Assembly: GCF_014204975.1 (NCBI RefSeq)
Contig: NZ_JACHMM010000001.1
Span: 1,984,001 to 2,048,000 of the forward strand
DNA length: 64,000 bases
Source of the DNA: Jiangella mangrovi
GTDB taxonomy: Bacteria > Actinomycetota > Actinomycetes > Jiangellales > Jiangellaceae
Direction: 5' to 3'
Of this stretch, positions 1 to 64,000 are shown piece after piece. A program made the translations under genes and the position numbers. The notes beneath the pieces were generated by a model. The model saw nothing but the letters and a program-made list of their open reading frames with translations, did not search any database and was not told the DNA's origin. Within the stretch, counting starts at the first letter, position 1. Each line of letters opens with the position of its first letter.

Positions 1-1164
1 GATCTCCGGCTCGAGGTTCTCGCTGGCCAGCCTGGTCTCGGCCTCTTCCTGCGTCATGCCGACCAGGTTGGGCACGGTCGCCTGGGCGGTGCCGCCGGAG
101 TTGAAGATCAGGTAGCCGATGAGCCCGGCGATGGCCAGCACCGCCAGCGCGCCGAGGACCACGGCCCACCAGCTGAAGCCCTTGCGCTCGTCCTCGTCGT
201 CCTCGTACTCGTCGGGGTACGGGGTCTCGTCGTCGAGCGGCACGGCGCCCGCGGCCATGGTGGCCGGGGCCGCGTTGGCGATGAGCTGCGTCGCGGCCGA
301 GGTGTCGGCGGCGGCTGCGACCGGCAGCCCGGCGGCGGCCCGCTCGAGGTCGGTGCGCATCTCGTAGGCGCTCTGGTACCGGTGCAGCCGGTCCTTGGCC
401 AGCGACTTCATGACGATGGCGTCGAGCTCGGGCGTGATGTTCGGGTCCAGCGCCGACGGCGGCGTGGCCTGCTCGCGCACGTGCGAGACGGCGACCGACA
501 CCAGCGACTCGCCGATGAACGGCGGCCGGCCGGTGAGCAGCTCGTACAGCACGCATCCGCTGGCGTAGAGGTCACTGCGGGCGTCGGCCTGCTCGCCGCG
601 GGCCTGCTCGGGCGAGATGTACTGCGCGGTGCCGACGACGGCGGCCGTCTGGGTGAGCGCCATGCCGGTGTCGGCCAGCGACCGGGCGATGCCGAAGTCG
701 GTGACCTTCACCTCGCCGCCGGTGGTGATCATGATGTTGCCCGGCTTGATGTCGCGGTGCACGATGCCGGCCCGGTGGCTGTACTCGAGCGCGTCGAGCG
801 TGGCGACGAGGACCTCGATGGAGCGCTCGGGCGTGAACCGCTGGTGCGCCTGGATCATCTCGCGCAGCGTCTGGCCCTCGACGTACTCCATGACGATGTA
901 CGGGATGCGGTGGCCGTCGACGTAGTCCTCGCCGGTGTCGTACACGGCGACGATGTTGCGGTGGTTGAGCGACGCGGCCGACTGGGCCTCGCGGCGGAAC
1001 CGGGCCTGGAAGGTGGCGTCGCTCGCGTGATCGACGCGCAACATCTTCAGGGCGACGGTGCGCCCCAGCCGGGAGTCGCGGCCACGGCGGACTTCGGCCA
1101 TGCCGCCGCGGCCGATCACCTCGCCCAGCTCGTAGCGGTCTCCGAGGAGACGCAACTCGTTCAT
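1..1164 (-). CDS. pknB: PASTA-domain serine/threonine kinase PknB, C-terminus cut by window edge
   Basis: Transmembrane eukaryotic-type Ser/Thr kinase that senses peptidoglycan fragments and controls cell-wall growth and division. The ATG at 1164 opens an uninterrupted frame to base 1 (388 codons). Visible motifs are the glycine loop GRGGMAEV (18-25), catalytic Lys40 (VALK), HRDIKPGN (D138), DFG (156-158) and the APE-equivalent SPEQ. An acidic juxtamembrane linker is followed by a single membrane helix near residues 330-355. The last visible residues (VPNLVGMTQEEAETRL) begin the first extracellular PASTA repeat; the other repeats lie outside the window. It is the last visible gene of the fhaA-fhaB-pstP-rodA-pbpA operon and follows pbpA by 85 bp. 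In Mycobacterium the gene after pbpA is pknA, but the PASTA start marks this one as the PknB type. Confidence 0.95.
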   Translation of the reverse strand, partial: MNELRLLGDRYELGEVIGRGGMAEVRRGRDSRLGRTVALKMLRVDHASDATFQARFRREAQSAASLNHRNIVAVYDTGEDYVDGHRIPYIVMEYVEGQTLREMIQAHQRFTPERSIEVLVATLDALEYSHRAGIVHRDIKPGNIMITTGGEVKVTDFGIARSLADTGMALTQTAAVVGTAQYISPEQARGEQADARSDLYASGCVLYELLTGRPPFIGESLVSVAVSHVREQATPPSALDPNITPELDAIVMKSLAKDRLHRYQSAYEMRTDLERAAAGLPVAAAADTSAATQLIANAAPATMAAGAVPLDDETPYPDEYEDDEDERKGFSWWAVVLGALAVLAIAGLIGYLIFNSGGTAQATVPNLVGMTQEEAETRLASENLEPEI

Positions 1165-1249
1165 TGTGCGGCCCTTTCTCGACTCAACCCCGCGCAGGCT
1201 ACCCGTTCCGGGCACCCCCGCGCTGCTCCTGACCGAACAGTGAAGATGC

Positions 1250-2719
1250 TCACGATCCCAGCACCGCCTGCATGACCGCCCTGGCGATGGGGGCCGCGAG
1301 CCGTCCGCCGCCGATGTCGTCGCGTGCGGTGTCGGGCGCGTCCTCGATGACGACGGCGACCGCCACGCTGGGCTCGTCGGCCGGCGCGAACGACGTGAAC
1401 CACGCGTACGGCGGGCGTTCCGGCGAGCTCTGCGCGGTGCCGGTCTTGCCGGCGACCTCGATGCCGTCGATCCGCGCGTTCTCGCCGGTGCCGTTCTCGA
1501 CGACGTCGACCATCATCTGCGTCAGCTCCTCGGCGGTCTCGGGCGAGACGGCGCGGGTGCGCTCCTCGGGCTCCGTCCGCTCGATGGGGCTGACGAGGTC
1601 CGGACCGCTGACCTCGCGGACCAGGTACGGCTCCATGAGGACGCCGTCGTTGGCGATGGCCGCCGACACCATGGCCATCTGCAACGGCGTCGCCTGGACG
1701 TCGAACTGGCCGATGGCCGACAGCGCCGTCTGCGGCTCGTCGGGGTCGGGCGGGAAGATGCTGGTCGCCGCGTTCATGTCGTCGTTCGTCAGCGGCTGGG
1801 TGCCGAAGCCGAACTTCTCGGCCTGCTCGCGCAGCGCGTCGTCGCCGAGCTCGTTGCCAAGGTAGGCGAACGCGGTGTTGCACGAGATGCGCAGCGCCTC
1901 GGTGAGCGTGGGCGTGCCGTCGAGGCAGGCCTCGCCATTCTGGTTCGGCAGCGGGCGCGTCGACTGCGGGAGGTCGTAGTCGGCCGGCCCGGGCACCTCG
2001 GTGTCGGGCTCGAACTCGCCCGACTCGAGCGCGGCGGCGGCCGTGACCAGCTTGAACACCGAGCCCGGTGGCAGCCGTTGCGCGATGGCGCGGTTGAGGT
2101 CGGGCTTGTCGGGGTCGGCCGCCAGCGCGTCGCGGGTCTCCTGCTGGACCTCGAAGGAGTGGCTGGCCATCGGGTTGGGGTCGTACGACGGCGTGCTGAC
2201 CATGGCCAGGATGGCGCCGGTCTGCACGTCGATCGCGACCACGGCCCCCTTGAAGCCCTCGTCCGTCAGTCCGTCCCACGCCGCCTGCTGCGCCGCGGGG
2301 TCGATGGTCAGCCGGACCGCCCCGCCGCGCGGCTCCTCGCCGGTGACGAGGTCGATGAGCCGGCGGACGAACAGCCGGTCGTCGTCGCCGGACAGGATGT
2401 CGTTCTGTGCCCGCTCGAGCGCCGTCCGGCCGAAGGTGTACGAGTAGTAGCCGGTCAGCGGCGCGTAGATGGCCTCGCCGGGGTACTGCCGCAGGAACTG
2501 GTACTCGTCGTCCACCGGCACCGACTGTGCGACGGGGGTGTCGTCGGCGAGCAGGATCGGGCCGCGCTCGCGGGAGTACTCGTCGAGCAGCACGCGGCGG
2601 TTCTCGGACCGCGCGTTGAGGTCGTCGGCCCAGAACGCCTGCACGTACGTGGCGTTGATGAGCAGCGCGATGCAGAGCAGCAGGCAGCCCGCGGAGATGC
2701 GCCGGATCGGCGAGTTCAT
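1250..2719 (-). CDS. pbpA: Penicillin-binding protein 2-type transpeptidase (PbpA)
   Basis: Class B penicillin-binding protein of 489 aa that cross-links peptidoglycan at the septum or pole with its SEDS partner RodA. It has a short cytoplasmic start and one N-terminal membrane anchor (about residues 10-30). The dimerisation region is followed by a transpeptidase domain with SxxK (S220-VF-K223), SCN (279-281) and KTG (425-427). The ATG overlaps the rodA stop as ATGA, so the two are translationally coupled. Length and neighbours match mycobacterial and streptomycete PbpA. No oddities seen. Confidence 0.95.
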   Translation of the reverse strand: MNSPIRRISAGCLLLCIALLINATYVQAFWADDLNARSENRRVLLDEYSRERGPILLADDTPVAQSVPVDDEYQFLRQYPGEAIYAPLTGYYSYTFGRTALERAQNDILSGDDDRLFVRRLIDLVTGEEPRGGAVRLTIDPAAQQAAWDGLTDEGFKGAVVAIDVQTGAILAMVSTPSYDPNPMASHSFEVQQETRDALAADPDKPDLNRAIAQRLPPGSVFKLVTAAAALESGEFEPDTEVPGPADYDLPQSTRPLPNQNGEACLDGTPTLTEALRISCNTAFAYLGNELGDDALREQAEKFGFGTQPLTNDDMNAATSIFPPDPDEPQTALSAIGQFDVQATPLQMAMVSAAIANDGVLMEPYLVREVSGPDLVSPIERTEPEERTRAVSPETAEELTQMMVDVVENGTGENARIDGIEVAGKTGTAQSSPERPPYAWFTSFAPADEPSVAVAVVIEDAPDTARDDIGGGRLAAPIARAVMQAVLGS

Positions 2720-4110
2720 CGGATTCTCACCACCTGGGTGACGGCGGTGTCAGTCAGCGGCGACGGTGACGACGACGGGGGCGTAGGCCGGCGGGCGGCG
2801 TCGGACAGCCGGATCAGCAGCGCCACGAGCACCCAGTTCATGACCAGCGACGAGCCACCGAGGGACAGGAACGGCGTGGTCAGGCCGGTCAGCGGGATGA
2901 GCCGGGTGACGCCGCCGAGCACGATGAACACCTGCAGGAAGAAGCCGGCGGCCAGCCCCGCGGCCAGCAGCTTGCCGAACGGGTCGCGCAGCAGCAGGCC
3001 GGCCCGCAGGCCCCGCGAGGCCAGCAGCGCGTACAGCAGGATGATCGCGATCAGCCCGGTCAGGCCGAGCTCCTCGCCCAGTGCCGAGCCGATGAAGTCG
3101 CTCTCGGCGATCGGCGTGAGATCCGGGCGGCCCTGGCCCAGGCCGGTGCCGAGCAGGCCGCCGTACGCCAGCCCGTAGAGCGACTGTGCCACCTGGCCGG
3201 TCGGGTCGATGAACGGGTCCATCCAGTAGTCGACCCGCTCGGCGACGTGCGAGACGACGGCGTTGGCGGCGAACCCGCCGGCCAGGATCAGGAGCAGGCC
3301 GAGGATGATCCACGAGATCCGCTCGGTGGCCACGTAGATCATCAGCACGAAGATGCCGAACAGCAGCACCGACGGGCCGAGGTCGTTCTGGACCACCAGG
3401 ATGCCCAGGGCGCCGACCCAGACCAGCAGGATCGGCCCCAGGTCGCGGGCCCGCGGCAGGTCGACGCCGAGGAACCGGCGTCCGGCCAGGGCGAGCGCGT
3501 CGCGGGTCTGTACCAGGTAGGCGGCGAACGCGATGATCAGGATGATCTTGGCGGCCTCGCCCGGCTGGAACGTCATGGGCCCGACGTTGATCCAGATGCG
3601 GGCGCCGCGGATGGAGTGGCCGATGACAGGCAGCAGCGGCAGTACCAGCAGCAGCAGCCCGCCGAGCCCGGCGAGGTACGGCAGCCGCGACAGCACCCGG
3701 TGGTCGCGGACGACGATCAGCACGGCGACGAACAGGGCGACGCCGACCGCCATCCAGGTCAGCTGCGTGGTGGCGTGGGTGGTGCCCCTGGCGAGGTCGA
3801 TGCGGTGGATCATGGCCAGGCCCAGCCCGCACAGCGTGACGACGATGGGCAGGATGACGGGGTCGGCGTACGGCGCGCGGATGCGGATGACGACGTGTGC
3901 GATGGCCGTCGCCACCGACAGGCCACCCAGGTACGCCAGCGCGTTCGGCGGGACCCGGCCGAGCGCGCCGAGGTCGACGCTCACGTAGGCGAACGTCGCG
4001 ATGCCGATGGCGAAGATCAGCAGGATGAGCTCGGTGCCCCGGCCGCGGCGCGGGGCGACGGCCTCTACAGCAGGCGCCTCGGAGCGGGCGCGGGCGCGAT
4101 CGAGGCTCAT
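2716..4110 (-). CDS. rodA: SEDS-family peptidoglycan glycosyltransferase RodA/FtsW
   Basis: Polytopic SEDS protein of 464 aa that polymerises lipid II into glycan strands, paired with the PbpA transpeptidase next door. About ten hydrophobic helices are visible. The SEDS motif region near the C-terminus reads GGVTRLIPLTGLTTPFLSLGG, with the family PxTGxxxPFxSxGG pattern. The start is the ATG at 4110 (MSLDRARARSE), which overlaps the pstP stop in an ATGA; the same frame stays open far upstream inside pstP but that is not coding. The extended N-terminus, with helices before the core, is usual for actinobacterial RodA. Confidence 0.95.
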   Translation of the reverse strand: MSLDRARARSEAPAVEAVAPRRGRGTELILLIFAIGIATFAYVSVDLGALGRVPPNALAYLGGLSVATAIAHVVIRIRAPYADPVILPIVVTLCGLGLAMIHRIDLARGTTHATTQLTWMAVGVALFVAVLIVVRDHRVLSRLPYLAGLGGLLLLVLPLLPVIGHSIRGARIWINVGPMTFQPGEAAKIILIIAFAAYLVQTRDALALAGRRFLGVDLPRARDLGPILLVWVGALGILVVQNDLGPSVLLFGIFVLMIYVATERISWIILGLLLILAGGFAANAVVSHVAERVDYWMDPFIDPTGQVAQSLYGLAYGGLLGTGLGQGRPDLTPIAESDFIGSALGEELGLTGLIAIILLYALLASRGLRAGLLLRDPFGKLLAAGLAAGFFLQVFIVLGGVTRLIPLTGLTTPFLSLGGSSLVMNWVLVALLIRLSDAARRPTPPSSSPSPLTDTAVTQVVRIR

Positions 4111-5585
4111 GACGACACCCCCGAGCAGAGCAGGCCGGGGAAGCCGACCTCGCCGCCGAGCCAGCCGTCCTCGGTGCCGGGCGTGGCGCCGTCGGTGGGT
4201 GTGGGCGTCGGGGTCGGGGTGGGGGTCGCGGTGCCCGCGCGCGGCGCCGCGGTGGCCGGCGGGGTCGCGGGCGGCGTGGTCGCCGTCGGCGTGGGTGTGG
4301 GGGTCGGGGTCGGCGAGGGGGACTCGCCGCCGTCGAGCCGCTCGTGCGCCCGGCAGGCCTCGAGCCGCAGCCGCTGGACCACGTCGGTGGCGTCGTCGAG
4401 ATCGTCGGCGGTGATGGTGTCGGTGACCTGCTGGCGGTAGAGCTCTGGCAGCGACTCGACCGGCAGTCCGCCGGGGATGTCGTGCAGCTCGGACAGCCGG
4501 ATGGGCCCGATCTCCTGGCTGACGCCCTGGTAGATGGCCACCTGGCCGTTGCTGTCGCCGACGTAGTACTGGTCGCGGACCCAGCCGCTGGCGAAGTTCA
4601 GCGCCACCCAGCCCACCGCGGCGATGGCGGCGACGATGACCAGCGTCCGCAGCCAGCGGCGGCGCCGGGGCGGCTGCGGGGCGTAGCGCATGGCCTCGAG
4701 GTCCTCGGCCGTCGGCTTCGGGTGGCTCTCTTCGGCGCCGACGAGGGCGCGCAGGGCGGCTCCGGGGCGGCGGCGGTGCGGCCGCTCGGGCGGCGGCTCC
4801 TCGTTGCTGGCGGCCGCGCCGACGAGGAACGCCTCGGCGGTGTCGTCGGGCTCGCGCGGCCGGTCGGTCTCGACGACGTCGGCCAGCACCAGCGTGACGT
4901 TGTCGGGCGCGCCGCCGGCGAGGGCGAGGCGGACCAGCTCGTCGGCGGCGTCGTCGAGCCCGGGAAGCCCGCCCATGGTCTCTTCGAGGGTGGCGTCGGA
5001 GACGACGCCGGTGAGGCCGTCGCTGCACACCAGCAGGCGGTCGCCCGGCCGGACGTCGAGCATCTGCAGGTCGGGGTCGACGTCGCCCTGCCCCTGCAGC
5101 GCCTTGAGGATCAGCGAGCGGGCCGGGTGCACGCCGGCCTCCTCGAGCGTGATGCGGCCCTCGTCGACCAGCGACTGAACGAAGGTGTGGTCGTGCGTGA
5201 GCTGCCGGATGGCGCCGTCGCGCAGCAGGTAGGCGCGGGAGTCGCCGATGTGCCCGAGGCCGAGCGTGCTGCCCGTCCAGAGCAGCGCCGTGACCGTGGT
5301 GCCCATGCCCTCGCGGCTGGAGTCGTCGACGATGAGCTGCCGGATGCGCTTGTTGGCCGCCTCGATGGCGGCGGTCAGCGTCTCGAGCGGATCGGTGTCG
5401 CGGGGATCCTGCTCGGCCAGGACCAGCTCGTCGATGGCGGCCTGGCTGGCGACCTCGCCGGCTGCGTGCCCGCCCATGCCGTCGGCGACGGCCAGGAGGT
5501 AGGGCCCGGCGTAGCCGGAGTCCTCGTTGCCCTCCCGGACCAGGCCGACGTCAGAGCGCGCGACGTAGCGCAGCGTCAACGGCAT
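4107..5585 (-). CDS. pstP: PP2C-family serine/threonine phosphatase PstP
   Basis: Metal-dependent phosphatase of 492 aa that reverses PknB-type phosphorylation. The catalytic domain (about 1-240) carries the PP2C signatures GNEDSG (18-23), ADGMGGHAAGE, GDSRAYL and CSDGLTG plus the metal-binding PDN near 225. An Arg-rich stop-transfer and one membrane helix (near 305-330) lead to an extracellular part ending in a long Thr-Pro repeat tail (TPTPTPTP), encoded by a GT-rich tract at about 4195-4320. It is coupled to rodA by a 4-bp overlap and follows fhaB by 6 bp. A paralogue lies at 39978-41237; the first 47 codons of the two are almost identical in DNA while the rest has diverged. Confidence 0.95.
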   Translation of the reverse strand: MPLTLRYVARSDVGLVREGNEDSGYAGPYLLAVADGMGGHAAGEVASQAAIDELVLAEQDPRDTDPLETLTAAIEAANKRIRQLIVDDSSREGMGTTVTALLWTGSTLGLGHIGDSRAYLLRDGAIRQLTHDHTFVQSLVDEGRITLEEAGVHPARSLILKALQGQGDVDPDLQMLDVRPGDRLLVCSDGLTGVVSDATLEETMGGLPGLDDAADELVRLALAGGAPDNVTLVLADVVETDRPREPDDTAEAFLVGAAASNEEPPPERPHRRRPGAALRALVGAEESHPKPTAEDLEAMRYAPQPPRRRRWLRTLVIVAAIAAVGWVALNFASGWVRDQYYVGDSNGQVAIYQGVSQEIGPIRLSELHDIPGGLPVESLPELYRQQVTDTITADDLDDATDVVQRLRLEACRAHERLDGGESPSPTPTPTPTPTATTPPATPPATAAPRAGTATPTPTPTPTPTDGATPGTEDGWLGGEVGFPGLLCSGVSS

Positions 5586-5588
5586 CGA
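5444..5588. repeat. 5' end of pstP, near-identical to 41096-41240
   Basis: This 145-bp block covers the first 47 codons of pstP plus 3 bp upstream. It matches the start of the second PP2C gene at 41096-41240 with a single difference (5579 versus 41231). Similarity falls abruptly on the inner side, at codon 48. Confidence 0.9.
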
Positions 5589-5591
5589 GCC

Positions 5592-6068
5592 CTACTTCCG
5601 CAGCTCGACGACGGTCTTCCCGAGCCGGAACCGGCTTCGGGCGGTGACCGGCGTGCTGCGCGTGAGCCGCTGGTTGCCGAAGTACGTGCCGTTGGTCGAC
5701 CCGAGGTCCTCGACGAACCACTGGCCCTCGTGGAACCGCAACCTGGCGTGCTGCGTCGACACGTACTCGTCGGACAGCGGCACCGTGCAGTCGGCGCCGC
5801 GGCCGAACGTGACCGGGGTGCCGTCGAGCGCCACCGTCTTGCCGGTGTCAGGTCCCTCGACGATGAACGCACTGGTCGGGGTGCCCTTGGCGCCGCGCGG
5901 CTGGCGGTTCTGCTTCGCCTGCTCGCGCGCTTCGCGCTGCGGCTTCGGCTGTTTCGGCGGCCGCACGCCGAAGAGGTCGGCACGCATGGCCGAGGTCACG
6001 GAGAGGATCAGCAGCCACAACACGGCGAGGAAGCCGAGCTTGATGACCGTGAGTGTCAGTTCCGACAC
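5592..6068 (-). CDS. fhaB: FHA-domain protein FhaB/FipA-type
   Basis: Small (158 aa) membrane-anchored phosphothreonine-binding adaptor. One N-terminal helix (about residues 8-28) is followed by a basic Pro/Gln linker and an FHA domain (about 75-155). The FHA motifs GRGADC, the S..H pair (YVSTQHARLR) and STNGT are all present. In mycobacteria the equivalent protein is phosphorylated by PknA/PknB and links signalling to the divisome. It sits between fhaA and pstP with 4-bp and 6-bp gaps, so the operon is tightly packed. The last codons (LRK stop) have a decayed counterpart upstream of the second PP2C gene at about 41244-41255. Confidence 0.93.
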   Translation of the reverse strand: MSELTLTVIKLGFLAVLWLLILSVTSAMRADLFGVRPPKQPKPQREAREQAKQNRQPRGAKGTPTSAFIVEGPDTGKTVALDGTPVTFGRGADCTVPLSDEYVSTQHARLRFHEGQWFVEDLGSTNGTYFGNQRLTRSTPVTARSRFRLGKTVVELRK

Positions 6069-6072
6069 TCGT

Positions 6073-6792
6073 TCACCTCCCGGGGCTGCGCCGGCGGACG
6101 TCGATCACGGTGGACCCGATCACGATGCGGGATCCGTCGGAGAGCGGCGCCTGCCCGACGCGGGCGCCGTCGACGACCGTCCCGTTGGTGGACCCGAGGT
6201 CGACGGCGACCAGCTGGGACTGCGGGCCCTGCTGATACACGCGGATCTCCAGATGCCGGCGCGAGACGCCGGGATCGTCGATGCGAAGGTCGCACTCGCT
6301 GCCGCGGCCCAGCACGACGCCGGGCGGAAGCACCGGGTGCTGGGTGCCGTTGATGACGAGGAAGGCGTCGGCGTGACGCTCGGTGGTGGACGTGGGCGCG
6401 AACGAGGCCCCGCGGTCGACTCCGGCCCGGACGGCGCTGCGGATGCGGAATGCGCCCGTGCCGAGGTCCTCGTGCCGCTCGAACCCGACCCCGACCGGAC
6501 CGGTGAACGCGTAGTGCTGCAGGTCGGCGTGCTCGCGGGCCAGCTCGACCAGCTCCGTGGCCAAGGTGCCGATGTAGGCAGCGAGCCGGTCGTAGTCGCT
6601 CGGCCCCAGCTCGACGACGAAGTCGTTCGGCACGAGCGAACGGTCGCGGCTGACGATCTGCGCGTTGTTGTCGAGCTCGCGCTGGATGGCCGCCGCGATC
6701 TCGACGGGCTGCACCTCTGAGCGGAATGCCCTGGTGAACGCACCCTGAACCATGCTCTCGAGCCTGCGCTCGAAGCGTTGCAACACTCCCAC
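6073..6792 (-). CDS. fhaA: FhaA: DUF3662 plus FHA domain protein
   Basis: Cytoplasmic adaptor of 239 aa. The N-terminal DUF3662 domain (about 1-115, LQRFERRLESMVQGAF onward) and a C-terminal FHA domain (about 150-235, GRGSECDLRI, SRRHLEI, STNGTVV) are joined by a short linker. Mycobacterial FhaA is about twice as long because of a Pro/Gly-rich middle, which is missing here, as is common in other actinobacteria. I chose the GTG at 6792 because AAGGGAGG lies about 7 bp upstream. The frame remains open further upstream through the tRNA, so longer models are artefacts. It is the first gene of the leftward pknB operon. Confidence 0.92.
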   Translation of the reverse strand: MGVLQRFERRLESMVQGAFTRAFRSEVQPVEIAAAIQRELDNNAQIVSRDRSLVPNDFVVELGPSDYDRLAAYIGTLATELVELAREHADLQHYAFTGPVGVGFERHEDLGTGAFRIRSAVRAGVDRGASFAPTSTTERHADAFLVINGTQHPVLPPGVVLGRGSECDLRIDDPGVSRRHLEIRVYQQGPQSQLVAVDLGSTNGTVVDGARVGQAPLSDGSRIVIGSTVIDVRRRSPGR

Positions 6793-7049
6793 TGGGTACC
6801 TCCCTTCACGTCTCGCGCCCGGTGCCGCCGCTGGCAAGACCCTGATCGTAACGGCGCGCAGCGCGCTGGTGCGGCTGCGACCTTGATCGGGCCCGTGCGG
6901 AAACGGCCGTCGCAACCTTATGTGACGAAGGACGGCTGGCGGCTGGTTCCGGCGGCTCTGACAAAGCTTCCCGCCCATGCTGACATCCACACCCCCGGAT
7001 CGTGGAATCGACCACCCGCCGGAGCGTGTTAACCTTGGTGCCGCACCTA
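6793..7049. other. Intergenic promoter region between fhaA and tRNA-Leu
   Basis: About 257 bp without a plausible gene. It must hold the leftward promoter of the fhaA-pknB operon and the rightward promoter of the tRNA. TTAACC at 7029-7034 is a possible -10 for the tRNA. I see no strong consensus for the leftward promoter. Confidence 0.4.
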
Positions 7050-7133
7050 GCGCGGGTGGCGGAATAGGCAGACGCGCACGGTTCAGGTCCGTGTGCCCGA
7101 AAGGGCGTGGGGGTTCAACTCCCCCCTCGCGCA
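7050..7133 (+). tRNA. tRNA-Leu(CAG)
   Basis: An 84-nt class II tRNA. The acceptor arms GCGCGGG (7050-7056) and CTCGCGC (7126-7132) pair with one G-T. The anticodon loop TTCAGGT (7082-7088) has anticodon CAG at 7084-7086, there is a long variable arm (GTGCCCGAAAGGGCG region), and the T arm is GGGGG-TTCAACT-CCCCC. The 3' CCA is not encoded. Its place beside fhaA is conserved in other actinobacteria. Confidence 0.95.
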
Positions 7134-7142
7134 CATCACACC

Positions 7143-7180
7143 GAAGGTCCCGGTCAGGTTCGTTCCCGGCCGGGATCTTC
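7143..7180 (+). terminator. Hairpin after tRNA-Leu
   Basis: GAAGGTCCCGG (7143-7153) pairs with CCGGGATCTTC (7170-7180), 11 bp with one G-T pair and a 16-nt loop, ten bases after the tRNA. There is no clear U tract, so it may be a terminator of the actinobacterial type or a processing signal. Confidence 0.6.
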
Positions 7181-7513
7181 GACGTTCTGCACCGAGTGCT
7201 TAGGCGGGCTCCGACCTTGACCGCGGCGGCGGCGTGCCGACCTCAGGGATCGTTCGACGGGTCGTCGGACGGGGCGACAGCATCGCCACACCGATCATGC
7301 TGAGATCTTCCACCGATGGGGTTCCAGCCGACCTTGGTGCCTTGGCTGGGCTGATCGTCGCCGCGGTGTCTGGCCAGGGTGTCGGTCCCGGGCGGTGCGT
7401 GATCATCCAGGATCTGGGGTGTGGTGGCACCGCCGATCCTGGATGATCATCGTGGGTGGCTGAGGGATCAGTGATCCGTCAGACACCCCAGAGGCGATAC
7501 GGAGGAGCCCCAC
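7181..7513. other. Intergenic region with palindromes ahead of the SDR gene
   Basis: No credible gene is visible. A 15-bp perfect inverted repeat (TGATCATCCAGGATC at 7400-7414, complement at 7435-7449) encloses a 20-nt loop. A second small palindrome, GGATCA-G-TGATCC, lies at 7465-7477, about 36 bp before the SDR start, where it could be an operator. The larger repeat may be a terminator or a small palindromic mobile element. Confidence 0.5.
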
Positions 7514-8119
7514 GTGAAGATCGTGGTCATCGGGGCGAGCGGGGTCGTGGGGTCGGCGGTGGCGGCGGAGCTGGCCGGACGCGGGCACGAGGTGGTCGCG
7601 GCCTCCCGGCGAGGGCCGGTCGCCGTCGACGTCGCGGATGCGGCATCCGTCGAGGCGCTGTTCCGGACCGTGACGGACGTCGACGCCGTCGTGTGTTGTG
7701 CGGCGAACGCGCCCACCGCCGACCTCGTCACCGCGAGCGATACCGAGTTCACGGCCGGACTCTCGGGCAAGCTGCTCGGCCAGGTGCGGCTGGCCCGGAC
7801 GGCGCTGCACCACCTCAACCGGAACGGCTCGATCACGCTGACCGGGGGCACGTTCACGGAGCCGCTGCCGGGCGGGTCGTTCGGTGCCCTGGTCAATGCG
7901 GGCCTGGCGGCGTTCGTCGAGGCGGCCGCGCCGGAGCTCCCGCGCAGCCTCAGGCTCAATCTGGTCGCACCGGGGTGGGTGCGCGAGTCGCTCGCGGCGT
8001 TCGGCTGGGACCCCACCAACGGGACGCCCGCTGCCGACGTCGCGCGCGTCTACGCGGACCTCGTCGAGGGCGACGCTCAGGGCGCGGTGGTCCCCGTGAC
8101 GACAGCAGCGGGCAGGTAG
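7514..8119 (+). CDS. Short SDR-family NAD(P)-binding oxidoreductase
   Basis: A 201-aa Rossmann-fold protein with the nucleotide-binding motif GASGVVG near residue 8. It lacks the long C-terminal substrate lobe of classical SDRs and the usual YxxxK; the position after the GGTF segment reads FGALVNAGL, so the catalytic Tyr/Lys may be lost. The substrate cannot be told. It starts with GTG at 7514 preceded by GGAGGAG at 7501-7507. Its 3' end overlaps the convergent Imm49-like gene by 43 bp. Similar short SDRs are often free-standing genes in actinomycetes. Confidence 0.8.
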   Translation: MKIVVIGASGVVGSAVAAELAGRGHEVVAASRRGPVAVDVADAASVEALFRTVTDVDAVVCCAANAPTADLVTASDTEFTAGLSGKLLGQVRLARTALHHLNRNGSITLTGGTFTEPLPGGSFGALVNAGLAAFVEAAAPELPRSLRLNLVAPGWVRESLAAFGWDPTNGTPAADVARVYADLVEGDAQGAVVPVTTAAGR

Positions 8120-8955
8120 CCGGACCGCACGCCCACCGGCAGGCCGAGGTCGTGTCGCAGCGCCGTCCAGGCCAGCGGCCCGAGCGCGACGAAGCCGGCC
8201 GGATCGGAGTCCTGCGGCTCGCCCGGGTTGGCCTCGACCTCGGTCCAGTAGCGGCGGTGCAGGGCCAGCGCGTTCCGCAGCGCCTGGTCGAACCGCTCGG
8301 CGTCGGCCTGGGCGTGCAGCAGGGTGAGCTCGATCTCCGGCGAGACCACGAACAGCGCGTAGTCGCGCGCCGCCGGATGCAGGCCCTCGTCGGTGCAGCC
8401 GCGGATGGCCTCGAGCAGCAGGTCGTTGCCGGCGGCGTCGCCGCGGAACAGCAGCTGCAGCCCGCGCGCGTGTGCCAGGCCGTACGCGGCCTCCGCGGCC
8501 GACGCCGCATCCGGCTGCCGCGTCGTCCGATCGATGGGCACGGCGGCGATCAGCTCGAGGGCGGCGGTGTCGCGGCTCGCGAGCGCGGCGTGCGCGGCCT
8601 GGACCAGCCGCCGGGGGCTCAGCCCGACCGGCCGCGTGGTCAGCGGCGGCAGCGTCACCGGACCGGTTCCGCCACCGAGGTCGACCGACAGCGGCGCATC
8701 GGTCCCGAGCAGGGCCCCCGCCGCACCGAGCGCACGTCCCGCGAGTCGTAGCGGCGCCGTCAGGTCGGCCTCGGACTCGAGCAGTGACCGCAGCCCGGCG
8801 ACGGCGAGTGCCTCGGTCCCCAGCGCGACCAGGTTCGCCGGCCGCTCCGCCAGGCTGGCCGTCAGCAGAGCGAGCTCCTCGACCCGGTCGGTCAGTCGTT
8901 CCTCGAGCTCGTGCACCGGCCGGCCCGGCCAGTGCCTCTCCACGTCGTCGGCCAC
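8077..8955 (-). CDS. Imm49-family immunity-like protein
   Basis: A 292-aa, mostly alpha-helical cytoplasmic protein without a signal or membrane segment. The C-terminal half carries the pattern I associate with Imm49: ALALHRRYW, then GFVALGPLAW, a short gap, and SGYLP near the end. Imm49 proteins are predicted immunity factors for polymorphic toxins, but in actinomycetes they often occur without an adjacent toxin, and none is visible here. It starts with GTG at 8955. It converges on and overlaps the SDR gene. The family call is from memory of the pattern and the role is inferred. Confidence 0.7.
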   Translation of the reverse strand: MADDVERHWPGRPVHELEERLTDRVEELALLTASLAERPANLVALGTEALAVAGLRSLLESEADLTAPLRLAGRALGAAGALLGTDAPLSVDLGGGTGPVTLPPLTTRPVGLSPRRLVQAAHAALASRDTAALELIAAVPIDRTTRQPDAASAAEAAYGLAHARGLQLLFRGDAAGNDLLLEAIRGCTDEGLHPAARDYALFVVSPEIELTLLHAQADAERFDQALRNALALHRRYWTEVEANPGEPQDSDPAGFVALGPLAWTALRHDLGLPVGVRSGYLPAAVVTGTTAP

Positions 8956-8988
8956 GCGGGCAGCGTAGCGACGCGGACCAACCCGACC

Positions 8989-10446
8989 TCACCGGGCCCG
9001 GGCGGCTGCCGGCACCACCTCGTCATCGGCGGCGACGGCGTCAGCTGCCGGTTCGCGCTCTCCGACCACGCGACCGGCGCTCAGCAGTCCGGCCAGCGCC
9101 GCCACGCCGCCGGCCACGAGGATGCCGGCGAAGGTCGCCGGACCGGGGCCGGCCAGGGCGACCGCGGCCCCGCTGACGGCCAGCGCGGCCGCCGTGCTCA
9201 GCGACCCGGCCAGCTGAGCGGCGCCGACGTTGCGGCCCTGGTTGGTCGAGTCCGACGCGGCGAGGGTCAGCAACGACAGCACCGGCGACGCCAGCCCCAT
9301 GCCGACGCCCGCGAGCGCCCAGCCGGCCAGTCCGACGCCCGGCGGCACCGCGGGCCAGGCGAGCAGCGCCGCCACCGCGAGTCCGGCCGTCATCGCCGCC
9401 AGCCCGGCCCGCAGCACCGTCGCCGGCGGGTAGCCGTGGTCGCGGGCCTGCAGCCAGGAACCGAGCGCCCACATGACGCCGGTGAGGGTCAGGCTGATGC
9501 CCGCCGTCGTCGCGGTGAAGCCGTGCACCAGGGTGAGCAGCAACGGCAGCCAGGCGCCGACCGCGCCGATGGCAGTCGCCGTGAACGCCCGCTGAGCCAC
9601 GACGGCGGGCAGCCCGCGGCGGAGCCGGAACGTGCCGCGAGGGAGCAGCCGCACCGCCGCGATCCCCACGCCTGCCGCTCCCGCCACCACGACGGCGACG
9701 GCGGGGACGGGGTCGGCGGCCAGGTGCTCGCCCGCCAGCGAGAGCCCGAACGCCGAGGCCGCCGCCACGACCGCCCACGGCAGCACCGCCAGCGCCCCAC
9801 CCGCCCCACTCGGCCCACCCGGCCGGGCCGCGGACGCCGTCGACGACACCGCCGTCGTTGACGACACCGTGCGCAGGACCGGCCGAAGGACCAGCCAGAC
9901 CGGCACCAGCACCGCCAGCGCGCCCAGGAACACCCAGCGCCACCCAGCCGCCTCGGTGACCAGACCGGTCAGGAACGGCCCGACGACGGACGGCAGGATC
10001 CAGGACGCCGCGAACAGCGAGAACATCCGCGGCCGCAGCTCTTCCGGCAGGGCCCGCGCGATCAGCACCATGATCCCGACGTCGATCAGCCCCTCGGCCA
10101 GCCCGCTGAGCAGCCGGCCGGCGATCACCTGCGGCATCCCGCCGGCCGTCCCCACCAGCACCTGCGCCACCGCGAACGTGACCACGCCGGCCCGCAGCGG
10201 CGGCACCGGGCCGGCCCGGTCGGCCCACACTCCGGCCAGCGCGAGCGAGGCGACGAAGGCGGCGATCGGCGCGGCCGCGGCCAGTCCGAAGCTGCTGACG
10301 GCGTCGAAGTCGCGCACCAGCGTGGGCAGCGCGGTGCCGACGGCCCGGTTCTCGAACGCGCCGAGCGTCACCAGCGCCACGGCGCTGACGGCGAGCGGCA
10401 GGTGGGCGCGGCTGAACAGCGACGGGGACGGCGGACGAGGAGGCAT
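8989..10446 (-). CDS. MFS drug-efflux-type transporter (DHA2-like)
   Basis: A 485-aa membrane protein with about 12-14 helices and the early MFS motif FENRAVGTALPTLVRDF, typical of drug:H+ antiporters of the DHA2 kind. I place the start at the ATG at 10446 (MPPRPPS). GGAAGG lies 9 bp upstream, and a MerR/SoxR-type promoter is spaced exactly as at the quinone oxidoreductase gene 38994. It follows the tetR gene in the same direction, with the promoter lying in the tetR 3' end. Export of a redox-active or toxic compound under SoxR control is inferred. Confidence 0.88.
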   Translation of the reverse strand: MPPRPPSPSLFSRAHLPLAVSAVALVTLGAFENRAVGTALPTLVRDFDAVSSFGLAAAAPIAAFVASLALAGVWADRAGPVPPLRAGVVTFAVAQVLVGTAGGMPQVIAGRLLSGLAEGLIDVGIMVLIARALPEELRPRMFSLFAASWILPSVVGPFLTGLVTEAAGWRWVFLGALAVLVPVWLVLRPVLRTVSSTTAVSSTASAARPGGPSGAGGALAVLPWAVVAAASAFGLSLAGEHLAADPVPAVAVVVAGAAGVGIAAVRLLPRGTFRLRRGLPAVVAQRAFTATAIGAVGAWLPLLLTLVHGFTATTAGISLTLTGVMWALGSWLQARDHGYPPATVLRAGLAAMTAGLAVAALLAWPAVPPGVGLAGWALAGVGMGLASPVLSLLTLAASDSTNQGRNVGAAQLAGSLSTAAALAVSGAAVALAGPGPATFAGILVAGGVAALAGLLSAGRVVGEREPAADAVAADDEVVPAAARAR

Positions 10447-10484
10447 GCCCTCCACCTTCCAACCTCAACCGGCGTTGAGGTCAA
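10447..10484 (-). promoter_or_regulatory. SoxR/MerR-type promoter of the MFS gene
   Basis: Read on the minus strand: TTGACC (10484-10479), a 19-bp spacer containing the dyad CCTCAAC-GCCG-GTTGAGG (plus-strand 10463-10480), a weak -10 GAAGGT (10459-10454), 7 nt, then the ATG at 10446. A 19-bp spacer with a central dyad is the hallmark of MerR-family activation. The layout is identical to 38956-38993. Confidence 0.75.
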
Positions 10485-11181
10485 CCCCCGGAAGGCCGAT
10501 CAGCCGGCCGAGCGTGCGGATCTGGTGGTCGAAGAGCGACCGACGGTCCTCGATGACGTTGGCGAACTGGCCGAAGACCTCGAAGCTGACGAAGCCGAAC
10601 AGCCCGGTCCAGGCGGCGATGGCGCGGGCGACGAGGTCGTCGGGCAGGCCGGGCATGAGCTCGCGGACCACGTCGGCGTCGCCGCTGAACGACGGCGGCG
10701 GCACCGGGAACCCGCCGGGCAGGTCGAGCACACCGGCCGCGTACGCCTCGCTGAGGATGCGCCCGTAGACGGCGGTGTCGCGGACGGCGGGCGCGACGGT
10801 GTCAGAGGGTGCCTGGTACCCGGGCACCGGCGAGCCATAGAGCAGCGCGTACTCGTGTGGGTGCGCCAATGCCCAGTCGCGGACGGCGTGGCCGACCGCG
10901 CTCCACCGCTCGGCGTAGCGGTCGCGGGCACACGCGGCGTCGGCCTGCTCGACGGCGTCGCCGACGGCGTTGTAGGCGTCGATGATGAGCGCCGTGAGGA
11001 GGTCGTCGCGGCTGGGGAAGTACCGGTAGACGGCCGAGGACACCATGCCCAGCTCGCGGGCGATGGCGCGCAGGTTCAGTCCGGTGGCGCCCTCGGTGCC
11101 GAGCTGACGGCGGCCGATCTGAGTGATCTCTCTGGTCAGCTCGGCCCGGGCGCGTGCGCGTGCGGTGCGGCCGGCGTTCAT
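10465..11181 (-). CDS. TetR-family transcriptional regulator
   Basis: A 238-aa repressor-type protein with an N-terminal TetR helix-turn-helix (about residues 15-62: LRAIARELGMVSSAVYRYFPSR) and a helical ligand domain of the TetR_C_13-like kind. I prefer the ATG at 11181 (MNAGRTARAR) because the upstream extension is Cys/His-rich and lies over the promoter. It is divergent from the epimerase-like gene at 11298, and the 116-bp gap holds two palindromes that are likely its operators. The MFS gene follows downstream on the same strand. Confidence 0.9.
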   Translation of the reverse strand: MNAGRTARARARAELTREITQIGRRQLGTEGATGLNLRAIARELGMVSSAVYRYFPSRDDLLTALIIDAYNAVGDAVEQADAACARDRYAERWSAVGHAVRDWALAHPHEYALLYGSPVPGYQAPSDTVAPAVRDTAVYGRILSEAYAAGVLDLPGGFPVPPPSFSGDADVVRELMPGLPDDLVARAIAAWTGLFGFVSFEVFGQFANVIEDRRSLFDHQIRTLGRLIGLPGVDLNAG

Positions 11182-11213
11182 GCCGCGACTGTAGCAGAGC
11201 AGCGCACTGAAGT

Positions 11214-11262
11214 GAGAGCACCGCTCTTGACATCCGCGGTGCAAAGAGAGAGCATTGCTCTC
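11214..11262 (+). promoter_or_regulatory. TetR operator pair over promoter of 11298 gene
   Basis: A perfect 15-bp palindrome GAGAGCA-T-TGCTCTC sits at 11248-11262, and a related imperfect one (GAGAGCA-CC-GCTCTT) at 11214-11228, centres 34 bp apart. A consensus -35 TTGACA lies at 11227-11232, so the two sites flank the -35 and cover the -10 area. The arrangement fits repression of the divergent gene, and probably autoregulation. Confidence 0.7.
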
Positions 11263-11297
11263 GAAACGGAGCGACAGACACGCAAGAGGAGCAGGTC

Positions 11298-12230
11298 ATG
11301 AGCAAGCACGTCATCGTCGGCGCCGGGCAGATCGGGACGCTGCTGGCCACCCGGCTGGCCGGCGACGGGCACGAGGTCGTCGTGGTCAGCCGGTCGGGAT
11401 CAGGGCCCGACGGCGTCGCGAAGGTCGCCGCCAGCGGGGCCGACGAGGCCCGGCTGACGCAGGTCACGCAGGGCGCCGCCGTCCTCTACAACTGCGCCAA
11501 CCCGCCGTACCACCGCTGGACGCAGGACTGGCCGCCCATGGCCGCCGCGCTCCTCGGCACCGCCCAGACCACCGGCGCGGTGCTCACGACGCTCGCCAAC
11601 CTGTACCCGTACGGCGAGGTCAGCGGCCCGATGACCGAGGACCTGCCGCTCAGCAGCCCGGGCGTGAAGGGGCAGGTGCGGGCCCGCATGTGGGCCGACA
11701 CGCTGCGGGCGCACGAGGAGGGCCGCATCCGCATGACCGAGCTGCGCGCGTCGGACTACTACGGCCCCGGCGTGCGCGACCAGGGCCACGTGGGCGAGCG
11801 GTTCTTCCCGCCGATCCTCGCCGGCAAGCCCGCCACCTACCTGAGCGACCCGACGGTCAGCCGCAGCTGGACCTACGTCCACGACGTCGCCGCCGCACTG
11901 GCCACCGCCGGGAGCGACGAGCGGGCGTACGGCCGCGCCTGGCACGTGCCGACGGCGGCGCCGTTCTCGGCCCGCGAGCTGGCGGACCGCGCCGCCGCGA
12001 TCGCCGGCACCGCGCCGGCCCGCATCCGCCGCGTGCCGTACTGGGTCCAGGACGCCATGGGTCTGGCCGTGCCGATGATGCGCGAGCTGAAGGAGACCCG
12101 GCACCAGTTCTCGCGGCCGTTCGTGCTCGACTCGTCGGACTTCGAGGCCACGTTCGGGCAGCGGCCGACCTCCCTCGACGACGGCGTCGCCGAGACGGTC
12201 AGGTGGTGGCAGGCTCAGCCCGCTCGCTGA
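11298..12230 (+). CDS. NAD-dependent epimerase/dehydratase-family protein
   Basis: A 310-aa extended-SDR-like protein with an N-terminal Rossmann motif GAGQIGTLLA (residues 8-17). The usual YxxxK is not evident: the region around TTLANLYPYGEV and the later RASDYYGPGV resembles atypical SDRs that act on unknown sugars or small carbonyls. AGGAG lies at the right distance before the ATG at 11298. It is divergent from the TetR gene, its likely regulator, and its 3' end overlaps the convergent DeoR gene by 32 bp. Confidence 0.85.
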   Translation: MSKHVIVGAGQIGTLLATRLAGDGHEVVVVSRSGSGPDGVAKVAASGADEARLTQVTQGAAVLYNCANPPYHRWTQDWPPMAAALLGTAQTTGAVLTTLANLYPYGEVSGPMTEDLPLSSPGVKGQVRARMWADTLRAHEEGRIRMTELRASDYYGPGVRDQGHVGERFFPPILAGKPATYLSDPTVSRSWTYVHDVAAALATAGSDERAYGRAWHVPTAAPFSARELADRAAAIAGTAPARIRRVPYWVQDAMGLAVPMMRELKETRHQFSRPFVLDSSDFEATFGQRPTSLDDGVAETVRWWQAQPAR

Positions 12231-12993
12231 CGGTCGCCCGGGCGACCTCGACCTGCACGCCGGCGTCCCGGATGGCCCGCACCGCGTCCTCATCCGCGGA
12301 CGGGTCGGTGACCAGGACCGACACCGCGTCGAGGCCGGCGAACCGGATCGGCGCGCGGGCCGCCAGCTTGGACCCGTCGGCGGCGACGACCACCGAGCGC
12401 GCCGCGGCGGCGAGTGCCTGCTTCGTCTCGGCGTCGTACGGGTCCGAGCAGTAGACGCCGTCCGGTCCGGCCGCCGTCGCCGACAGCACGGCGAGGTCGA
12501 CGACGATGTCCTGCAGCGCCGCCCGGACCGCCGGCCCGCCGAACGAGCGCGTCGCCGGGTTGTAGACGCCGCCGAGGCCGATGAGCCGCAGGTCCGGCCG
12601 CGACGCGCACGCCGTCACCACGGGCACCGAGTGGGTGACGACGGTGAGGCCGGCGGGCAGCAGCTCGGCCAGCCGGGCGAGCGTGGTCCCGGAGTCCAGC
12701 GCGACAGTCGCACCCGGCGGCAGCAACCGGGCGGCCGCCGTCGCCACCGCCGTCTTCTGCGCCGCGTACCGGTCCGACCGCAGCTCGAACGGGACGCCGT
12801 CGCCGTCGGGGAGCCGGGCGCCGCCGGTGACGCGGACCGCCAGCCCGTCGATCGCCAGTTGGCGCAGGTCGCGCCGGATGGTCATCTCGGAGACCTCGAG
12901 GTCGGCCGCCGCATGGGCAGCCGACAGGTAGCCGGCCGCCCGCAGCCGCCCCAGCAGCTCGTCGCGCCGGCGCGACGCGTCGGTGTAGCGCAC
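12199..12993 (-). CDS. DeoR/GlpR-family sugar-phosphate-responsive regulator
   Basis: A 264-aa protein. The N-terminal DeoR helix-turn-helix (about residues 1-60: AAADLEVSEMTIRRDLRQL) precedes a sugar-phosphate-binding DeoRC domain with the family pattern ALDSGTTLARLAELL. The GTG at 12993 (VRYTDASRR) gives the normal family start; the same frame stays open upstream but is antisense to the aldolase. It is divergent from the aldolase-racemase pair with an 87-bp gap holding a palindrome. By analogy with YihW/CsqR beside YihT, it probably represses the aldolase operon and responds to a sugar phosphate. Confidence 0.9.
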   Translation of the reverse strand: MRYTDASRRRDELLGRLRAAGYLSAAHAAADLEVSEMTIRRDLRQLAIDGLAVRVTGGARLPDGDGVPFELRSDRYAAQKTAVATAAARLLPPGATVALDSGTTLARLAELLPAGLTVVTHSVPVVTACASRPDLRLIGLGGVYNPATRSFGGPAVRAALQDIVVDLAVLSATAAGPDGVYCSDPYDAETKQALAAAARSVVVAADGSKLAARAPIRFAGLDAVSVLVTDPSADEDAVRAIRDAGVQVEVARATVSERAEPATT

Positions 12994-13053
12994 GGGGCCA
13001 GCCAACCGCGACCCGCACGACAATGTCAAGGATCGGACACTTCTTGCTCGGTT

Positions 13054-13069
13054 TGTTCGACTTCGAACA
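13054..13069. promoter_or_regulatory. Probable DeoR-family operator
   Basis: Perfect inverted repeat TGTTCGA-CT-TCGAACA, located 12 bp before the aldolase ATG and 61 bp from the divergent regulator start. It is the only strong dyad in this 87-bp gap. Confidence 0.65.
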
Positions 13070-13080
13070 GACTGGTCCGC

Positions 13081-13968
13081 ATGAGCCACCCCACCCTCGA
13101 CGCCCTGGCCCGGCCCGGCGGCGGCCTCGCCATGGTCGCCATGGACCAGCGCGAGAGCCTGCGCACGATGTTCGACGACGCCGGTGCCGGCCGGCCGGCG
13201 GACGACGTCCTCACCGCGTTCAAGCTCGAGGTCGCCCGCAGCCTCGGCGACCTCGCGTCCGGCTTCCTCATCGACCGCCGCTACGGCTTCGACGAACTGC
13301 GCGACGGGCGGCTGCTGCCCGCCGGCTGCGGGCTGATCCTCGCCGTCGACGCGCTCACCCAGGAGGACGGCGGGCCGGTCGAGGAGACCGCGCTCGACCC
13401 CGACTTCCTGGCCGAGGGCACCGACCTCGACGGCGTCGACGGCGTGAAGCTGCTGATCGTCTGGCGTCGCGACGAGCGGCGCGAGCAACGGGTCGAGCTG
13501 GCCCGCGAGTTCGTGCGCCGCTCCGCCGAGAGGGGCGTGCTGTCGGTGCTCGAGCCGGTGGTCCGCGCCACGCCCGCCGAGCTGGCCGACGGCAGCTGGG
13601 ACCTGAATACGGCGATCACCGAGGCCGCCCGCGAGCTGTCCGTCCTGGGCCAGAGCCTGTACAAGGCGCAGGTCCCGAGTGCCGGCGAGGGCGAGCCGGC
13701 CGCGCTGCTGGACGCCTGCCGCGAGCTGGACGACGCGGTCACGGGCCCCTGGGTGGTGCTCTCGCAGGGCGTGGCGCTGGACCGCTTCCCGGCCGCCGTC
13801 GAGGCCGCCTGCCGGGCCGGTGCGTCGGGGTTCCTGGCCGGGCGGGCACTCTGGAGCGACGTCGTCGGACGGCCGCTGACCGAGCTCGCCGTGCGGTCGG
13901 CGCCCCGGCTCGAGCGGCTGACCCGCATCGTCGACGAGCACGCGACACCCTGGCAGGAGACGTCATGA
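13081..13968 (+). CDS. LacD/YihT-type class I aldolase (sulfofructose-1-phosphate aldolase-like)
   Basis: A 295-aa TIM-barrel class I aldolase. It matches the pattern of E. coli YihT along its length: GGxAMxAxDQRES near the start, LTxFKxxxARSL, KLLxxWRxDExxxQR, the Schiff-base segment SLYKAQVP (Lys195) and GASGFLAGRA. YihT cleaves 6-deoxy-6-sulfofructose 1-phosphate in sulfoquinovose breakdown; LacD enzymes act on tagatose 1,6-bisphosphate. The divergent DeoR gene recalls the YihT-YihW pairing, but no sulfoquinovose isomerase, kinase or reductase is nearby, so the substrate is open. The ATG is at 13081, and the stop overlaps the next gene as ATGA. Confidence 0.85.
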   Translation: MSHPTLDALARPGGGLAMVAMDQRESLRTMFDDAGAGRPADDVLTAFKLEVARSLGDLASGFLIDRRYGFDELRDGRLLPAGCGLILAVDALTQEDGGPVEETALDPDFLAEGTDLDGVDGVKLLIVWRRDERREQRVELAREFVRRSAERGVLSVLEPVVRATPAELADGSWDLNTAITEAARELSVLGQSLYKAQVPSAGEGEPAALLDACRELDDAVTGPWVVLSQGVALDRFPAAVEAACRAGASGFLAGRALWSDVVGRPLTELAVRSAPRLERLTRIVDEHATPWQETS

Positions 13969-14669
13969 CCCGGTACGGCCTGATCCACACCGTCCCCGCG
14001 CTGCCGGCGACGTTCCACGACCTCGTGGCCGCACAGGCCGCACAGGCCGCGCAGGCCGCCCGGCCCGACACCGAGCAGCTCCACGTCATCGACCCCTGGC
14101 TGCTGCACGCCTCGATCACCGCGGGCGGCGTCACGCCGGAGATCGTCGACCGGCTGGCCGCGCACGTCGCTCACCTGCGCGACCGTGGGGCCGACGGCGT
14201 CCTGGTCACGTGCTCGACGCTGGGCGAGGCCACCGAGCAGGTCGCGGCGCGGCTCGACGGCACCCTCCCCGTCGTGCGGGTCGACCAGGGCATGGCCGAC
14301 CGCGCGGTCGAGCTGGCCGGCGACGGCGGCACGGTCGGCGTGCTGGCGACCGTCGCGTCCACCGTCGGCCCGACCGAGCGGCTGGTGCACCGCAGCGCCG
14401 CGGCGGCGGGCGTCGCCGTCACCGTCGAGGTCGAGCTGCTCGAGGAGGCCGGCCGCGCCCGCGAGGCCGGCGACACCGCCCGCCACGACGCCCTCGTGGC
14501 CGATGCGATCGGCCGCTGGACCGGCCGGGTGAACGTCGTCGTCCTGGCCCAGGCGTCCATGGCGGGCGCGGTCTCCCGGAACACCCGGGAACCGGCCGAG
14601 GGCACCCCCCTGCTCACGTCGCTCGAGCTCGCGGCGCGGCGGCTGGTCCAGGTCACCCAGACTTCCTGA
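13965..14669 (+). CDS. Asp/Glu/hydantoin racemase-family protein lacking the second catalytic Cys
   Basis: A 234-aa protein of the two-domain Asp/Glu racemase fold. The first catalytic cysteine lies in LVTCSTLGE (Cys83). The second-half motif, where racemases have the other cysteine, reads VVVLAQASMAG (196-198 Gln-Ala-Ser), so a classical two-base racemisation is doubtful. It may instead be an isomerase, decarboxylase or lyase of the same fold. Near the start a 9-bp repeat encodes AAQAAQAAQAA (residues 23-33). The gene is coupled to the aldolase by an ATGA overlap, so both should act in one pathway. Confidence 0.82.
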   Translation: MTRYGLIHTVPALPATFHDLVAAQAAQAAQAARPDTEQLHVIDPWLLHASITAGGVTPEIVDRLAAHVAHLRDRGADGVLVTCSTLGEATEQVAARLDGTLPVVRVDQGMADRAVELAGDGGTVGVLATVASTVGPTERLVHRSAAAAGVAVTVEVELLEEAGRAREAGDTARHDALVADAIGRWTGRVNVVVLAQASMAGAVSRNTREPAEGTPLLTSLELAARRLVQVTQTS

Positions 14670-14713
14670 CCAGCGTCGGAACAGCACGTATCCGTTTCGT
14701 TAACCCGGACTTG

Positions 14714-14762
14714 TTGACGCCTCCTCCGAGTGTGGGTACGTTCTCACATGGCAACGATGCCA
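14714..14762 (+). promoter_or_regulatory. Promoter and tandem LacI-type operators of the glycan-import operon
   Basis: TTGACG (14714-14719), a 17-bp spacer and TACGTT (14737-14742) form a sigma-70-type promoter. A LacI-type operator TGGGTACGTTCTCA (14733-14746) covers the -10, and a second, TGGCAACGATGCCA (14749-14762), lies over the start site. Both have the central CG typical of LacI-family sites and resemble those at 29211, 32325 and 32383. Confidence 0.8.
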
Positions 14763-14889
14763 CATCGGGTGACCTCGCCTGGTTCCCGGCGTCGGAGCCG
14801 GACTGCCCGACCTCCGCAAGGGGTATGGGCGGTTCCGTACTCGTATGGACAGACGCGGCGCTCCGTCCTGGACGTCGCTCCTGACGTTC

Positions 14890-14928
14890 GGGCGCCGCGA
14901 TCCCCGGCGCCCTCCTCTGAAGTGGAGG
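14890..14928 (+). promoter_or_regulatory. Hairpins in the 5' leader that can mask the ribosome site
   Basis: The predicted leader is nearly 190 nt. GGGCGCCG (14890-14897) can pair with CGGCGCCC (14905-14912). CCTCC (14911-14915) can instead pair with the Shine-Dalgarno GGAGG (14924-14928). The two pairings share bases and exclude each other, so translation of the binding protein could be tuned. Confidence 0.4.
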
Positions 14929-14935
14929 ACGGTCC

Positions 14936-16342
14936 ATGAAGACAGCAGCCGTCAGGTGGAGCGCGGTGGCGTTGACGGCCGGTCTGGTGCTCGCCGGTTG
15001 TGCGCAGGGCACCAGTGACGACTCGTCCGACGACGAGACCGGCGGCGGCACCGTGTTCGACCCCGAGGCGGAGCTGAGCGGCGAGCTCGACGTCATGGGC
15101 TTCGGCGCGACCGACGAGATCGGGCAGACCCGACTCGACCTGGCCACCGAGGCCGTCGCCCCCGCCGAGATCAGCCTCATCGAGGGTGACCTCGACATCC
15201 AGCAGTTCCTGTCCGCGGTCGCCACCGGCGAGCCGCCGGAGCTGGTCTACGCCAACCGCGACCAGATCGGCACGTTCGCCTCGCGCGGCGCGATCATCTC
15301 GCTCGACTCGTGCATCGACGGCGAGGGCATCGACACCTCGATCTACAACGAGCCGGCGCTGAACCAGGTGACGTTCGACGGCAGCGTCTACGGCATCCCC
15401 GAGTTCAACCAGGTGCAGATCACCCAGGCCAACGCCGACCTGCTGGCGGCCGCCGGGCTCACGCTCGACGACGTCAACGGCTCGGACTGGGACGCCGTCA
15501 GCGCCGCCAACCAGGCACTCTTCCAGGGCAGCGGCAACAGCGTCTCCGTCATCGGCTACGACAGCAAGCTGCCGGAGTTCCTGCCGCTGTGGGCGAAGGC
15601 CAACGGCGCCGACCTGCTCTCCGAGGACGGCCGGACGGCGCAGCTGGACGACCCGAAGGTGGTCGAGGCGCTGGAGTGGGCGGTCGGCATCTACGACGCC
15701 CAAGGCGGCTTCGGCACGGTCAAGGCGTTCCGCGACTCCGCGGACTTCTTCGGCGCCGGCAACCAGTTCGCCACCAACGTGCTGGGCGCCATGCCGATGG
15801 AGCAGTGGTACGTCAACGTGGTCAACGACGTGTCGCCGGACGCGCCGATGGCCTATGACACCGTGCGCGACCGCGAGGGCGAGCCGCTGGCCTACGCGTC
15901 GGGCTCGGCCTGGGCGATCCCGGACAACAGCTCCAACCCCGAGGCCGCCTGCCGGTTCATCAAGACCATGACGCAGACCGACAGCTGGATCGCCGCTGCC
16001 CAGGCGCGCGTCGACCTGCGCGAGGCCGACGGCAAGCCGTTCACCGGCCTGCTGACCGGCAACGCCGAGGCCGACCAGGAGATCCAGGACCAGTTCGTGA
16101 CGCCCAGCGGTGACGAGAAGTGGGACGCCGCGGTCCAGGCGACCTACGACGCCAACGAGCACACGTTCACCCTCCCGGCCAACCCGGCCGACGCGGAGTT
16201 CAAGACCGCGTGGCAGGACGCCGTGAACCGGGTCCTCAACGGCCAGCAGGAGCCGGCCGACGCGCTCGCGCAGGCCCAGGAGGAGGCCCAGTCCGCGCTG
16301 GACGAGGCGTGGGCGACCTGGGACGAGAAAGAAGAGGGCTGA
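14936..16342 (+). CDS. ABC sugar-binding lipoprotein (family 1 solute-binding protein)
   Basis: A 468-aa exported lipoprotein. The basic N-terminus and hydrophobic stretch end in the lipobox LAGC with Cys22, followed by a Ser/Asp-rich linker and a CUT1-type binding fold. It should capture an oligosaccharide outside the cell and hand it to the two permeases encoded just downstream. GGAGGAC stands 6 bp before the ATG. It is the first gene of a six-gene operon whose later members have overlapping starts and stops; the enzymes in the operon suggest a mannose-containing oligosaccharide as cargo. Confidence 0.93.
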   Translation: MKTAAVRWSAVALTAGLVLAGCAQGTSDDSSDDETGGGTVFDPEAELSGELDVMGFGATDEIGQTRLDLATEAVAPAEISLIEGDLDIQQFLSAVATGEPPELVYANRDQIGTFASRGAIISLDSCIDGEGIDTSIYNEPALNQVTFDGSVYGIPEFNQVQITQANADLLAAAGLTLDDVNGSDWDAVSAANQALFQGSGNSVSVIGYDSKLPEFLPLWAKANGADLLSEDGRTAQLDDPKVVEALEWAVGIYDAQGGFGTVKAFRDSADFFGAGNQFATNVLGAMPMEQWYVNVVNDVSPDAPMAYDTVRDREGEPLAYASGSAWAIPDNSSNPEAACRFIKTMTQTDSWIAAAQARVDLREADGKPFTGLLTGNAEADQEIQDQFVTPSGDEKWDAAVQATYDANEHTFTLPANPADAEFKTAWQDAVNRVLNGQQEPADALAQAQEEAQSALDEAWATWDEKEEG

Positions 16343-16346
16343 CGCC

Positions 16347-17309
16347 TTGGCCCGCACGCAGGTCAACGCGCCCGGGACGCTCGGTGATGACCGAGCGGCC
16401 CGGGCGCGCCGCATCGGCCGCCGGCGGGAGACCAGGGCGGCGCTGCTGTTCATCAGCCCGTGGATCCTCGGGTTCCTGATCTTCACGGCGTGGCCGATCA
16501 TCTACAGCGCGTATCTGTCGCTGACCGACTACGACGTGATCAACGACCCGAACTTCGTCGGGTTCGAGAACTACGAGGAGCTGTTCCGCGACCCCAAGCT
16601 CGCGACGGCGCTGTGGAACACCTTCTTCTTCACCGTCATCCAGGTGCCGGTCTACGTCGTCGTGTCGCTGGCCCTGGCGCTGCTGCTGGACAGGGCCGGG
16701 CGGGCGTCCGGGTTCTTCCGCACCGCCTTCTTCCTGCCGAAGATGACGCCGCCGGTCGCCGTCGGCATCCTGCTCCTGCTGCTGTTCAACGGGCAGAGCG
16801 GCCTGATCAACGAGGGCCTGAGCTGGTTCGGCATCGACGGTCCCGACTGGACCACGGACCCGAACTGGGTGAAGCCCGGCCTGATCCTCATGAGCCTGTG
16901 GTCGGTCGGCTCGTCGGTGATCATCCTGCTGGCGGCGTTGCGCAACGTGCCACAGGAGCTCTACGACTCCGCGAAGGTCGACGGCGCCGGCTGGTGGAAG
17001 ACCACGATGCGGATCACCGTGCCGATGATCAGCGGCGCGCTGTTCTTCATCGTCATCGTCAACACGATCGCGGGGTTCCAGACGTTCACCGAGGCGTACA
17101 CGGCGTTCTTCGGCTCGGGCAACACGACCTACAGCAACGACGCGGCGCTCTTCTACGTGATCTACCTGTTCCGCCAGGCGTTCGAGTTCCTGAACATGGG
17201 CTACGCCTCGGCGATGGCCTGGCTGCTGTTCGTGATCATCATGATCTTCACCGCGATCCAGATCAAGGTCAGCCGGCGCTTCGTCTACTACGAGGGTGAG
17301 CAGCGATGA
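16347..17309 (+). CDS. CUT1 ABC sugar permease, MalF/UgpA type
   Basis: A 320-aa inner-membrane permease with six predicted helices. The EAA loop that docks the ATPase is visible as LYDSAKVDGAGWWKTTMRITVPM. It starts with TTG at 16347, only 4 bp after the binding-protein stop, and overlaps the next permease by 4 bp. It forms a heterodimer with the product of 17306. No ATPase gene is in the operon, so a shared ATPase (MsiK type) elsewhere in the genome is likely. Confidence 0.93.
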   Translation: MARTQVNAPGTLGDDRAARARRIGRRRETRAALLFISPWILGFLIFTAWPIIYSAYLSLTDYDVINDPNFVGFENYEELFRDPKLATALWNTFFFTVIQVPVYVVVSLALALLLDRAGRASGFFRTAFFLPKMTPPVAVGILLLLLFNGQSGLINEGLSWFGIDGPDWTTDPNWVKPGLILMSLWSVGSSVIILLAALRNVPQELYDSAKVDGAGWWKTTMRITVPMISGALFFIVIVNTIAGFQTFTEAYTAFFGSGNTTYSNDAALFYVIYLFRQAFEFLNMGYASAMAWLLFVIIMIFTAIQIKVSRRFVYYEGEQR

Positions 17310-18211
17310 CGACGCAGACGCGGCTCGATGCGGCGACGACGGAGCCCGAACGGCAGGTACCCCCGCGCCCGCCGCGCCGGCTCAGGGTCACGGTCGGCAA
17401 GGTGCTGATCTGGGCCGGGCTCATCCTGGCCACGCTGGTCTTCATCTACCCGTTCCTCTGGCTGCTCAGCGCGTCGTTCAAGCCCCGTGGCGACGTGTTC
17501 GACAACCGGCTCATCCCCGAGACGTTCACGTTCGACAACTACCTGAACGTCTGGCAGGAAGCGCCCATGGCGCTGTGGCTGTGGAACACCGTCCTGGTGA
17601 CGGTGCTCGCGGCAGTGACGGTGACGATCAGCAGCGCGATGGTGGCCTGGGGCTTCGCGTACTTCCGGTTCCGGGCCCGCAACTTCCTGTTCGGCGTGGT
17701 GCTCGCGACGATGATGTTGCCGGGCGCGGTGACGATGATCCCGCAGTTCCTCATCTGGAACAGCCTGGGCATGGTCGACACGTTGACGCCGCTGTGGGCG
17801 CAGAACCTGTTCGGCAGCGCGTTCTACATCTTCCTGCTGCGCCAGTTCTTCCTCGGCCTGCCACGGGAGCTGTTCGACGCGGCCAGGATCGACGGCGCGA
17901 ACAACTGGACGATCTTCACCCGCATCGCCATGCCGCTGTGCAAACCGGCGCTGATCATCACGCTGCTCTTCGAGTTCCAGGCGATCTGGACCGACCTGCT
18001 GCGTCCGCTGATCTACCTGCGCGACAGCGACAACTTCACCGTCCCGCGCGGCCTGAAGGCGCTGCTGGACCAGTACGGCTTCGGCGGCGAGTGGCACTGG
18101 GAGATCGTGGTCACCGCGAGCGTCATCACGACGGTCCCGATGATCATCCTGTTCTTCCTGGGTCAGCGGCACTTCGTGCAGGGCATCGCGACGACCGGCA
18201 GCAAGGGGTGA
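17306..18211 (+). CDS. CUT1 ABC sugar permease, MalG/UgpE type
   Basis: A 301-aa partner permease with six membrane helices. The EAA motif reads LFDAARIDGANNWTIFTRIAMPL. The ATG overlaps the stop of the first permease (ATGA), and its own stop is overlapped by the GTG of the GH2 gene (GTGA), so import and intracellular hydrolysis are translationally linked. Confidence 0.93.
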   Translation: MTTQTRLDAATTEPERQVPPRPPRRLRVTVGKVLIWAGLILATLVFIYPFLWLLSASFKPRGDVFDNRLIPETFTFDNYLNVWQEAPMALWLWNTVLVTVLAAVTVTISSAMVAWGFAYFRFRARNFLFGVVLATMMLPGAVTMIPQFLIWNSLGMVDTLTPLWAQNLFGSAFYIFLLRQFFLGLPRELFDAARIDGANNWTIFTRIAMPLCKPALIITLLFEFQAIWTDLLRPLIYLRDSDNFTVPRGLKALLDQYGFGGEWHWEIVVTASVITTVPMIILFFLGQRHFVQGIATTGSKG

Positions 18212-20724
18212 CGACGGTCGACCTCGGTGGTGCGTGGTCGGTTCGGGAAGCGCTCGGCGACACCTGGCAGTGGTACGTGGACCAGCCGGTCGCGGCACGC
18301 AACAACGCCGGTGCCGCGGCCGGCGTCGTGGCACAGGCGCCGGGATGGCTGGCGGCCCGGGTGCCCGGTGCGGTCATCGCCGACCTGCACCGGGCCGGCG
18401 AGCTGCCGTCGCCGTACGTGGGGCGCCACTCGCGGTTCGCTGAGTGGGTGAGCACGCGGTCGTGGGTGTACCGGCGCTCGTTCGGTCTCCCACGGCCGTT
18501 GCGGGACGGCGAGCGTGCCGTGCTGTGCCTCGACGGCGTCGACCCCGGCGGGACGGTGTTCGTCGACGGCGCGCGCGTGGGTGCCGTGGGCGGGCTGTAC
18601 CGCTCCGCCCGGTTCGACGTGACGGCGCTGGTGGCCGACGGTGGCGAGCACCGGCTGGCGGTCGTGGTCGACCCCGCGCCGGCGACCGAGCCACAGGTCG
18701 GCCGCACCGACCGGGTCCGCGTGCACGCGCCGCGGATGGGCTACGGCTGGGACTTCTGCCCGCGGCTGGTGCACCAGGGCATCTGGCGCGGAGTGCGGCT
18801 GGAGATCGGCACGGTGCACCTGGACGGCGTTTCGGTGCGGCCGGTCGTCGCTTCGGATCTGGCGAGCGCGACGGTGCACGTCTCCGGTGGGGCGACGGCG
18901 GCAGCCGACGGTTCCGTCGAGGTCCGGTTCGAGGGCGCCGTCGTCGCGTCCGGGCCGCTCGAGATGGGCGCCGACGGCGTCATCGGCGGCGCCGTCGTGG
19001 TGCCGGAGCCGGCGCTGTGGTGGCCGAACGGGCTCGGCGAGCAGCCGCTGTACGAGGTGGTGGTGCGCGTGGGTGCCGACGCCGCCCACCGCGTCGTGAC
19101 GGGGTTCCGGCACGTGCGCTTCGTGGGCAACGAGGACGCGCCGGCCGGCGCGCTCCCCTGCACGGCGGTCGTCAACGGCCGGCCGGTCGAGCTGACCGGC
19201 TGGAACTGGGCGCCGGCCGACGCGCTGTACGGCGAGATCACCGACGCGAAGGTCGAGCACCTGGTCGGCCTGGCCCGGCGCTCCGGGGCGCGGCTGCTCC
19301 GGGTCTGGGGCGGCGGGCTGGTCGAGACGCCGGAGTTCTACGCCGCCTGCGACCGGGCCGGACTGTTCGTCTGGCAGGAGTTCTCGCAGTCCAGCTCGGG
19401 TATGCAGAGCGCGCCCTCGGACGACCCGGCGTTCGTCGCCCACCTGCGGGCCGAAGCGGACGCCGTCGTGCCCCCGCGCGTTCATCGCCCGTCGCTGCTG
19501 ATGTGGGGCGGCGGCAACGAGCTCGAGGACGATGCCGGGCCGCTGGCCGATGAGCGCTCCCCCGCGCTGGCGGCGCTGCGCGACGAGGTGGCGCGGCTGG
19601 ACCCGGGCCGGCACTGGGTGCCGACGTCGCCGACCGGGCCGCGCTTCCACTTCCGCGACGGCGGGCACGACGTGCACGGGCCTTGGGAGCACCAGGGGCT
19701 GACAGCGCACTACGCGCTCTACAACGGCGGCAGCGCGCTGGCGCACACCGAGTTCGGCGTCGAGGGCATGGCCAACCGGCGGCTCTGGAGCGCGCTGGTG
19801 CCGCCCGACGACCGCTGGCCGGTCGGCCGCGAGAATCCCGTCTACCGGCACCTCGGCGACTGGTGGAACAACGCGGTGCTGGTCCGGGAGTGCTTCGGCG
19901 GCCGGCTGTCCACGCCGGACGAGTTCCGCCGGGCCAGCCAGTTCCTGCAGGCCAGCGGGCTGGCGTACGCCGTCGAGGCGGATCGCCGGCGCTGGCCGCG
20001 GGCGAGCATGGTGCTGCCGTGGCAGCTGGCGGAGTCCTACCCGAACGCCTGGTGCACGGCGGTGGTCGACCACGCCGGCGAGCCGAAGCCGGCCTTCCAC
20101 GCCGTCGCCCGCGCGTTCGCCCCGGAGCGCGTGACGGCCCGGCTGGACCGGCTCGCGTTCGACGGGGCACCGGTCGAGGTGGAGGCCTGGGTCTGGTCCG
20201 GGTCCGGCCGCGCGGCGGGCGGGACGGTGACCGCGCGGCTGCTCTCCGCGTCCGGCGAGGTGCTGGCCGAGCGACGCTGGCCGGTCGATGACGCCGTCGG
20301 CACCCCTCGTGCAATCGGCCGGCTCGTCGTCGAGACGACACCGTCGGCCGCCGTCGTGCTGGTAGAGCTGAGCTGGACCGATGCCGACGGGGCGCTGATC
20401 GACCGGGAGTGCCTGCCGTTGTCGACGGCGGCCGACCTCACCCCGCTGCTGGACCTCGAGCCCGCCACGATCTGGTTCCACGTGGAACATCGGGGCGAAT
20501 CGGTGGAGGTCGCGCACGTCGGCGGCCCGGCGGTGATCGGGTTGCAGCTCAGCGACGACCGGCCACCGGAGTCGACCGGCTGGGCCGTGGTCGACGGCGA
20601 CCCGCGGCCGCTCCTGCCGGGCGAGCGCCGCCGCTTCACCGTCGAGTGGCGGCACGATGCCGGACCCCGGCGGCTGCTGCTGGAGTCGTGGAACGCCGAA
20701 CCCGCTGATCTGGAGTTCACATGA
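18208..20724 (+). CDS. GH2-family beta-mannosidase
   Basis: An 838-aa cytoplasmic glycosidase with the GH2 layout: N-terminal sugar-binding jelly roll, immunoglobulin-like domain, TIM barrel from about residue 320, then C-terminal beta domains. The acid/base glutamate is E438 in WGGGNE and the nucleophile is E515 in HTEFG. These motifs and the WxWG-type start of the barrel match exo-beta-mannosidases more than beta-galactosidases. No signal peptide is present, fitting hydrolysis of an imported oligosaccharide such as the Man-beta-1,4-GlcNAc core. The GTG at 18208 overlaps the permease stop; the frame is open further upstream inside the permease genes but not coding there. Confidence 0.88.
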   Translation: MTTVDLGGAWSVREALGDTWQWYVDQPVAARNNAGAAAGVVAQAPGWLAARVPGAVIADLHRAGELPSPYVGRHSRFAEWVSTRSWVYRRSFGLPRPLRDGERAVLCLDGVDPGGTVFVDGARVGAVGGLYRSARFDVTALVADGGEHRLAVVVDPAPATEPQVGRTDRVRVHAPRMGYGWDFCPRLVHQGIWRGVRLEIGTVHLDGVSVRPVVASDLASATVHVSGGATAAADGSVEVRFEGAVVASGPLEMGADGVIGGAVVVPEPALWWPNGLGEQPLYEVVVRVGADAAHRVVTGFRHVRFVGNEDAPAGALPCTAVVNGRPVELTGWNWAPADALYGEITDAKVEHLVGLARRSGARLLRVWGGGLVETPEFYAACDRAGLFVWQEFSQSSSGMQSAPSDDPAFVAHLRAEADAVVPPRVHRPSLLMWGGGNELEDDAGPLADERSPALAALRDEVARLDPGRHWVPTSPTGPRFHFRDGGHDVHGPWEHQGLTAHYALYNGGSALAHTEFGVEGMANRRLWSALVPPDDRWPVGRENPVYRHLGDWWNNAVLVRECFGGRLSTPDEFRRASQFLQASGLAYAVEADRRRWPRASMVLPWQLAESYPNAWCTAVVDHAGEPKPAFHAVARAFAPERVTARLDRLAFDGAPVEVEAWVWSGSGRAAGGTVTARLLSASGEVLAERRWPVDDAVGTPRAIGRLVVETTPSAAVVLVELSWTDADGALIDRECLPLSTAADLTPLLDLEPATIWFHVEHRGESVEVAHVGGPAVIGLQLSDDRPPESTGWAVVDGDPRPLLPGERRRFTVEWRHDAGPRRLLLESWNAEPADLEFT

Positions 20725-22475
20725 CGCTGACCGTCGACGGAACCACCGTGGTCGCCCCCGGCTACCGGCTGGAGGTGCACCCCGCGCAGCCGCGGGCCGT
20801 GCTGCGCGATGCCGAGGGGCGGGTCTGGACCGAGCTGTCGCTGCTCGCGAGCCTGGACCTCGTCGGCGGCCGGGACGAGTCGTACGACATCGCGCCCGTC
20901 CGCGTCGTCGCTGCGGCGGATGACGCCGTCGAGCTGGTGATCGAGGCGTCGAGCTCGGTGTGGGAGCGCAAGGCGGTGCACGTGCGCTGCACCGACGGTG
21001 CGATCGAGGTGTGGGCGACGGTCTCGGGGACCGGCCGCCTGGCGGACGTGTCGCTGCTCGGCGGCCGGGCGGTGCTGGCCAGCGGTGCCGCGGGCACGTT
21101 CCGGTCGGCGATCCGGTTCGCGTCGCTGTTCAGCCCCACTCCGACGGAGCCCGTGAGCGTCGTCCGCCCGGCGACCGCCGCATCGTCGCTGGGCGTCGTC
21201 GGGGACGCGGAGCCGGGCCGGCTGCACGGGATCTTCTCGCCGCCGCCGCTGTGCTGGGCGCTGGGCTCGCGGCTCGCCGACGGTCCGGCCGACGTCCCGG
21301 CCGGCGAGTGGTGGGGGATGTCGGTGCGCGCGCCCGTCGACGAGCTGACGATGACCGCCGTCCGGTACGACCCGCTCGACGGCGGCTTCCTGCTGCGGCT
21401 GGACTACGAGGGGCACACCGCGGTGGACGGTTCGTTCCGCACCCCGACGCTGGTGCTGCGGCCGGCCGACACCCCGTGGCAGGCGCTGGCCGACCACCGG
21501 GCCGACCTGGCCGGGCACGGGCTGGCCCCGTCGGACCCGCCGCCAGGAGCCGCTTGGTGGGCGGAACCGATCTTCTGCGGCTGGGGCGCCCAGTGCGCGC
21601 GAGCGGCGGCCGCGGCCGTCCCCGTCGCCGCCGCGGACCTGGCCAGGCAGGACGTCTACGACGAGCTGCTCGGCGTGCTGCACGAGGCCGGCGTCGACCC
21701 GGGCACCGTCGTCATCGACGACCGCTGGCAGGCCTCGTACGGCACCGGCGCCGTCGACCGGGACCACTGGCCGGACCTGCGCGGCTGGATCGCGAAGCAG
21801 CACGCCTCCGGCCGCCGCGTCCTGCTGTGGTGGAAGGCCTGGGACCCGGCCGGGCTGCCGGCGGACGAGTGCGTCACCGACCCGGCCGGTCGCGCGGTCG
21901 CCGTCGACGTCGCGAACCCGGCGTACCTCGCCCGGCTCACCCGGATCGTCACCGAGCTGATCGGCCCGGACGGCCTCGACGCCGACGGCTTCAAGGTCGA
22001 CTTCACCCAGCGGGCGCCGTCGGGCGAGTCGCTGCGGGCCACCGACGGGCCGTGGGGCATCGCGGCCCTGCACCGGTTGCTCGCGACGATGAGCGCCGCG
22101 GCGAAGGCGGCCAAGCCGGACGCGCTGGTCGTGACGCACACGCCGCACCCCTCGTTCGGCGACGTCACCGACATGGTCCGTCTCAACGACGTGCTCGAAC
22201 GCGACACCTCAGGTGAGCCGGTCGCCGTCGTCGATCAGCTGCGGTTCCGGCACGCGGTCGTGTCGGCGAGTCTGCCGGGTCATCTGATCGACACCGACCA
22301 GTGGCCGATGCCGAGCCGCGAGCAGTGGCGGGCCTACGTCGAGGCGCAGGCGTCGCTCGGGCCCGGCTCCGTGCCTGCGCTCTACTACGCCGAGTCGATC
22401 GACAACTCCGGCGAGGAGCTGACCGCCGACGACCTCGCGCTGGTGGCGCTGACCTGGGCGCGGTACCGGTCGTGA
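20721..22475 (+). CDS. Clan GH-D-like (GH27/31/36-type) glycosidase
   Basis: A 584-aa protein without a signal peptide. An N-terminal beta-sandwich (about 1-260) precedes a TIM barrel. The barrel motif DGFKVDF puts Asp427 where clan GH-D enzymes have their nucleophile; earlier VVIDDRWQ and LLWWKAWDP fit the barrel strands of this clan, and LNDVLERD is a candidate acid/base region. I cannot assign GH27, GH31 or GH36, and the substrate is unknown; an alpha-linked sugar is expected. It overlaps the GH2 gene (ATGA) and the next gene (GTGA). Confidence 0.75.
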   Translation: MTLTVDGTTVVAPGYRLEVHPAQPRAVLRDAEGRVWTELSLLASLDLVGGRDESYDIAPVRVVAAADDAVELVIEASSSVWERKAVHVRCTDGAIEVWATVSGTGRLADVSLLGGRAVLASGAAGTFRSAIRFASLFSPTPTEPVSVVRPATAASSLGVVGDAEPGRLHGIFSPPPLCWALGSRLADGPADVPAGEWWGMSVRAPVDELTMTAVRYDPLDGGFLLRLDYEGHTAVDGSFRTPTLVLRPADTPWQALADHRADLAGHGLAPSDPPPGAAWWAEPIFCGWGAQCARAAAAAVPVAAADLARQDVYDELLGVLHEAGVDPGTVVIDDRWQASYGTGAVDRDHWPDLRGWIAKQHASGRRVLLWWKAWDPAGLPADECVTDPAGRAVAVDVANPAYLARLTRIVTELIGPDGLDADGFKVDFTQRAPSGESLRATDGPWGIAALHRLLATMSAAAKAAKPDALVVTHTPHPSFGDVTDMVRLNDVLERDTSGEPVAVVDQLRFRHAVVSASLPGHLIDTDQWPMPSREQWRAYVEAQASLGPGSVPALYYAESIDNSGEELTADDLALVALTWARYRS

Positions 22476-23989
22476 CCGACGTCGTCGTCTACGGCGCCAC
22501 CTCGGGCGGGGTGTGCGCGGCGGTCGCGGCCGCCCGGGCCGGCGCATCCGTGGTGCTGCTCGAGCCCGGCCGGCACGTCGGCGGCATGACGTCCGGCGGG
22601 CTCGGCTACACCGACGTCGGCGACGCGCGCGTGGTGGGCGGGATGGCCGGCGACCTGCGGCGCGCCGTCGCCGACCACTACGGCGTGCCGGTCGGGCGCT
22701 TCGCCGGGCCGGAGCCGCACGTCGCCGAGGCCATCTATACGCGCTGGCTGGAGGAGGCCGGGGTCGACGTCCGGTTCGGCGTGTCGCTCGCCGCCGCGTC
22801 CCTCGGGCCGGACGGCGCCATCGGGTCGGTCGTGCTCGCGGACGGGTCGTCGGCGGGCGGCGCGGTGTTCGTGGACGCGTCCTACGAGGGCGACCTGCTC
22901 GCGGCGGCGGGTGTGCCGCACGCCGTCGGGCGCGAGGACCGGTCGCTGTACGGCGAGCGCTACGCCGGGCGGCAGGAGCTGGTGCCGGGCCGGCACACCG
23001 TCCCGCCGTGGATCTCGCCCTTCTCCGACGACGGCGACCTGCTGCCGCAGCTGCACGACCGCCCGCTGGCGCCGGTCGGGAGCGGCGACGGCGGGGTCAT
23101 GTCCTACGGCTACCGGGTCTGCCTGACACAGGCGGTGGACCGGGTCCCGTTCGAGCGCCGCGACGGCTACGACGAGGCGTACTGGGAGCTGGGCCGGCGC
23201 ATCTTCGACCGGTGGCGGCGCGACGGGGTCGAGGTACGGGCCGGTCAGCTGCTCGGGCTGGAGCTGAACCTGCCGAACGGCAAGTGCGACGGCAACTCGA
23301 TCGGGCCGTTCTCGCTCAGCGTGCTGGACGGGTCGGCGTGGGCGTACCCGTCGGCCGGGCCTGCGGAGCGGGAGCGGATCCGGCTGCACCACCTGCATCA
23401 TGCGCAGGACTTCCTGTGGTTCCTCTCGCACGACGCGGCGGTGCCGTCGGCGGTGCGGGCGGAGCTGTCCGCGTGGGGGTACGCCGCCGACGAGTTCGCC
23501 GACACCGGCCACCTGCCGCACCAGCTCTACGTCCGCGAGGCGCGCCGGATGCTCGGCGAGTACGTGCTGACCGAGCACGACCTGCTGCCCACCCCGCGGC
23601 CGCAGCACGACGTCGTCGCGATGGGCTCGTACCACGTCGACATCCGCGAGGTGCAGCGCACATGGCGCTGGGTCGCCGAGCACCCGCAACCGGTCGGGAT
23701 GGTCTTCACCGAGGGCTACCTGTCCGTGCCGGTGCGGCCGTACCCGATCCCGTACCGGTCGCTGGTGCCCCGATTCGCCGACTGCACGAACCTGCTGGTC
23801 CCGGTCTGCCTCTCCGCCTCGCACGTCGCCTTCTCGTCGGTGCGCATGGAGGTGCAGTACCAGCTGCTCGGCCACGCAGCCGGGCTCGCCGCCGTCGAGG
23901 CCGCGCGCACCGGCCGCCCCGTCCAGTCGGTCGACGTGTCCCGCCTCCAGGACGCGTTGCGGGCGGCCGGTCAGGTCCTCGCCCTCTGA
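22472..23989 (+). CDS. FAD-dependent oxidoreductase (FAD_oxidored, GMC-unrelated)
   Basis: A 505-aa flavoprotein with the dinucleotide-binding motif YGATSGGVCAAVAAARAG at the extreme N-terminus and the conserved GGMTSGGLG that follows in the pfam12831-type family. Such proteins are common in polysaccharide-utilisation loci, but their substrate is rarely known; some oxidise sugar hydroxyls so that glycosidic bonds can be eliminated. Starting with GTG at 22472 and overlapping the GH-D-like gene, it is the last gene of the import operon. It is cytoplasmic. Confidence 0.8.
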   Translation: MTDVVVYGATSGGVCAAVAAARAGASVVLLEPGRHVGGMTSGGLGYTDVGDARVVGGMAGDLRRAVADHYGVPVGRFAGPEPHVAEAIYTRWLEEAGVDVRFGVSLAAASLGPDGAIGSVVLADGSSAGGAVFVDASYEGDLLAAAGVPHAVGREDRSLYGERYAGRQELVPGRHTVPPWISPFSDDGDLLPQLHDRPLAPVGSGDGGVMSYGYRVCLTQAVDRVPFERRDGYDEAYWELGRRIFDRWRRDGVEVRAGQLLGLELNLPNGKCDGNSIGPFSLSVLDGSAWAYPSAGPAERERIRLHHLHHAQDFLWFLSHDAAVPSAVRAELSAWGYAADEFADTGHLPHQLYVREARRMLGEYVLTEHDLLPTPRPQHDVVAMGSYHVDIREVQRTWRWVAEHPQPVGMVFTEGYLSVPVRPYPIPYRSLVPRFADCTNLLVPVCLSASHVAFSSVRMEVQYQLLGHAAGLAAVEAARTGRPVQSVDVSRLQDALRAAGQVLAL

Positions 23990-24141
23990 CCTGGCTGGAA
24001 CCCGCCCGATGTGTCCCTTCCGGACGGTCCATCGGCCGAAAGGCGTCCTGGATGAGACCCCGAACGTCCGAGGGTGGCTGTCAGCGGTGGCGGGCAGACT
24101 GACCTGAGCATTGGTTGGGCACCCAGGAAGGAGGTCACCGC

Positions 24142-24654
24142 GTGGCGTTGCACGCCTTCGTCGATGAATCAAAGAGGCGTGACTACGTCGTGGCCGCTGC
24201 GGTCGTCGCGGCTGGCGAGGTCTCGACCGCCCGGCGGGCGATGCGGGCGCTTCTGCTTCCCAAGCAGCCGCGGATTCACTTCAGGGACGAGAAGGACTCT
24301 CGGAAGGACCAGATCGTCACCATCGCCCTCGACCTCAGCGTCGAGGTACGGATCTATGTGTGCCGAACCAGGCACAGCGCACGCGAGAACTGCCTCCGCG
24401 CCATGGTGCCCGACCTCGTCGACATGGGTGTGGACAGGCTCGTGCTCGAGCGGGACTCGTCGACGGAGAAGCTGGATCGTCGGGTGTTGTTCGAGGCGAC
24501 TCGCAAGGCCGGCACGGTGATGACATATCAGCACGACATGCCACATCAGGAGCCGCTGCTCTGGGCACCGGACGCGATCGCCTGGTGCTGGGCCGCCGGC
24601 GGGGCGTGGCGGCAGAAGGTGGCAGAACGAGTCGCCGTGATCGAGGCCGGATAG
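24142..24654 (+). CDS. DUF3800-like small protein, full-length copy
   Basis: A 170-aa cytoplasmic protein beginning MALHAFVDESK; the acidic VDES motif at the start of strand 1 recalls DUF3800, a family of unknown function with an RNase H-like look, though this protein is shorter. Other conserved blocks are IHFRDE, RHSARENCL and LLWAPDAIAWCWA. It starts with GTG at 24142 after a strong AGGAAGGAGG. A shortened copy lies at 27173, and both are followed by the same hairpin repeat. Similar proteins are scattered through actinomycete genomes. No function is proposed. Confidence 0.75.
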   Translation: MALHAFVDESKRRDYVVAAAVVAAGEVSTARRAMRALLLPKQPRIHFRDEKDSRKDQIVTIALDLSVEVRIYVCRTRHSARENCLRAMVPDLVDMGVDRLVLERDSSTEKLDRRVLFEATRKAGTVMTYQHDMPHQEPLLWAPDAIAWCWAAGGAWRQKVAERVAVIEAG

Positions 24655-24743
24655 CGCGAGACCCCGCCTACCAGTCATTCCGGCTGGCCGCGGGGTCCAC
24701 TTCCTCGGGCTACTGCCCTCGGCTCCCGCAAGTCTACGCAACA
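24655..24743 (+). repeat. Hairpin repeat after the first DUF3800-like gene
   Basis: GACCCCGC (24660-24667) pairs with GCGGGGTC (24690-24697), with an inner CCAG/CTGG, then GGGC-TACT-GCCC. The same sequence with compensating changes follows the second copy at 27476. It probably ends transcription. Bases 24744-24909 hold nothing else recognisable. Confidence 0.75.
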
Positions 24744-24909
24744 TCACGCAGGTTTGCCCAGCCGTCCTGCACGGGGTCCGCGCTGGTGGGCCAGGTTTCC
24801 CAGGATTCGGGTCACCGGCCGCTCGGCCCCTGGTGGTGGGCGCGGCGGCGCTGAAATCCTCCGATCCGACGGATTCAGGACGGGCACCCGGGACCGAATG
24901 AGGTCGTCC

Positions 24910-27060
24910 ATGTTCACTCGCATCGGGCTGCTCGCCGCGCGGCACGCGCGCGCCGTCCTCGTCGTCACCGTGGTCCTGCTGGCCGGGGCGGCGGGGTTCG
25001 GCTTCACCGCGTTCGGGAAGCTCCAGACCGAGGGCTTCACCGACCCCGGCGCGGAGTCGACCACGGCCGACGATCTGGTGGACGAGCGGTTCGGGGGCAG
25101 CGCCGACCTGGTGTTCCTGGTCGACGCGGGCGAGGCGGGGGTCGACGATCCCGCCGTCGCCGCGGCCGGGGAGGAGCTGACCGAGCGGCTGACCGACGAC
25201 CCGGCGCTGGACGAGGTGACGTCCTACTTCGGCACCGGCGCGCCGCCGCTGCGCTCCGACGACGGCCGGTACGCGCTGATCGTCGCCCACCTGGGCAGCG
25301 ACGAAAGCGGCGACGACGGCGCCGTCGCCGACCTGCGGAACACGTACGCCACCGACGAGGGTCCGATCGAGGTGACGCTCGGCGGCGGCGCGGCCGTCGG
25401 GCTGGACATCCGCGACCAGGTGAAGGCCGACCTCGCCTTGGCCGAGGCGATCGCCGTCCCGCTGATCCTCATCCTGCTGCTGTTCGCGTTCGGCAGCCTG
25501 GTCGCGGCGTCCCTGCCGCTGGCCCTCGGCGCGATGGCGGTGTTCGGCACGTTCGCCGCGCTCTCCGTGATCGGGTCGCTGACCGACGTGTCGGTGTTCT
25601 CGATCAACCTCACCACCGCGCTCGGCCTCGGCCTCGCCGTCGACTACGCGCTGCTCATGGTCAGCCGGTTCCGCGAGGAGCTCGCCGCCGGCCGCGACGT
25701 CACCGGCGCCGTCGTGCGCACGGTCGAGACGGCCGGGCGGACCATCGCCTTCAGCGCGGCGACGGTCGCGGCGGCACTGGCCGTCCTGCTGGTCTTCCCG
25801 CTCTACTTCCTGCGCTCGTTCGCCTACGCCGGCATCGCCGTCGTCGTGATCGCGATGGTCAGCGCGCTGCTGGTGCTGCCGGCGCTACTGGCGGTCATGG
25901 GGCCGCGGGTCGACAAGGGCCGGCTGCCGTGGGCGCGGAGCCGGTCCACGAGCACGGAGTCGACGTTCTGGCGGCGGGTCGCCGTCGCGGTCACCCGCCG
26001 CCCGGTGCTGACGGCGCTCCCCGTCGTCGCGCTGCTCCTGCTGGCCGCCGCGCCGCTGCTGAAGGTCGAGTTCGGCACCCCGGACGATCGGGTCCTCACC
26101 ACGGCCAGCGACAGCCGCGTGGTCGGCGACGCGATGCGCGAGTCCTTCCCGGCCGACGACACCCGGGCGATCCAGGTGGTGACGACCCCGGAACTCTCCG
26201 CCGACGCCGTCGACGCCTACACCGGCGAGCTGTCCGGGCTGCCGGGCGTGACGAAGGTGACCGCTACGGAGGGATCGGACGCCACGCTGCTGCTCGTCCG
26301 CACCGACGCCGACCCGCGCTCGGCCGAGGCGCAGGACCTCGTCGGCGCGATCCGCGACGTCGAGCCGCCGGACGGCGTGACGGCGATGGTCGGCGGCGAG
26401 GCGGCTCGGCTGGTCGACAGCAAGGAGGCGATCGGCAGCCGGCTCTGGTTCGCGGCCGGCGCCATCGCGGTCATCATGATCGTTCTGCTCTTCCTGTTCA
26501 CCGGCGGGATCCTGCAGCCGCTGCGGGCGCTGCTGTTCAACCTGTTCGCGCTGTCGGCGACGCTCGGCCTGATGGTGCTGGTCTTCCAGGAGGGCTGGTT
26601 CTCCTCGCCGCTCGGCTTCACCCCGCTGCCGCTCGACATCAGCATGCTCGTGCTGCTCTTCTGCATCGCGTTCGGGCTGTCCATGGACTACGAGGTGTTC
26701 GTGGTCAGCCGGGTCAAGGAGCGCCACGACGCCGGCGCGGCCCCGGTGCCCGCCGTGGTCGACGGCCTGTCGCACACCGGCCGCATCGTCACCACGGCGG
26801 CGATCCTGCTGGCGGTCAACTTCTTCGCGTTCGGCACCAGCGGCGTGAGCTTCATCCAGATGTTCGGCATCGGCAGCGGCATCGCCATCCTCATCGACGC
26901 GACGCTGGTCCGCGGCGTGCTGGTGCCGGCCGGGCTCGCGCTGCTCGGATCGGCGGCGTGGTGGGCGCCCCGTCCGCTGCGTCGCGTGTACGACCGGCTC
27001 GGCCTGCGCGAGGCACCGGCGGAACCGGCCCCGGTCAGGAGTCCCGAGAACGCACGCTGA
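24910..27060 (+). CDS. MMPL/RND-family transporter
   Basis: A 716-aa membrane protein with the MMPL plan: helix 1, an extracellular domain (about 35-165), five helices, a second extracellular domain (about 380-510) and five to six helices. Family signatures GLAVDYALLMVSRFREEL and FGLSMDYEVFVVSRVKE are in the two halves. Actinobacterial relatives export lipids or drugs. I chose the ATG at 24910 with GAGG 6 bp before; an in-frame ATG at 24898 would add four residues. No regulator is adjacent, and the gene is bracketed by the two DUF3800-like copies. Confidence 0.92.
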   Translation: MFTRIGLLAARHARAVLVVTVVLLAGAAGFGFTAFGKLQTEGFTDPGAESTTADDLVDERFGGSADLVFLVDAGEAGVDDPAVAAAGEELTERLTDDPALDEVTSYFGTGAPPLRSDDGRYALIVAHLGSDESGDDGAVADLRNTYATDEGPIEVTLGGGAAVGLDIRDQVKADLALAEAIAVPLILILLLFAFGSLVAASLPLALGAMAVFGTFAALSVIGSLTDVSVFSINLTTALGLGLAVDYALLMVSRFREELAAGRDVTGAVVRTVETAGRTIAFSAATVAAALAVLLVFPLYFLRSFAYAGIAVVVIAMVSALLVLPALLAVMGPRVDKGRLPWARSRSTSTESTFWRRVAVAVTRRPVLTALPVVALLLLAAAPLLKVEFGTPDDRVLTTASDSRVVGDAMRESFPADDTRAIQVVTTPELSADAVDAYTGELSGLPGVTKVTATEGSDATLLLVRTDADPRSAEAQDLVGAIRDVEPPDGVTAMVGGEAARLVDSKEAIGSRLWFAAGAIAVIMIVLLFLFTGGILQPLRALLFNLFALSATLGLMVLVFQEGWFSSPLGFTPLPLDISMLVLLFCIAFGLSMDYEVFVVSRVKERHDAGAAPVPAVVDGLSHTGRIVTTAAILLAVNFFAFGTSGVSFIQMFGIGSGIAILIDATLVRGVLVPAGLALLGSAAWWAPRPLRRVYDRLGLREAPAEPAPVRSPENAR

Positions 27061-27172
27061 AGCCTGGTGCCCACCTCACGCCCGTTCGCCCTATCGCCCG
27101 ACGGGGAATGTCAGCGCCCCAAGGCACACTGGAAGGTGGTGAAGATCGACAATCCGGGAAGGGGGTGCGCGC

Positions 27173-27475
27173 TTGGCGCTGCACGCATACGCCGACGAAT
27201 CGAAGAAGGGCGACTACATCGTCGCCGCCACGGTGATCGCGGGCGGCGAGGTCACGGCCGCCCGTCAGGCCCTGCGCGAACTCCTGGTGGGAAAGCAGCA
27301 GCGAATTCACTTCAAGGCCGAAACACGGCCGACGCGGAAGGCGCAGATCCTCGAGACCGTCCTCGAGGTCACCGAGGACTGCCGGCTCTACATCTGCCGG
27401 TCTCGGCATAGCGCACGCGAGAACTGTCTGCACGCGATGGTGCCCGACCGATTGACGGTCATAGAAGCCGGATAG
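27173..27475 (+). pseudogene. DUF3800-like copy with internal deletion
   Basis: A 100-aa reading frame from a TTG at 27173, preceded by GGAAGGGGG. Residues 1-92 follow the full copy at 24142 (MALHAYADESK, RIHFKAE, RHSARENCLHAMVPD) and then jump directly to the common end VIEAG. About 70 residues, including the WAPDAIAWCWA block, are missing in frame. The deletion probably removed the functional core, although the frame and ribosome site survive. Confidence 0.7.
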
Positions 27476-27571
27476 CGTGAAGCCCCGCCTACCAGTCATT
27501 CCGCCTGGCCGCGAGGCTCCCATACCTTCGGGCTACTGCCTTCGGCACCTACAAGCCTACGCAACGTATAG
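27476..27571 (+). repeat. Hairpin repeat after the second DUF3800-like gene
   Basis: Roughly 80 percent identical to 24655-24743. The stem AGCCCCGC (27481-27488) with GCGAGGCT (27511-27518) keeps its pairing through two compensating swaps relative to the first copy, with one mismatch. It ends just before the convergent GH84 stop. Confidence 0.7.
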
Positions 27572-27579
27572 ACACTTGA

Positions 27580-29208
27580 CTAGTCGTTCCATCGCCGGGG
27601 CCAACGGAGCACGGCCCGGACGAACGGCGGGACGACGGTCCTGAGCACGTTCTGTTCCTCGTGCGATTCGGCGACGGCGAGGGCGTCGGCCGCCGCCGCG
27701 CGTTCCACCTCACCGGCCGACGGCGCCAGCGCGACCAGGGCGGCGAGCCCGGCACGGCCGGTGTCGGCCAGCGCGACCAGCCACGGCATGACCTCGCGCT
27801 CGATCCGGTCGGCCGGCTCGCGCTCGCCGTCGGGGGCCGCCGCCACCATGGCCGCGAACCGGTCCCGCAGCGCCTCGGCCGCCGCGAGCGACCCACCCAG
27901 CGCGGCGTCGCACAGCGCCGAGAGCGCCGGGTCCTGCGGCGCCGACGGCGGCCAGGACGCGCACGCGCGGGCCAGCGTCCGGACCGCTTCCGTCGCCCCG
28001 ACGGCGTCCAGCGCCCGATGGTGTGCGGCGAGCGCGTCGTACCCACCCGGGTTCCACGCCCAGTCCGCCACCGTGGCCACGGCGATGCGCGATGCGGCCT
28101 CGTGCGGCATCGGGTTCGCGGTGATCCCGGCGAAGCGGGCACCGTCGAGTGAAGCCGGCCGCCCGACCAGCGGGCCGAGGAACAGCCGCGGGAAGTCGAA
28201 GTCGTTGACCGGGAAGTTGTCCCAGAGCAGCAGCTCGTGCCCGTACGACGCCGCGGCCGCGTCGATCTCCGCGCGGGTGATGTCGCCGACCACGATGTCG
28301 CGGCCGGTCCACCAGACCAGCACCTCGGGCGGCAGTTCGGCGGCCAGCAGATCGCGGTGCGGCGTCGGCTCGGTGCCCGCGTAGTCGGTCGGCACCATGA
28401 TCAGTGGCCGGCCCAGCCGCTCGATGACGGAGCGGCAGACCGCGGCGTGCGCTCGCGCCGCCGACCCGGGCGCGTCGCCGAACGCCGCCACGTCCGCCTC
28501 GTGCGAGAGGTCCGGCGGGATGTCGTCGAACAGCAGCGCGACGTCGTCCACGCCGACGCTCCGGACCTGCTCGAGCTTCGCCACCAGCAGCTCCAGCTCG
28601 GCCGGGTCGCTGTAGACCATCGAGAGGCCGGGCGAGACGGCGAACACGAACCGCACGTGCGACCGCCGCGCCGCCGCGGCCAGCTCGCCGATGCGGTCCA
28701 GCTCGGCCGGCGGATACGGCTCGCGCCACTGCTTGCGGTGGTACGGGTCGTCCTTGGGTGCGTAGACGTAGGTGTTGAGCTTGTGCCGTCCGGCGAACTC
28801 CAGGTGCGACAGCCGGTCCGCGTGCGACCACGGCGGGCCGTAGAAGCCCTCGATGGTGCCGCGCCAGCGCAGCTCGGGGTGGTCCTCGACGGTGACGGGC
28901 GGCAGCACGCCGTCGCCGTCGGCCTGTACCAGGGACCGCAGCGTCTGGGCGCCGTAGAACGCACCGGCCGGGTCCGACGCGGTGATCGTCGCGGTCGTGC
29001 CCTCGACGGTCAGCCGGTAACCCTCGGAGGGACCGCCCGGCGAGATCTCGACGACGACGGTGACCGGCTCACCCCGGTCCGTGGTCGGGAGCGACGTCAG
29101 GACGGCGGCGGCGTTCGCGCAGGTGCCGGGCGCGTCGACCACGACGGAACCGATGCTGACGCCGTCGTTCCCCCTGGTCTGGAGGTTCCTGGGCTGGGGA
29201 GTCAGCAT
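27580..29208 (-). CDS. GH84-family beta-N-acetylglucosaminidase
   Basis: A 542-aa protein. An N-terminal GH20b-like alpha/beta domain (about 1-112) precedes the GH84 TIM barrel starting at RGTIEGFYGPPWSH (117-129). The catalytic aspartate pair is D228-D229 in LLFDDIP, followed by a helical C-terminal region. GH84 enzymes remove terminal beta-GlcNAc by substrate-assisted catalysis. No signal peptide is present, so it acts on an imported glycan. The ATG at 29208 lies 7 nt after a good -10 (TATCGT), implying a leaderless transcript. It is divergent from the double MBL gene across a LacI-type operator. Confidence 0.9.
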   Translation of the reverse strand: MLTPQPRNLQTRGNDGVSIGSVVVDAPGTCANAAAVLTSLPTTDRGEPVTVVVEISPGGPSEGYRLTVEGTTATITASDPAGAFYGAQTLRSLVQADGDGVLPPVTVEDHPELRWRGTIEGFYGPPWSHADRLSHLEFAGRHKLNTYVYAPKDDPYHRKQWREPYPPAELDRIGELAAAARRSHVRFVFAVSPGLSMVYSDPAELELLVAKLEQVRSVGVDDVALLFDDIPPDLSHEADVAAFGDAPGSAARAHAAVCRSVIERLGRPLIMVPTDYAGTEPTPHRDLLAAELPPEVLVWWTGRDIVVGDITRAEIDAAAASYGHELLLWDNFPVNDFDFPRLFLGPLVGRPASLDGARFAGITANPMPHEAASRIAVATVADWAWNPGGYDALAAHHRALDAVGATEAVRTLARACASWPPSAPQDPALSALCDAALGGSLAAAEALRDRFAAMVAAAPDGEREPADRIEREVMPWLVALADTGRAGLAALVALAPSAGEVERAAAADALAVAESHEEQNVLRTVVPPFVRAVLRWPRRWND

Positions 29209-29232
29209 TGTGGGAACGATACCATCAGGGCT
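29209..29232. promoter_or_regulatory. Divergent leaderless promoters sharing one LacI-type operator
   Basis: Only 24 bp separate two start codons. Rightward -10 TACCAT (29220-29225) is 7 nt from the ATG at 29233; leftward -10 TATCGT (29221-29216) is 7 nt from the ATG at 29208. The operator TGGGAACGATACCA (29211-29224) covers both. The -35 elements would lie inside the opposite genes and are weak. Confidence 0.75.
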
Positions 29233-31056
29233 ATGTCGTGGAACGAGGTCGCGCCAGGGGTGTTCCGGGTCCGGGACACCTGCAACGTCTACGTCGTCCG
29301 TTCGCCGAACGGGCGCGACGGCGTCGCCGTCGACTTCGGGTCCGGCGCGGTCCTCGACCACCTCGCCGACATGGGCATCGAGCGGCTGACCGACGTGCTC
29401 ATGACGCACCACCACCGCGACCAGGGCCAGGGGCTGCCGCGCGCCGTGGCGGCCGGCATCGCCGTCCACGTGCCGCCGGTGGAGCAGGACCTGTTCGCCC
29501 ACGTCGACGACATGTGGGCGGGTCGGCCGATCGTCAACGACTACAACCTGCGGCAGGACAAGTTCTCGATCCTGGAACCGGTCGCCGTGGCGAGCACCGT
29601 CCCGGAGTACCGCACAGCCACGTACGGGGGCGTGGAGGTCCGGGTGCTGCCGACGCCCGGGCACACGACCGGCTCGGTCACCTACGTCGTCGGCGGCATC
29701 GCGTTCACCGGCGACCTCATCCACGCGCCGGGCAAGGTGTGGTCGCTGGCCGCCACGCAGTGGTCCTACACCGAGAACGAGGGCCCGGCCATGACGGTGC
29801 TCAGCTGCTACCAGCTGCTCGAGCAGCCGCTGGACCTGCTGCTGCCGTCGCACGGCGAGCCGATGCCCGACCCCCGGGCTGCTCTGGAGCTGCTGGCCGA
29901 GCGGATGCAGCGCTACGTCGACGCCCGCCGGCCGCAGCCGTGGGACCTCCGCACCCGCCTCGACGAGCCGTTCCGGGAGCTGACCCCGCACCTGCTGCTC
30001 AACCGCACCGCCAACTCGTGCTCGTACGTGCTGCTGTCCGAGACGGGGAACGCTCTGGTCATCGACTACGGCTACGACATGACGACGGGGCTGCCGTCGG
30101 GTACCGACCGTGCGTCGCGGCGGCCGTGGCTCGCGTCGCTGCCGGCGCTGCGCCGTCAGTACGGCGTCACGAAGATCGAGGTCGCGCTGCCCACGCACTA
30201 CCACGACGACCACGTGGCCGGGATGCCGCTGCTGCGCGACGTGGAGGGGACCGAGATCTGGGCGCCGGCGCACGTGACGCCGATCCTCGAGCGGCCGGAG
30301 CGCTACGACCTGCCGTGCCTCTGGTACGACCCGATTCCGGTCGACCGGTCGCTGCCCCTCGGCGAGTGGTTCCGGTGGCACGAGTACGAGATCACGGTGC
30401 ACGACCTGCCCGGTCACACGCTGTACCACGCGGGCTTCGAGTTCATGGTCGACGGCGTGCGGGTGCTGGCGACCGGGGACCAGCAGGAGGGGCTCGGCGT
30501 GCCCGGCGGCGGGCGTCGCGAGCTGCTGAACTACCAGTACCGCAACCTGTTCCGCATCGGCGACTACCAGCGCAGCGCGGCGCTGTACCGGCGGGTCGCG
30601 CCTGGGCTCATGGTGACCGGTCACTGGGAGCCACGTTGGGTCGACGACGCCTACCTCGACCTGCTGACCGAGCTGGGCGACGAGCTGGTCGAGCTGCACG
30701 AGGAGCTGCTGCCGCTCGACGCCGTCGACTTCGGCGCCGGCGGGGTCGCCGCGGCGATCACGCCGTACCGCAGTGCGGTGAGGGCCGGACGGACGCAGCG
30801 TTTCGACGTGATGGTACGCAACCCACTCCGCGAGAAGGCGGAGGTCAGCGTGCGGATGGTGATCCCTATAGGCTGGGCGGCGGCACCGGCCGAGCAGGTG
30901 CTCACGCTGGCGGCGGGCGAAGTGGCCACCGCCACGTTCGACGTCACGGCCGGCGGCCCGCCGCGTCGCCGCACACCGATCGCGGCCGACGTGACGGCCG
31001 GCGAGCTGCGCCTCGGTCAGCACGTCGAGGCGTTCGTCGACGTCGTGGAGCCGTGA
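29233..31056 (+). CDS. Double metallo-beta-lactamase-fold protein
   Basis: A 607-aa cytoplasmic protein with two MBL-fold halves. The first (about 1-235) has HHHRDQ (59-64), where the last metal-binding His of HxHxDH is Gln, plus a GHT and a GD. The second (about 260-500) has a complete H322-x-H324-x-D326-H327, then GHT and GDQ. A C-terminal beta-sandwich of about 90 residues follows. Such duplicated MBL proteins in glycan loci are not functionally described, as far as I know; hydrolysis of an ester, lactone or phosphodiester linked to the sugar is possible. It is under the shared LacI operator. Confidence 0.75.
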   Translation: MSWNEVAPGVFRVRDTCNVYVVRSPNGRDGVAVDFGSGAVLDHLADMGIERLTDVLMTHHHRDQGQGLPRAVAAGIAVHVPPVEQDLFAHVDDMWAGRPIVNDYNLRQDKFSILEPVAVASTVPEYRTATYGGVEVRVLPTPGHTTGSVTYVVGGIAFTGDLIHAPGKVWSLAATQWSYTENEGPAMTVLSCYQLLEQPLDLLLPSHGEPMPDPRAALELLAERMQRYVDARRPQPWDLRTRLDEPFRELTPHLLLNRTANSCSYVLLSETGNALVIDYGYDMTTGLPSGTDRASRRPWLASLPALRRQYGVTKIEVALPTHYHDDHVAGMPLLRDVEGTEIWAPAHVTPILERPERYDLPCLWYDPIPVDRSLPLGEWFRWHEYEITVHDLPGHTLYHAGFEFMVDGVRVLATGDQQEGLGVPGGGRRELLNYQYRNLFRIGDYQRSAALYRRVAPGLMVTGHWEPRWVDDAYLDLLTELGDELVELHEELLPLDAVDFGAGGVAAAITPYRSAVRAGRTQRFDVMVRNPLREKAEVSVRMVIPIGWAAAPAEQVLTLAAGEVATATFDVTAGGPPRRRTPIAADVTAGELRLGQHVEAFVDVVEP

Positions 31057-31150
31057 CGAGGGGGTGGCGCAAGTGGGGCGACAGGCCAACGGTGACGGCG
31101 CTGGTTCGGCTGCCGTCGTGGGCGCCGGGGCTGCGGCCGCGCCGGAGCTG

Positions 31151-32155
31151 ATGCGGCGCGCGACCATCAAGGACGTCGCCGTGGCCGCCGGGGTCTCGCG
31201 GTCGACGGCGTCGCGCGCGCTCACGGGCCGGGGCTACGTCGCCACCGACGTGCGCGAACGCGTCCTCGCCGCCGCCGAGAACCTGCGCTACGTCCCCGAC
31301 GCCACCGCCCGCTACCTCAAGCAGCAGGTCAGCCTCTCGCTCGGCGTGCTGGTGTCGGACCTGCGCAACTCGTTCTACGCGCGGCTCGCCGCCGGCGTGG
31401 GCCAGGCCGCCCGCACCCAGGGCTACAGCCTCGTGCTCGCCGAGGACGGCGGCTCCGCCGAGGCCCAGGTCGAGGCCGCCGAGACGTTCGTCGCCACGCG
31501 GGTCGCCGGGGTCGTCGTCACGCCGGTCTCGGCCGACGTCACCACCTACCTCTCCCGGCACCGCATCCCCGTGGTCGAGATCGACCGGCAGTTCGCGGCC
31601 GGTGACTGCGACGCCGTCGTCGTCGACAACCAGGGTGCCTCGCAGCAGGTCATCGAGCACCTGGTCGGGCTCGGGCACCGGCGCATCGCGCTGTTCATCG
31701 ACGAGACCACGTGGACCACCGGGCGCGACCGGCACGCCGGCTACCAGACGGCGCTGGCGGCGGCCGGCATCGCGCTCGACCCCGACCTCGTCGTCTCCTC
31801 CGGCTGGGACGTCGACGCCGCCCGGGCCGCGGCTCGGGCGCTGCTCGGTCCGGACGAGCGGCCGACCGCCGTGTTCGCGGCCAACAACGTCCTCGCTGAG
31901 GGCGTCTGGCGGGCCGCGAACGACCTCGGCCTGAGCATCCCCGACGACGTCAGCCTGGTCTCTTTCGACGACGCGCCCTGGATGAGCCTGGTCACCCCCG
32001 GCCTCACCGCCGTCGCGCAGGACGAGGCCGCGCTCGGCGAGACCGCCGTACGCCGGCTGCTGGACCGCATCGCCGAGCCGGACGCCGCACCGGTCACCGT
32101 CGAGGTGTCGACGACCTTCGTCGAGCGCGCCTCCACCCGCCGCCTCCCCGCCTGA
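31151..32155 (+). CDS. LacI-family regulator of the glycan locus
   Basis: A 334-aa repressor. The N-terminal LacI helix-turn-helix (ATIKDVAVAAGVSRSTASRAL, residues 4-23 or so) with hinge helix leads to a periplasmic-binding-protein-like sugar domain. The ATG at 31151, with GGAG 4 bp upstream, gives the standard family start; a GTG at 31064 would add 29 low-complexity residues. Sites of the LacI type, TGGGAWCGATCCCA-like, lie upstream of the import operon, between GH84 and the MBL gene, and at the ROK gene. It is the only LacI protein in the window and so the natural candidate to bind them. It follows the MBL gene, probably as part of the same transcript. Confidence 0.92.
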   Translation: MRRATIKDVAVAAGVSRSTASRALTGRGYVATDVRERVLAAAENLRYVPDATARYLKQQVSLSLGVLVSDLRNSFYARLAAGVGQAARTQGYSLVLAEDGGSAEAQVEAAETFVATRVAGVVVTPVSADVTTYLSRHRIPVVEIDRQFAAGDCDAVVVDNQGASQQVIEHLVGLGHRRIALFIDETTWTTGRDRHAGYQTALAAAGIALDPDLVVSSGWDVDAARAAARALLGPDERPTAVFAANNVLAEGVWRAANDLGLSIPDDVSLVSFDDAPWMSLVTPGLTAVAQDEAALGETAVRRLLDRIAEPDAAPVTVEVSTTFVERASTRRLPA

Positions 32156-32169
32156 CCTCACCCCCCGCC

Positions 32170-32203
32170 CCGGCGACGGCTCGGGCCCGGCGACGGCTCG
32201 GGC
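32170..32203. repeat. 17-bp tandem repeat after the LacI gene
   Basis: The unit CCGGCGACGGCTCGGGC occurs twice head to tail, followed by CCGGGCC. It may form part of a GC-rich terminator for the LacI transcript. Confidence 0.5.
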
Positions 32204-32324
32204 CCGGGCCTCTGCCTGCGGCGCACGCCCCGCTGCAAGAAACGTCCGCCCGGCTTGAACCTCTCGGGCGACCACAGCGGAACCGCAGGTGACGCCGTAA
32301 GGACAAATCTTGGTCAAAGGCTTG

Positions 32325-32396
32325 TGGGAACGATCCCTCTTGACCTGAGTGGGGATCAGTTGTCATGATGCGATGGGCCACCTGGGATCGATCCCA
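32325..32396 (+). promoter_or_regulatory. Promoter of the ROK-SIS-GH38 operon with two flanking LacI-type operators
   Basis: TTGACC (32340-32345), an 18-bp spacer and CATGAT (32364-32369) form the promoter. Operator TGGGAACGATCCCT (32325-32338) ends just before the -35, and the perfect palindrome TGGGATCGATCCCA (32383-32396) lies after the start site. Their centres are 58 bp apart, suiting repression by a bridging tetramer or double occupancy. Confidence 0.8.
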
Positions 32397-32427
32397 CGTG
32401 ACGCGCAGGGACGGAGAAGCGGACCGC

Positions 32428-33432
32428 ATGACCGACGAGCAGGATTCCCACGCACCGGGGCGGGCGGTGCTGTCGCTGGACATCGGCGGCACCAAGCTGG
32501 CGGTCGGCGTCGTCACGGCCGACGGCGAGGTGCACGGGCTGGTCGTCGAGCCGACCCGCCGCTGGGAGGGGCCCGACGTCGTGATCCCGCGGCTGTTCGA
32601 GCTGGGCCATCGGGCCATCGCCGCCGCCGGGCTGGACCGGCCGGTCGACGCCGTCGGCATCTCGTGCGGCGGGCCGCTCGACAGCGGCACCGGCGTCCTC
32701 ATCTCGCCGCCGCACCTGCCGGGCTGGCTGGACGTGCCGCTCGGGTCGATGACGAGCGACGAGTTCGGGGTGCCGGCCTACCTCGAGAACGACGCCACCG
32801 CCGCGGCCCTGGGCGAGCACCGCTTCGGCGCGGCCCGCGGTGTGAGCACGATGATCTACCTCACCATCTCGACGGGCGTCGGCGGGGGCGCCGTCATCGA
32901 CGGGCAGCTGCACCGGGGCGCGGCCGGCAACGGCGGCGAGCTCGGCCACCTCATGGTCCGCCCCGGCGGGCGGCCCTGCACGTGCGGCCGGCGCGGCTGC
33001 CTCGAGGCGTACGTCTCCGGCACGAACATCGCCGAGCGGGCGGTCGAGGGGCTGCGCGCGGGGCGGGTGTCGCCGGACGGCTCGCCGTCGAGCCTCGCCG
33101 CGATCGAGCAGCCGACGGCGGCCGACGTCGCCGCGGCGGCACTCGCGGGTGACGGGTACGCGCGGGCGATCTGGACCGAGACGACCGACGTGCTGGGCCA
33201 GGCGCTGACGGACCTCGTGAACGTGTTCGAGCCCGAGCTCGTGGTGCTCGGCGGCGGGGTCACGCGCTCCGGCGCCATGCTGCTCGAGCCGGTCGCCGAA
33301 GCCGTGGCGCGCGACGCGATGCCGCCGGCGGCCAAGGCGGCCCGCGTGGTGCTGGCCGGGCTCGGCGACGTGGTCTGCGTGGTCGGTGCCGGCGTGGTCG
33401 CGCTGGACGCGCAGGAGGGCGAGCATGCCTGA
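32428..33432 (+). CDS. ROK-family sugar kinase
   Basis: A 334-aa cytoplasmic kinase. The ATP-binding motif DIGGTK lies near residue 20, the substrate motif GELGH and zinc-binding CTCGRRGCLE near 170-190. There is no helix-turn-helix, so it is an enzyme and not a repressor. In this locus it may phosphorylate mannose, GlcNAc or ManNAc released by the glycosidases. I chose the ATG at 32428 (MTDEQ) since the longer frame runs through the operator. It overlaps the SIS gene by 8 bp. Confidence 0.9.
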   Translation: MTDEQDSHAPGRAVLSLDIGGTKLAVGVVTADGEVHGLVVEPTRRWEGPDVVIPRLFELGHRAIAAAGLDRPVDAVGISCGGPLDSGTGVLISPPHLPGWLDVPLGSMTSDEFGVPAYLENDATAAALGEHRFGAARGVSTMIYLTISTGVGGGAVIDGQLHRGAAGNGGELGHLMVRPGGRPCTCGRRGCLEAYVSGTNIAERAVEGLRAGRVSPDGSPSSLAAIEQPTAADVAAAALAGDGYARAIWTETTDVLGQALTDLVNVFEPELVVLGGGVTRSGAMLLEPVAEAVARDAMPPAAKAARVVLAGLGDVVCVVGAGVVALDAQEGEHA

Positions 33433-34024
33433 CCAGGTCGACCAGCAGCTGAGCGACCACGTCGCCGTCGCCGAGGCGATGCGCCAGCTGGCGCCCGTCG
33501 TCCGCGAGGTGGGTAGCCTGATCTGCGCGGCGTTCGCGTCCGGTGGCGTCCTCTACACCTTCGGCAACGGGGGCAGCGCCGCCGACGCCCAGCACCTCGC
33601 CGGCGAGCTGATCGGGCACTACCGGCACGACCGCCGGCCGCTGCCCGCCGTCACGCTCACCACCGACCCCACCGTCATGACCTGCATCGCCAACGACTAC
33701 TCCTACGACGACGTGTTCGCCCGCCAGGTCGAGGCGCTGGCCCGGCCGGGCGACGTCGTCGCGGCGTTCACGACCAGCGGGCGCTCGCCCAACGTCGTCG
33801 CCGCGCTCGAGGCCGCCCGCAAGAACGGCGCCACGACGGTGCTGTTCGGTGGCGGCGACGGCGGGCCGGCCCGGGCGTACGCCGACCACGCGCTGCTGGC
33901 GCCGTCGACGCAGACCCCGCGGATCCAGGAGATGCACACCCTCGCGCTGCACCTGATCAGCGAGATCGCCGACGACTGGGCGGCCGCGACCGCCAAGACA
34001 GCACCGGAGGATCGGACCGCATGA
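33425..34024 (+). CDS. SIS-domain sugar-phosphate isomerase (GmhA-like)
   Basis: A 199-aa protein of the phosphosugar isomerase fold. GNGGSAADAQHLAGEL and TTSGRSPNV match the phosphate-binding loops of GmhA (sedoheptulose 7-phosphate isomerase), and the C-terminal IQEMHTLALHLI is the usual GmhA end. In this setting it may convert the sugar phosphate made by the ROK kinase, such as an aldose-ketose step, and not heptose for LPS, which this organism would lack. Coupled by overlaps to the genes on both sides. Confidence 0.85.
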   Translation: MPDQVDQQLSDHVAVAEAMRQLAPVVREVGSLICAAFASGGVLYTFGNGGSAADAQHLAGELIGHYRHDRRPLPAVTLTTDPTVMTCIANDYSYDDVFARQVEALARPGDVVAAFTTSGRSPNVVAALEAARKNGATTVLFGGGDGGPARAYADHALLAPSTQTPRIQEMHTLALHLISEIADDWAAATAKTAPEDRTA

Positions 34025-36549
34025 GCGACGACGCCCACCGGCCGCCGGCCGCGCGCAAGCGCACGCTGCACATGGTCGGCAACGCCCACCTCGACCCGGT
34101 CTGGCTCTGGCCGTGGCAGGAGGGCTACCAGGAGGCCCGTGCGACCTTCTGGTCTGCCGTCCACCGCCTGGACGAGTACCCGGACTTCGTGTTCACCTGC
34201 GACCAGGTCGTGCTGCTGTCCTGGGTCGAGGAGCAGGACCCGGACCTGTTCGAGCAGATCCGCAAGCGCGTCGCCGAGGGCCGCTGGGTCATGACCGGCG
34301 GCTGGTGGGTCGAGCCCGACTGCAACACGCCCGGCGGCGAGTCGTTCGTCCGGCAGGGCCTCTACGGCCAGCGCTACCTGCACGAACGGTTCGGCGTGGT
34401 GGCGAGCGTCGGCATGAACGCCGACCCGTTCGGCCACCACGCCATGCTGCCGGCGATCCTGCGCGGCCAGCGGATGGACTCCTACACGTTCCTGCGTCCC
34501 GGCCCGCACGAGAGCGACCTCGACGGCACCGCGTTCTGGTGGGAGGCGCCCGACGGCAGCCGCGTGCTCGCGTACCGGATCCCGTTCGAGTACTGCAGCC
34601 CGCCCGGCGACGTCGCCCACCAGACGGAGAAGTCGCTCGGCCAGCTGGACCGGTCGCTCGGCGACGTCATGATCTTCTACGGCGTCGGCAACCACGGCGG
34701 CGGCCCGACCAAGGCGAACATCGAGTCCATCCACCGCCACGACCAGCGCGGTTCGTACGGAAGGATGATCATGTCCTCGCCGCGGCGCTACTTCGACGAG
34801 CTGATCACCCGGCTCGGCCCGGCCGACGCGCTGCCCGTCTGGCGCGACGACCTGCAGCACCACGCGTCCGGCTGCTACTCGGCGCACTCCGGCATCAAGC
34901 AGTGGGTACGGCGGACGCAGGCGGCGCTGCTGTCGGCGGAGCGCTGGGCCGCGGTCGGCTCGGTGACGCACGGCGCCGCGTACCCGCGCGACGAGCTCGG
35001 GCACGCCTGGAAGCAGCTGCTGTTCAACCAGTTCCACGACATCCTGCCCGGTTCGGCCATCGAGCCCGCCTACGACGACGCGCGCGACCAGCTCGGCGAG
35101 GCGGTGGCGATCGCCAAGCGGATCATCACCCGCGTCCACAACCAGATCGCCCGCGACGTCGCCGTCCCGTTCGAGGACGGCACCCAGCCGGTGCTGGTGT
35201 TCAACCCGCACCCGTGGCCGGTCGTGACCGACGTCGAGCTTCAGTACGGCGTGCAGCCCACCGGCGTGCACGTGGTCGACGCGGGCGGTGCGCTGACGCC
35301 GTCGCAGCCGACCCAGTCGGTCGCGACGACGAACGACAAGGGCCGTGGCGCCGTGGTGTTCCGGGCCGAGCTGCCGCCGCTGGGCTACCGGCTCTACCGG
35401 CTGCGGCCCGGGCGGGTGCCGGTCCCGGCCGGCGCGCTGACGGCGTCGGAGACGGTCCTCGAGAACGACGTGCTGCGGGTCGAGCTGGACCCGTCGACCG
35501 GCTGGCTGTCGAGTCTGCTGGACAAGCGCACCGGCGTCGACCTGGTGGCCGGCGCGACCGGCGAGCACACACAGGTCAGCGAGGACCCGACCGACACCTG
35601 GGGCCACGGCGTGGTGACGTACGCGTGGCCGGGCGAGGCGATGCGGACCACGCGCGTGGTGCTGCGCGAGAGCGGCCCGGAGCGGGCCCGGCTGCGGGTC
35701 GAGCGCGCGTGGGGCCGCTCGACCATGACCGAGGAGTTCATCCTGCGGCAGGGCGCCGACGAGCTCGAGGTCCGGGTGACCATCGACTGGCGCGAGCAGG
35801 CGCACCTGCTCAAGCTGCGCTTCCCGGTCGCGCTCGACGACCCGGCGGCGACCTACGAGATCCCGTTCGGCACGCTGGAACGACCGGTCGACGGCGCCGA
35901 GGAGCCCGGACAGTCGTGGGTGGATCTCTCGTCCTCTGACGCGGGGGCCGGCCTGGCCGTCGTGAACAACGCCAAGCACGGGTACGACGTGTCCCCGGCG
36001 GCCGACGGGGTGTCGCCGTCCATCGGCATCACCGCCGTGCGCAGCCCGGTCTACTCGTGGCACGACCCGCGGCTGCTCGACCCCGACGGCTTCTACTCGT
36101 TCCAGGACCAGGGCGTGCAGCGGTTCAGCTACCTGCTGGTGCCGCACGCGGGCGACTGGCGGACGGCGGCGCTGTCGCGGCGGGCGGCGGTGCTGGGCTC
36201 GGCGCCGCGGGCGATGCTGGAGAGCTTCCACGACGGTGCCTTGCCGGGCGCGGGCTCGTTTGCGGCCGACGGCGGCGGCTCGGTCATGATCACCGCGGTC
36301 AAGGGCTGGGAGGACGGCGACGCGTCGGCTCCGGACCTGATCGTGCGGGCGGTGGAGACGACGGGGGTCGCGGCCGACGGGGTCCGGCTGGCGGTGCCGG
36401 TGCTGGACCGCGTGGTCGAGGCCGACTTCGGGCCGTACCAGCTGCGGACGTTCCGCGTCCCACGCGACCCGGCCGAGCCGATCGTCGAGGTCGACCTGCT
36501 CGAGTGGCCGGTCGACGGCGACCCGCCCGCGTCCGGCGCGGATGACTGA
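34021..36549 (+). CDS. GH38-family alpha-mannosidase
   Basis: An 842-aa cytoplasmic zinc-dependent exo-mannosidase. The N-terminal NAHLDPVW gives zinc ligands H23 and D25, and the nucleophile is D135 in MNADPFGH. The middle three-helix bundle and C-terminal beta domains have family proportions. It would trim alpha-mannose branches from imported N-glycan fragments, leaving substrates for the GH2 and GH84 enzymes in this locus. The ATG overlaps the SIS stop (ATGA), and its 3' end overlaps the next gene by 8 bp. Confidence 0.93.
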   Translation: MSDDAHRPPAARKRTLHMVGNAHLDPVWLWPWQEGYQEARATFWSAVHRLDEYPDFVFTCDQVVLLSWVEEQDPDLFEQIRKRVAEGRWVMTGGWWVEPDCNTPGGESFVRQGLYGQRYLHERFGVVASVGMNADPFGHHAMLPAILRGQRMDSYTFLRPGPHESDLDGTAFWWEAPDGSRVLAYRIPFEYCSPPGDVAHQTEKSLGQLDRSLGDVMIFYGVGNHGGGPTKANIESIHRHDQRGSYGRMIMSSPRRYFDELITRLGPADALPVWRDDLQHHASGCYSAHSGIKQWVRRTQAALLSAERWAAVGSVTHGAAYPRDELGHAWKQLLFNQFHDILPGSAIEPAYDDARDQLGEAVAIAKRIITRVHNQIARDVAVPFEDGTQPVLVFNPHPWPVVTDVELQYGVQPTGVHVVDAGGALTPSQPTQSVATTNDKGRGAVVFRAELPPLGYRLYRLRPGRVPVPAGALTASETVLENDVLRVELDPSTGWLSSLLDKRTGVDLVAGATGEHTQVSEDPTDTWGHGVVTYAWPGEAMRTTRVVLRESGPERARLRVERAWGRSTMTEEFILRQGADELEVRVTIDWREQAHLLKLRFPVALDDPAATYEIPFGTLERPVDGAEEPGQSWVDLSSSDAGAGLAVVNNAKHGYDVSPAADGVSPSIGITAVRSPVYSWHDPRLLDPDGFYSFQDQGVQRFSYLLVPHAGDWRTAALSRRAAVLGSAPRAMLESFHDGALPGAGSFAADGGGSVMITAVKGWEDGDASAPDLIVRAVETTGVAADGVRLAVPVLDRVVEADFGPYQLRTFRVPRDPAEPIVEVDLLEWPVDGDPPASGADD

Positions 36550-38464
36550 CCTGCCGGCGCTGCCGGTCCTGCGGCTCGAGGCGCTCGACGCGTCGGGGGT
36601 GGTGACGGGGTCGGCTGCGGTCGGGCCGGGTGACGGGAAGGTCGTCGTCGGGCCGTTCGCCGTCGCGGTGTCGATCGGGACGGCGTCGCCGACGGGGCTC
36701 GCGGAGGTCGCGCTGTCCGTGCTGCCCACCGGGCCGGATCCGGTCACCGGGCACCTGCGGCTGGTCGCGTCCGTGGCCGGCGCCGCCGATCCCTGGTGGA
36801 TGATCCCCGGCCTGTTCTACGGCGAGAACCGCCCGGCCGACTGCGACCGCCGGTTCCCGCGGTTCGAGGCCGGCGCCGACGACCCCGCCGGCATGGTCAG
36901 CGATCACTGGTCCTTCCGGGCCGACCGCGCCGCGACGCCCGCGGTGTTCGCGTGGGGCGCGGCGGGCGGTGTGGTGGTCGCCACGGACGAGGTGACGGCG
37001 GCCGGTCCGGCCGGGATCGGGTTCGCCCACCGCGCCGACGACGCCGACGTGCACGTCGTCGTGCCGTTCCGCGAGGACCCCGTCACGTACTACGGGTCCG
37101 GCACGCCGCTGCCGGCGCAGGCGGCGGCGCACGTCTGGCGACCCGGCGAGCGGGTCGAGCTGCGGATCTCCGCCGGGGCGCTGCCGCCCGACCGGCACGC
37201 CTACGCCCCGGTCCTGCGTGCCGTCCACGAGCGCAACCGGCCGCTTCACCCCGTCGAGCCCTGGGTGTCCGTGCCCGACGCGGCCACGATCGCCGCCGAA
37301 GGGCTGGTCCGCTGGCACTACGATCCCGACCCCGGCGTGCTGCTCGAGACCGTCGGCTTCGACCGCGAGGTCAGCGGCAACGACGGCCGTCCCGTCGACC
37401 GGCAGGCCATGCACGTCGGCTGGGTCAGCGGCATCCCGTGGGCGTACGCGCTGCTGGCGCATGGCCGGCGGACCGGTTCGGCCGCCGCCGTCGAGGCCGC
37501 GACACGGGTCATCGACTTCTGCTGCGCGACCCTGTCGCCGTCGGGCACCTTCTGGGGACGGTGGGAGCGGTCCCGCGGGTGGACGCAGAGCTGGACGCCC
37601 ATCAAGGACGGCCTGCACGCCCGGACGCTCGGCGAGGCGACGCTGTTCCTGCTGCGCGCGCTGGACCTCGACGACCGCGCCGAGTGGATCACGGCGGCGC
37701 GGTCCAACCTCGACGTGATCCGCGACCGGCAGCGCGCCGACGGCAACCTGGGCTCCGTCCACCACGCCGAGGACGGCCGGGTGCTCTCGTGGGCGGGCGC
37801 GTCCGGGCTGACCTGGATCGCCGCGTTCTGCTCTGCCGCGGGCCTCGACGCCGACGGGTCCTACCTGGCGGCGGCCGAACGCGCCGGCGAGTACTACGCG
37901 CGCTTCGTCGAGCGCGAGTTCATCCACGGTGCCCCGGAGGACGTCGACCTCGCGCCGACGTCGGAGGACGGCTACGCGGCCGTCATGGCGTACGTGGCGT
38001 TGTACCGGCGGACCGGTGCCGCGCGCTGGCTCGAGCTGGCGACGCGGGCCGCGGACTGGATGCTGACGTTCCGCTACACCTACAACGTGCGCTTCGCGCC
38101 GCGGACGCCGCTGGGGATCTACGGCTTCGCCACCCGCGGCGGCGACCAGGCGTCGCCGTCGAACCAGCACCTGCACGCCTACGGCCTGGTCTGCACGGAG
38201 GAGCTGGCCGAGCTGTCCGCGGCGACCGGCGACCCGCACTACCGCGAGCGGGCCGAGGAGGCGGTGGCCTGCTTCCGCCAGCTGGTCCCGGCCGCCGACG
38301 GCGAGGTCAACGCCTACCGCGGGATGATCACCGAGCGGTACTACCAGACGGAGTGCTTCCAGCCGAAGGGCATGCTGCTGACGCTGTCGCACGCGTGGAG
38401 CGCCGGGGTGCTGCTGCTGGCCTGCGAGCAGCTCCTGGGCGGCGTGGCCCCGGCCGGGACGTGA
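36542..38464 (+). CDS. Putative (alpha/alpha)6 six-hairpin glycosidase-like protein, family unknown
   Basis: A 640-aa protein without a signal peptide. An N-terminal beta-rich part (about 1-230) is followed by a helical part with regularly spaced hairpins and aromatic/acidic motifs such as WGRWERSRGWTQSW, DGLHARTLGEA, PTSEDGYAAVMAY and ASPSNQHLHAYGL, resembling toroidal (alpha/alpha)6 glycosidases or epimerases. I cannot name a CAZy family. Its coupling to GH38 by an 8-bp overlap and LacI control argue for a step in the same glycan pathway. It is the last gene of the operon. Confidence 0.7.
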   Translation: MTDLPALPVLRLEALDASGVVTGSAAVGPGDGKVVVGPFAVAVSIGTASPTGLAEVALSVLPTGPDPVTGHLRLVASVAGAADPWWMIPGLFYGENRPADCDRRFPRFEAGADDPAGMVSDHWSFRADRAATPAVFAWGAAGGVVVATDEVTAAGPAGIGFAHRADDADVHVVVPFREDPVTYYGSGTPLPAQAAAHVWRPGERVELRISAGALPPDRHAYAPVLRAVHERNRPLHPVEPWVSVPDAATIAAEGLVRWHYDPDPGVLLETVGFDREVSGNDGRPVDRQAMHVGWVSGIPWAYALLAHGRRTGSAAAVEAATRVIDFCCATLSPSGTFWGRWERSRGWTQSWTPIKDGLHARTLGEATLFLLRALDLDDRAEWITAARSNLDVIRDRQRADGNLGSVHHAEDGRVLSWAGASGLTWIAAFCSAAGLDADGSYLAAAERAGEYYARFVEREFIHGAPEDVDLAPTSEDGYAAVMAYVALYRRTGAARWLELATRAADWMLTFRYTYNVRFAPRTPLGIYGFATRGGDQASPSNQHLHAYGLVCTEELAELSAATGDPHYRERAEEAVACFRQLVPAADGEVNAYRGMITERYYQTECFQPKGMLLTLSHAWSAGVLLLACEQLLGGVAPAGT

Positions 38465-38941
38465 TCAGCCGCAGCTGCCGCCGTCGTCGACCTCGATGAG
38501 CCGCCGCGGGCCCGGACCGTGTTCCCCCAGCTCGTCGTGGGAGTTGGCCAGCCCGCAGTTGCGCATCGACAGGCAGCCGCAGCCGATGCAGTCGGTGAAG
38601 TCGTCGCGCAGCTGCTGCAGCCGCCGGATCCGCTCGTCCAGCTCGGCCCGCCACTGCCGGGACAGCTTCTCCCAGTCCTTCTGGTTGGGCGTGCGGCCGT
38701 CGGGGAGGCTCGCCAGCGCGCGGTTGATGTCGGCCAGCGGGATGCCGACGCGCTGCGCGATGCGGATCAGCGCGACCCGGCGCAGCGTCGGCCGCAGGTA
38801 CCGGCGCTGGTTGCCGGCCGTGCGCCGCGAGCTGATCAGCCCCTGCCGCTCGTAGAAGTGCAGCGCCGACACCGCGACGCCGCTGCGCTGCGACAGCTCG
38901 CCGACGCTCAGCTCGGACTTGTTCCACGCGACGGTGTCCAT
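38465..38941 (-). CDS. soxR: SoxR, redox-sensing MerR-family activator
   Basis: A 158-aa regulator with an N-terminal MerR helix-turn-helix ([21 protein letters not shown], about 11-31), a dimerisation helix and the [2Fe-2S] motif C118-x2-C121-x-C123-x5-C129. Actinobacterial SoxR responds to redox-cycling compounds and activates quinone reductases and efflux pumps. The ATG at 38941 gives the standard family start. It is divergent from a quinone oxidoreductase whose promoter bears a SoxR-type box, and the MFS promoter at 10447-10484 bears a near copy. Confidence 0.93.
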
Positions 38942-38955
38942 GCGGCGTCCTCTGC

Positions 38956-38993
38956 TTGACCTCAATGAAGGTTCAGGTTCTAGCGTAACGGTC
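38956..38993 (+). promoter_or_regulatory. SoxR-dependent promoter of the quinone oxidoreductase
   Basis: TTGACC (38956-38961), a 19-bp spacer holding the dyad ACCTCAA-TGAAGG-TTCAGGT (38959-38978), TAGCGT (38981-38986), then 7 nt to the ATG. The over-long spacer and dyad are typical for MerR/SoxR activation; the short gap to the ATG implies a leaderless transcript. Confidence 0.85.
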
Positions 38994-39974
38994 ATGCATG
39001 CGATCCGGTTGCACGAGTTCGGCCCGGCCACGAACCTGCGCTACGAGGAGGTGCCCGATCCGGTTCCGGCGGCGGGCCAGGTGCGCATCGCTGTCGAGGC
39101 CAGCGGCGTGCACCTGGTCGACACCGCGCTGCGGGCAGGCTCGTCCGGCGGGGGTCCGCTGGCGGCGCCGTCGCTGCCGGCCATTCCGGGGCGCGAGGTC
39201 GCCGGCACGGTGGACCTGGTCGGCGACGGCGTCAGCGCGGCCTGGGTGGGGCGGCGGGTGGTGGCGCACCTGGGCGCGGCGAGCGCCGGGTACGCGCGGC
39301 TCGCGGTGGCGCCCGTGGCGTCGCTGCACGAGGTGCCGGACGGGCTGGGGTCCGACGCGGCGGTGGCGATGATCGGGACGGGACGGACCGCGGTCGGCGT
39401 GCTGGACGTCGCCGGGTTGCGGGCCGATGACGTCGTGCTGGTGACGGCCGCGGCGGGCGGGTTGGGGAGCCTCTTCGTCCAGGCGGGCCACAATGCCGGC
39501 GCCGTCGTCGGCGGGGTGGCGGGCGGGGCCGAGAAGGTGGCTCTCGTGCGGGCGTCGGGCGCGTCGGTCGCGGTCTCCTACGAGGCGCCGGGGTGGCCGG
39601 AGGCGGTTCGTCGTGCGCTCGGTGATCGTGCGGTCACGGTGGTGCTCGACGGCGTCGGCGGGACCATCGGGCGGGCGGCCATGGACCTGATGGGCGTGGG
39701 CGGCAGGCTGGTGATGTTCGGCTGGTCGTCCGGCGTCATGGTGCCGTTCGAGCCGGTCGATCTGGTCGATCGCGGGCTGACCGCCACCTGGGCCGTCGGG
39801 CGGCGCCTGACCGCTCGGCCGGGGGCGCTGCGCGACCTCGAGACGCGGGCGCTGGCCGCGGCCGCCGCCGGTGAGCTGGTGCCGCGGGTGCAGCGGTTCC
39901 CGCTCGAGAACGCCGCCGACGCGCACGCCGCGCTCGAGAGCCGCCGGACGACCGGCAAGGTGGTCCTGGTCTGA
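38994..39974 (+). CDS. Zinc-type NADPH:quinone oxidoreductase (MDR family)
   Basis: A 326-aa medium-chain reductase without the zinc-binding cysteines, so of the quinone oxidoreductase class. The nucleotide-binding motif [14 protein letters not shown] lies near residue 150. Its start at ATG 38994 sits 7 nt after the -10 of a SoxR-type promoter, so it is probably made from a leaderless message when redox-cycling agents activate SoxR. Such enzymes are standard SoxR targets in Streptomyces. Confidence 0.92.
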
Positions 39975-39977
39975 CCG

Positions 39978-41237
39978 CTACTCGGTGCAGTCCAGGCCGG
40001 GGAAGTCGGCGTCGTCGCCGGCGTCGTTGCCGGCTGTGGCCGTGCCGGCCCCGCGCTCCTGGGCCCGGCAGGCGCGCAGCCGGAGGGTGTGGACCAGCTG
40101 CTCGGCCTCGTCGAGGTCGTCGGCGGCGATGGTCGCGCCCACCTCGTTGCGGTAGACGTCGGGAAGGGCCTCCAGCGGCAGGTCGCCGGGGACGTCGTAC
40201 AGCTCGGACAGGTGGACCGGCCCCAGCTCGTGCCGGACGCCCTGGTAGATCGCGACCTGACCGCCGCTCGCGCCGATGTAGTACTGGTCGCGGACCCAGT
40301 CGTTGGCGTACGTGAGCCCGGCCCAGCCGACCGCCACCACGGCGGCCACGGCGATGACCGGGCGCAGCCAGCGCCGTCGCCGCCGGCGCCGGGCTCGCGG
40401 TGCGTAGCGCATCGCCTCGGGGTCGTGCTCGTACTCGGCCGGCTCGCCGTCCTCGTGGTCCTCGGCGGCCGACCCGACGATGATCGACTCGCGGGCGTCG
40501 ACGACGGTGTCGGCGGCGTCGACCTCGGCGAGCTCGCCGATGACGACCGTGACGTTGTCCGGCGCGCCGGCGTCGAGCGTCATCGCGACGAGCTGGTCGG
40601 CGGCGTCCTCGACGGTGCGTGCGCGGGCCAGCGTGTCCTCGATCTCGCGGTCGGTCACCACGTCGGTGAGGCCGTCGCTGCAGATGAGCACGCGGTCGCC
40701 GGGCTGGACGTCGATGATCGAGTAGTCAGGATGGATGGGCGACTGGCCCTGCAGCACCTTCGTGACGACGGAGCGGGCCGGATGCTCGCGGGCGTCGTCG
40801 GGCGTGATGCGGCCGTCGTCGACCAGCGACTGGACGAAGGTGTGGTCGCGGGTGATCTGCGTCAGCGCGCCGTCGCGCAGCAGGTAGGCCCGGGAGTCGC
40901 CGATGTGGCCGAGCGCCAGCTGCAGGCCGTTCCAGAGCAGCGAGGTGCTGGTGGTGCCCATGCCGGCGCGCGTCGGGTCGGCCCGGGCGAGCTGGTCGAT
41001 GCGGCTGTTGGCGGCGCTGACCGCCGCGGACAGGGCGTCGATGGGGTCGCCGTCGGGCAGGTGGTCGGCGTTGAGGAGCTCCTCGATGGTGGCTCGGCTG
41101 GCGACCTCGCCGGCTGCGTGCCCGCCCATGCCGTCGGCGACGGCCAGGAGGTAGGGCCCGGCGTAGCCGGAGTCCTCGTTGCCCTCCCGGACCAGGCCGA
41201 CGTCAGAGCGCGCGACGTAGCGCAGCGTCAGCGGCAT
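39978..41237 (-). CDS. Second PP2C phosphatase, PstP paralogue
   Basis: A 419-aa phosphatase with the same plan as PstP: catalytic domain (1-240) with GNEDSG, ADGMGGHAAGE, GDSRAYL, CSDGLTD and PDN, an Arg-rich stop, one membrane helix (about 285-310) and an outer domain, but no Thr-Pro tail. The first 47 residues are identical to PstP while the rest of the catalytic domain is only about 55-60 percent alike by eye. It stands away from any kinase gene, beside the soxR pair. Its upstream sequence retains a decayed copy of the end of fhaB, which shows it began as a duplication of the pstP region. Confidence 0.93.
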   Translation of the reverse strand: MPLTLRYVARSDVGLVREGNEDSGYAGPYLLAVADGMGGHAAGEVASRATIEELLNADHLPDGDPIDALSAAVSAANSRIDQLARADPTRAGMGTTSTSLLWNGLQLALGHIGDSRAYLLRDGALTQITRDHTFVQSLVDDGRITPDDAREHPARSVVTKVLQGQSPIHPDYSIIDVQPGDRVLICSDGLTDVVTDREIEDTLARARTVEDAADQLVAMTLDAGAPDNVTVVIGELAEVDAADTVVDARESIIVGSAAEDHEDGEPAEYEHDPEAMRYAPRARRRRRRRWLRPVIAVAAVVAVGWAGLTYANDWVRDQYYIGASGGQVAIYQGVRHELGPVHLSELYDVPGDLPLEALPDVYRNEVGATIAADDLDEAEQLVHTLRLRACRAQERGAGTATAGNDAGDDADFPGLDCTE

Positions 41238-41240
41238 CGA
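41096..41240. repeat. 5' end of second PP2C gene, near-identical to 5444-5588
   Basis: 144 of 145 bases equal to the start of pstP. Immediately upstream, CTACTCCCGCAC corresponds to the fhaB end CTACTTCCGCAG with a one-base shift. Confidence 0.9.
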
Positions 41241-41529
41241 TTCCCTACTCCCGCACCCATCGAGGCGTGACGGGACTCGCGCCCGCCACGTCGCCTCCCC
41301 CCAGAGACATGTCGATCACAGCGGATCGTAACCGTCATCGGTTCGTGACGACGGGGACGCCACGCGGATCGGGGTTGTCCACAGGCTCGACGGATATGAC
41401 GGCTCATCCACATTTCGGGGTTCGGCGGATGCGGGCGGGTGGGTGATCGGCGAACGATGAAGGGGTCCGGCCGGGTAGCCGGACCGAGGCCCCCGGGTCT
41501 CGTCATCGTCGGGTGAGAGGACTCCATCC
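41241..41529. other. Intergenic region with DnaA-box-like sites
   Basis: Nearly 290 bp between divergent genes, with no reading frame of note. TTGTCCACA (41375-41383) equals the actinobacterial DnaA-box consensus, and TCATCCACA (41404-41412) is a 7/9 match. Two boxes alone do not make an origin; they may be chance or a DnaA-responsive promoter. Confidence 0.4.
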
Positions 41530-42141
41530 ATGCAGTTCATCAGGGGTGCCGCGGTGTGCGGTCTCACGGTCGCCGCGCTGGTCGCGGGCGGGTCGGCGGG
41601 TGCGGCGGCGATTGCAGGGGTTGCGCCGGCGGCGGGGGTTGCGCCGATGGCGGGGGTTGCGGCCGCGGTGCCCGCGAAGGACGGGTCCGCGGACTGTGGC
41701 CCCGTGCGGCCGCCGCGACATCTCCGCTGGCTCGACGGCTTCGCCCTCAGGTGGGTGCCGCCGGGCATCGGGCCGCTCGTCACCGACTTCGCCTACGAGT
41801 GGGACGACGTCGGCTTCCGCTCGCGGGTCTGGGAGTCCGGGCCCTACCCCGACGAGTCCTACCGGGTCGACCTCCAGGTCACGGTCATGCGCAGCCCGTC
41901 CTTCACCGACGCGGCGGCACTGCGCGGGTTCCTGGCCGAGTACCTCGAGCGCGATCCCGCCGCCTGGGCCACCGAGCCGTTCGACCATCCCGACGGCCCA
42001 GGGTTCACCGGTGCCGGCGAGCTGTTCTGGCTGGCCGCCCCCGGCGTCGCGGTGCGGGTGTTCGGCGGCGGCGAGCAGGTCGACCAGCGCGACCTCGCCC
42101 GCACGGCCTGTGCGGTGAGGCAGGTGATGCCCATGAGCTGA
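41530..42141 (+). CDS. Secreted hypothetical protein
   Basis: A 203-aa protein with an N-terminal signal (MQFIRGAAVCGLTVAALVAGG...) and a short degenerate Gly-Val-Ala-Pro repeat (residues 28-46) around the expected cleavage region. The mature part has two cysteines (in SADCGP and TACAV) that may form a disulfide, and several Trp/Tyr-Pro motifs. I recognise no family. GAGAGGA stands 8 bp before the ATG. It is not obviously linked to its neighbours. Confidence 0.75.
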   Translation: MQFIRGAAVCGLTVAALVAGGSAGAAAIAGVAPAAGVAPMAGVAAAVPAKDGSADCGPVRPPRHLRWLDGFALRWVPPGIGPLVTDFAYEWDDVGFRSRVWESGPYPDESYRVDLQVTVMRSPSFTDAAALRGFLAEYLERDPAAWATEPFDHPDGPGFTGAGELFWLAAPGVAVRVFGGGEQVDQRDLARTACAVRQVMPMS

Positions 42142-42282
42142 GACCGGTCGCTGCCGAGCGGCGGACGATTCCTCGACGTCTGCTGCTTGCGGCGGCCCCG
42201 GCGAGGCGGCCGCAGTCGCCACCGCCCCGGCACTCGGACGCGAGTGTCAGGGCGGCGCCGGGGGACCTACGGCGATGGGCGG

Positions 42283-43371
42283 TCAGGAGCAGCCGAGCAC
42301 CTCGCGGTAGGCGATGCCGACGGCGTCGCTGTCGCCACCGGTCACCTCAGCGGTGATGCTGCGGCCCTCGGCGTCGAGCCCGCCGTTGGCCACCGCATCG
42401 GCGTACTCCCAGAGGACGTCGGGGTAGTCGCCGCCGGCCTGCAGCTCTTGGAGCACCGGCCAGTCCCGCGACGTGGCCATGGCGGCGACGGCCTGGTCCG
42501 CCGCGGCGGTGTCGCCGGTCTCGGTGGCCTCCGCCCACTGCGCGATCCAGGCACAGGCCACGGCGCCGGCGACCCGCGCACCCACGTGGTACCGGTCGCG
42601 GACGCCGTCCTCGGCCAGTGTGCTCGAGTCGAAGCCCGCCGGCAGCGGCAGGCCGTCGAGCATCTCGGTCACGACGGACTCCCCTTGGTCCGGTTGCACG
42701 ACGTTCTCGGGCATGGCCGACAGCCAGGTGTCGACGTCGGTCTCGGTGAGCCCACGCAGAACGTCCTCGTACGAGTCCTGGTCGTCGAAGGTGCGGCCCA
42801 CGGCCTGCATCGTGTAGCCGTTCTGCTGCCAGACCGTCGTGAAGACCGAGCTGTCGGCGTACTGCATGAGAGCCGCCTCGTGACCGGCGACGACGATGGA
42901 GTCCTCGTGACCCATGTTGTAGTGGCGGTCGGCGATCACGTCGTCGTAGGAGTCCCCGGGCAACCACGAGAGCTCCAGCTCGTCGGTGCCGTCCGAGAAG
43001 GTCGTCTCCCCGCGCTCCACGCCGAACTCGTCGGCGCGAGTGATCCGCCAGTCCGGATCGTCGACGATCAACCGGGGCGCCGACTCGGCGACCTCGAGCA
43101 CCTCGGCCGCCCAGGCGGGCTGCTCGTCGCCGCCGGGCTGGACGACGAGCACACCGGCGGTCACCGCGGCCGCGGCACCGGCCAGTGCCACCAGCCGCCG
43201 GGCACCGCGGTGCCGTCGTGGCGGCTCTGTCCCCGGCAAGGACTCCAGAACGGATGTGGACATGATCTCCTCCATCAGGTCGGCTTCGGCCGCGCGAAGG
43301 GGCAACGCCTCGGCATCGGCGTCGCTGACCCGTGAGGTCCGCTCGACCAGCGCGTCCAGCTCATCCCTCAT
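42283..43371 (-). CDS. Membrane protein paired with ECF sigma factor (possible anti-sigma)
   Basis: A 362-aa protein with an acidic cytoplasmic N-terminus of about 55 residues, one membrane helix (about 58-78) and a large extracellular domain. No zinc-binding anti-sigma motif is visible. Its ATG overlaps the sigma-factor stop (ATGA), so it is co-translated and may hold the sigma factor at the membrane or be its sensor. The function is inferred from context only. Confidence 0.75.
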   Translation of the reverse strand: MRDELDALVERTSRVSDADAEALPLRAAEADLMEEIMSTSVLESLPGTEPPRRHRGARRLVALAGAAAAVTAGVLVVQPGGDEQPAWAAEVLEVAESAPRLIVDDPDWRITRADEFGVERGETTFSDGTDELELSWLPGDSYDDVIADRHYNMGHEDSIVVAGHEAALMQYADSSVFTTVWQQNGYTMQAVGRTFDDQDSYEDVLRGLTETDVDTWLSAMPENVVQPDQGESVVTEMLDGLPLPAGFDSSTLAEDGVRDRYHVGARVAGAVACAWIAQWAEATETGDTAAADQAVAAMATSRDWPVLQELQAGGDYPDVLWEYADAVANGGLDAEGRSITAEVTGGDSDAVGIAYREVLGCS

Positions 43372-43994
43372 GTCCCCTCCTCCAGCCGGACGGACAGCCG
43401 TCCGTCACCGTTCACATGTCCGGTCAGCGCCTGGCGTTCGCCGGCCCAGCCGAGCGCCTCGAGCTCCGTCCGCAGCCGGTGGCGGGCACGGTGCAACCGG
43501 GTCCGCACGGTGGCCGGCGGCACCGACATCGCAGTCGCCAGCTCGGCCGGCCCGAGGCCCTCCCAGCTGGTCAGCCGGAGCAGCTCGCGGTCGTCGTCCG
43601 ACAGGCGCAGCATCGCCTCCCGGACCGTCGCGGCCGCGTCGTCCTCGTCGTGGCGGATCACGTCCGGCCTGGTCAGCAGCTCGTCGCGGAGCCGTTCGCC
43701 CAGCCGGGTCCGGCGCCGTGTCCCACGGACCTGGTTCGCCACCACCCTCCGGGCGACGCCGTAGAGCCAGGGCCGGGCGTCGGAACCGGCAGGGACGTCG
43801 TCGATGCGGCGCCAGGCGACCAGGAAGGTCTCGGCGACCACGTCCGCCGCGTCCTCTGCGGCGTCGACGCGGCGCAGGGCGTAGCCCAGGATCGCGCGCG
43901 ACTCCGCCGCGAACAGGGTCTCGAACCTCGTCTCGGACCGGGTCCGTCCAGACGCGGGGTCATGGTCGCGGTGGGGTCGACTCCAGGCCGGCAC
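43368..43994 (-). CDS. ECF-type RNA polymerase sigma factor
   Basis: A 208-aa sigma factor with regions 2 (YALRRVDAAEDAADVVAETFLVAWRR, about 38-63) and 4 (LSDDDRELLRLTSWEGLGPAELA, about 133-155, then the recognition helix). The region 2-4 linker is rich in charged residues. Target promoters are unknown. It starts at ATG 43994; the first 20 residues are basic and might be an extension. It forms a two-gene unit with the membrane protein downstream. Confidence 0.92.
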   Translation of the reverse strand: MPAWSRPHRDHDPASGRTRSETRFETLFAAESRAILGYALRRVDAAEDAADVVAETFLVAWRRIDDVPAGSDARPWLYGVARRVVANQVRGTRRRTRLGERLRDELLTRPDVIRHDEDDAAATVREAMLRLSDDDRELLRLTSWEGLGPAELATAMSVPPATVRTRLHRARHRLRTELEALGWAGERQALTGHVNGDGRLSVRLEEGT

Positions 43995-44129
43995 GCCGCT
44001 CCTTCCTGCCGTAGTCGGAGAGTTCCGTCACTGGTGATGTGTCCCGACCCGGCCCGGACGTTTCACCCGGGCCGACTCGGCGGCAGCACCGCCTCGCGGG
44101 CGGTCACCTCCGGGGATTGACGAGGGAGG

Positions 44130-47090
44130 ATGACATCGTCACCCGACTACGGCAATGCTGGACGGGTGATCGCTCCGCCGAACGCCGGCGCCGGAGCCTC
44201 GGGCCACGACGGCAGCGAGGTGTCGATCGGCCTGCTCGGTCCGTTCGAGCTGCTGCGCTGCGGCGTCCCGGTGTTGGTCAGCAGTGACCGGCTGCGCGGG
44301 ATCCTCGCAGTGCTGGCGGCGTCGGCGGGGCGGACGGTGTCGGCGGACGCCATCGGCGAGCACGTGTGGGGCGACTCGCCGCCGGTCAACCTGCGCCGGA
44401 CGGTGCAGACGTGGGTCGCGCGGCTGCGCGCCACCCTGCCCGACGATGTGGTCGCGAGCCGGCCGGGCGGGTACGTGCTCCGCATCGGCCCGGGCCAGGT
44501 CGACGCGCTGCGGTTCGAGGCGCTGCTCGACGAGGCCGCGGCGACCGCCGACCCGCACACCGAGCGCAAGCTCCTCGGCCAGGCGCTGGAGCTCTGGCGC
44601 GGCACCCCCTACGACGGGGTCGAGGCCGGCGCGCTGGCGTCGGTCGAGGTCCCGCGGCTGACCGAGCGCTACCTGGGTGCCCTCGAGCGCGCCGTCGACC
44701 TCTCGCTCGCGGCCGGCGAGATCGACGAGGCGGCCGGCCGGATCCGCGCCGAGGTCGCGCGGCATCCGCTGCGCGAGTCGCTCTGGGCCCGGCACCTGCG
44801 GCTCCTGACCGCCGGCGGCCGTGATGCCGAGGCCCTGGCGACGTACGAGCAGGTGCGGCAGCGGTTGGCCGAGGAGCTCGGCGCCGACCCGGGCCCCGAG
44901 CTGCGGCGGCTGTACGCGGAGCTGCTGGACCCCGGCGGCTCGCCGGCGCCGGTGGGCCGCACTGCGGTGACGGGTAGCGCGGCGGTGACGGGTAGCGCGG
45001 CGACGGCCGGCTCGGCGGTGACGGACGGCTCGGCCGCTGCCGAGGTCGACGTCGGCACGGTGCCTCCGCGGCAGCTCCCAGCCGACGTCGACCTCGTCGG
45101 GCGCGCCGACCTGCTCGCCACGCTGGACGACGCCTTCCGCGTCGACGACCCGGCGGCCGCTCCCGGAACGGTGGTCGTCGCGATGACGGGGCAGGGCGGG
45201 GCCGGCAAGACCGCGCTGGCTGTGCACTGGGGGCACCGCCGGCAGGACTGGTTCCCCCACGGCCAGATCTTCCTCGACCTGCGCGGCTTCGCCGACCGCC
45301 GGCCCGTCGAGCCGCTCACTGCGCTCGGCGAGGTCCTGAGCAGCCTCGGCGTCCCGGCCGACCAGGTGCCGGCCGGACTGGACGCGCGCGCGGCGCTCTA
45401 CCGCACCCTCCTCGCCGACCGCCGCATGCTCGTCGTGCTCGACAACGTGCGCGACTCCGAGCAGGTCCGGCCACTGCTCCCCGGCGCGGCCGGCCGGGTG
45501 CTGGTCACCAGCCGGAGCGCGTTGCGCGGACTGTCGGCGCGCGAGGGCGCCCGCCCGATCGCGGTCGACCAGCTGGCCGCCGGCGACGCCGTCGCCCTGT
45601 TCGGTGAGCGCCTGCGCCGGCACGGCCTCACCCTCGGCCCCGGCGACTCCACGCTCGCCGAGCTGGCCGAACTGTGCGAACGGCTGCCGCTCGCCCTCGT
45701 CATCGCCGCCGAGTACCTCGCCCGGCATCGCGACCTGGACCTGTCGGCGCTGGTCCGCGAGCTGCGTGACGACCAGACCCGGCTGGAGGCACTAGACGAC
45801 CTCGGCGACGGACCGACGGCGAGCGTGCGGGCGGTGCTGTCGTGGTCGTACGCCGCGCTGGAGCCGGAGGCCGCCCGCATCTTCCGCCTGATGGCCTACC
45901 TGACGCCGCTGGAGTTCAGCGCCGAGCTCGCCGGCACCGTCGCCGCCCGCCCGGTCCCCGTGGCCCGCCGGCTGCTCGACCACCTCGCCGACCTGTCGCT
46001 GCTGTCCAGCGTCCGGGGCCGCTACCGCTTCCACGACCTCGTGCGGGTCTACGCCGCGATGCTCTCCGAGAGGACCGATGACGCCGAGGAGCGCAGCGCG
46101 AGGTCGGTCCGCGCCCTTGACTGGTACGTCCACAGCGTCCGCAACGCCGCCCGCCGCCTGCGCCCCCGGCGGCAGGAGCACCCGCTGCCGGCCCCGGCCC
46201 CCGACGTGCGGCCGATGACCTTCGACGATCCCGAGTCGGCTTGGCAGTGGTGCGCCACGGAGGTCCGGGCCCTGGCGTTCGCCACGCGGCGCGCCCACGA
46301 CTTCGGGATGTACGAGCACGCCTGGCGGCTCTCCTGGGACTTCGGCCGCATCCTGCTCATCGGCACCGCGCACAGCGACCTGCGCGTCGACCTCGCCGAG
46401 CTCGGGGTCGCGGCCGCGTCGCACGTCGGCGCGGCGGCGCTGTACATCGCCCACAACAACCTCGGGAACGCATACCACCGCAGCGGCGACAGCGCCAACG
46501 CAGCCGCGAGCCTGCGGGCGGCCCTGGCCGGGTGCCGGGCCGCGGGCGACGTCGGCACCGAGTCGGCCGTGCTGGTGAACCTGGCGATCACGCAGAACCG
46601 GAGCGGCGACAAGGAGGGCGCGGCCGGCAGCTGTCGCGCCGCGCTCGAGGCGGCGGCACGGTGGGAGGCCGACCCGACGCCGGCCATGCTCGCACCCGCG
46701 GTCGCGGCCTGCCACTTCAACCTCGGCCACATCCTCACGGAGCTGGGCCGCCTCGACGAGGGGACCGCCGAGTCCCGCACCGCGCTGGAGCTGTCGCGCC
46801 GGGACGGGAACCGGATCATCGAGGGCCTGAGTCTGGGCACCCTGGCCGAGGCGTCGCTGCTCACCGGCGATCTCGGCCACGCCGAGACGTACGCCGCCGA
46901 CGCGACGGCGGTGCTGCGCACGATGGGCGCGACCGACGGACTGGTCGACGTGCTGCTCACCCAGGTGCGCATCAAGGCGGCGCTGGGCCGCCCCGGTGAC
47001 GCGCGGCCGGCCTACGACGAGGCGCTCAGGCTCCTCGGACCGACGTCGGATCGGCGGCGGGAGCTGCTCGCCGCGGCGCTGGCCGGCTGA
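44130..47090 (+). CDS. SARP/AfsR-family regulator with NB-ARC and TPR domains
   Basis: A 986-aa cytoplasmic regulator. An OmpR-type DNA-binding domain (about 30-125) and BTAD (130-275) form the SARP module. A linker with the repeat TGSAAVTGSAATAGSAV leads to an NB-ARC ATPase with the P-loop GQGGAGKT (residues 354-361) and LVVLDNV, then C-terminal TPRs (about 750-980). Such proteins activate secondary-metabolite or stress genes. GGAGG abuts the ATG at 44130 with no spacing, so the GTG at 44166 may be the true start. Its end overlaps the convergent AraC gene by 65 bp. Confidence 0.92.
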   Translation: MTSSPDYGNAGRVIAPPNAGAGASGHDGSEVSIGLLGPFELLRCGVPVLVSSDRLRGILAVLAASAGRTVSADAIGEHVWGDSPPVNLRRTVQTWVARLRATLPDDVVASRPGGYVLRIGPGQVDALRFEALLDEAAATADPHTERKLLGQALELWRGTPYDGVEAGALASVEVPRLTERYLGALERAVDLSLAAGEIDEAAGRIRAEVARHPLRESLWARHLRLLTAGGRDAEALATYEQVRQRLAEELGADPGPELRRLYAELLDPGGSPAPVGRTAVTGSAAVTGSAATAGSAVTDGSAAAEVDVGTVPPRQLPADVDLVGRADLLATLDDAFRVDDPAAAPGTVVVAMTGQGGAGKTALAVHWGHRRQDWFPHGQIFLDLRGFADRRPVEPLTALGEVLSSLGVPADQVPAGLDARAALYRTLLADRRMLVVLDNVRDSEQVRPLLPGAAGRVLVTSRSALRGLSAREGARPIAVDQLAAGDAVALFGERLRRHGLTLGPGDSTLAELAELCERLPLALVIAAEYLARHRDLDLSALVRELRDDQTRLEALDDLGDGPTASVRAVLSWSYAALEPEAARIFRLMAYLTPLEFSAELAGTVAARPVPVARRLLDHLADLSLLSSVRGRYRFHDLVRVYAAMLSERTDDAEERSARSVRALDWYVHSVRNAARRLRPRRQEHPLPAPAPDVRPMTFDDPESAWQWCATEVRALAFATRRAHDFGMYEHAWRLSWDFGRILLIGTAHSDLRVDLAELGVAAASHVGAAALYIAHNNLGNAYHRSGDSANAAASLRAALAGCRAAGDVGTESAVLVNLAITQNRSGDKEGAAGSCRAALEAAARWEADPTPAMLAPAVAACHFNLGHILTELGRLDEGTAESRTALELSRRDGNRIIEGLSLGTLAEASLLTGDLGHAETYAADATAVLRTMGATDGLVDVLLTQVRIKAALGRPGDARPAYDEALRLLGPTSDRRRELLAAALAG

Positions 47091-47997
47091 CCGCCCGGTG
47101 ATGTGACGGCGTCAGCCCGCGCCGCCGCTTGAACGCGGCGCTGAGCGCGAACGCGCTGCCGTAGCCGACCCGCCGGGCGATCGCCTCGATGGTCGCGTCG
47201 GTCTCGCGCAGCAGGTCGGCGGCCATCGCCAGCCGCCAGCCGGCGAGGTAGGCCATGGGTGGCTCGCCCACCTGAGTGGTGAACTCGCGGGCCAGGAACG
47301 CCCGCGACACCCCGGCGGCCGTCGCCAGCGACGCCACCGTCCATGCCCGCGAAGGATCGTCGTGCAGCAGCCGCAGCGCCCGGCTCACCGGAGAGTCGTC
47401 GAGCCGCCGGTACCAGTGCGGCGCCCGCGCCTGCGGCCGGTCGAACCAGCCGCGCAGCGTCGACACCAGCATGAGGTCGAGCAGGCGGTCGAGCACCACC
47501 TGCTGCCCCGGCCGCTCGGCGGCGACCTCGTCGGCGACGACGTCCAGCAGGGGGCACGGGCACTCGGCGTCGGCGATGACGAGCACCCGCGGCAGCGCCT
47601 CGAGCAGGCGTTCGCTGATGCCGGCCGCGCCGTCGTAGTCCCCGGTCAGCACGACGGTGTCGCCGTCGGCCCCCGGGTCGCAGGTCCGCCCGGCCGCCCC
47701 GGCCCGGACGCTCCGTGCGCAGTAGTCGGCCAGCGTGACGGCGTCCTCGGGCTTCGACGCCGGGTCGACGGCGACGGTGTACGGCTCGGGCCCGCGGACG
47801 ACGGCGACGTCACCCGCGCCGACCCGCACCGGGGCGCCGTCGGGCGGCAGGATCCACGCGGTCCCCCGCAGGACGGCGAGCAGCGTGAGCCCCGACCCGG
47901 TCGCGAACCGCACGGACCACCGCGGGTCGAGCACCGTCCGCCCGACCAGAGCGCCGCGCGCCCGGACGTCGTCGAGCAGGTCGGTGAGCGAGTCCAT
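47026..47997 (-). CDS. AraC-family transcriptional regulator
   Basis: A 323-aa protein with an N-terminal cupin-type ligand domain (about 1-190, with a CPCPLL segment) and a C-terminal AraC double helix-turn-helix (about 205-300, ending in the signature region IARRVGYGSAFALSAAFKRRRGLTPS). It is divergent from the NmrA-like gene at 48078, its probable target. Half-sites GTTCAG and ATTCAG (48033-48048) in the gap are possible binding sites. Confidence 0.9.
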   Translation of the reverse strand: MDSLTDLLDDVRARGALVGRTVLDPRWSVRFATGSGLTLLAVLRGTAWILPPDGAPVRVGAGDVAVVRGPEPYTVAVDPASKPEDAVTLADYCARSVRAGAAGRTCDPGADGDTVVLTGDYDGAAGISERLLEALPRVLVIADAECPCPLLDVVADEVAAERPGQQVVLDRLLDLMLVSTLRGWFDRPQARAPHWYRRLDDSPVSRALRLLHDDPSRAWTVASLATAAGVSRAFLAREFTTQVGEPPMAYLAGWRLAMAADLLRETDATIEAIARRVGYGSAFALSAAFKRRRGLTPSHHRAVSRPAPRRAAPAADPTSVRGA

Positions 47998-48077
47998 GCA
48001 CTCACCGTAGACGATGCCGCATGAATCGGAGCGTTCAGACCATTCAGCGTCTCCGCGATCGCCGGTTGGCTGAACGC

Positions 48078-48911
48078 ATGACGATTCTGATCACCGGCGC
48101 CACCGGCAAGGTCGGCCGCCGGGTCGCCGCCCGGCTCCGCGACCTCGGCCGGCCGGTCCGCGCCGCCGGCCGCTCCAGCACCCCGCCGTTCGACTGGACC
48201 GAGGACTCGACCTGGGGACCCGTGCTCGACGGCGTCCGCTCGGCCTTCGTGGTCCCGTACGACGGCGCACCGCTCACCCGGCCGTTCCTCGCGGCCGCGC
48301 TCGATGCCGGCGTGAAGCGCATCGTGCTGCTCTCGGGCCGCGGCGTCGACGTCGACGGCTACCTGCCGCCGGAGTGGCTGCACGCCAACCCGCACATCGA
48401 CGGCGAGGCGGCGCTGCGCTCGGCCGCGGTCGACTGGACGGTCCTGCGTCCGGGCTGGTTCGCGCAGAACTTCAGCGAGGGCTTCTTCCGCGACGCCATC
48501 CTGGCCGGCGAGCTGCGGCTGCCCGCCGGCGACGGCGCCGCGAGCTTCGTCGACGCCGGCGACATCGCGGCGGTCGCGGTGGCCGCGCTGACCGAGGAGG
48601 GCCACGTCGGGCAGACCTACGAGTTGTCCGGGCCGCGGGCCCTGACGATGGGCGAGGCGGTCGCGGAGATCGCGGCGGCGACCGGCCGGGAGGTCCGATA
48701 CACGGACGTCTCGCACGCCGACTTCGTCCGCGAGCTGGTGGATCAGGGCTGGCCGGAGGCCGACGCCGAGGGCTACGCGATCAGCGTGAGCCCGGTCCGC
48801 CGCGGCATCGACGCCTACCTGTCCGACGGTGTCGAACGGGCCCTCGGCCGACCGGCCCGCGACTTCCGCGACGTCATGCGCGACGCCGCGGAAGCCGGGG
48901 CCTGGGGGTGA
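48078..48911 (+). CDS. NmrA-like NAD(P)-binding protein
   Basis: A 277-aa atypical SDR with the N-terminal motif GATGKVGRRVA and the WTVLRPGWFAQNF segment typical of NmrA/azoreductase-like relatives (YwnB/QorB kind). It may act as a quinone or azo reductase or a redox sensor. I start it at ATG 48078 (MTILITGATG); the in-frame ATG at 48021 adds a stretch over the presumed promoter. Divergent from the AraC gene. Confidence 0.88.
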   Translation: MTILITGATGKVGRRVAARLRDLGRPVRAAGRSSTPPFDWTEDSTWGPVLDGVRSAFVVPYDGAPLTRPFLAAALDAGVKRIVLLSGRGVDVDGYLPPEWLHANPHIDGEAALRSAAVDWTVLRPGWFAQNFSEGFFRDAILAGELRLPAGDGAASFVDAGDIAAVAVAALTEEGHVGQTYELSGPRALTMGEAVAEIAAATGREVRYTDVSHADFVRELVDQGWPEADAEGYAISVSPVRRGIDAYLSDGVERALGRPARDFRDVMRDAAEAGAWG

Positions 48912-48930
48912 TGCCTGCGAGCCGAGACCG

Positions 48931-51378
48931 TCAGGCCAGTGCCCGCCGGCGTGCCCGCAGGGCGAACAGACCGCCGGCCAGGAGCAGCGCGGCGAGGACG
49001 ATCCCGCCGGTCGCCCACACGCCGGTGTCGGGCAGCTGGTCGTCGTCCCCGGCCGGGTCGTCGTCGCCGGAGCCCGAGTCGTCCCCGGACTCGTCGCCGG
49101 AGTCGTCCCCGCCCGGACCGTCCGTGGGCGACCCGGTCGGCTCGTCCGTCGGCGACGGCGTCGGCTGGTCCGGCGCCGAGGTGACCCGCAGCAGCACGTC
49201 GGTGCCGTCCCACACCGCGTCGAACACATACTCGCCGGACGTGACCTCCTGGGTCGCCAGGTCGGTGCTGCCCGGGCCCGTGGTGGTGACGACGGCGAAC
49301 TCGTCGCCCTCGGCCGGGTGGAAGCCGTCGAGCACCGCGACATCCCAGGTGACGTCGCCGAGGGTCTGGTGGTCGGTGGCGATGCGGTCGAACGTGTCGC
49401 ACGGCTCGTGGCCGCCGAGCTCGACGCCGAGGGTCCCGTCACCGGTGAACTCACCATTGACGGTGAGGCAGCCCGCGGACGCGCCGGCCGCGACCGTTCC
49501 GCCGTCGAGCGTCAGCGTGCCGACCGTGCCGGTCCCGCGCAGCGTTCCCTGGACCGTCGCGCCGGTCTGGCCGAGGTCGCCGTCCACCGCGACCGTGCCG
49601 GCCGCCACCGCGAGCCGCGACCCGTCGGCGTTCTGCGTCCAGTCGCCGCCGAGCCCGAGCGACCCGTCGCCGCTGTGCGTCAGCGTGCCGCCGCCGCGCA
49701 GGTCCCCGGCGAACGCCGTCGTCGCCGAGCCCGTGACGTCCAGGCCGGACGCCGCGTCGACCAGCAGCACGGAGCCGGCGGCGTCGGTGCCGCTCAGCGC
49801 GCCGATCGCCTCGTTGTCGTTGAGCACGAACGCGCCGGAGCCGGTGATCGACACCTCTGCGGTGTCGGGGATCAGGTCGTGCAGGTCGGCGTGGTCGGTG
49901 TGGATCGTCGTGACGTGCGCGTCCCGGATCTCGAAGTCGCCGGTGACGGAGGTGTCGCGGCGCAGCGCGACCGCGCCGCTCTCCGCCACGGTGTCGCCGG
50001 CGTAGGTGCTCGAGCCGCCCTCGCTGAAGATGATCGGCGCGTCGATGCCGGCGCTGGCCAGCTCCAGGCCGTCGATCCCCTCGACCGACACCAGGTCGAT
50101 CACCGACGGCGTCACGCGGGTCTCGGCCCGGCCGCCGCCGGTCTCCAGCTGCAGGTCGGTCACGGTCAGGCTCGCGCCCGGCGCGAGGGTCGCGATCGCC
50201 GCGCCGTCGCCGAGCCGGAGGTCCTCGTCCAGGGTGATCGTGTCGGTGGTGCCGAGCGTGGCGCCGTTGCTCACCGTCGTGATGCCGGACCCCTCGGGGC
50301 CGAGCGCGACCGTGTCGTTCACGACGAGCAGCGACTCGGGGCCGCTGGCCGAGGTCAGGCCCTCGTGACCGAGCTGGCCCTCCTCGATGGCGAAGCTGCC
50401 CGGCGTCTCGCTCGTGCCGACGCGGAGCTCGCCGTTCGGGTCGCTGGTCAGGGTGGCGAACGGCGGCACGGTGGCGGCGCCGTCGACCTCCAGGATGTCA
50501 TCGGTGAGGTGCAGGTCGCCGGCGAACTCGAGCGGGTCGCCGCCGGTGCCGCCCTGGACGCGCACCCACGCGCCGATCGTGACCGGCTCGGCCAGCGTCA
50601 CGGCGTGCGGGCCGGTGACCAGCGAGTACGAGTCGAGCACCCCGCCGTCGCCGAGCGTGATGGCCCGCTGGAACTCGGTGTCGCCGGTGAACTCGAGCGA
50701 CGCGTCCTCGACGACGGTGACCGCGCCGCCGGCGCCGCCGCAGTCGTCGCCACCGCAGCGCAGCGTGACGTCGTCCTCCAGGCCGATCGTGCCCGCATAC
50801 GTGCTGCCGCGCAGCTCGACGGTGCCGGTGCCGCGGAACCGCAGCGCCTCGGGACCGCCGCCGACGCGGGTCTGCAGCGTCGCGCCGTCCGTCAGCTGGA
50901 TCAGGTCGGTCGCGTTCGCCGCCTGGTCGAGCCGCAGCTGGTACGGCGCCGCGATGGTGAAGTCGGCGGCGACGTGGTGCAGGTGCTCGCCGGCGCCGGT
51001 CGGGAGCTCCAGGTTCGTGCCGAGCGTGGTCGGCGCCGAGACGTTGAAGAAGTTCACCTCGATGTCGTCGCCGGACAGCTCATAGCCGCTCTCCTCGACG
51101 CGCAGGATGCTGAACGTCGTGCCACCGAGGTCGTTGACGGCGTCCTTCTGCGTGGCGCCGGACCCGAAGACGACGCCGTCGCCGTCGCCCGGTGCCCCGC
51201 CGCCGCAATCGGTCCAGTTCGGTGCCGTGGACCAGTTAGCATCGGCCCCGGCTCCCGTCCAGCGGCAGGTCAGACCGAGCGCTTGGGCGGGGCCGGCGGG
51301 AAGGGTCAGAGCGAGCAGGGCCGTGGTAACGGCGCAGGTGGCAACTGCCCTGATGCGGGCAGGGGTCGTCGAAGTCAC
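48931..51378 (-). CDS. LPXTG-anchored surface protein with autotransporter-like beta repeats
   Basis: An 815-aa secreted protein. The signal peptide (about 1-33, ending AQA) is followed by the CRWTGAGADANWSTAPNW segment, common at the start of beta-helix passenger-like proteins, then about 650 residues of Gly/Thr-rich strands. A Pro/Ser/Asp spacer leads to the sorting signal LPDTG, a hydrophobic helix and an Arg-rich tail. It should be fixed to peptidoglycan by a sortase, none of which is in the window. It starts with GTG at 51378. Adhesion is plausible but not shown. Confidence 0.88.
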   Translation of the reverse strand: MTSTTPARIRAVATCAVTTALLALTLPAGPAQALGLTCRWTGAGADANWSTAPNWTDCGGGAPGDGDGVVFGSGATQKDAVNDLGGTTFSILRVEESGYELSGDDIEVNFFNVSAPTTLGTNLELPTGAGEHLHHVAADFTIAAPYQLRLDQAANATDLIQLTDGATLQTRVGGGPEALRFRGTGTVELRGSTYAGTIGLEDDVTLRCGGDDCGGAGGAVTVVEDASLEFTGDTEFQRAITLGDGGVLDSYSLVTGPHAVTLAEPVTIGAWVRVQGGTGGDPLEFAGDLHLTDDILEVDGAATVPPFATLTSDPNGELRVGTSETPGSFAIEEGQLGHEGLTSASGPESLLVVNDTVALGPEGSGITTVSNGATLGTTDTITLDEDLRLGDGAAIATLAPGASLTVTDLQLETGGGRAETRVTPSVIDLVSVEGIDGLELASAGIDAPIIFSEGGSSTYAGDTVAESGAVALRRDTSVTGDFEIRDAHVTTIHTDHADLHDLIPDTAEVSITGSGAFVLNDNEAIGALSGTDAAGSVLLVDAASGLDVTGSATTAFAGDLRGGGTLTHSGDGSLGLGGDWTQNADGSRLAVAAGTVAVDGDLGQTGATVQGTLRGTGTVGTLTLDGGTVAAGASAGCLTVNGEFTGDGTLGVELGGHEPCDTFDRIATDHQTLGDVTWDVAVLDGFHPAEGDEFAVVTTTGPGSTDLATQEVTSGEYVFDAVWDGTDVLLRVTSAPDQPTPSPTDEPTGSPTDGPGGDDSGDESGDDSGSGDDDPAGDDDQLPDTGVWATGGIVLAALLLAGGLFALRARRRALA

Positions 51379-51429
51379 GGGCTCGACCGTAGGGAGGGGG
51401 CGCTTCGTGGACGAGTGGGGTTCCTACGC

Positions 51430-53274
51430 ATGCCGCGCGCGGGGCATGGGGGTTTCCACGGTTTCTCGGCGGCCGGGGTGGTGACGGAGCGTCTCGCCGA
51501 CGGTGAGGCGGCCGCCCTCGCGAGCGGATCGCTGCCCGCGCTGTGCTCGGGTTCGACGGCGCGAGAGCTGGACTCGTCGCCGCGCGGAGTGCTGCGGCTG
51601 GCGCGGTACGAGCAGCTCAGCGGGCGGGAGCGGCCGGCGCACGACCGGCTCACCGCCGTCCTGCCGACGGTGACCGATGCGGCACTGCGGCGCGACCTCG
51701 AGGTCCAGCAGCAGCTCGGGGTGGCGTTCGAGCCGGCCTTCGGCTCGTTCGACCTTGTGCCGCCCGGCGACGCCCGCGATGCCCGCGATGCCACGGAGGT
51801 CCGCGCGCTGGTCGCGGTCGCGTTCCACCGGCTGATGGTCGACGGCGTCGAGCCCGCGGAGGGCTGGACCAGGACGCCGTCGGCCGACGACTGGGACGAG
51901 CAGCTGGGCCTCGAGGCCCGGGCCCGGCAGGGGTTCCTCGCCCTGCTCTCCCGGGACGACCCGGACGAGGTGCTCGACGCCGTCGACCTGCTCTACTGGG
52001 TGCCGACCCTCGCGCTGGCGCAGTCGCTCCCCGCGGAGGCGCTCGAGGCCGGTCTCGCCGCGCGGGCGGCGGCCGCTCGGCACGGGCTCGGCGCGATGGC
52101 GCCGTTCATGGACCACCTGATCGGCTGCGTCTACACGACCCAGCTGCGCGTCGACGAGGCCACGCCGCTGGTCGAGCGGGGCCTCGCCGGCTTCGCGGCG
52201 TCGGGCAACTCGTCGTGGTGGATGCACGCGAAGTCGATCCAGCACGTCCTGGCCGTCATGTCGCGCGAGCAGCCGCCAGCGGACATGGAGGAGCTGGAGC
52301 GGCTCGTCCTGATCGGCGACTGGCGGGAAGGACGCCGCTCACTCGGTCACTCCGTGCTCATGGAGATGGCGATCGTCCTGACCAGCCTGGGCGACGTCGA
52401 CGGTGCCGGCCGCATCGCGCGCGCCGAAGGCGACCTCGACGAGCTCGAGCTCACCAACGCCGACCGGGCGCTGACGGCGGAGATGCTGTTCGCCGCCGCG
52501 CTGGCCGACGGCGACACCGCCGGCGCCGAGCGGCTGCAGCGCATCGTCGAGCACATGATGCCGTCGCCGTACGTGCTGATCGTGCGGGAGCGCATGCGGG
52601 CCCTGCTGTCCGACGGCGCCGTGCTGGACCCCGTCGTCGTCCAGGACCTCGGCAACGGGTTCGAGATCTTCCGGACCCGCTGGCTGCTGCTCTCGCACGC
52701 CGTCCGCCGCGGGCGCCGCGACGCGGCGCTGGGCGCCCTGGCGAACCTCGACGCCTACGCCAGCGAGGCCCGTGTCGCCGCCGTCCGCACCCGGGCGGTG
52801 CAGCTGTTCCGGACCCCTGTCGCCGCCGCCGAAGGCGTCTTGTCGACCCGGCAGCTCGAGATCGCGACCCTGGCCGCGGCCGGGCGCACCAACCGCGAGA
52901 TCGCCGCCGCCCTGTTCCTGGGCGTGCGGACGGTCGAGGGGTACGTGGCGGGGGTGCTGCGGGCGTTGGGCCTGGCGAGGCGTGAGGACCTGGCGACGGT
53001 GTCGCTGCCGGTATCGCTCGGGTCCGCCGCCGGGCCGGGGGCCGCGGCCGAGCCCGTGTACCTGACCCTGCGGCAGGGACAGGTTGCGGCGTTGATCGCC
53101 GCGGGTGCCAGCAACGTCGACATCGCCGAGGCGCTGGGCATCACCGAGAAGACGGTCGACAAGCACATCGCCGCGATCAAGGAACGGACCGGGCTGGGCA
53201 CGCGGACCGCGATCGCCGCCTCCTTCGACACCGTCCTCGCCGGGGCGGCCCAACCGGTGGGGGCCGATGGGTGA
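51430..53274 (+). CDS. Helical-repeat regulator with two tandem LuxR helix-turn-helix domains
   Basis: A 614-aa protein. A long helical region (about 1-460), TPR-like in spacing, precedes two LuxR-type DNA-binding domains: LSTRQLEIATLAAAGRTNREIA (about 475-535) and LTLRQGQVAALIAAGASNVDIA (about 550-605). There is no P-loop, so it is not a LAL regulator. The ATG at 51430 is my choice; GTGs at 51478 and 51481 are alternatives. It is divergent from the LPXTG gene by about 50 bp and may control it. Confidence 0.82.
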   Translation: MPRAGHGGFHGFSAAGVVTERLADGEAAALASGSLPALCSGSTARELDSSPRGVLRLARYEQLSGRERPAHDRLTAVLPTVTDAALRRDLEVQQQLGVAFEPAFGSFDLVPPGDARDARDATEVRALVAVAFHRLMVDGVEPAEGWTRTPSADDWDEQLGLEARARQGFLALLSRDDPDEVLDAVDLLYWVPTLALAQSLPAEALEAGLAARAAAARHGLGAMAPFMDHLIGCVYTTQLRVDEATPLVERGLAGFAASGNSSWWMHAKSIQHVLAVMSREQPPADMEELERLVLIGDWREGRRSLGHSVLMEMAIVLTSLGDVDGAGRIARAEGDLDELELTNADRALTAEMLFAAALADGDTAGAERLQRIVEHMMPSPYVLIVRERMRALLSDGAVLDPVVVQDLGNGFEIFRTRWLLLSHAVRRGRRDAALGALANLDAYASEARVAAVRTRAVQLFRTPVAAAEGVLSTRQLEIATLAAAGRTNREIAAALFLGVRTVEGYVAGVLRALGLARREDLATVSLPVSLGSAAGPGAAAEPVYLTLRQGQVAALIAAGASNVDIAEALGITEKTVDKHIAAIKERTGLGTRTAIAASFDTVLAGAAQPVGADG

Positions 53275-53314
53275 GCGTCTGGTGGTGCCCTGGCACCACC
53301 AGACGCTCACCCAT
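53267..53314. terminator. Perfect 23-bp inverted repeat between convergent genes
   Basis: ATGGGTGAGCGTCTGGTGGT... (53267-53289) is exactly complementary to 53292-53314, two bases apart. The arm includes the LuxR gene stop (53272-53274) and ends 5 bp before the stop of the convergent gene, so it should act in both directions. Confidence 0.85.
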
Positions 53315-53319
53315 GCGCC

Positions 53320-53583
53320 TCAGCAACGCCAGTCGAACTGGTACCACCCCGGGTACCACTGCGCCGGGCGGACCGGCGACGCCCAGCAGCCGAGGTACAC
53401 GTAGACGTTGCGCTTGCTCCGGCAGTCGGCGAGGCCCTTCGTGCACCAGACCGTGCCCGACGACTGCGCGGTGACCGTCGTCGGCGCGCGGTCGGGCGTG
53501 GCTTGCGCGGGGCCGGTGAGCAGGCCGCCGACGGCGAAGGCGGCAACCACTCCGGTCGTGGCGAGGCGAGAGGCGAGACGCAT
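53320..53583 (-). CDS. Small secreted cysteine-containing protein
   Basis: An 87-aa protein with a signal peptide (MRLASRLATTGVVAAFAVGG..., cleavage likely after AQA near residue 28). The mature part of about 60 residues has four cysteines (VWC, ADC, LGC, RC at the end) and many aromatics (YPGWYQFDW), so it is probably a compact disulfide-bonded domain. No family recognised. It shares a terminator with the convergent LuxR gene. Confidence 0.7.
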   Translation of the reverse strand: MRLASRLATTGVVAAFAVGGLLTGPAQATPDRAPTTVTAQSSGTVWCTKGLADCRSKRNVYVYLGCWASPVRPAQWYPGWYQFDWRC

Positions 53584-53694
53584 GGATCGACTCCAAGATC
53601 GGTGACTGGACGGTTCGACGCTAGGGAGCCGGCTCTTCACCGCTGCTTCGCCCTTGCTTCATCCCGTGCCGCCGCTCGATCTCGTATATGACGA

Positions 53695-53727
53695 AACCCC
53701 AGGCCGATGGTGCTCTGGCCTGGGGTT
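53695..53727 (-). terminator. Terminator after tRNA-Arg
   Basis: AACCCCAGGCC (53695-53705) pairs with GGCCTGGGGTT (53717-53727), followed on the minus strand by TTTCGTC. It lies just downstream of the tRNA. Confidence 0.85.
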
Positions 53728-53733
53728 GGGATG

Positions 53734-53806
53734 CGCGCCCGAAGGGATTCGAACCCCTAACCTTCTGATCCGTAGTCAGATGCTCTATCCGTTGAGCTAC
53801 GGGCGC
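53734..53806 (-). tRNA. tRNA-Arg(ACG)
   Basis: A 73-nt tRNA on the minus strand. The acceptor GCGCCCG pairs fully with CGGGCGC, discriminator G. The anticodon loop CTACGGA carries ACG (plus-strand 53771-53773). The T arm contains GGTTCGAATCC. CCA is not encoded. Confidence 0.95.
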
Positions 53807-53960
53807 TCGATCCGCGCGAAGCGGACCGGTGACCGAGTGTACCGGTCCGAGCGTCCACGCCGAAATCGGATCAGCGGACGACCGGGCGGACCCACGGCGA
53901 CCAGGGCGGACGGCGGCTATACCGTGTGACATAACACAACCAGACGAAGGGTGACCGCCC

Positions 53961-55172
53961 ATGGGCCAGCAGCCTGCCAGCCTGACCATCACGAACGCGC
54001 GCATCTTCGACGGCTCCTCGGCCGAGCTGACCGAGGGCGACCTGCACATCGTCGACGGCGTCATCGTCGACCCGGAGACGCACGCCGCCGCGGACCGCAC
54101 CGCTGACGCCGTCGTCGATGCGAAGGGCGGCACCGTCGTCCCGGGGCTGATCGACGCGCACTGCCACGCGTACGGCGTGGGCCTGGACATGGTCGGCATC
54201 GAGTCGAGCCCGCTGAGCTACGTCGCGCTCAAGGCGGCCCAGCGGCTGAACAACGCCCTCCGCCGCGGCTTCACCACGGTCCGCGACGTCGCGGGTGGGG
54301 ACCCGGGGCTGGCCTGCGCCATCGACGAGGGCCTGACGGCGGCGCCCCGCTACTTCTACACCGGCCCCGCCCTCTCCCAGACCGGCGGCCACGGCGACCC
54401 CCGTCCGGGCGACCACGACCTGTGCGTCGGCCACACCCACATGACCGAGGTCGTCGACGGTGTGGACGCGGTGCGAACAGCGGTCCGCGAGCGGTTCCGC
54501 CGCGGCGCCCACGCGATCAAGATCATGACATCGGGCGGGGTGGTGTCGCTGACCGACCCGATCCGCCGCCCGCAGTACAGCCCCGAGGAGGTGCGCGCCA
54601 TCACCGACGAGGCGGCCCGCCGCGGGTCGTACGTAGCCGCGCACGCGTACTCGCCCGAGGCGATCGAGCACTCGGTGACGAACGGCGTGCGCTCCATCGA
54701 GCACGGCAACCTGCTCGACGAGGCGACCGCCCAGCTGATGGCCGACCACGACGCGTTCCTGGTGCCGACGCTGGCGGCGTACGACGCGCTGGACCGGCGC
54801 GGCGACGCGCTCGGGCTGAACCCGGTGTCGCAGGCGAAGAACCGCGAGGTCCTCGACTCCGGGAAGCACGCGATCGAGCTCGCGAAGAGCGCCGGCGTGC
54901 GGGTCGGCTTCGGCAGCGACCTCATGGGCGACCTCGAGGACGACCAACTCGTCGGGCTGCGCCTGCAGGTCGAGGTGCTCGGTGTGCTCGACGCGCTGCG
55001 CAGCGCCACGTCGGTCAACGCGCTGCTGCTGGGCCGCGACGACCTCGGCCGCATCGGGGCGGGCGCGGCCGGCGACGTCGTGCTGTACGACGGCGACCCC
55101 TTCAGCGACCCGTCACTGCTGTGGGGCGCCGCGGACCGCCGCACCGTCGTCCGCGCCGGCGCCGTCGTCTAG
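53961..55172 (+). CDS. Metal-dependent amidohydrolase (prolidase/imidazolonepropionase-like)
   Basis: A 403-aa TIM-barrel hydrolase of the amidohydrolase superfamily. Metal ligands are HCH in IDAHCHAYG, Lys in IKIMTSGG (probably carboxylated), His in VAAHAYS and SIEHGN, and the catalytic Asp in GFGSDLM. Closest in pattern to Xaa-Arg/Pro dipeptidases of the Sgx9260 group. GAAGGG stands before the ATG. A TATACC (53918-53923) upstream is a possible -10. A strong terminator follows. The substrate is unknown. Confidence 0.9.
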   Translation: MGQQPASLTITNARIFDGSSAELTEGDLHIVDGVIVDPETHAAADRTADAVVDAKGGTVVPGLIDAHCHAYGVGLDMVGIESSPLSYVALKAAQRLNNALRRGFTTVRDVAGGDPGLACAIDEGLTAAPRYFYTGPALSQTGGHGDPRPGDHDLCVGHTHMTEVVDGVDAVRTAVRERFRRGAHAIKIMTSGGVVSLTDPIRRPQYSPEEVRAITDEAARRGSYVAAHAYSPEAIEHSVTNGVRSIEHGNLLDEATAQLMADHDAFLVPTLAAYDALDRRGDALGLNPVSQAKNREVLDSGKHAIELAKSAGVRVGFGSDLMGDLEDDQLVGLRLQVEVLGVLDALRSATSVNALLLGRDDLGRIGAGAAGDVVLYDGDPFSDPSLLWGAADRRTVVRAGAVV

Positions 55173-55175
55173 CGA

Positions 55176-55258
55176 GACAAGACACCCATCCTGGTACGTA
55201 CCACCACTCGCAACTGGTGGGGTGAGGTACGTACCAGTGTCCGCTTTGTCCTGATTTT
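55176..55258 (+). terminator. Nested inverted-repeat terminator after the amidohydrolase
   Basis: GACAA (55176) with TTGTC (55246-55250), GACAC (55181) with GTGTC (55237-55241), and TGGTACGTACC (55192-55202) with GGTACGTACCA (55226-55236) form a long imperfect stem, followed by TTTTT at 55254-55258. The GGTACGTACC elements are also palindromes themselves, 33 bp apart. Confidence 0.75.
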
Positions 55259-55446
55259 TGGGACCCTGTGTGGTCCTGATCACCCCGTCGTCGGTTCCAG
55301 TCCCTGAGATGCCGGCCCTAGCGTCTGAGCATCCCCGCGGAAACAACTCCCCGTCTCCGAATGGCCTGAGGCAGGGAGGCTTCCGCATACCCGGAACGCG
55401 CTGCAGGGCCGACTGCGCGCACCGACACGAAGAGGGTGACCGCTAC

Positions 55447-57282
55447 ATGACGACGTTCGCCGAACCCGGAGCAGCACACGATCTCGACGACGCGCCCACG
55501 TCCCACGCCCGCCTGCTCGCCTGGGTCCGCGAGGTCGCGGAACTGACCCAGCCGGACCGCATCCACTGGTGCGACGGGTCCGACGAGGAGTGGACCGCCC
55601 TCACCGACGAGCTCGTCGACGCCGGCACCATCGTGCGGCTGAACCCGGAGAAGAAGCCGAACTCGTTCTGGGCTCGCACGGACCCGACGGACGTCGCCCG
55701 TGTCGAGGAGCGCACCTTCATCTGCTCGGTCGACGAGGCCGACGCGGGTCCGACGAACAACTGGCGCGACCCGAACGAGATGAAGGCCGAGATGACCGAG
55801 CTCTACAAGGGCTCGATGCGCGGCCGCACCATGTACGTCATCCCGTTCTGCATGGGCCCGCTGACCGCCGAGAACCCGATGTTCGGCGTCGAGCTGACCG
55901 ATTCGCCGTACGTCACCGTGTCGATGCGCATCATGGCCCGCATGGGCGCCCACGTCCTCGAGGCGATGGGCGACGACGCCGACTTCGTGCCGTGTCTGCA
56001 CTCGGTGGGCGCGCCGCTGGAGCCGGGTCAGCAGGACGTCGCCTGGCCGTGCAACGAGACCAAGTTCATCACCCAGTTCCCCGAGGAGCGGATGATCTGG
56101 TCGTACGGCTCCGGCTACGGCGGCAACTCGCTGCTGGGCAAGAAGTGCTACTCGCTGCGCATCGCCAGCGTCATGGCGCGCGACGAGGGCTGGCTCGCCG
56201 AGCACATGCTCATCCTCAAGCTCACCGCGCCGCACGGCGCCGTCCACTACATCGCCGCCGCGTTCCCGTCGGCCTGCGGCAAGACCAACCTCGCGATGCT
56301 CGAGCCGACCATCCCGGGCTGGAAGGTCGAGACGCTCGGCGACGACATCGCCTGGATGCGCTTCGGCGAGGACGGACGGCTGTACGCCGTCAACCCCGAG
56401 TTCGGCCTGTTCGGCGTCGCGCCCGGCACCGGCTGGAAGACCAACCCGAACGCCATGCGCACCATCGCCAAGGGCAACAGCGTCTTCACCAACGTCGCCC
56501 TCACCGACGACGGCGACATCTGGTGGGAGGGCATGACCGACGAGGAGCCGGCCCACCTGACGGACTGGAAGGGCCGCGACTGGACGCCGGGCAACGGCGA
56601 GCTCAGCTCGCACCCGAACTCGCGGTTCTGCACGCCCATCGAGCAGTGCCCGATCATCGCGCCGGAGTACGACGACCCGCGCGGCGTCCCGATCTCGGCG
56701 ATCCTCTTCGGTGGCCGCCGCCGGACCACGATCCCGCTGGTCACCGAGGCGCGCGACTGGACGCACGGTGTCTTCATGGGCGCGACGCTGTCCTCGGAGA
56801 CGACGGCGGCAGCCACCGGCCAGGTGGGCGTCGTCCGGCGCGACCCCATGGCCATGCTGCCGTTCATCGGTTACAACAGCGGCGACTACTTCGCGCACTG
56901 GATCGCCATGGGCAAGGACGCCGACGCGGTCAAGCTGCCGAAGATCTTCTACGTCAACTGGTTCCGCCGCGACGACGACGGCGACTTCCTCTGGCCGGGC
57001 TTCGGCGAGAACGGCCGCGTGCTCAAGTGGGTCATCGAGCGCATGGAGGGCACGGCGGCCGCGACGGAGACGCCGATCGGCCACGTCCCCACGCCTGAGT
57101 CGCTCGACACCTCGGGCCTGGACCTGACGGCGGAACAGCTGGCCGCCTGCCTCGCCGTCGACCCCGAGGAGTGGCGGGCCGAGGTCCCGGGCATCAACGA
57201 GTGGTTCGAGAAGTTCGGCGACCACCTGCCGACGCTGCTCTGGGCCGAGCTCGACGGCCTCAAAGCGCGCCTGGGCCTGTAG
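55447..57282 (+). CDS. pckG: Phosphoenolpyruvate carboxykinase (GTP)
   Basis: A 611-aa enzyme converting oxaloacetate and GTP to PEP in gluconeogenesis. The kinase-1 P-loop [12 protein letters not shown] (about 275-286), the kinase-2/metal site [10 protein letters not shown] and the upstream [16 protein letters not shown] block are typical for the GTP type. Length equals the mycobacterial enzyme. The ATG at 55447 follows GAAGAGGGTGA. The gap of about 190 bp after the terminator should hold its promoter. Single gene, no oddities. Confidence 0.97.
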
Positions 57283-57309
57283 GCACGCATGGCGGGCGGT
57301 TCGGTGGCG

Positions 57310-58278
57310 CTATGACCCCACCGGACCGCCCGCCATCGCGTCGGCGGCCTGCCGCAGCGTCTGCTCCGGCTCGACATCCGGGTCGTCGCGGACGACGGCG
57401 ACGTCGAGGCCGGCGTCGGCGAAGCGGCCGAACGCCGCCGCCACGTCCGCGGGCGTGCCGGCCGCCACCAGCCGCCCCATCAGCTCGTCGCTCACCAGGT
57501 CCACCCGCGGCGTCCCCGCGACGAGCCCGGCGCGGAACTCGTCGCACGACGACGGCGACAGCCCGGCCGACCGCGTGATCAGGTGGTCGCCGTGGATCCC
57601 GAGGAACCGTGCGACCAGCGGCCGGATCCGGTCGCGAGCCTCGGCTCCGGACGCGTCGACCGACAACCCGATGTAGCCGGCCAGCCGGACGTCCGGCCCG
57701 ACGCTCGCCCGCACCAGCCGCACGTACTCGGGCCCGGCCAGGAACGACAGCAGGACGCCGTCCGCCGTCCGGGCCGCCAGCTCGATCGCCCGCGGTCCCT
57801 TGACGCCGAGCACGATCGGCAGGTCCGGCCGCAGCGGCCGGAACGACAACCCGGAGTCGACGGTGTACGCGTCGCCCTCGTGGCGCACCGGCTCGCCCGA
57901 CAGGAGCGCCCGGACCAGCGTGACGGACTCGGCCAGCCGGCTCAGCGGCCGCTCGAACGGGATGCCGAGCTGCCCTGTCATCCACCGCTCGTTGCTGGCG
58001 CCGAGCCCGGCGATCGCCCGCCCGCCGCTCAGCTCGTCCAGCGTCGCGAACTCCATGGCGAGCACCACGGGATGGCGCGTCCACGGGTTGACCACGCCGA
58101 TGCCCACCCGGATCGTCGACGTGGCCTGTGCGATCGCGCCGGCCAGCGCGAACGCGCCGCGCTCGACGTAGTCCTCGGTGACCCAGACCTCGTCGAACCC
58201 GGCCTGCTCGGCGGCGATCGCGGCCGCGACGGCGGACCGGCTCGGCCGGTGCCCCGACACGGAGAAGGCGAGCTTCAT
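57310..58278 (-). CDS. LLM-class flavin (F420-type) oxidoreductase
   Basis: A 322-aa luciferase-like TIM barrel of the Mer-like, F420-using class: starts MKLAFSVSGH, with VWVTEDYVERGAFALAGAIAQATSTIRVG and VVNPWTRHPVVLAMEFATLDELSGGRAIAGLG, a standard LLM pattern. FMN use cannot be excluded. The ATG at 58278 overlaps the stop of the upstream gene by one base. It is the last gene of a five-gene leftward operon. Confidence 0.88.
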   Translation of the reverse strand: MKLAFSVSGHRPSRSAVAAAIAAEQAGFDEVWVTEDYVERGAFALAGAIAQATSTIRVGIGVVNPWTRHPVVLAMEFATLDELSGGRAIAGLGASNERWMTGQLGIPFERPLSRLAESVTLVRALLSGEPVRHEGDAYTVDSGLSFRPLRPDLPIVLGVKGPRAIELAARTADGVLLSFLAGPEYVRLVRASVGPDVRLAGYIGLSVDASGAEARDRIRPLVARFLGIHGDHLITRSAGLSPSSCDEFRAGLVAGTPRVDLVSDELMGRLVAAGTPADVAAAFGRFADAGLDVAVVRDDPDVEPEQTLRQAADAMAGGPVGS

Positions 58279-59522
58279 CAGGTCCCGATCGCGGCCAGCA
58301 GCGCGTCCGCCGTCGGCTCGATGACCGGCACCTCGGGCAGCGTGGCCGCCGTGGCGCCCACGTCCTTGAGCCCGGTGGACGTGCCGATGACGACGACCGA
58401 CGCGTCCCGGCCGAGCGAACCCTGCGCCGCCAGCGTCGCCAGGGCCGGCCACGCCGTCGCCGACGCCGCCTCCTGGTACAGCCCGGCCGACGCGGCCAGG
58501 TCGCGCTGGGCGCGCAGGGTGACACCGTCGTCCGGAACGGCGACGGCGCTGCCTCCGGTGGAGCGCAGCGCGCTCAGCCCCTGGAACGTGCCGACCGGCG
58601 ACGCCGTCGAGAACGCGACCGACGGTTCGTACGGCACCGGGCCGGCCAGCTCGGACCCGCTCGCCAGCGCGGCCGCGTGCGGGCCGAACGGCTCGGCGGC
58701 CACCATGCGCGGCGCGCGCTCGATCAGGCCGAGTGCGACGAGGTCGGCGAACCCGCGGGCGATGCCTGCCAGGCCGTCGGCGTACGCCGTCGGGACCACC
58801 ACGACGTCCGGCGGCGACGGGAGCTGCTCGACCAGCTCGTAGGCGATGGTCTTGTAGCCGTCGACGCCGTACGGGTTCGAGCCCACGGGCGGGTCGGCGT
58901 GCCCGGACATCGCCAGCCAGCCGAACGTCCGGACCAGCTCGCGCATCAGCGACCAGCGCTGCCGCGGCTCCGGCAGGGCGACCACCGACGCGCCGTACAC
59001 CTGCATGAGCGTCTTCATGGTCGACGGCACGCTGGCCACCGTCAGCACGACGCAGCGCAGCCCCGCCCGCGCGGCGTAGGCCGCGATGGCGGCTCCGTGG
59101 TTGCCGGTGCTCGCGACGACGACGGTGTTGATGCCCAGCTCGACCGCCTTGGTGACGGCGACAGCGGCGAGCCGGTCCTTGTACGACCACGTGGGGTTGC
59201 GGGTCTCGTCCTTCACGACGACGGTGCCGACCCCCAGCTCCGCGGCGACGGCCGGCAGAGCGACCACGGGGGTCGCGCCCTCGGCGAGGCTCACCGCCCG
59301 GGTGTCCGCCGCCAGTGGGAGCAGCGCCCGATAGCGGAACAGGCCGGGCTCGCCGTCGGCCACCGGCACGGCGTTCCGGCCGGAAAGGTCGTACACCGGC
59401 AGCACGTTGGCCGGCACGCCGCCGGCCTCGCACGAAGGGCAGCCGCGCCCGACCAGCTCGAGCGACGGGTCGGGATAGGTCGCCGCGCAGCGCAGGCAGG
59501 CCAGGGTGCGGGTGTACGTCAT
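58278..59522 (-). CDS. Threonine-synthase-like fold-type II PLP enzyme
   Basis: A 414-aa enzyme. An N-terminal zinc-ribbon (CLRCAATYP with GCPSC) and the PLP lysine in NPTWSYKDR, followed by ASTGNHGAAIAAYAARAG (phosphate-binding loop), match threonine synthase. It sits not with homoserine genes but in a catabolic operon with an NCS1 permease and LLM enzymes, so it more likely acts as a lyase or ammonia-lyase on another amino acid. The ATG at 59522 overlaps the M24 gene stop. Confidence 0.87.
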   Translation of the reverse strand: MTYTRTLACLRCAATYPDPSLELVGRGCPSCEAGGVPANVLPVYDLSGRNAVPVADGEPGLFRYRALLPLAADTRAVSLAEGATPVVALPAVAAELGVGTVVVKDETRNPTWSYKDRLAAVAVTKAVELGINTVVVASTGNHGAAIAAYAARAGLRCVVLTVASVPSTMKTLMQVYGASVVALPEPRQRWSLMRELVRTFGWLAMSGHADPPVGSNPYGVDGYKTIAYELVEQLPSPPDVVVVPTAYADGLAGIARGFADLVALGLIERAPRMVAAEPFGPHAAALASGSELAGPVPYEPSVAFSTASPVGTFQGLSALRSTGGSAVAVPDDGVTLRAQRDLAASAGLYQEAASATAWPALATLAAQGSLGRDASVVVIGTSTGLKDVGATAATLPEVPVIEPTADALLAAIGT

Positions 59523-60718
59523 GCCGGCACCACCCGCAGGTCGCGGCTGGAGCGGGTCAGCACCTCGACGCCGTCGCCGGTGACGACCACCGCGTCCTCG
59601 ACCATCATCCCGCCCCATCCCAGCTCGTAGTACGGCGTCTCGAAGCAGAACGTCATGTCCGCCGCGAGCTCGGTGCCGACGCCGGGCGCGACGATCGGCG
59701 GCTCGTAGATCGACAGGCCGATGCCGTGTCCGCAGTGCTGCCGACGGTACCGGGGGACGCCGCGCGCGACGGCGGCGAGCCCGATCCCGAAGAGCTCGGC
59801 GGCGGGCAGGCCGGGCCGGGCGGCCGCGAGCTGCTCGTCCTCACCCGCGCGGACGGCGGCGTAGACGTGGCGCTGCCGGGCAGTCGGCTCGCCCAGCACG
59901 GCGGTGCGGCCGATGTCGGACCAGTACCCGTCCACGACGCAGCCGACGTCGAACCGGGCGATCTCGCCCGGCTGCCAGGCGCGGTTCGACGGGACGGCGT
60001 CGGCCAGCGCCGACCGCTCACCGGTGAGCGCGACGACGAAGCGGGGGTCGCCACCCCCGGCGACCATGGTCCCGGCGACGACGGCGGCGAGCTCGGCCTC
60101 GGTGGTGCCCGGCCCGGCGGCCTCCAGCGCGGCGTCGATGCCGGCCTCGGCCAGGCGGGCGGCGTAGCGCAGCAGCTCCACCTCGGCGGGGAGCTTGCGC
60201 GACCGGGCCGCGAACAGCAGGCCGGCGCCGTCGTCGACCACGTCGCCGCACGCGGCCAGCACGTCGGCGGGAAGGTCGCGGGTCTCCACCGCCAGCCGGG
60301 TCGACTGCGGCAGCTCGGCCACCGCGGTGGCGAGCGCCGCGGCCAGCCCGTCGTGCCGGTCGGCGACCTCGGTGACGGGGTCGGGCGAGCCGGACTCGAC
60401 GTAGAACCGGCCGAACGGCGAGATCCGGCCGACCGGGACGGAGGTGGCGTCGGCGGCCGGCACGTCGGCCGCCGGCGCCACCAGCCAGAGGTCGGAGGCG
60501 GTCACGAGCGCCGCCATCCGATGGGTGCGGAACACCTGTCCCGGCATGCTGCGGTAGCCGGTCGCGTACAGCACGCTCTCCGGCTCGGTCAGCACGACGG
60601 CGTCGTAGGGCTGCTCCGCGAGCCCGGCCCGGAGCCGGTCGAGCCGGTGGCGCGCGAGGGCGGCCGTGTCGACACCGGGACGGGGTGGAACGGTGAACCG
60701 GGTGGTGCCTGCCGTCAT
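59519..60718 (-). CDS. M24-family peptidase-fold hydrolase (Xaa-Pro peptidase/creatinase type)
   Basis: A 399-aa protein with an N-terminal creatinase_N domain (about 20-165) and a pita-bread catalytic domain. The dinuclear metal ligands are present: FDVG and SDIGR (two Asp), HCGHGIGL (His), ETPYYE and VEDAV (two Glu). Related enzymes cleave Xaa-Pro bonds, creatine or ectoine. The operon context suggests hydrolysis of an imported small amide. Overlaps both neighbours by 4 bp. Confidence 0.9.
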   Translation of the reverse strand: MTAGTTRFTVPPRPGVDTAALARHRLDRLRAGLAEQPYDAVVLTEPESVLYATGYRSMPGQVFRTHRMAALVTASDLWLVAPAADVPAADATSVPVGRISPFGRFYVESGSPDPVTEVADRHDGLAAALATAVAELPQSTRLAVETRDLPADVLAACGDVVDDGAGLLFAARSRKLPAEVELLRYAARLAEAGIDAALEAAGPGTTEAELAAVVAGTMVAGGGDPRFVVALTGERSALADAVPSNRAWQPGEIARFDVGCVVDGYWSDIGRTAVLGEPTARQRHVYAAVRAGEDEQLAAARPGLPAAELFGIGLAAVARGVPRYRRQHCGHGIGLSIYEPPIVAPGVGTELAADMTFCFETPYYELGWGGMMVEDAVVVTGDGVEVLTRSSRDLRVVPA

Positions 60719-61737
60719 CGGCTGCCTCTCGTCGTACCGGCGATGATCGTCTCGCTGAACCCGGCCATCGCCTCAGCCGTCTCCTCGACGGTGTCGGTGG
60801 CGAACAGCAGGCCGGCCAGCGTCGTCACCCCGGCGTCGCGGTAGGCGCTCACCTGCGCGGCGACGTCGTCGGGGGTGCCGATGAGGTTGCGGGCGGCGAG
60901 GTCGCCGACGCCCTGGTCCTTCAGCGTGGTCCTGGACAGCGACGCGAGGTGCTTGAAGACCTGCGACGACTCGAACCGCCGCCAGGCCTCCTCGCGGGTC
61001 TGCGCGACGCTGACGGCCACCTGCAGCGCGACCTCGAAGTCCGCCGGCAGCTCGCGGCCGTGCTCGGCGGCCTCGGTCCCGATGGCGCCCAGCGCGACCC
61101 GGACCTCGTCGGGCGTGAGGCAGGCCGGCAGCCAGCCGTCGCCGTAGCGCGCCGCCCTCGACCGAGAGCCGGGCGAGTTGCCACCGGACAGGATCGGCAG
61201 CCGCCGCTCCCGGTAGGGCTTCGGGAAGCTCTCGACGTCGGTGAACTCCACCCAGGTGCCGTGGAACGACGCCGACCGCTCGGTGAGCAGCGCGCGCAGC
61301 GCCGGGATCGCCTCCTCGGCGTGCTCGCCGCGGTGGACCTTCCGGCCGGGCTCGACGGCCTCGAGCTCCTCGCGGTAGGCGCCGATGCCGACGCCGAGCA
61401 CTGCGCGGCCGTGCGAGAGCTGGTCCAGCGTGGCGGCCTGCTTCGCCGCGACCACAGGGTGCCGGAACGGCAGCACCATGACCGCCGTCGCGAGCCGGAT
61501 CCGCTCGGTGACGGCGGCCACGTAGCTGAGGTAGCCGAACGGGTCGTAGTACCGCGGCGCCCGGTCGAACTCGGCGCGGACGTAGCGCTGCGTCGTCAGG
61601 TGGTCGTTGCCCCAGATCGACTCGAAGCCGAGCCGCTCCGCCGTCACCGCGAGCTCGACGGCCTGGTCGATGTCGGCGTACGGGACGGGGTACATCAGCC
61701 CTTCGGTGCCGGTGGGGACACCGAGTCCGAACCTCAC
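60715..61737 (-). CDS. LLM-class flavin-dependent oxidoreductase
   Basis: A 340-aa luciferase-like monooxygenase/oxidoreductase: VRFGLGVPTG at the N-terminus, then WGNDHLTTQRYVRAEF and LDQLSHGRAVLGVGIGAYREEL. The class uses FMNH2 or F420H2, undecided here. The start is the GTG at 61737, which overlaps the permease stop (GTGA). It probably begins breakdown of the compound imported by that permease. Confidence 0.88.
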   Translation of the reverse strand: MRFGLGVPTGTEGLMYPVPYADIDQAVELAVTAERLGFESIWGNDHLTTQRYVRAEFDRAPRYYDPFGYLSYVAAVTERIRLATAVMVLPFRHPVVAAKQAATLDQLSHGRAVLGVGIGAYREELEAVEPGRKVHRGEHAEEAIPALRALLTERSASFHGTWVEFTDVESFPKPYRERRLPILSGGNSPGSRSRAARYGDGWLPACLTPDEVRVALGAIGTEAAEHGRELPADFEVALQVAVSVAQTREEAWRRFESSQVFKHLASLSRTTLKDQGVGDLAARNLIGTPDDVAAQVSAYRDAGVTTLAGLLFATDTVEETAEAMAGFSETIIAGTTRGSR

Positions 61738-63074
61738 GAGCGCACCTCCGCGGCCGGGGACGAGGACGAGGACGAGGACGGGGAACGCCATCGGGAGATC
61801 GCGGTCCCGATGACGGCGTACAGGACGAAGCCGGCGACCAGGCCCTCGATGGCGTCGGCGATGAGCAGGTCGGTGTACCGGGCGATCAGTGCGCCGGCGA
61901 CCCAGCAGCCGAGCGCCTCCCAGCGCACCGACGGCGCCGTCCGCAGCAGCTCGTTCGCGTCCCAGCGCCGGACCACCACCCAGAAGTAGGCGATCAGCAC
62001 CCCGGCGAACGGCGGGACCACCACCGAGATGACGCCGAGGAACCGCTGGAACTCCGCGGCCAGCCCGGCGAACGCGATGAGCAGCGCGATCACGACGGCG
62101 ATGACCGTCCACACCGGCTTCGCCACCTTGAGGCCGAGCGTGTTCGAGGCGTTGGTGAAGGCCAGCGACGCGGAGTAGATGTTGTTGTCCGCCGTGTTCC
62201 AGAGCGCCAGGAACAGCATGACGGCCGCCGGCGCGAGCAGCCCGAGGCCCTGCATGACGACGACGAAGTTGCTGTTGCCGACCTTCATGGCCGACACGGT
62301 GGCGATGGTCTCGAAGATCGCGGCGCCCACGGCGAAGCCGCAGAACGTGGAGATCACGACGTCGCGGGCCCGGACGGCGTAGCGCTGCACGTCGCCGACC
62401 AGCGCGGCGCCCGTGACCCACGTCGCGATGACCGCGCCGATCGCCACGGAGAAGCCGATGGGGGCCGCGGGAGCGTAGTCGACGACCTCGCCGAAACCGC
62501 CGTCGAGGTCGGCGATGCGGACCAGCGCGAACAGGGCGATCGCCACCTGGACCGGCACCGCGATGGCCGAGTACCGGTGCAGGCCCTTGAAGCCGAAGAT
62601 CGCCGTCGTCAGGATCGCCGCGCTGAACGCGAGGATGAACGCCCACTTCGGGATCTCCGGGATGAGCTGGTTCACCGCCAGGCCCCAGGTGTCCATCAGG
62701 ACGCCGATGAAGCCCATGGCGACCACGCCCAGGAACAGCGACACGATGACCGCGCCGTGGACGCCGAACACCGCCCGCGAGGTGAGGTAGCTGGTCAGGC
62801 CGGTGCGGAAGCCGACCATGCCGACGAGGCTGGCCACGATCGCGAGCAGGACGTTGCCGAGCAGGATCGCCAGCAGGCCCTCGGTGAGCGTGGTGCCGCC
62901 GCCGACGACCCCGCCGACCAGGAAGCTGCTGACGCTGATGTTCCAGCCCATCTGGACCACGATCAGCTGGATCAGCGGCTTGCGGCGGTCGGCCGGCACC
63001 GGTTCGAGGGCGTGGTCCTCCATGTCCGCGGCCACGGTGCTCTGGACGGCTGTGGTGTCACTCTCGGTGCTCAC
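61734..63074 (-). CDS. NCS1-family nucleobase/hydantoin-type permease (CodB-like)
   Basis: A 446-aa membrane protein with about 12 helices. The NCS1 pattern includes QMGWNISVSSFLVGG in helix 1 and GDVQRYAVRARDV near helix 6. Family members import nucleobases, hydantoins, allantoin, pyridoxine or thiamine precursors with a cation. The C-terminus ends in a Ser run (SPSSSSSSSPA). First gene of the operon, divergent from the PucR-type regulator by 102 bp. Confidence 0.9.
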   Translation of the reverse strand: MSTESDTTAVQSTVAADMEDHALEPVPADRRKPLIQLIVVQMGWNISVSSFLVGGVVGGGTTLTEGLLAILLGNVLLAIVASLVGMVGFRTGLTSYLTSRAVFGVHGAVIVSLFLGVVAMGFIGVLMDTWGLAVNQLIPEIPKWAFILAFSAAILTTAIFGFKGLHRYSAIAVPVQVAIALFALVRIADLDGGFGEVVDYAPAAPIGFSVAIGAVIATWVTGAALVGDVQRYAVRARDVVISTFCGFAVGAAIFETIATVSAMKVGNSNFVVVMQGLGLLAPAAVMLFLALWNTADNNIYSASLAFTNASNTLGLKVAKPVWTVIAVVIALLIAFAGLAAEFQRFLGVISVVVPPFAGVLIAYFWVVVRRWDANELLRTAPSVRWEALGCWVAGALIARYTDLLIADAIEGLVAGFVLYAVIGTAISRWRSPSSSSSSSPAAEVRS

Positions 63075-63176
63075 TGATGCCTCCCCGGTCGGCCGGCTGC
63101 CTGTTGGGGTGCCATGGTGTCCACAATCCGCCCGTCGCTCTATGGGGTATCTCCGGAAGTTGCCACACTACGTTTT
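63075..63176. promoter_or_regulatory. Divergent control region of NCS1 operon and PucR gene
   Basis: TCCACAA (63120-63126) has its complement TTGTGGA at 63175-63181, and CCACA...TGTGG lies at 63163-63180. These may be binding sites of the adjacent PucR-type protein. No clear -10/-35 pair found. Confidence 0.4.
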
Positions 63177-64000
63177 GTGGATCTGACACAACGGGCCGAG
63201 CTTCTTCTCAGCCGTGTTTCCGACGTGGCACAAACGCTGGTGTCCGACGTGTGGGAGCGGTTGCCCGGCTACGACGACGCGCGCATGGACCTCGACGATC
63301 TGGTCGGCGTCGTGACCCCGAACCTGCGCGCGCTGCTCGTCGCGGTGGCCGGGAACCGCGGGCTGCGCCCCGACGAAGTGACGCCCGCGGCCCAGCTCGG
63401 CGAGCGGCGGGCGGTGCAGGGCGTGCCGATCGAGGGCGTGGTGGCGTCGTGGCACTCGGCGGAGCGCCGGCTGCTGGACCAGCTGGTCGCCGCCGGCCCG
63501 CCGATGCCGCCCGAGGAGTACACGCGGCTGGCCCGGCTGCTGGCCGCCGCCGTCGACGTCATGGTCGCGGTGTCCACGGAGGCGTACCGGCGCACGCGCA
63601 CCGAGGCGGCGGCGCACCTGGACCAGATCGCGACCGACCTGGTGTCGCGGCTGGCCGGCGGCGAGCCGCTGGACCCGGCGCACGTCGAGGAACGGGCCCG
63701 GCTGATCGGCGTGGCCGCCCAGGTGCCGCATCGCGCCGTCGCCGTCGGCGGTGGTCCCGGTGACGACCCGCAGCGCGACGACCCGCTGCGGCTGGCGCGG
63801 GCGCAGCGCGAGATCCTCGACGCCCTGCGGCCGCGGCTGCGGTCGCGGATCCTGGTCGGCGCGAAGGACGCGACGATCCTGCTGGTGCTGCCCGACCTGC
63901 CCGGCATCAGCGACATGCTGGCGCGGGCGGCCGTCCGTCCGGGCGTGGCGGCCGGGACGGTGATCGGGCTGGGCGAGCCGCGGGACCGCCTGGGCGAGAC
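63177..64000 (+). CDS. PucR/CdaR-family transcriptional regulator, cut by window edge
   Basis: Open from the GTG at 63177 to the end of the window (274 codons seen). A helical N-terminal domain (about 1-150, LVSDVWERLPGY, SWHSAERRLLDQL) of the RsbRD-like kind is followed by a GGDEF-like CdaR middle domain (AREILVGAKDATILLVLPDLPG region). The C-terminal PucR helix-turn-helix lies outside. PucR-family proteins activate purine, allantoin or sugar-acid catabolism; here it would control the divergent NCS1 operon. The start might also be a later codon, as no strong ribosome site precedes it. Confidence 0.82.
   Translation, partial: MDLTQRAELLLSRVSDVAQTLVSDVWERLPGYDDARMDLDDLVGVVTPNLRALLVAVAGNRGLRPDEVTPAAQLGERRAVQGVPIEGVVASWHSAERRLLDQLVAAGPPMPPEEYTRLARLLAAAVDVMVAVSTEAYRRTRTEAAAHLDQIATDLVSRLAGGEPLDPAHVEERARLIGVAAQVPHRAVAVGGGPGDDPQRDDPLRLARAQREILDALRPRLRSRILVGAKDATILLVLPDLPGISDMLARAAVRPGVAAGTVIGLGEPRDRLGE

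Follow-up and report, generated by a model that had tools for sequence, protein, structure and literature searches.

The window analysed here, that is, the whole stretch of 64,000 nucleotides taken from a single-contig Jiangella genome of 7.16 Mb, carries an MFS transporter gene behind a tetR-family repressor gene and, 28 kb away, soxR beside a putative quinone oxidoreductase (QOR) gene (Table 1). No curated drug-exporter family scored over its cut-off for the MFS protein, with EmrB, SdrM and other partial matches lying far below, and "exporter" is used for it here as a presumptive label. The best family match of the QOR, quinone_pig3, reaches 153.3 bits, below the cut-off of 296.8.

Table 1. 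Genes and promoter elements at the MFS and QOR loci, in window coordinates
Feature	Coordinates	Strand	Description	Basis
MFS transporter gene	8989..10446	-	485 aa, ATG at 10446	ORF; PF07690 MFS_1, E 2e-29
MFS promoter, putative -10	10454..10459	-	GAAGGT, preceded by 19-bp spacer, 7 nt to ATG	weak, NANNNT type
MFS promoter, putative SoxR box	10463..10480	-	CCTCAACGCCGGTTGAGG, perfect arms	dyad match and arm conservation
MFS promoter, -35 element	10479..10484	-	TTGACC	read from sequence
tetR-family repressor gene	10465..11181	-	238 aa, 3' end overlaps SoxR box	ORF; PF13305/PF00440
soxR	38465..38941	-	158 aa, with cluster motif	TIGR01950, 216.4 bits (cut-off 116.9)
QOR promoter, -35 element	38956..38961	+	TTGACC	read from sequence
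QOR promoter, SoxR box	38960..38977	+	CCTCAATGAAGGTTCAGG, 11/12 arm bases	dyad match
QOR promoter, -10	38981..38986	+	TAGCGT, 19-bp spacer, 7 nt to ATG at 38994	read from sequence
Putative quinone oxidoreductase gene	38994..39974	+	326 aa	best NCBIfam match quinone_pig3

The tetR-MFS junction

The dyad CCTCAA-N6-TTGAGG of the MFS promoter has all 12 of its 12 arm bases, and most of CCTCAACGCCGGTTGAGG lies inside the 19-bp spacer. The -10 hexamer is weak, matching at the second-position A and the last T only, and weak hexamers of the NANNNT type are common to many other boxes of the compared set. The original prediction had described the MFS and QOR promoters as twins in geometry, and this is borne out, as the distance from TTGACC to ATG is 38 nt at both and 20 of the 25 bases over TTGACC plus spacer are identical. 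A scan of the 64-kb window found no third site within two mismatches of the dyad. The window copy of the MFS gene also has a Shine-Dalgarno (SD)-like GGAAGGTGGAGG ahead of its ATG (-10.0 kcal/mol).

The tetR stop codon lies at 10467-10465, so that the SoxR box covers the last tetR codons, and the gap from this stop to the MFS ATG is 18 nt. The script located this stop in eight other Jiangella genomes, G009, which is without the MFS gene, being among them, and did not locate it in three more; in six of the eight it is the TGA within TTGACC, and in G004, G005 and this genome tetR extends 15-20 nt beyond the start of TTGACC. These stop positions place the MFS promoter at the tetR-MFS junction. 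The two genes are adjacent and in line in all 10 other Jiangella genomes with the MFS gene, and the gene order tetR-MFS-epimerase is kept across the Jiangella genomes that have it. The MFS gene had been described as sitting behind an unrelated tetR. No link of TetR to the box was found, which leaves "unrelated" standing; however, the promoter overlaps the tetR stop and the genes are adjacent, so that their placement is closer than this description conveys.

Two operator-like inverted repeats, GAGAGCACCGCTCTT and GAGAGCATTGCTCTC at 11214-11228 and 11248-11262, occupy the stretch that separates tetR from the divergent epimerase gene. The 12 Jiangella loci examined all have counterparts of the two repeats, and this conservation makes it probable that TetR is autoregulated by repression and also represses the epimerase gene. 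In G009 (L130), a one-mismatch SoxR box follows tetR where an MFS orthologue was not found, and this box constitutes an orphan SoxR site.

The six-site set and its association with SoxR

The 16-base pattern TTGACCTCAA-N6-TTNAGGT was scanned genome-wide and gave five exact matches and one with a single mismatch, the next best having three mismatches. The number of exact matches expected in 7.16 Mb at the base composition of the window is 0.00007, against the five observed. The reversed pattern, used as a control, gave 1 + 1 matches with up to three mismatches, versus 7 + 8 for the real pattern; of the latter 15, four repeat sites already counted, read from the opposite strand, and five are three-mismatch matches without relation to the set. 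Such a genome scan had been proposed as a check on the original prediction, and the six sites that it returned all lie 37-38 nt ahead of a start codon. The genes behind them are three MFS genes, the QOR gene and the genes for a luciferase-like monooxygenase and a SnoaL-like/DUF4440 protein. The MFS and QOR promoters, which had been presented as a special pair, are thus two members of a set of six.

One protein in the whole genome scores over the SoxR family cut-off (TIGR01950). This SoxR matches E. coli SoxR (2zhg_A) with an E-value of 9.5e-51; the helix-turn-helix regions of the two proteins are closely alike, with a 13-residue stretch in common, and the four cysteines are present. They form the C-x2-C-x-C-x5-C motif of the SoxR [2Fe-2S] cluster.

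A second SoxR, 52-55% identical to that of the window, occurs in seven other Jiangella genomes (L064, L075, L079, L090, L124, L129, L135). As a regulator of the MFS gene it was ruled out, since the window's genome has one SoxR over the cut-off. A box of the form TTGACCTCAA-N6-TTGAG[AC]T adjoins the second soxR in six of the seven loci, L124 being different, and all except L075 have a shared protein start with the ATG at 38-39 nt. The frame from the shared ATG is short in L075 (29 codons) and in L124 (71 codons). In the one such locus scanned, L064, the neighbour is an MFS protein (PF07690).

Among 393 genomes of the class, 124 have both the exact box and a SoxR over the cut-off, 99 have SoxR only, 1 has the box only and 169 have neither. 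In other words, the exact box is present in 125 of 393 genomes, 124 of which have SoxR, and in 1 of the 170 genomes without SoxR (Fisher p = 1.5e-38, shared ancestry ignored). That 99 genomes have SoxR but no exact box implies either that the exact pattern is too strict or that the boxes vary. A looser search in 60 relatives, allowing one mismatch, found both in 29 genomes, SoxR only in 6, the box only in 2 (G038 and G057) and neither in 23. G057 is the sole genome of the 393 with exact boxes and without SoxR over the cut-off; the other 11 members of its genus in the set have SoxR, and the lack in G057 may stem from a gap in its assembly or from gene loss in the recent past.

Of 12 Jiangella genomes, counting the present one, 11 have an MFS orthologue; the exception is G009, where none was found and the best match is 37% identical. 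The box of each of these 11 is either exact or, in three, off by a single base, and the start lies at 37 or 38 nt. In G016 (genus g6) the orthologue is divided between two contigs, one piece on each; its box is degenerate, with three mismatches, yet the ATG remains at 38 nt. An exact box with the ATG at 38 nt is also present at a more remote homologue in G015 (about 40% identity); most other distant MFS homologues examined are without the box. A scan of named genomes gave 11 loci, one of them from a close relative, Jiangella ureilytica (L053, 84%), which is the nearest named genome found. Over the 12 aligned MFS copies (the 11 from Jiangella plus G016), conservation is 0.97 in the arms, 0.78 in the -10 hexamer, 0.61 in the N6 centre and 0.53 upstream. 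This combination of kept arms and a free centre has the look of a protein-binding site, not of coding sequence.

Overall, the proposal that soxR controls the MFS gene gains support from the six-site set, from the conservation of the site in 11 of 11 Jiangella genomes with the orthologue and from the co-occurrence of box and SoxR across 393 genomes, and these sequence comparisons make SoxR control of this gene very likely.

Start-codon distance, 5' leaders and alternative readings

For each gene behind a box, the start was taken as the in-frame ATG or GTG nearest to TTGACC at a distance of no less than 30 nt. Besides the six own loci, 180 regions around boxes were taken. The sites comprise 88 from Jiangella (3 without an ORF), 20 from other Jiangellaceae genera (4 without) and 80 from other families (9 without). 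For Jiangella, 83 rows cover G001-G011, one of which is a reverse reading of its neighbour, and all 82 places were used; the other Jiangellaceae genera contribute 18 of their 54 rows plus two from a wider search. The other families are represented by 78 places among the matches listed, with G338:C208, G323:C24, G323:C259, two of G346, G281, G319 left out.

When only sites with an ORF are counted, a start at 36-39 nt was found at 65 of 85 in Jiangella, at 5 of 16 in other Jiangellaceae genera, where it is the minority form, and at 40 of 71 in other families (among the matches listed). This amounts to 110 of 172 sites with an ORF, or 110 of all 188 (among the matches listed), and because sites share ancestry these counts are not independent. 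TTGAC anchors outside boxes in the same loci, which served as a control, had a start at 36-39 nt in 5 of 107 cases. When ATG and GTG were counted in any frame at the 80 other-family sites listed, 24 fell at offset 37 and 26 at offset 38, compared with an average of 2.35 for each offset in the range 60-119. A further any-frame peak at offset 29 (17/88 in Jiangella, 6/20 in other Jiangellaceae and 24/80 in other families, among the matches listed) spans the end of the -10 hexamer and cannot be on a transcript from the promoter, and is therefore excluded by the start rule.

The starts at 36-39 nt also differ from leadered starts in their SD energies. The median for the former is -2.9 in Jiangella (66 starts) and -2.7 outside Jiangella (47 starts), whereas for leadered starts it is -7.8 (11) and -8.4 (25), respectively; "outside Jiangella" here joins the other Jiangellaceae genera and the other families. 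Energies of -6 or lower occur in 17% and 15% of the 36-39-nt starts but in 91% and 84% of the leadered ones (p = 2.6e-6 in Jiangella and 1.3e-10 outside). Both this comparison and the clustering below take any in-frame start at 36-39 nt, which gives 66 and 47 starts instead of the 65 and 45 under the first-start rule. When the proteins were clustered by similarity, 21 of 41 clusters held at least one site at 36-39 nt, and 6 of 41 held both leadered and leaderless states.

In 9 of the 11 other Jiangella genomes, the QOR start lies 71-127 nt from TTGACC, each time with an SD (-6.2 to -10.2), and G011 is the only one of the 11 with a start at 38 nt. The 38-nt form of QOR is thus an exception among its orthologues. 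Nine relatives have a QOR leader of 33-89 nt with an SD, which this genome (38987-38993) and G011 lack (L144 compared with L071, L072, L084, L092, L109, L113, L117, L128 and L139); the leader appears to have been lost in the lineage to which this genome and J. ureilytica belong. In G005 (L102), QOR is cut down to a 22-codon remnant, its first residues fused to its last, with the ATG at 73 nt; this remnant sits beside soxR and a SoxR box.

The expectation that these messages are leaderless finds support across the class in the peak of starts at 37/38 nt and in the mostly missing SD. On these comparisons, a SoxR promoter that is locked to the start codon and probably leaderless is a common actinobacterial design. 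We further consider it likely that the actinobacterial SoxR response is largely a leaderless regulon, in which the promoter has repeatedly been locked to the start codon at 37/38 nt, redox-responsive transporters and reductases are made from messages that have no 5' leader, and gene families switch between leaderless members, mostly without an SD, and leadered members, mostly with one.

For the MFS gene itself, the SD-like GGAAGGTGGAGG of the window copy makes SD-led translation from tetR read-through possible. SoxR might act at the box while the MFS protein is mainly translated from tetR-MFS read-through via the SD-like GGAAGG/GGAGG, on a leadered or bicistronic message, and the short gap behind the tetR stop, the strong SD energy of the window copy and the tetR-MFS-epimerase order kept in Jiangella all fit such an arrangement. 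However, 10 of the 12 aligned MFS copies are without an SD, the two exceptions being the window copy and G011, in which it is weaker (-6.9); the distance from TTGACC to ATG is fixed at 37/38 nt across the copies though the sequence between varies; and the leadered SoxR genes of the same genus mostly do have an SD. Read-through as the main route is, in our view, unlikely; read-through and SoxR-driven transcripts may both exist.

It is far less probable that the dyad acts as an RNA hairpin, that is, as a terminator or attenuator at the tetR end, and not as a DNA-binding site. An inverted repeat at a gene end would suit this role, but its arm sequence turns up at six loci, always ahead of a start codon, the presence of the box goes together with that of SoxR, and one arm pair is broken in the QOR copy. 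Repetition of the arm letters at all six loci, combined with a free centre, was the reason for setting this possibility aside. A chance resemblance unused by SoxR, which the shortness of the motif and its position partly within tetR coding sequence might suggest, is scarcely credible given the very small number of exact matches expected in the genome and a box kept in every Jiangella genome with the orthologue.

The preferred reading, which we hold with high confidence, is that positions 10446-10484 are a SoxR-activated MFS promoter, one of six in the genome, and that its message is most likely leaderless.

Proposed mechanism and comparison with known systems

In the MerR family, a SoxR dimer with an oxidised cluster distorts the 19-bp spacer. 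At the MFS promoter, the SoxR dimer would bind CCTCAA-N6-TTGAGG within the over-long spacer; oxidation of its [2Fe-2S] cluster by redox-active compounds would lead to distortion of the DNA, and RNA polymerase could then use the -35 and -10 elements together. Because the start codon follows the -10 hexamer by 6-7 nt (7 nt in the window copy, 6-7 nt in the other aligned copies), transcription would be expected to start on the MFS ATG and to yield a leaderless message. With its promoter squeezed into the end of tetR, the transporter would have a redox input of its own, independent of the TetR repressor.

The likeness between two promoters has become a testable six-gene regulon in Jiangella. In addition, the comparisons suggest a link, extending across actinobacteria, between leaderless translation and SoxR, a stress regulator that has been studied in depth. 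Should this hold, the SoxR response may be designed to function while ordinary initiation is disturbed, as under self-made or foreign antibiotics. Families with both leadered and leaderless members offer natural pairs for studying the gain and loss of a 5' leader.

In the open-licence literature, no paper was found that names Jiangella together with SoxR, and none on leaderless SoxR targets appeared among the matches listed, judged by title and the start of the abstract, which given this scope is no proof of novelty. The nearest actinobacterial case is the SoxR regulon of S. coelicolor, which has six genes, a quinone oxidoreductase among them; its transporter is of the ABC type (PMC4146615), whereas here it is an MFS protein. 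The word "leaderless" has 0 occurrences in the text of that paper (PMC4146615).

The mfsA gene of S. maltophilia has a mapped SoxR promoter with TTGACC, a 19-bp spacer, the degenerate -10 CATGCT and the box ACCTCAACTGCAGTTGAGGT (PMC4411124), and thus resembles the present case in being an MFS gene with the same -35 element, the same spacer length and a similarly degenerate -10. However, mfsA is divergent from soxR (PMC4411124), whereas soxR and the Jiangella MFS gene are 28 kb apart, the latter lying at the tail end of tetR. The mapped start of mfsA is 39 nt upstream of its ATG (PMC4411124), which makes its message leadered, in contrast to the start on the ATG predicted here; the contrast with Proteobacteria is drawn from this one paper.

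In Streptomyces, leaderless mRNAs have their 5' end at or within a few nucleotides of the start codon and their -10 element 5-7 nt before the transcription start, which is the layout predicted here (PMC4895711, PMC4681348, PMC8079986). In S. lividans, 88.7% of the spacers between -10 and transcription start measure 5-7 nt (PMC8079986), and at sites with a start at 36-39 nt this spacing would place the transcription start on or beside the ATG. Leaderless transcripts make up 21% of the total in S. coelicolor (PMC4895711) and 17% in S. lividans (PMC8079986), as reported. The published 21% of S. coelicolor was taken as the base rate for a binomial comparison, which assumes independent sites. Against these genome-wide shares, the geometry of the SoxR sites is found at 40/71 (among the matches listed) in other families, 5/16 in other Jiangellaceae genera and 65/85 in Jiangella.
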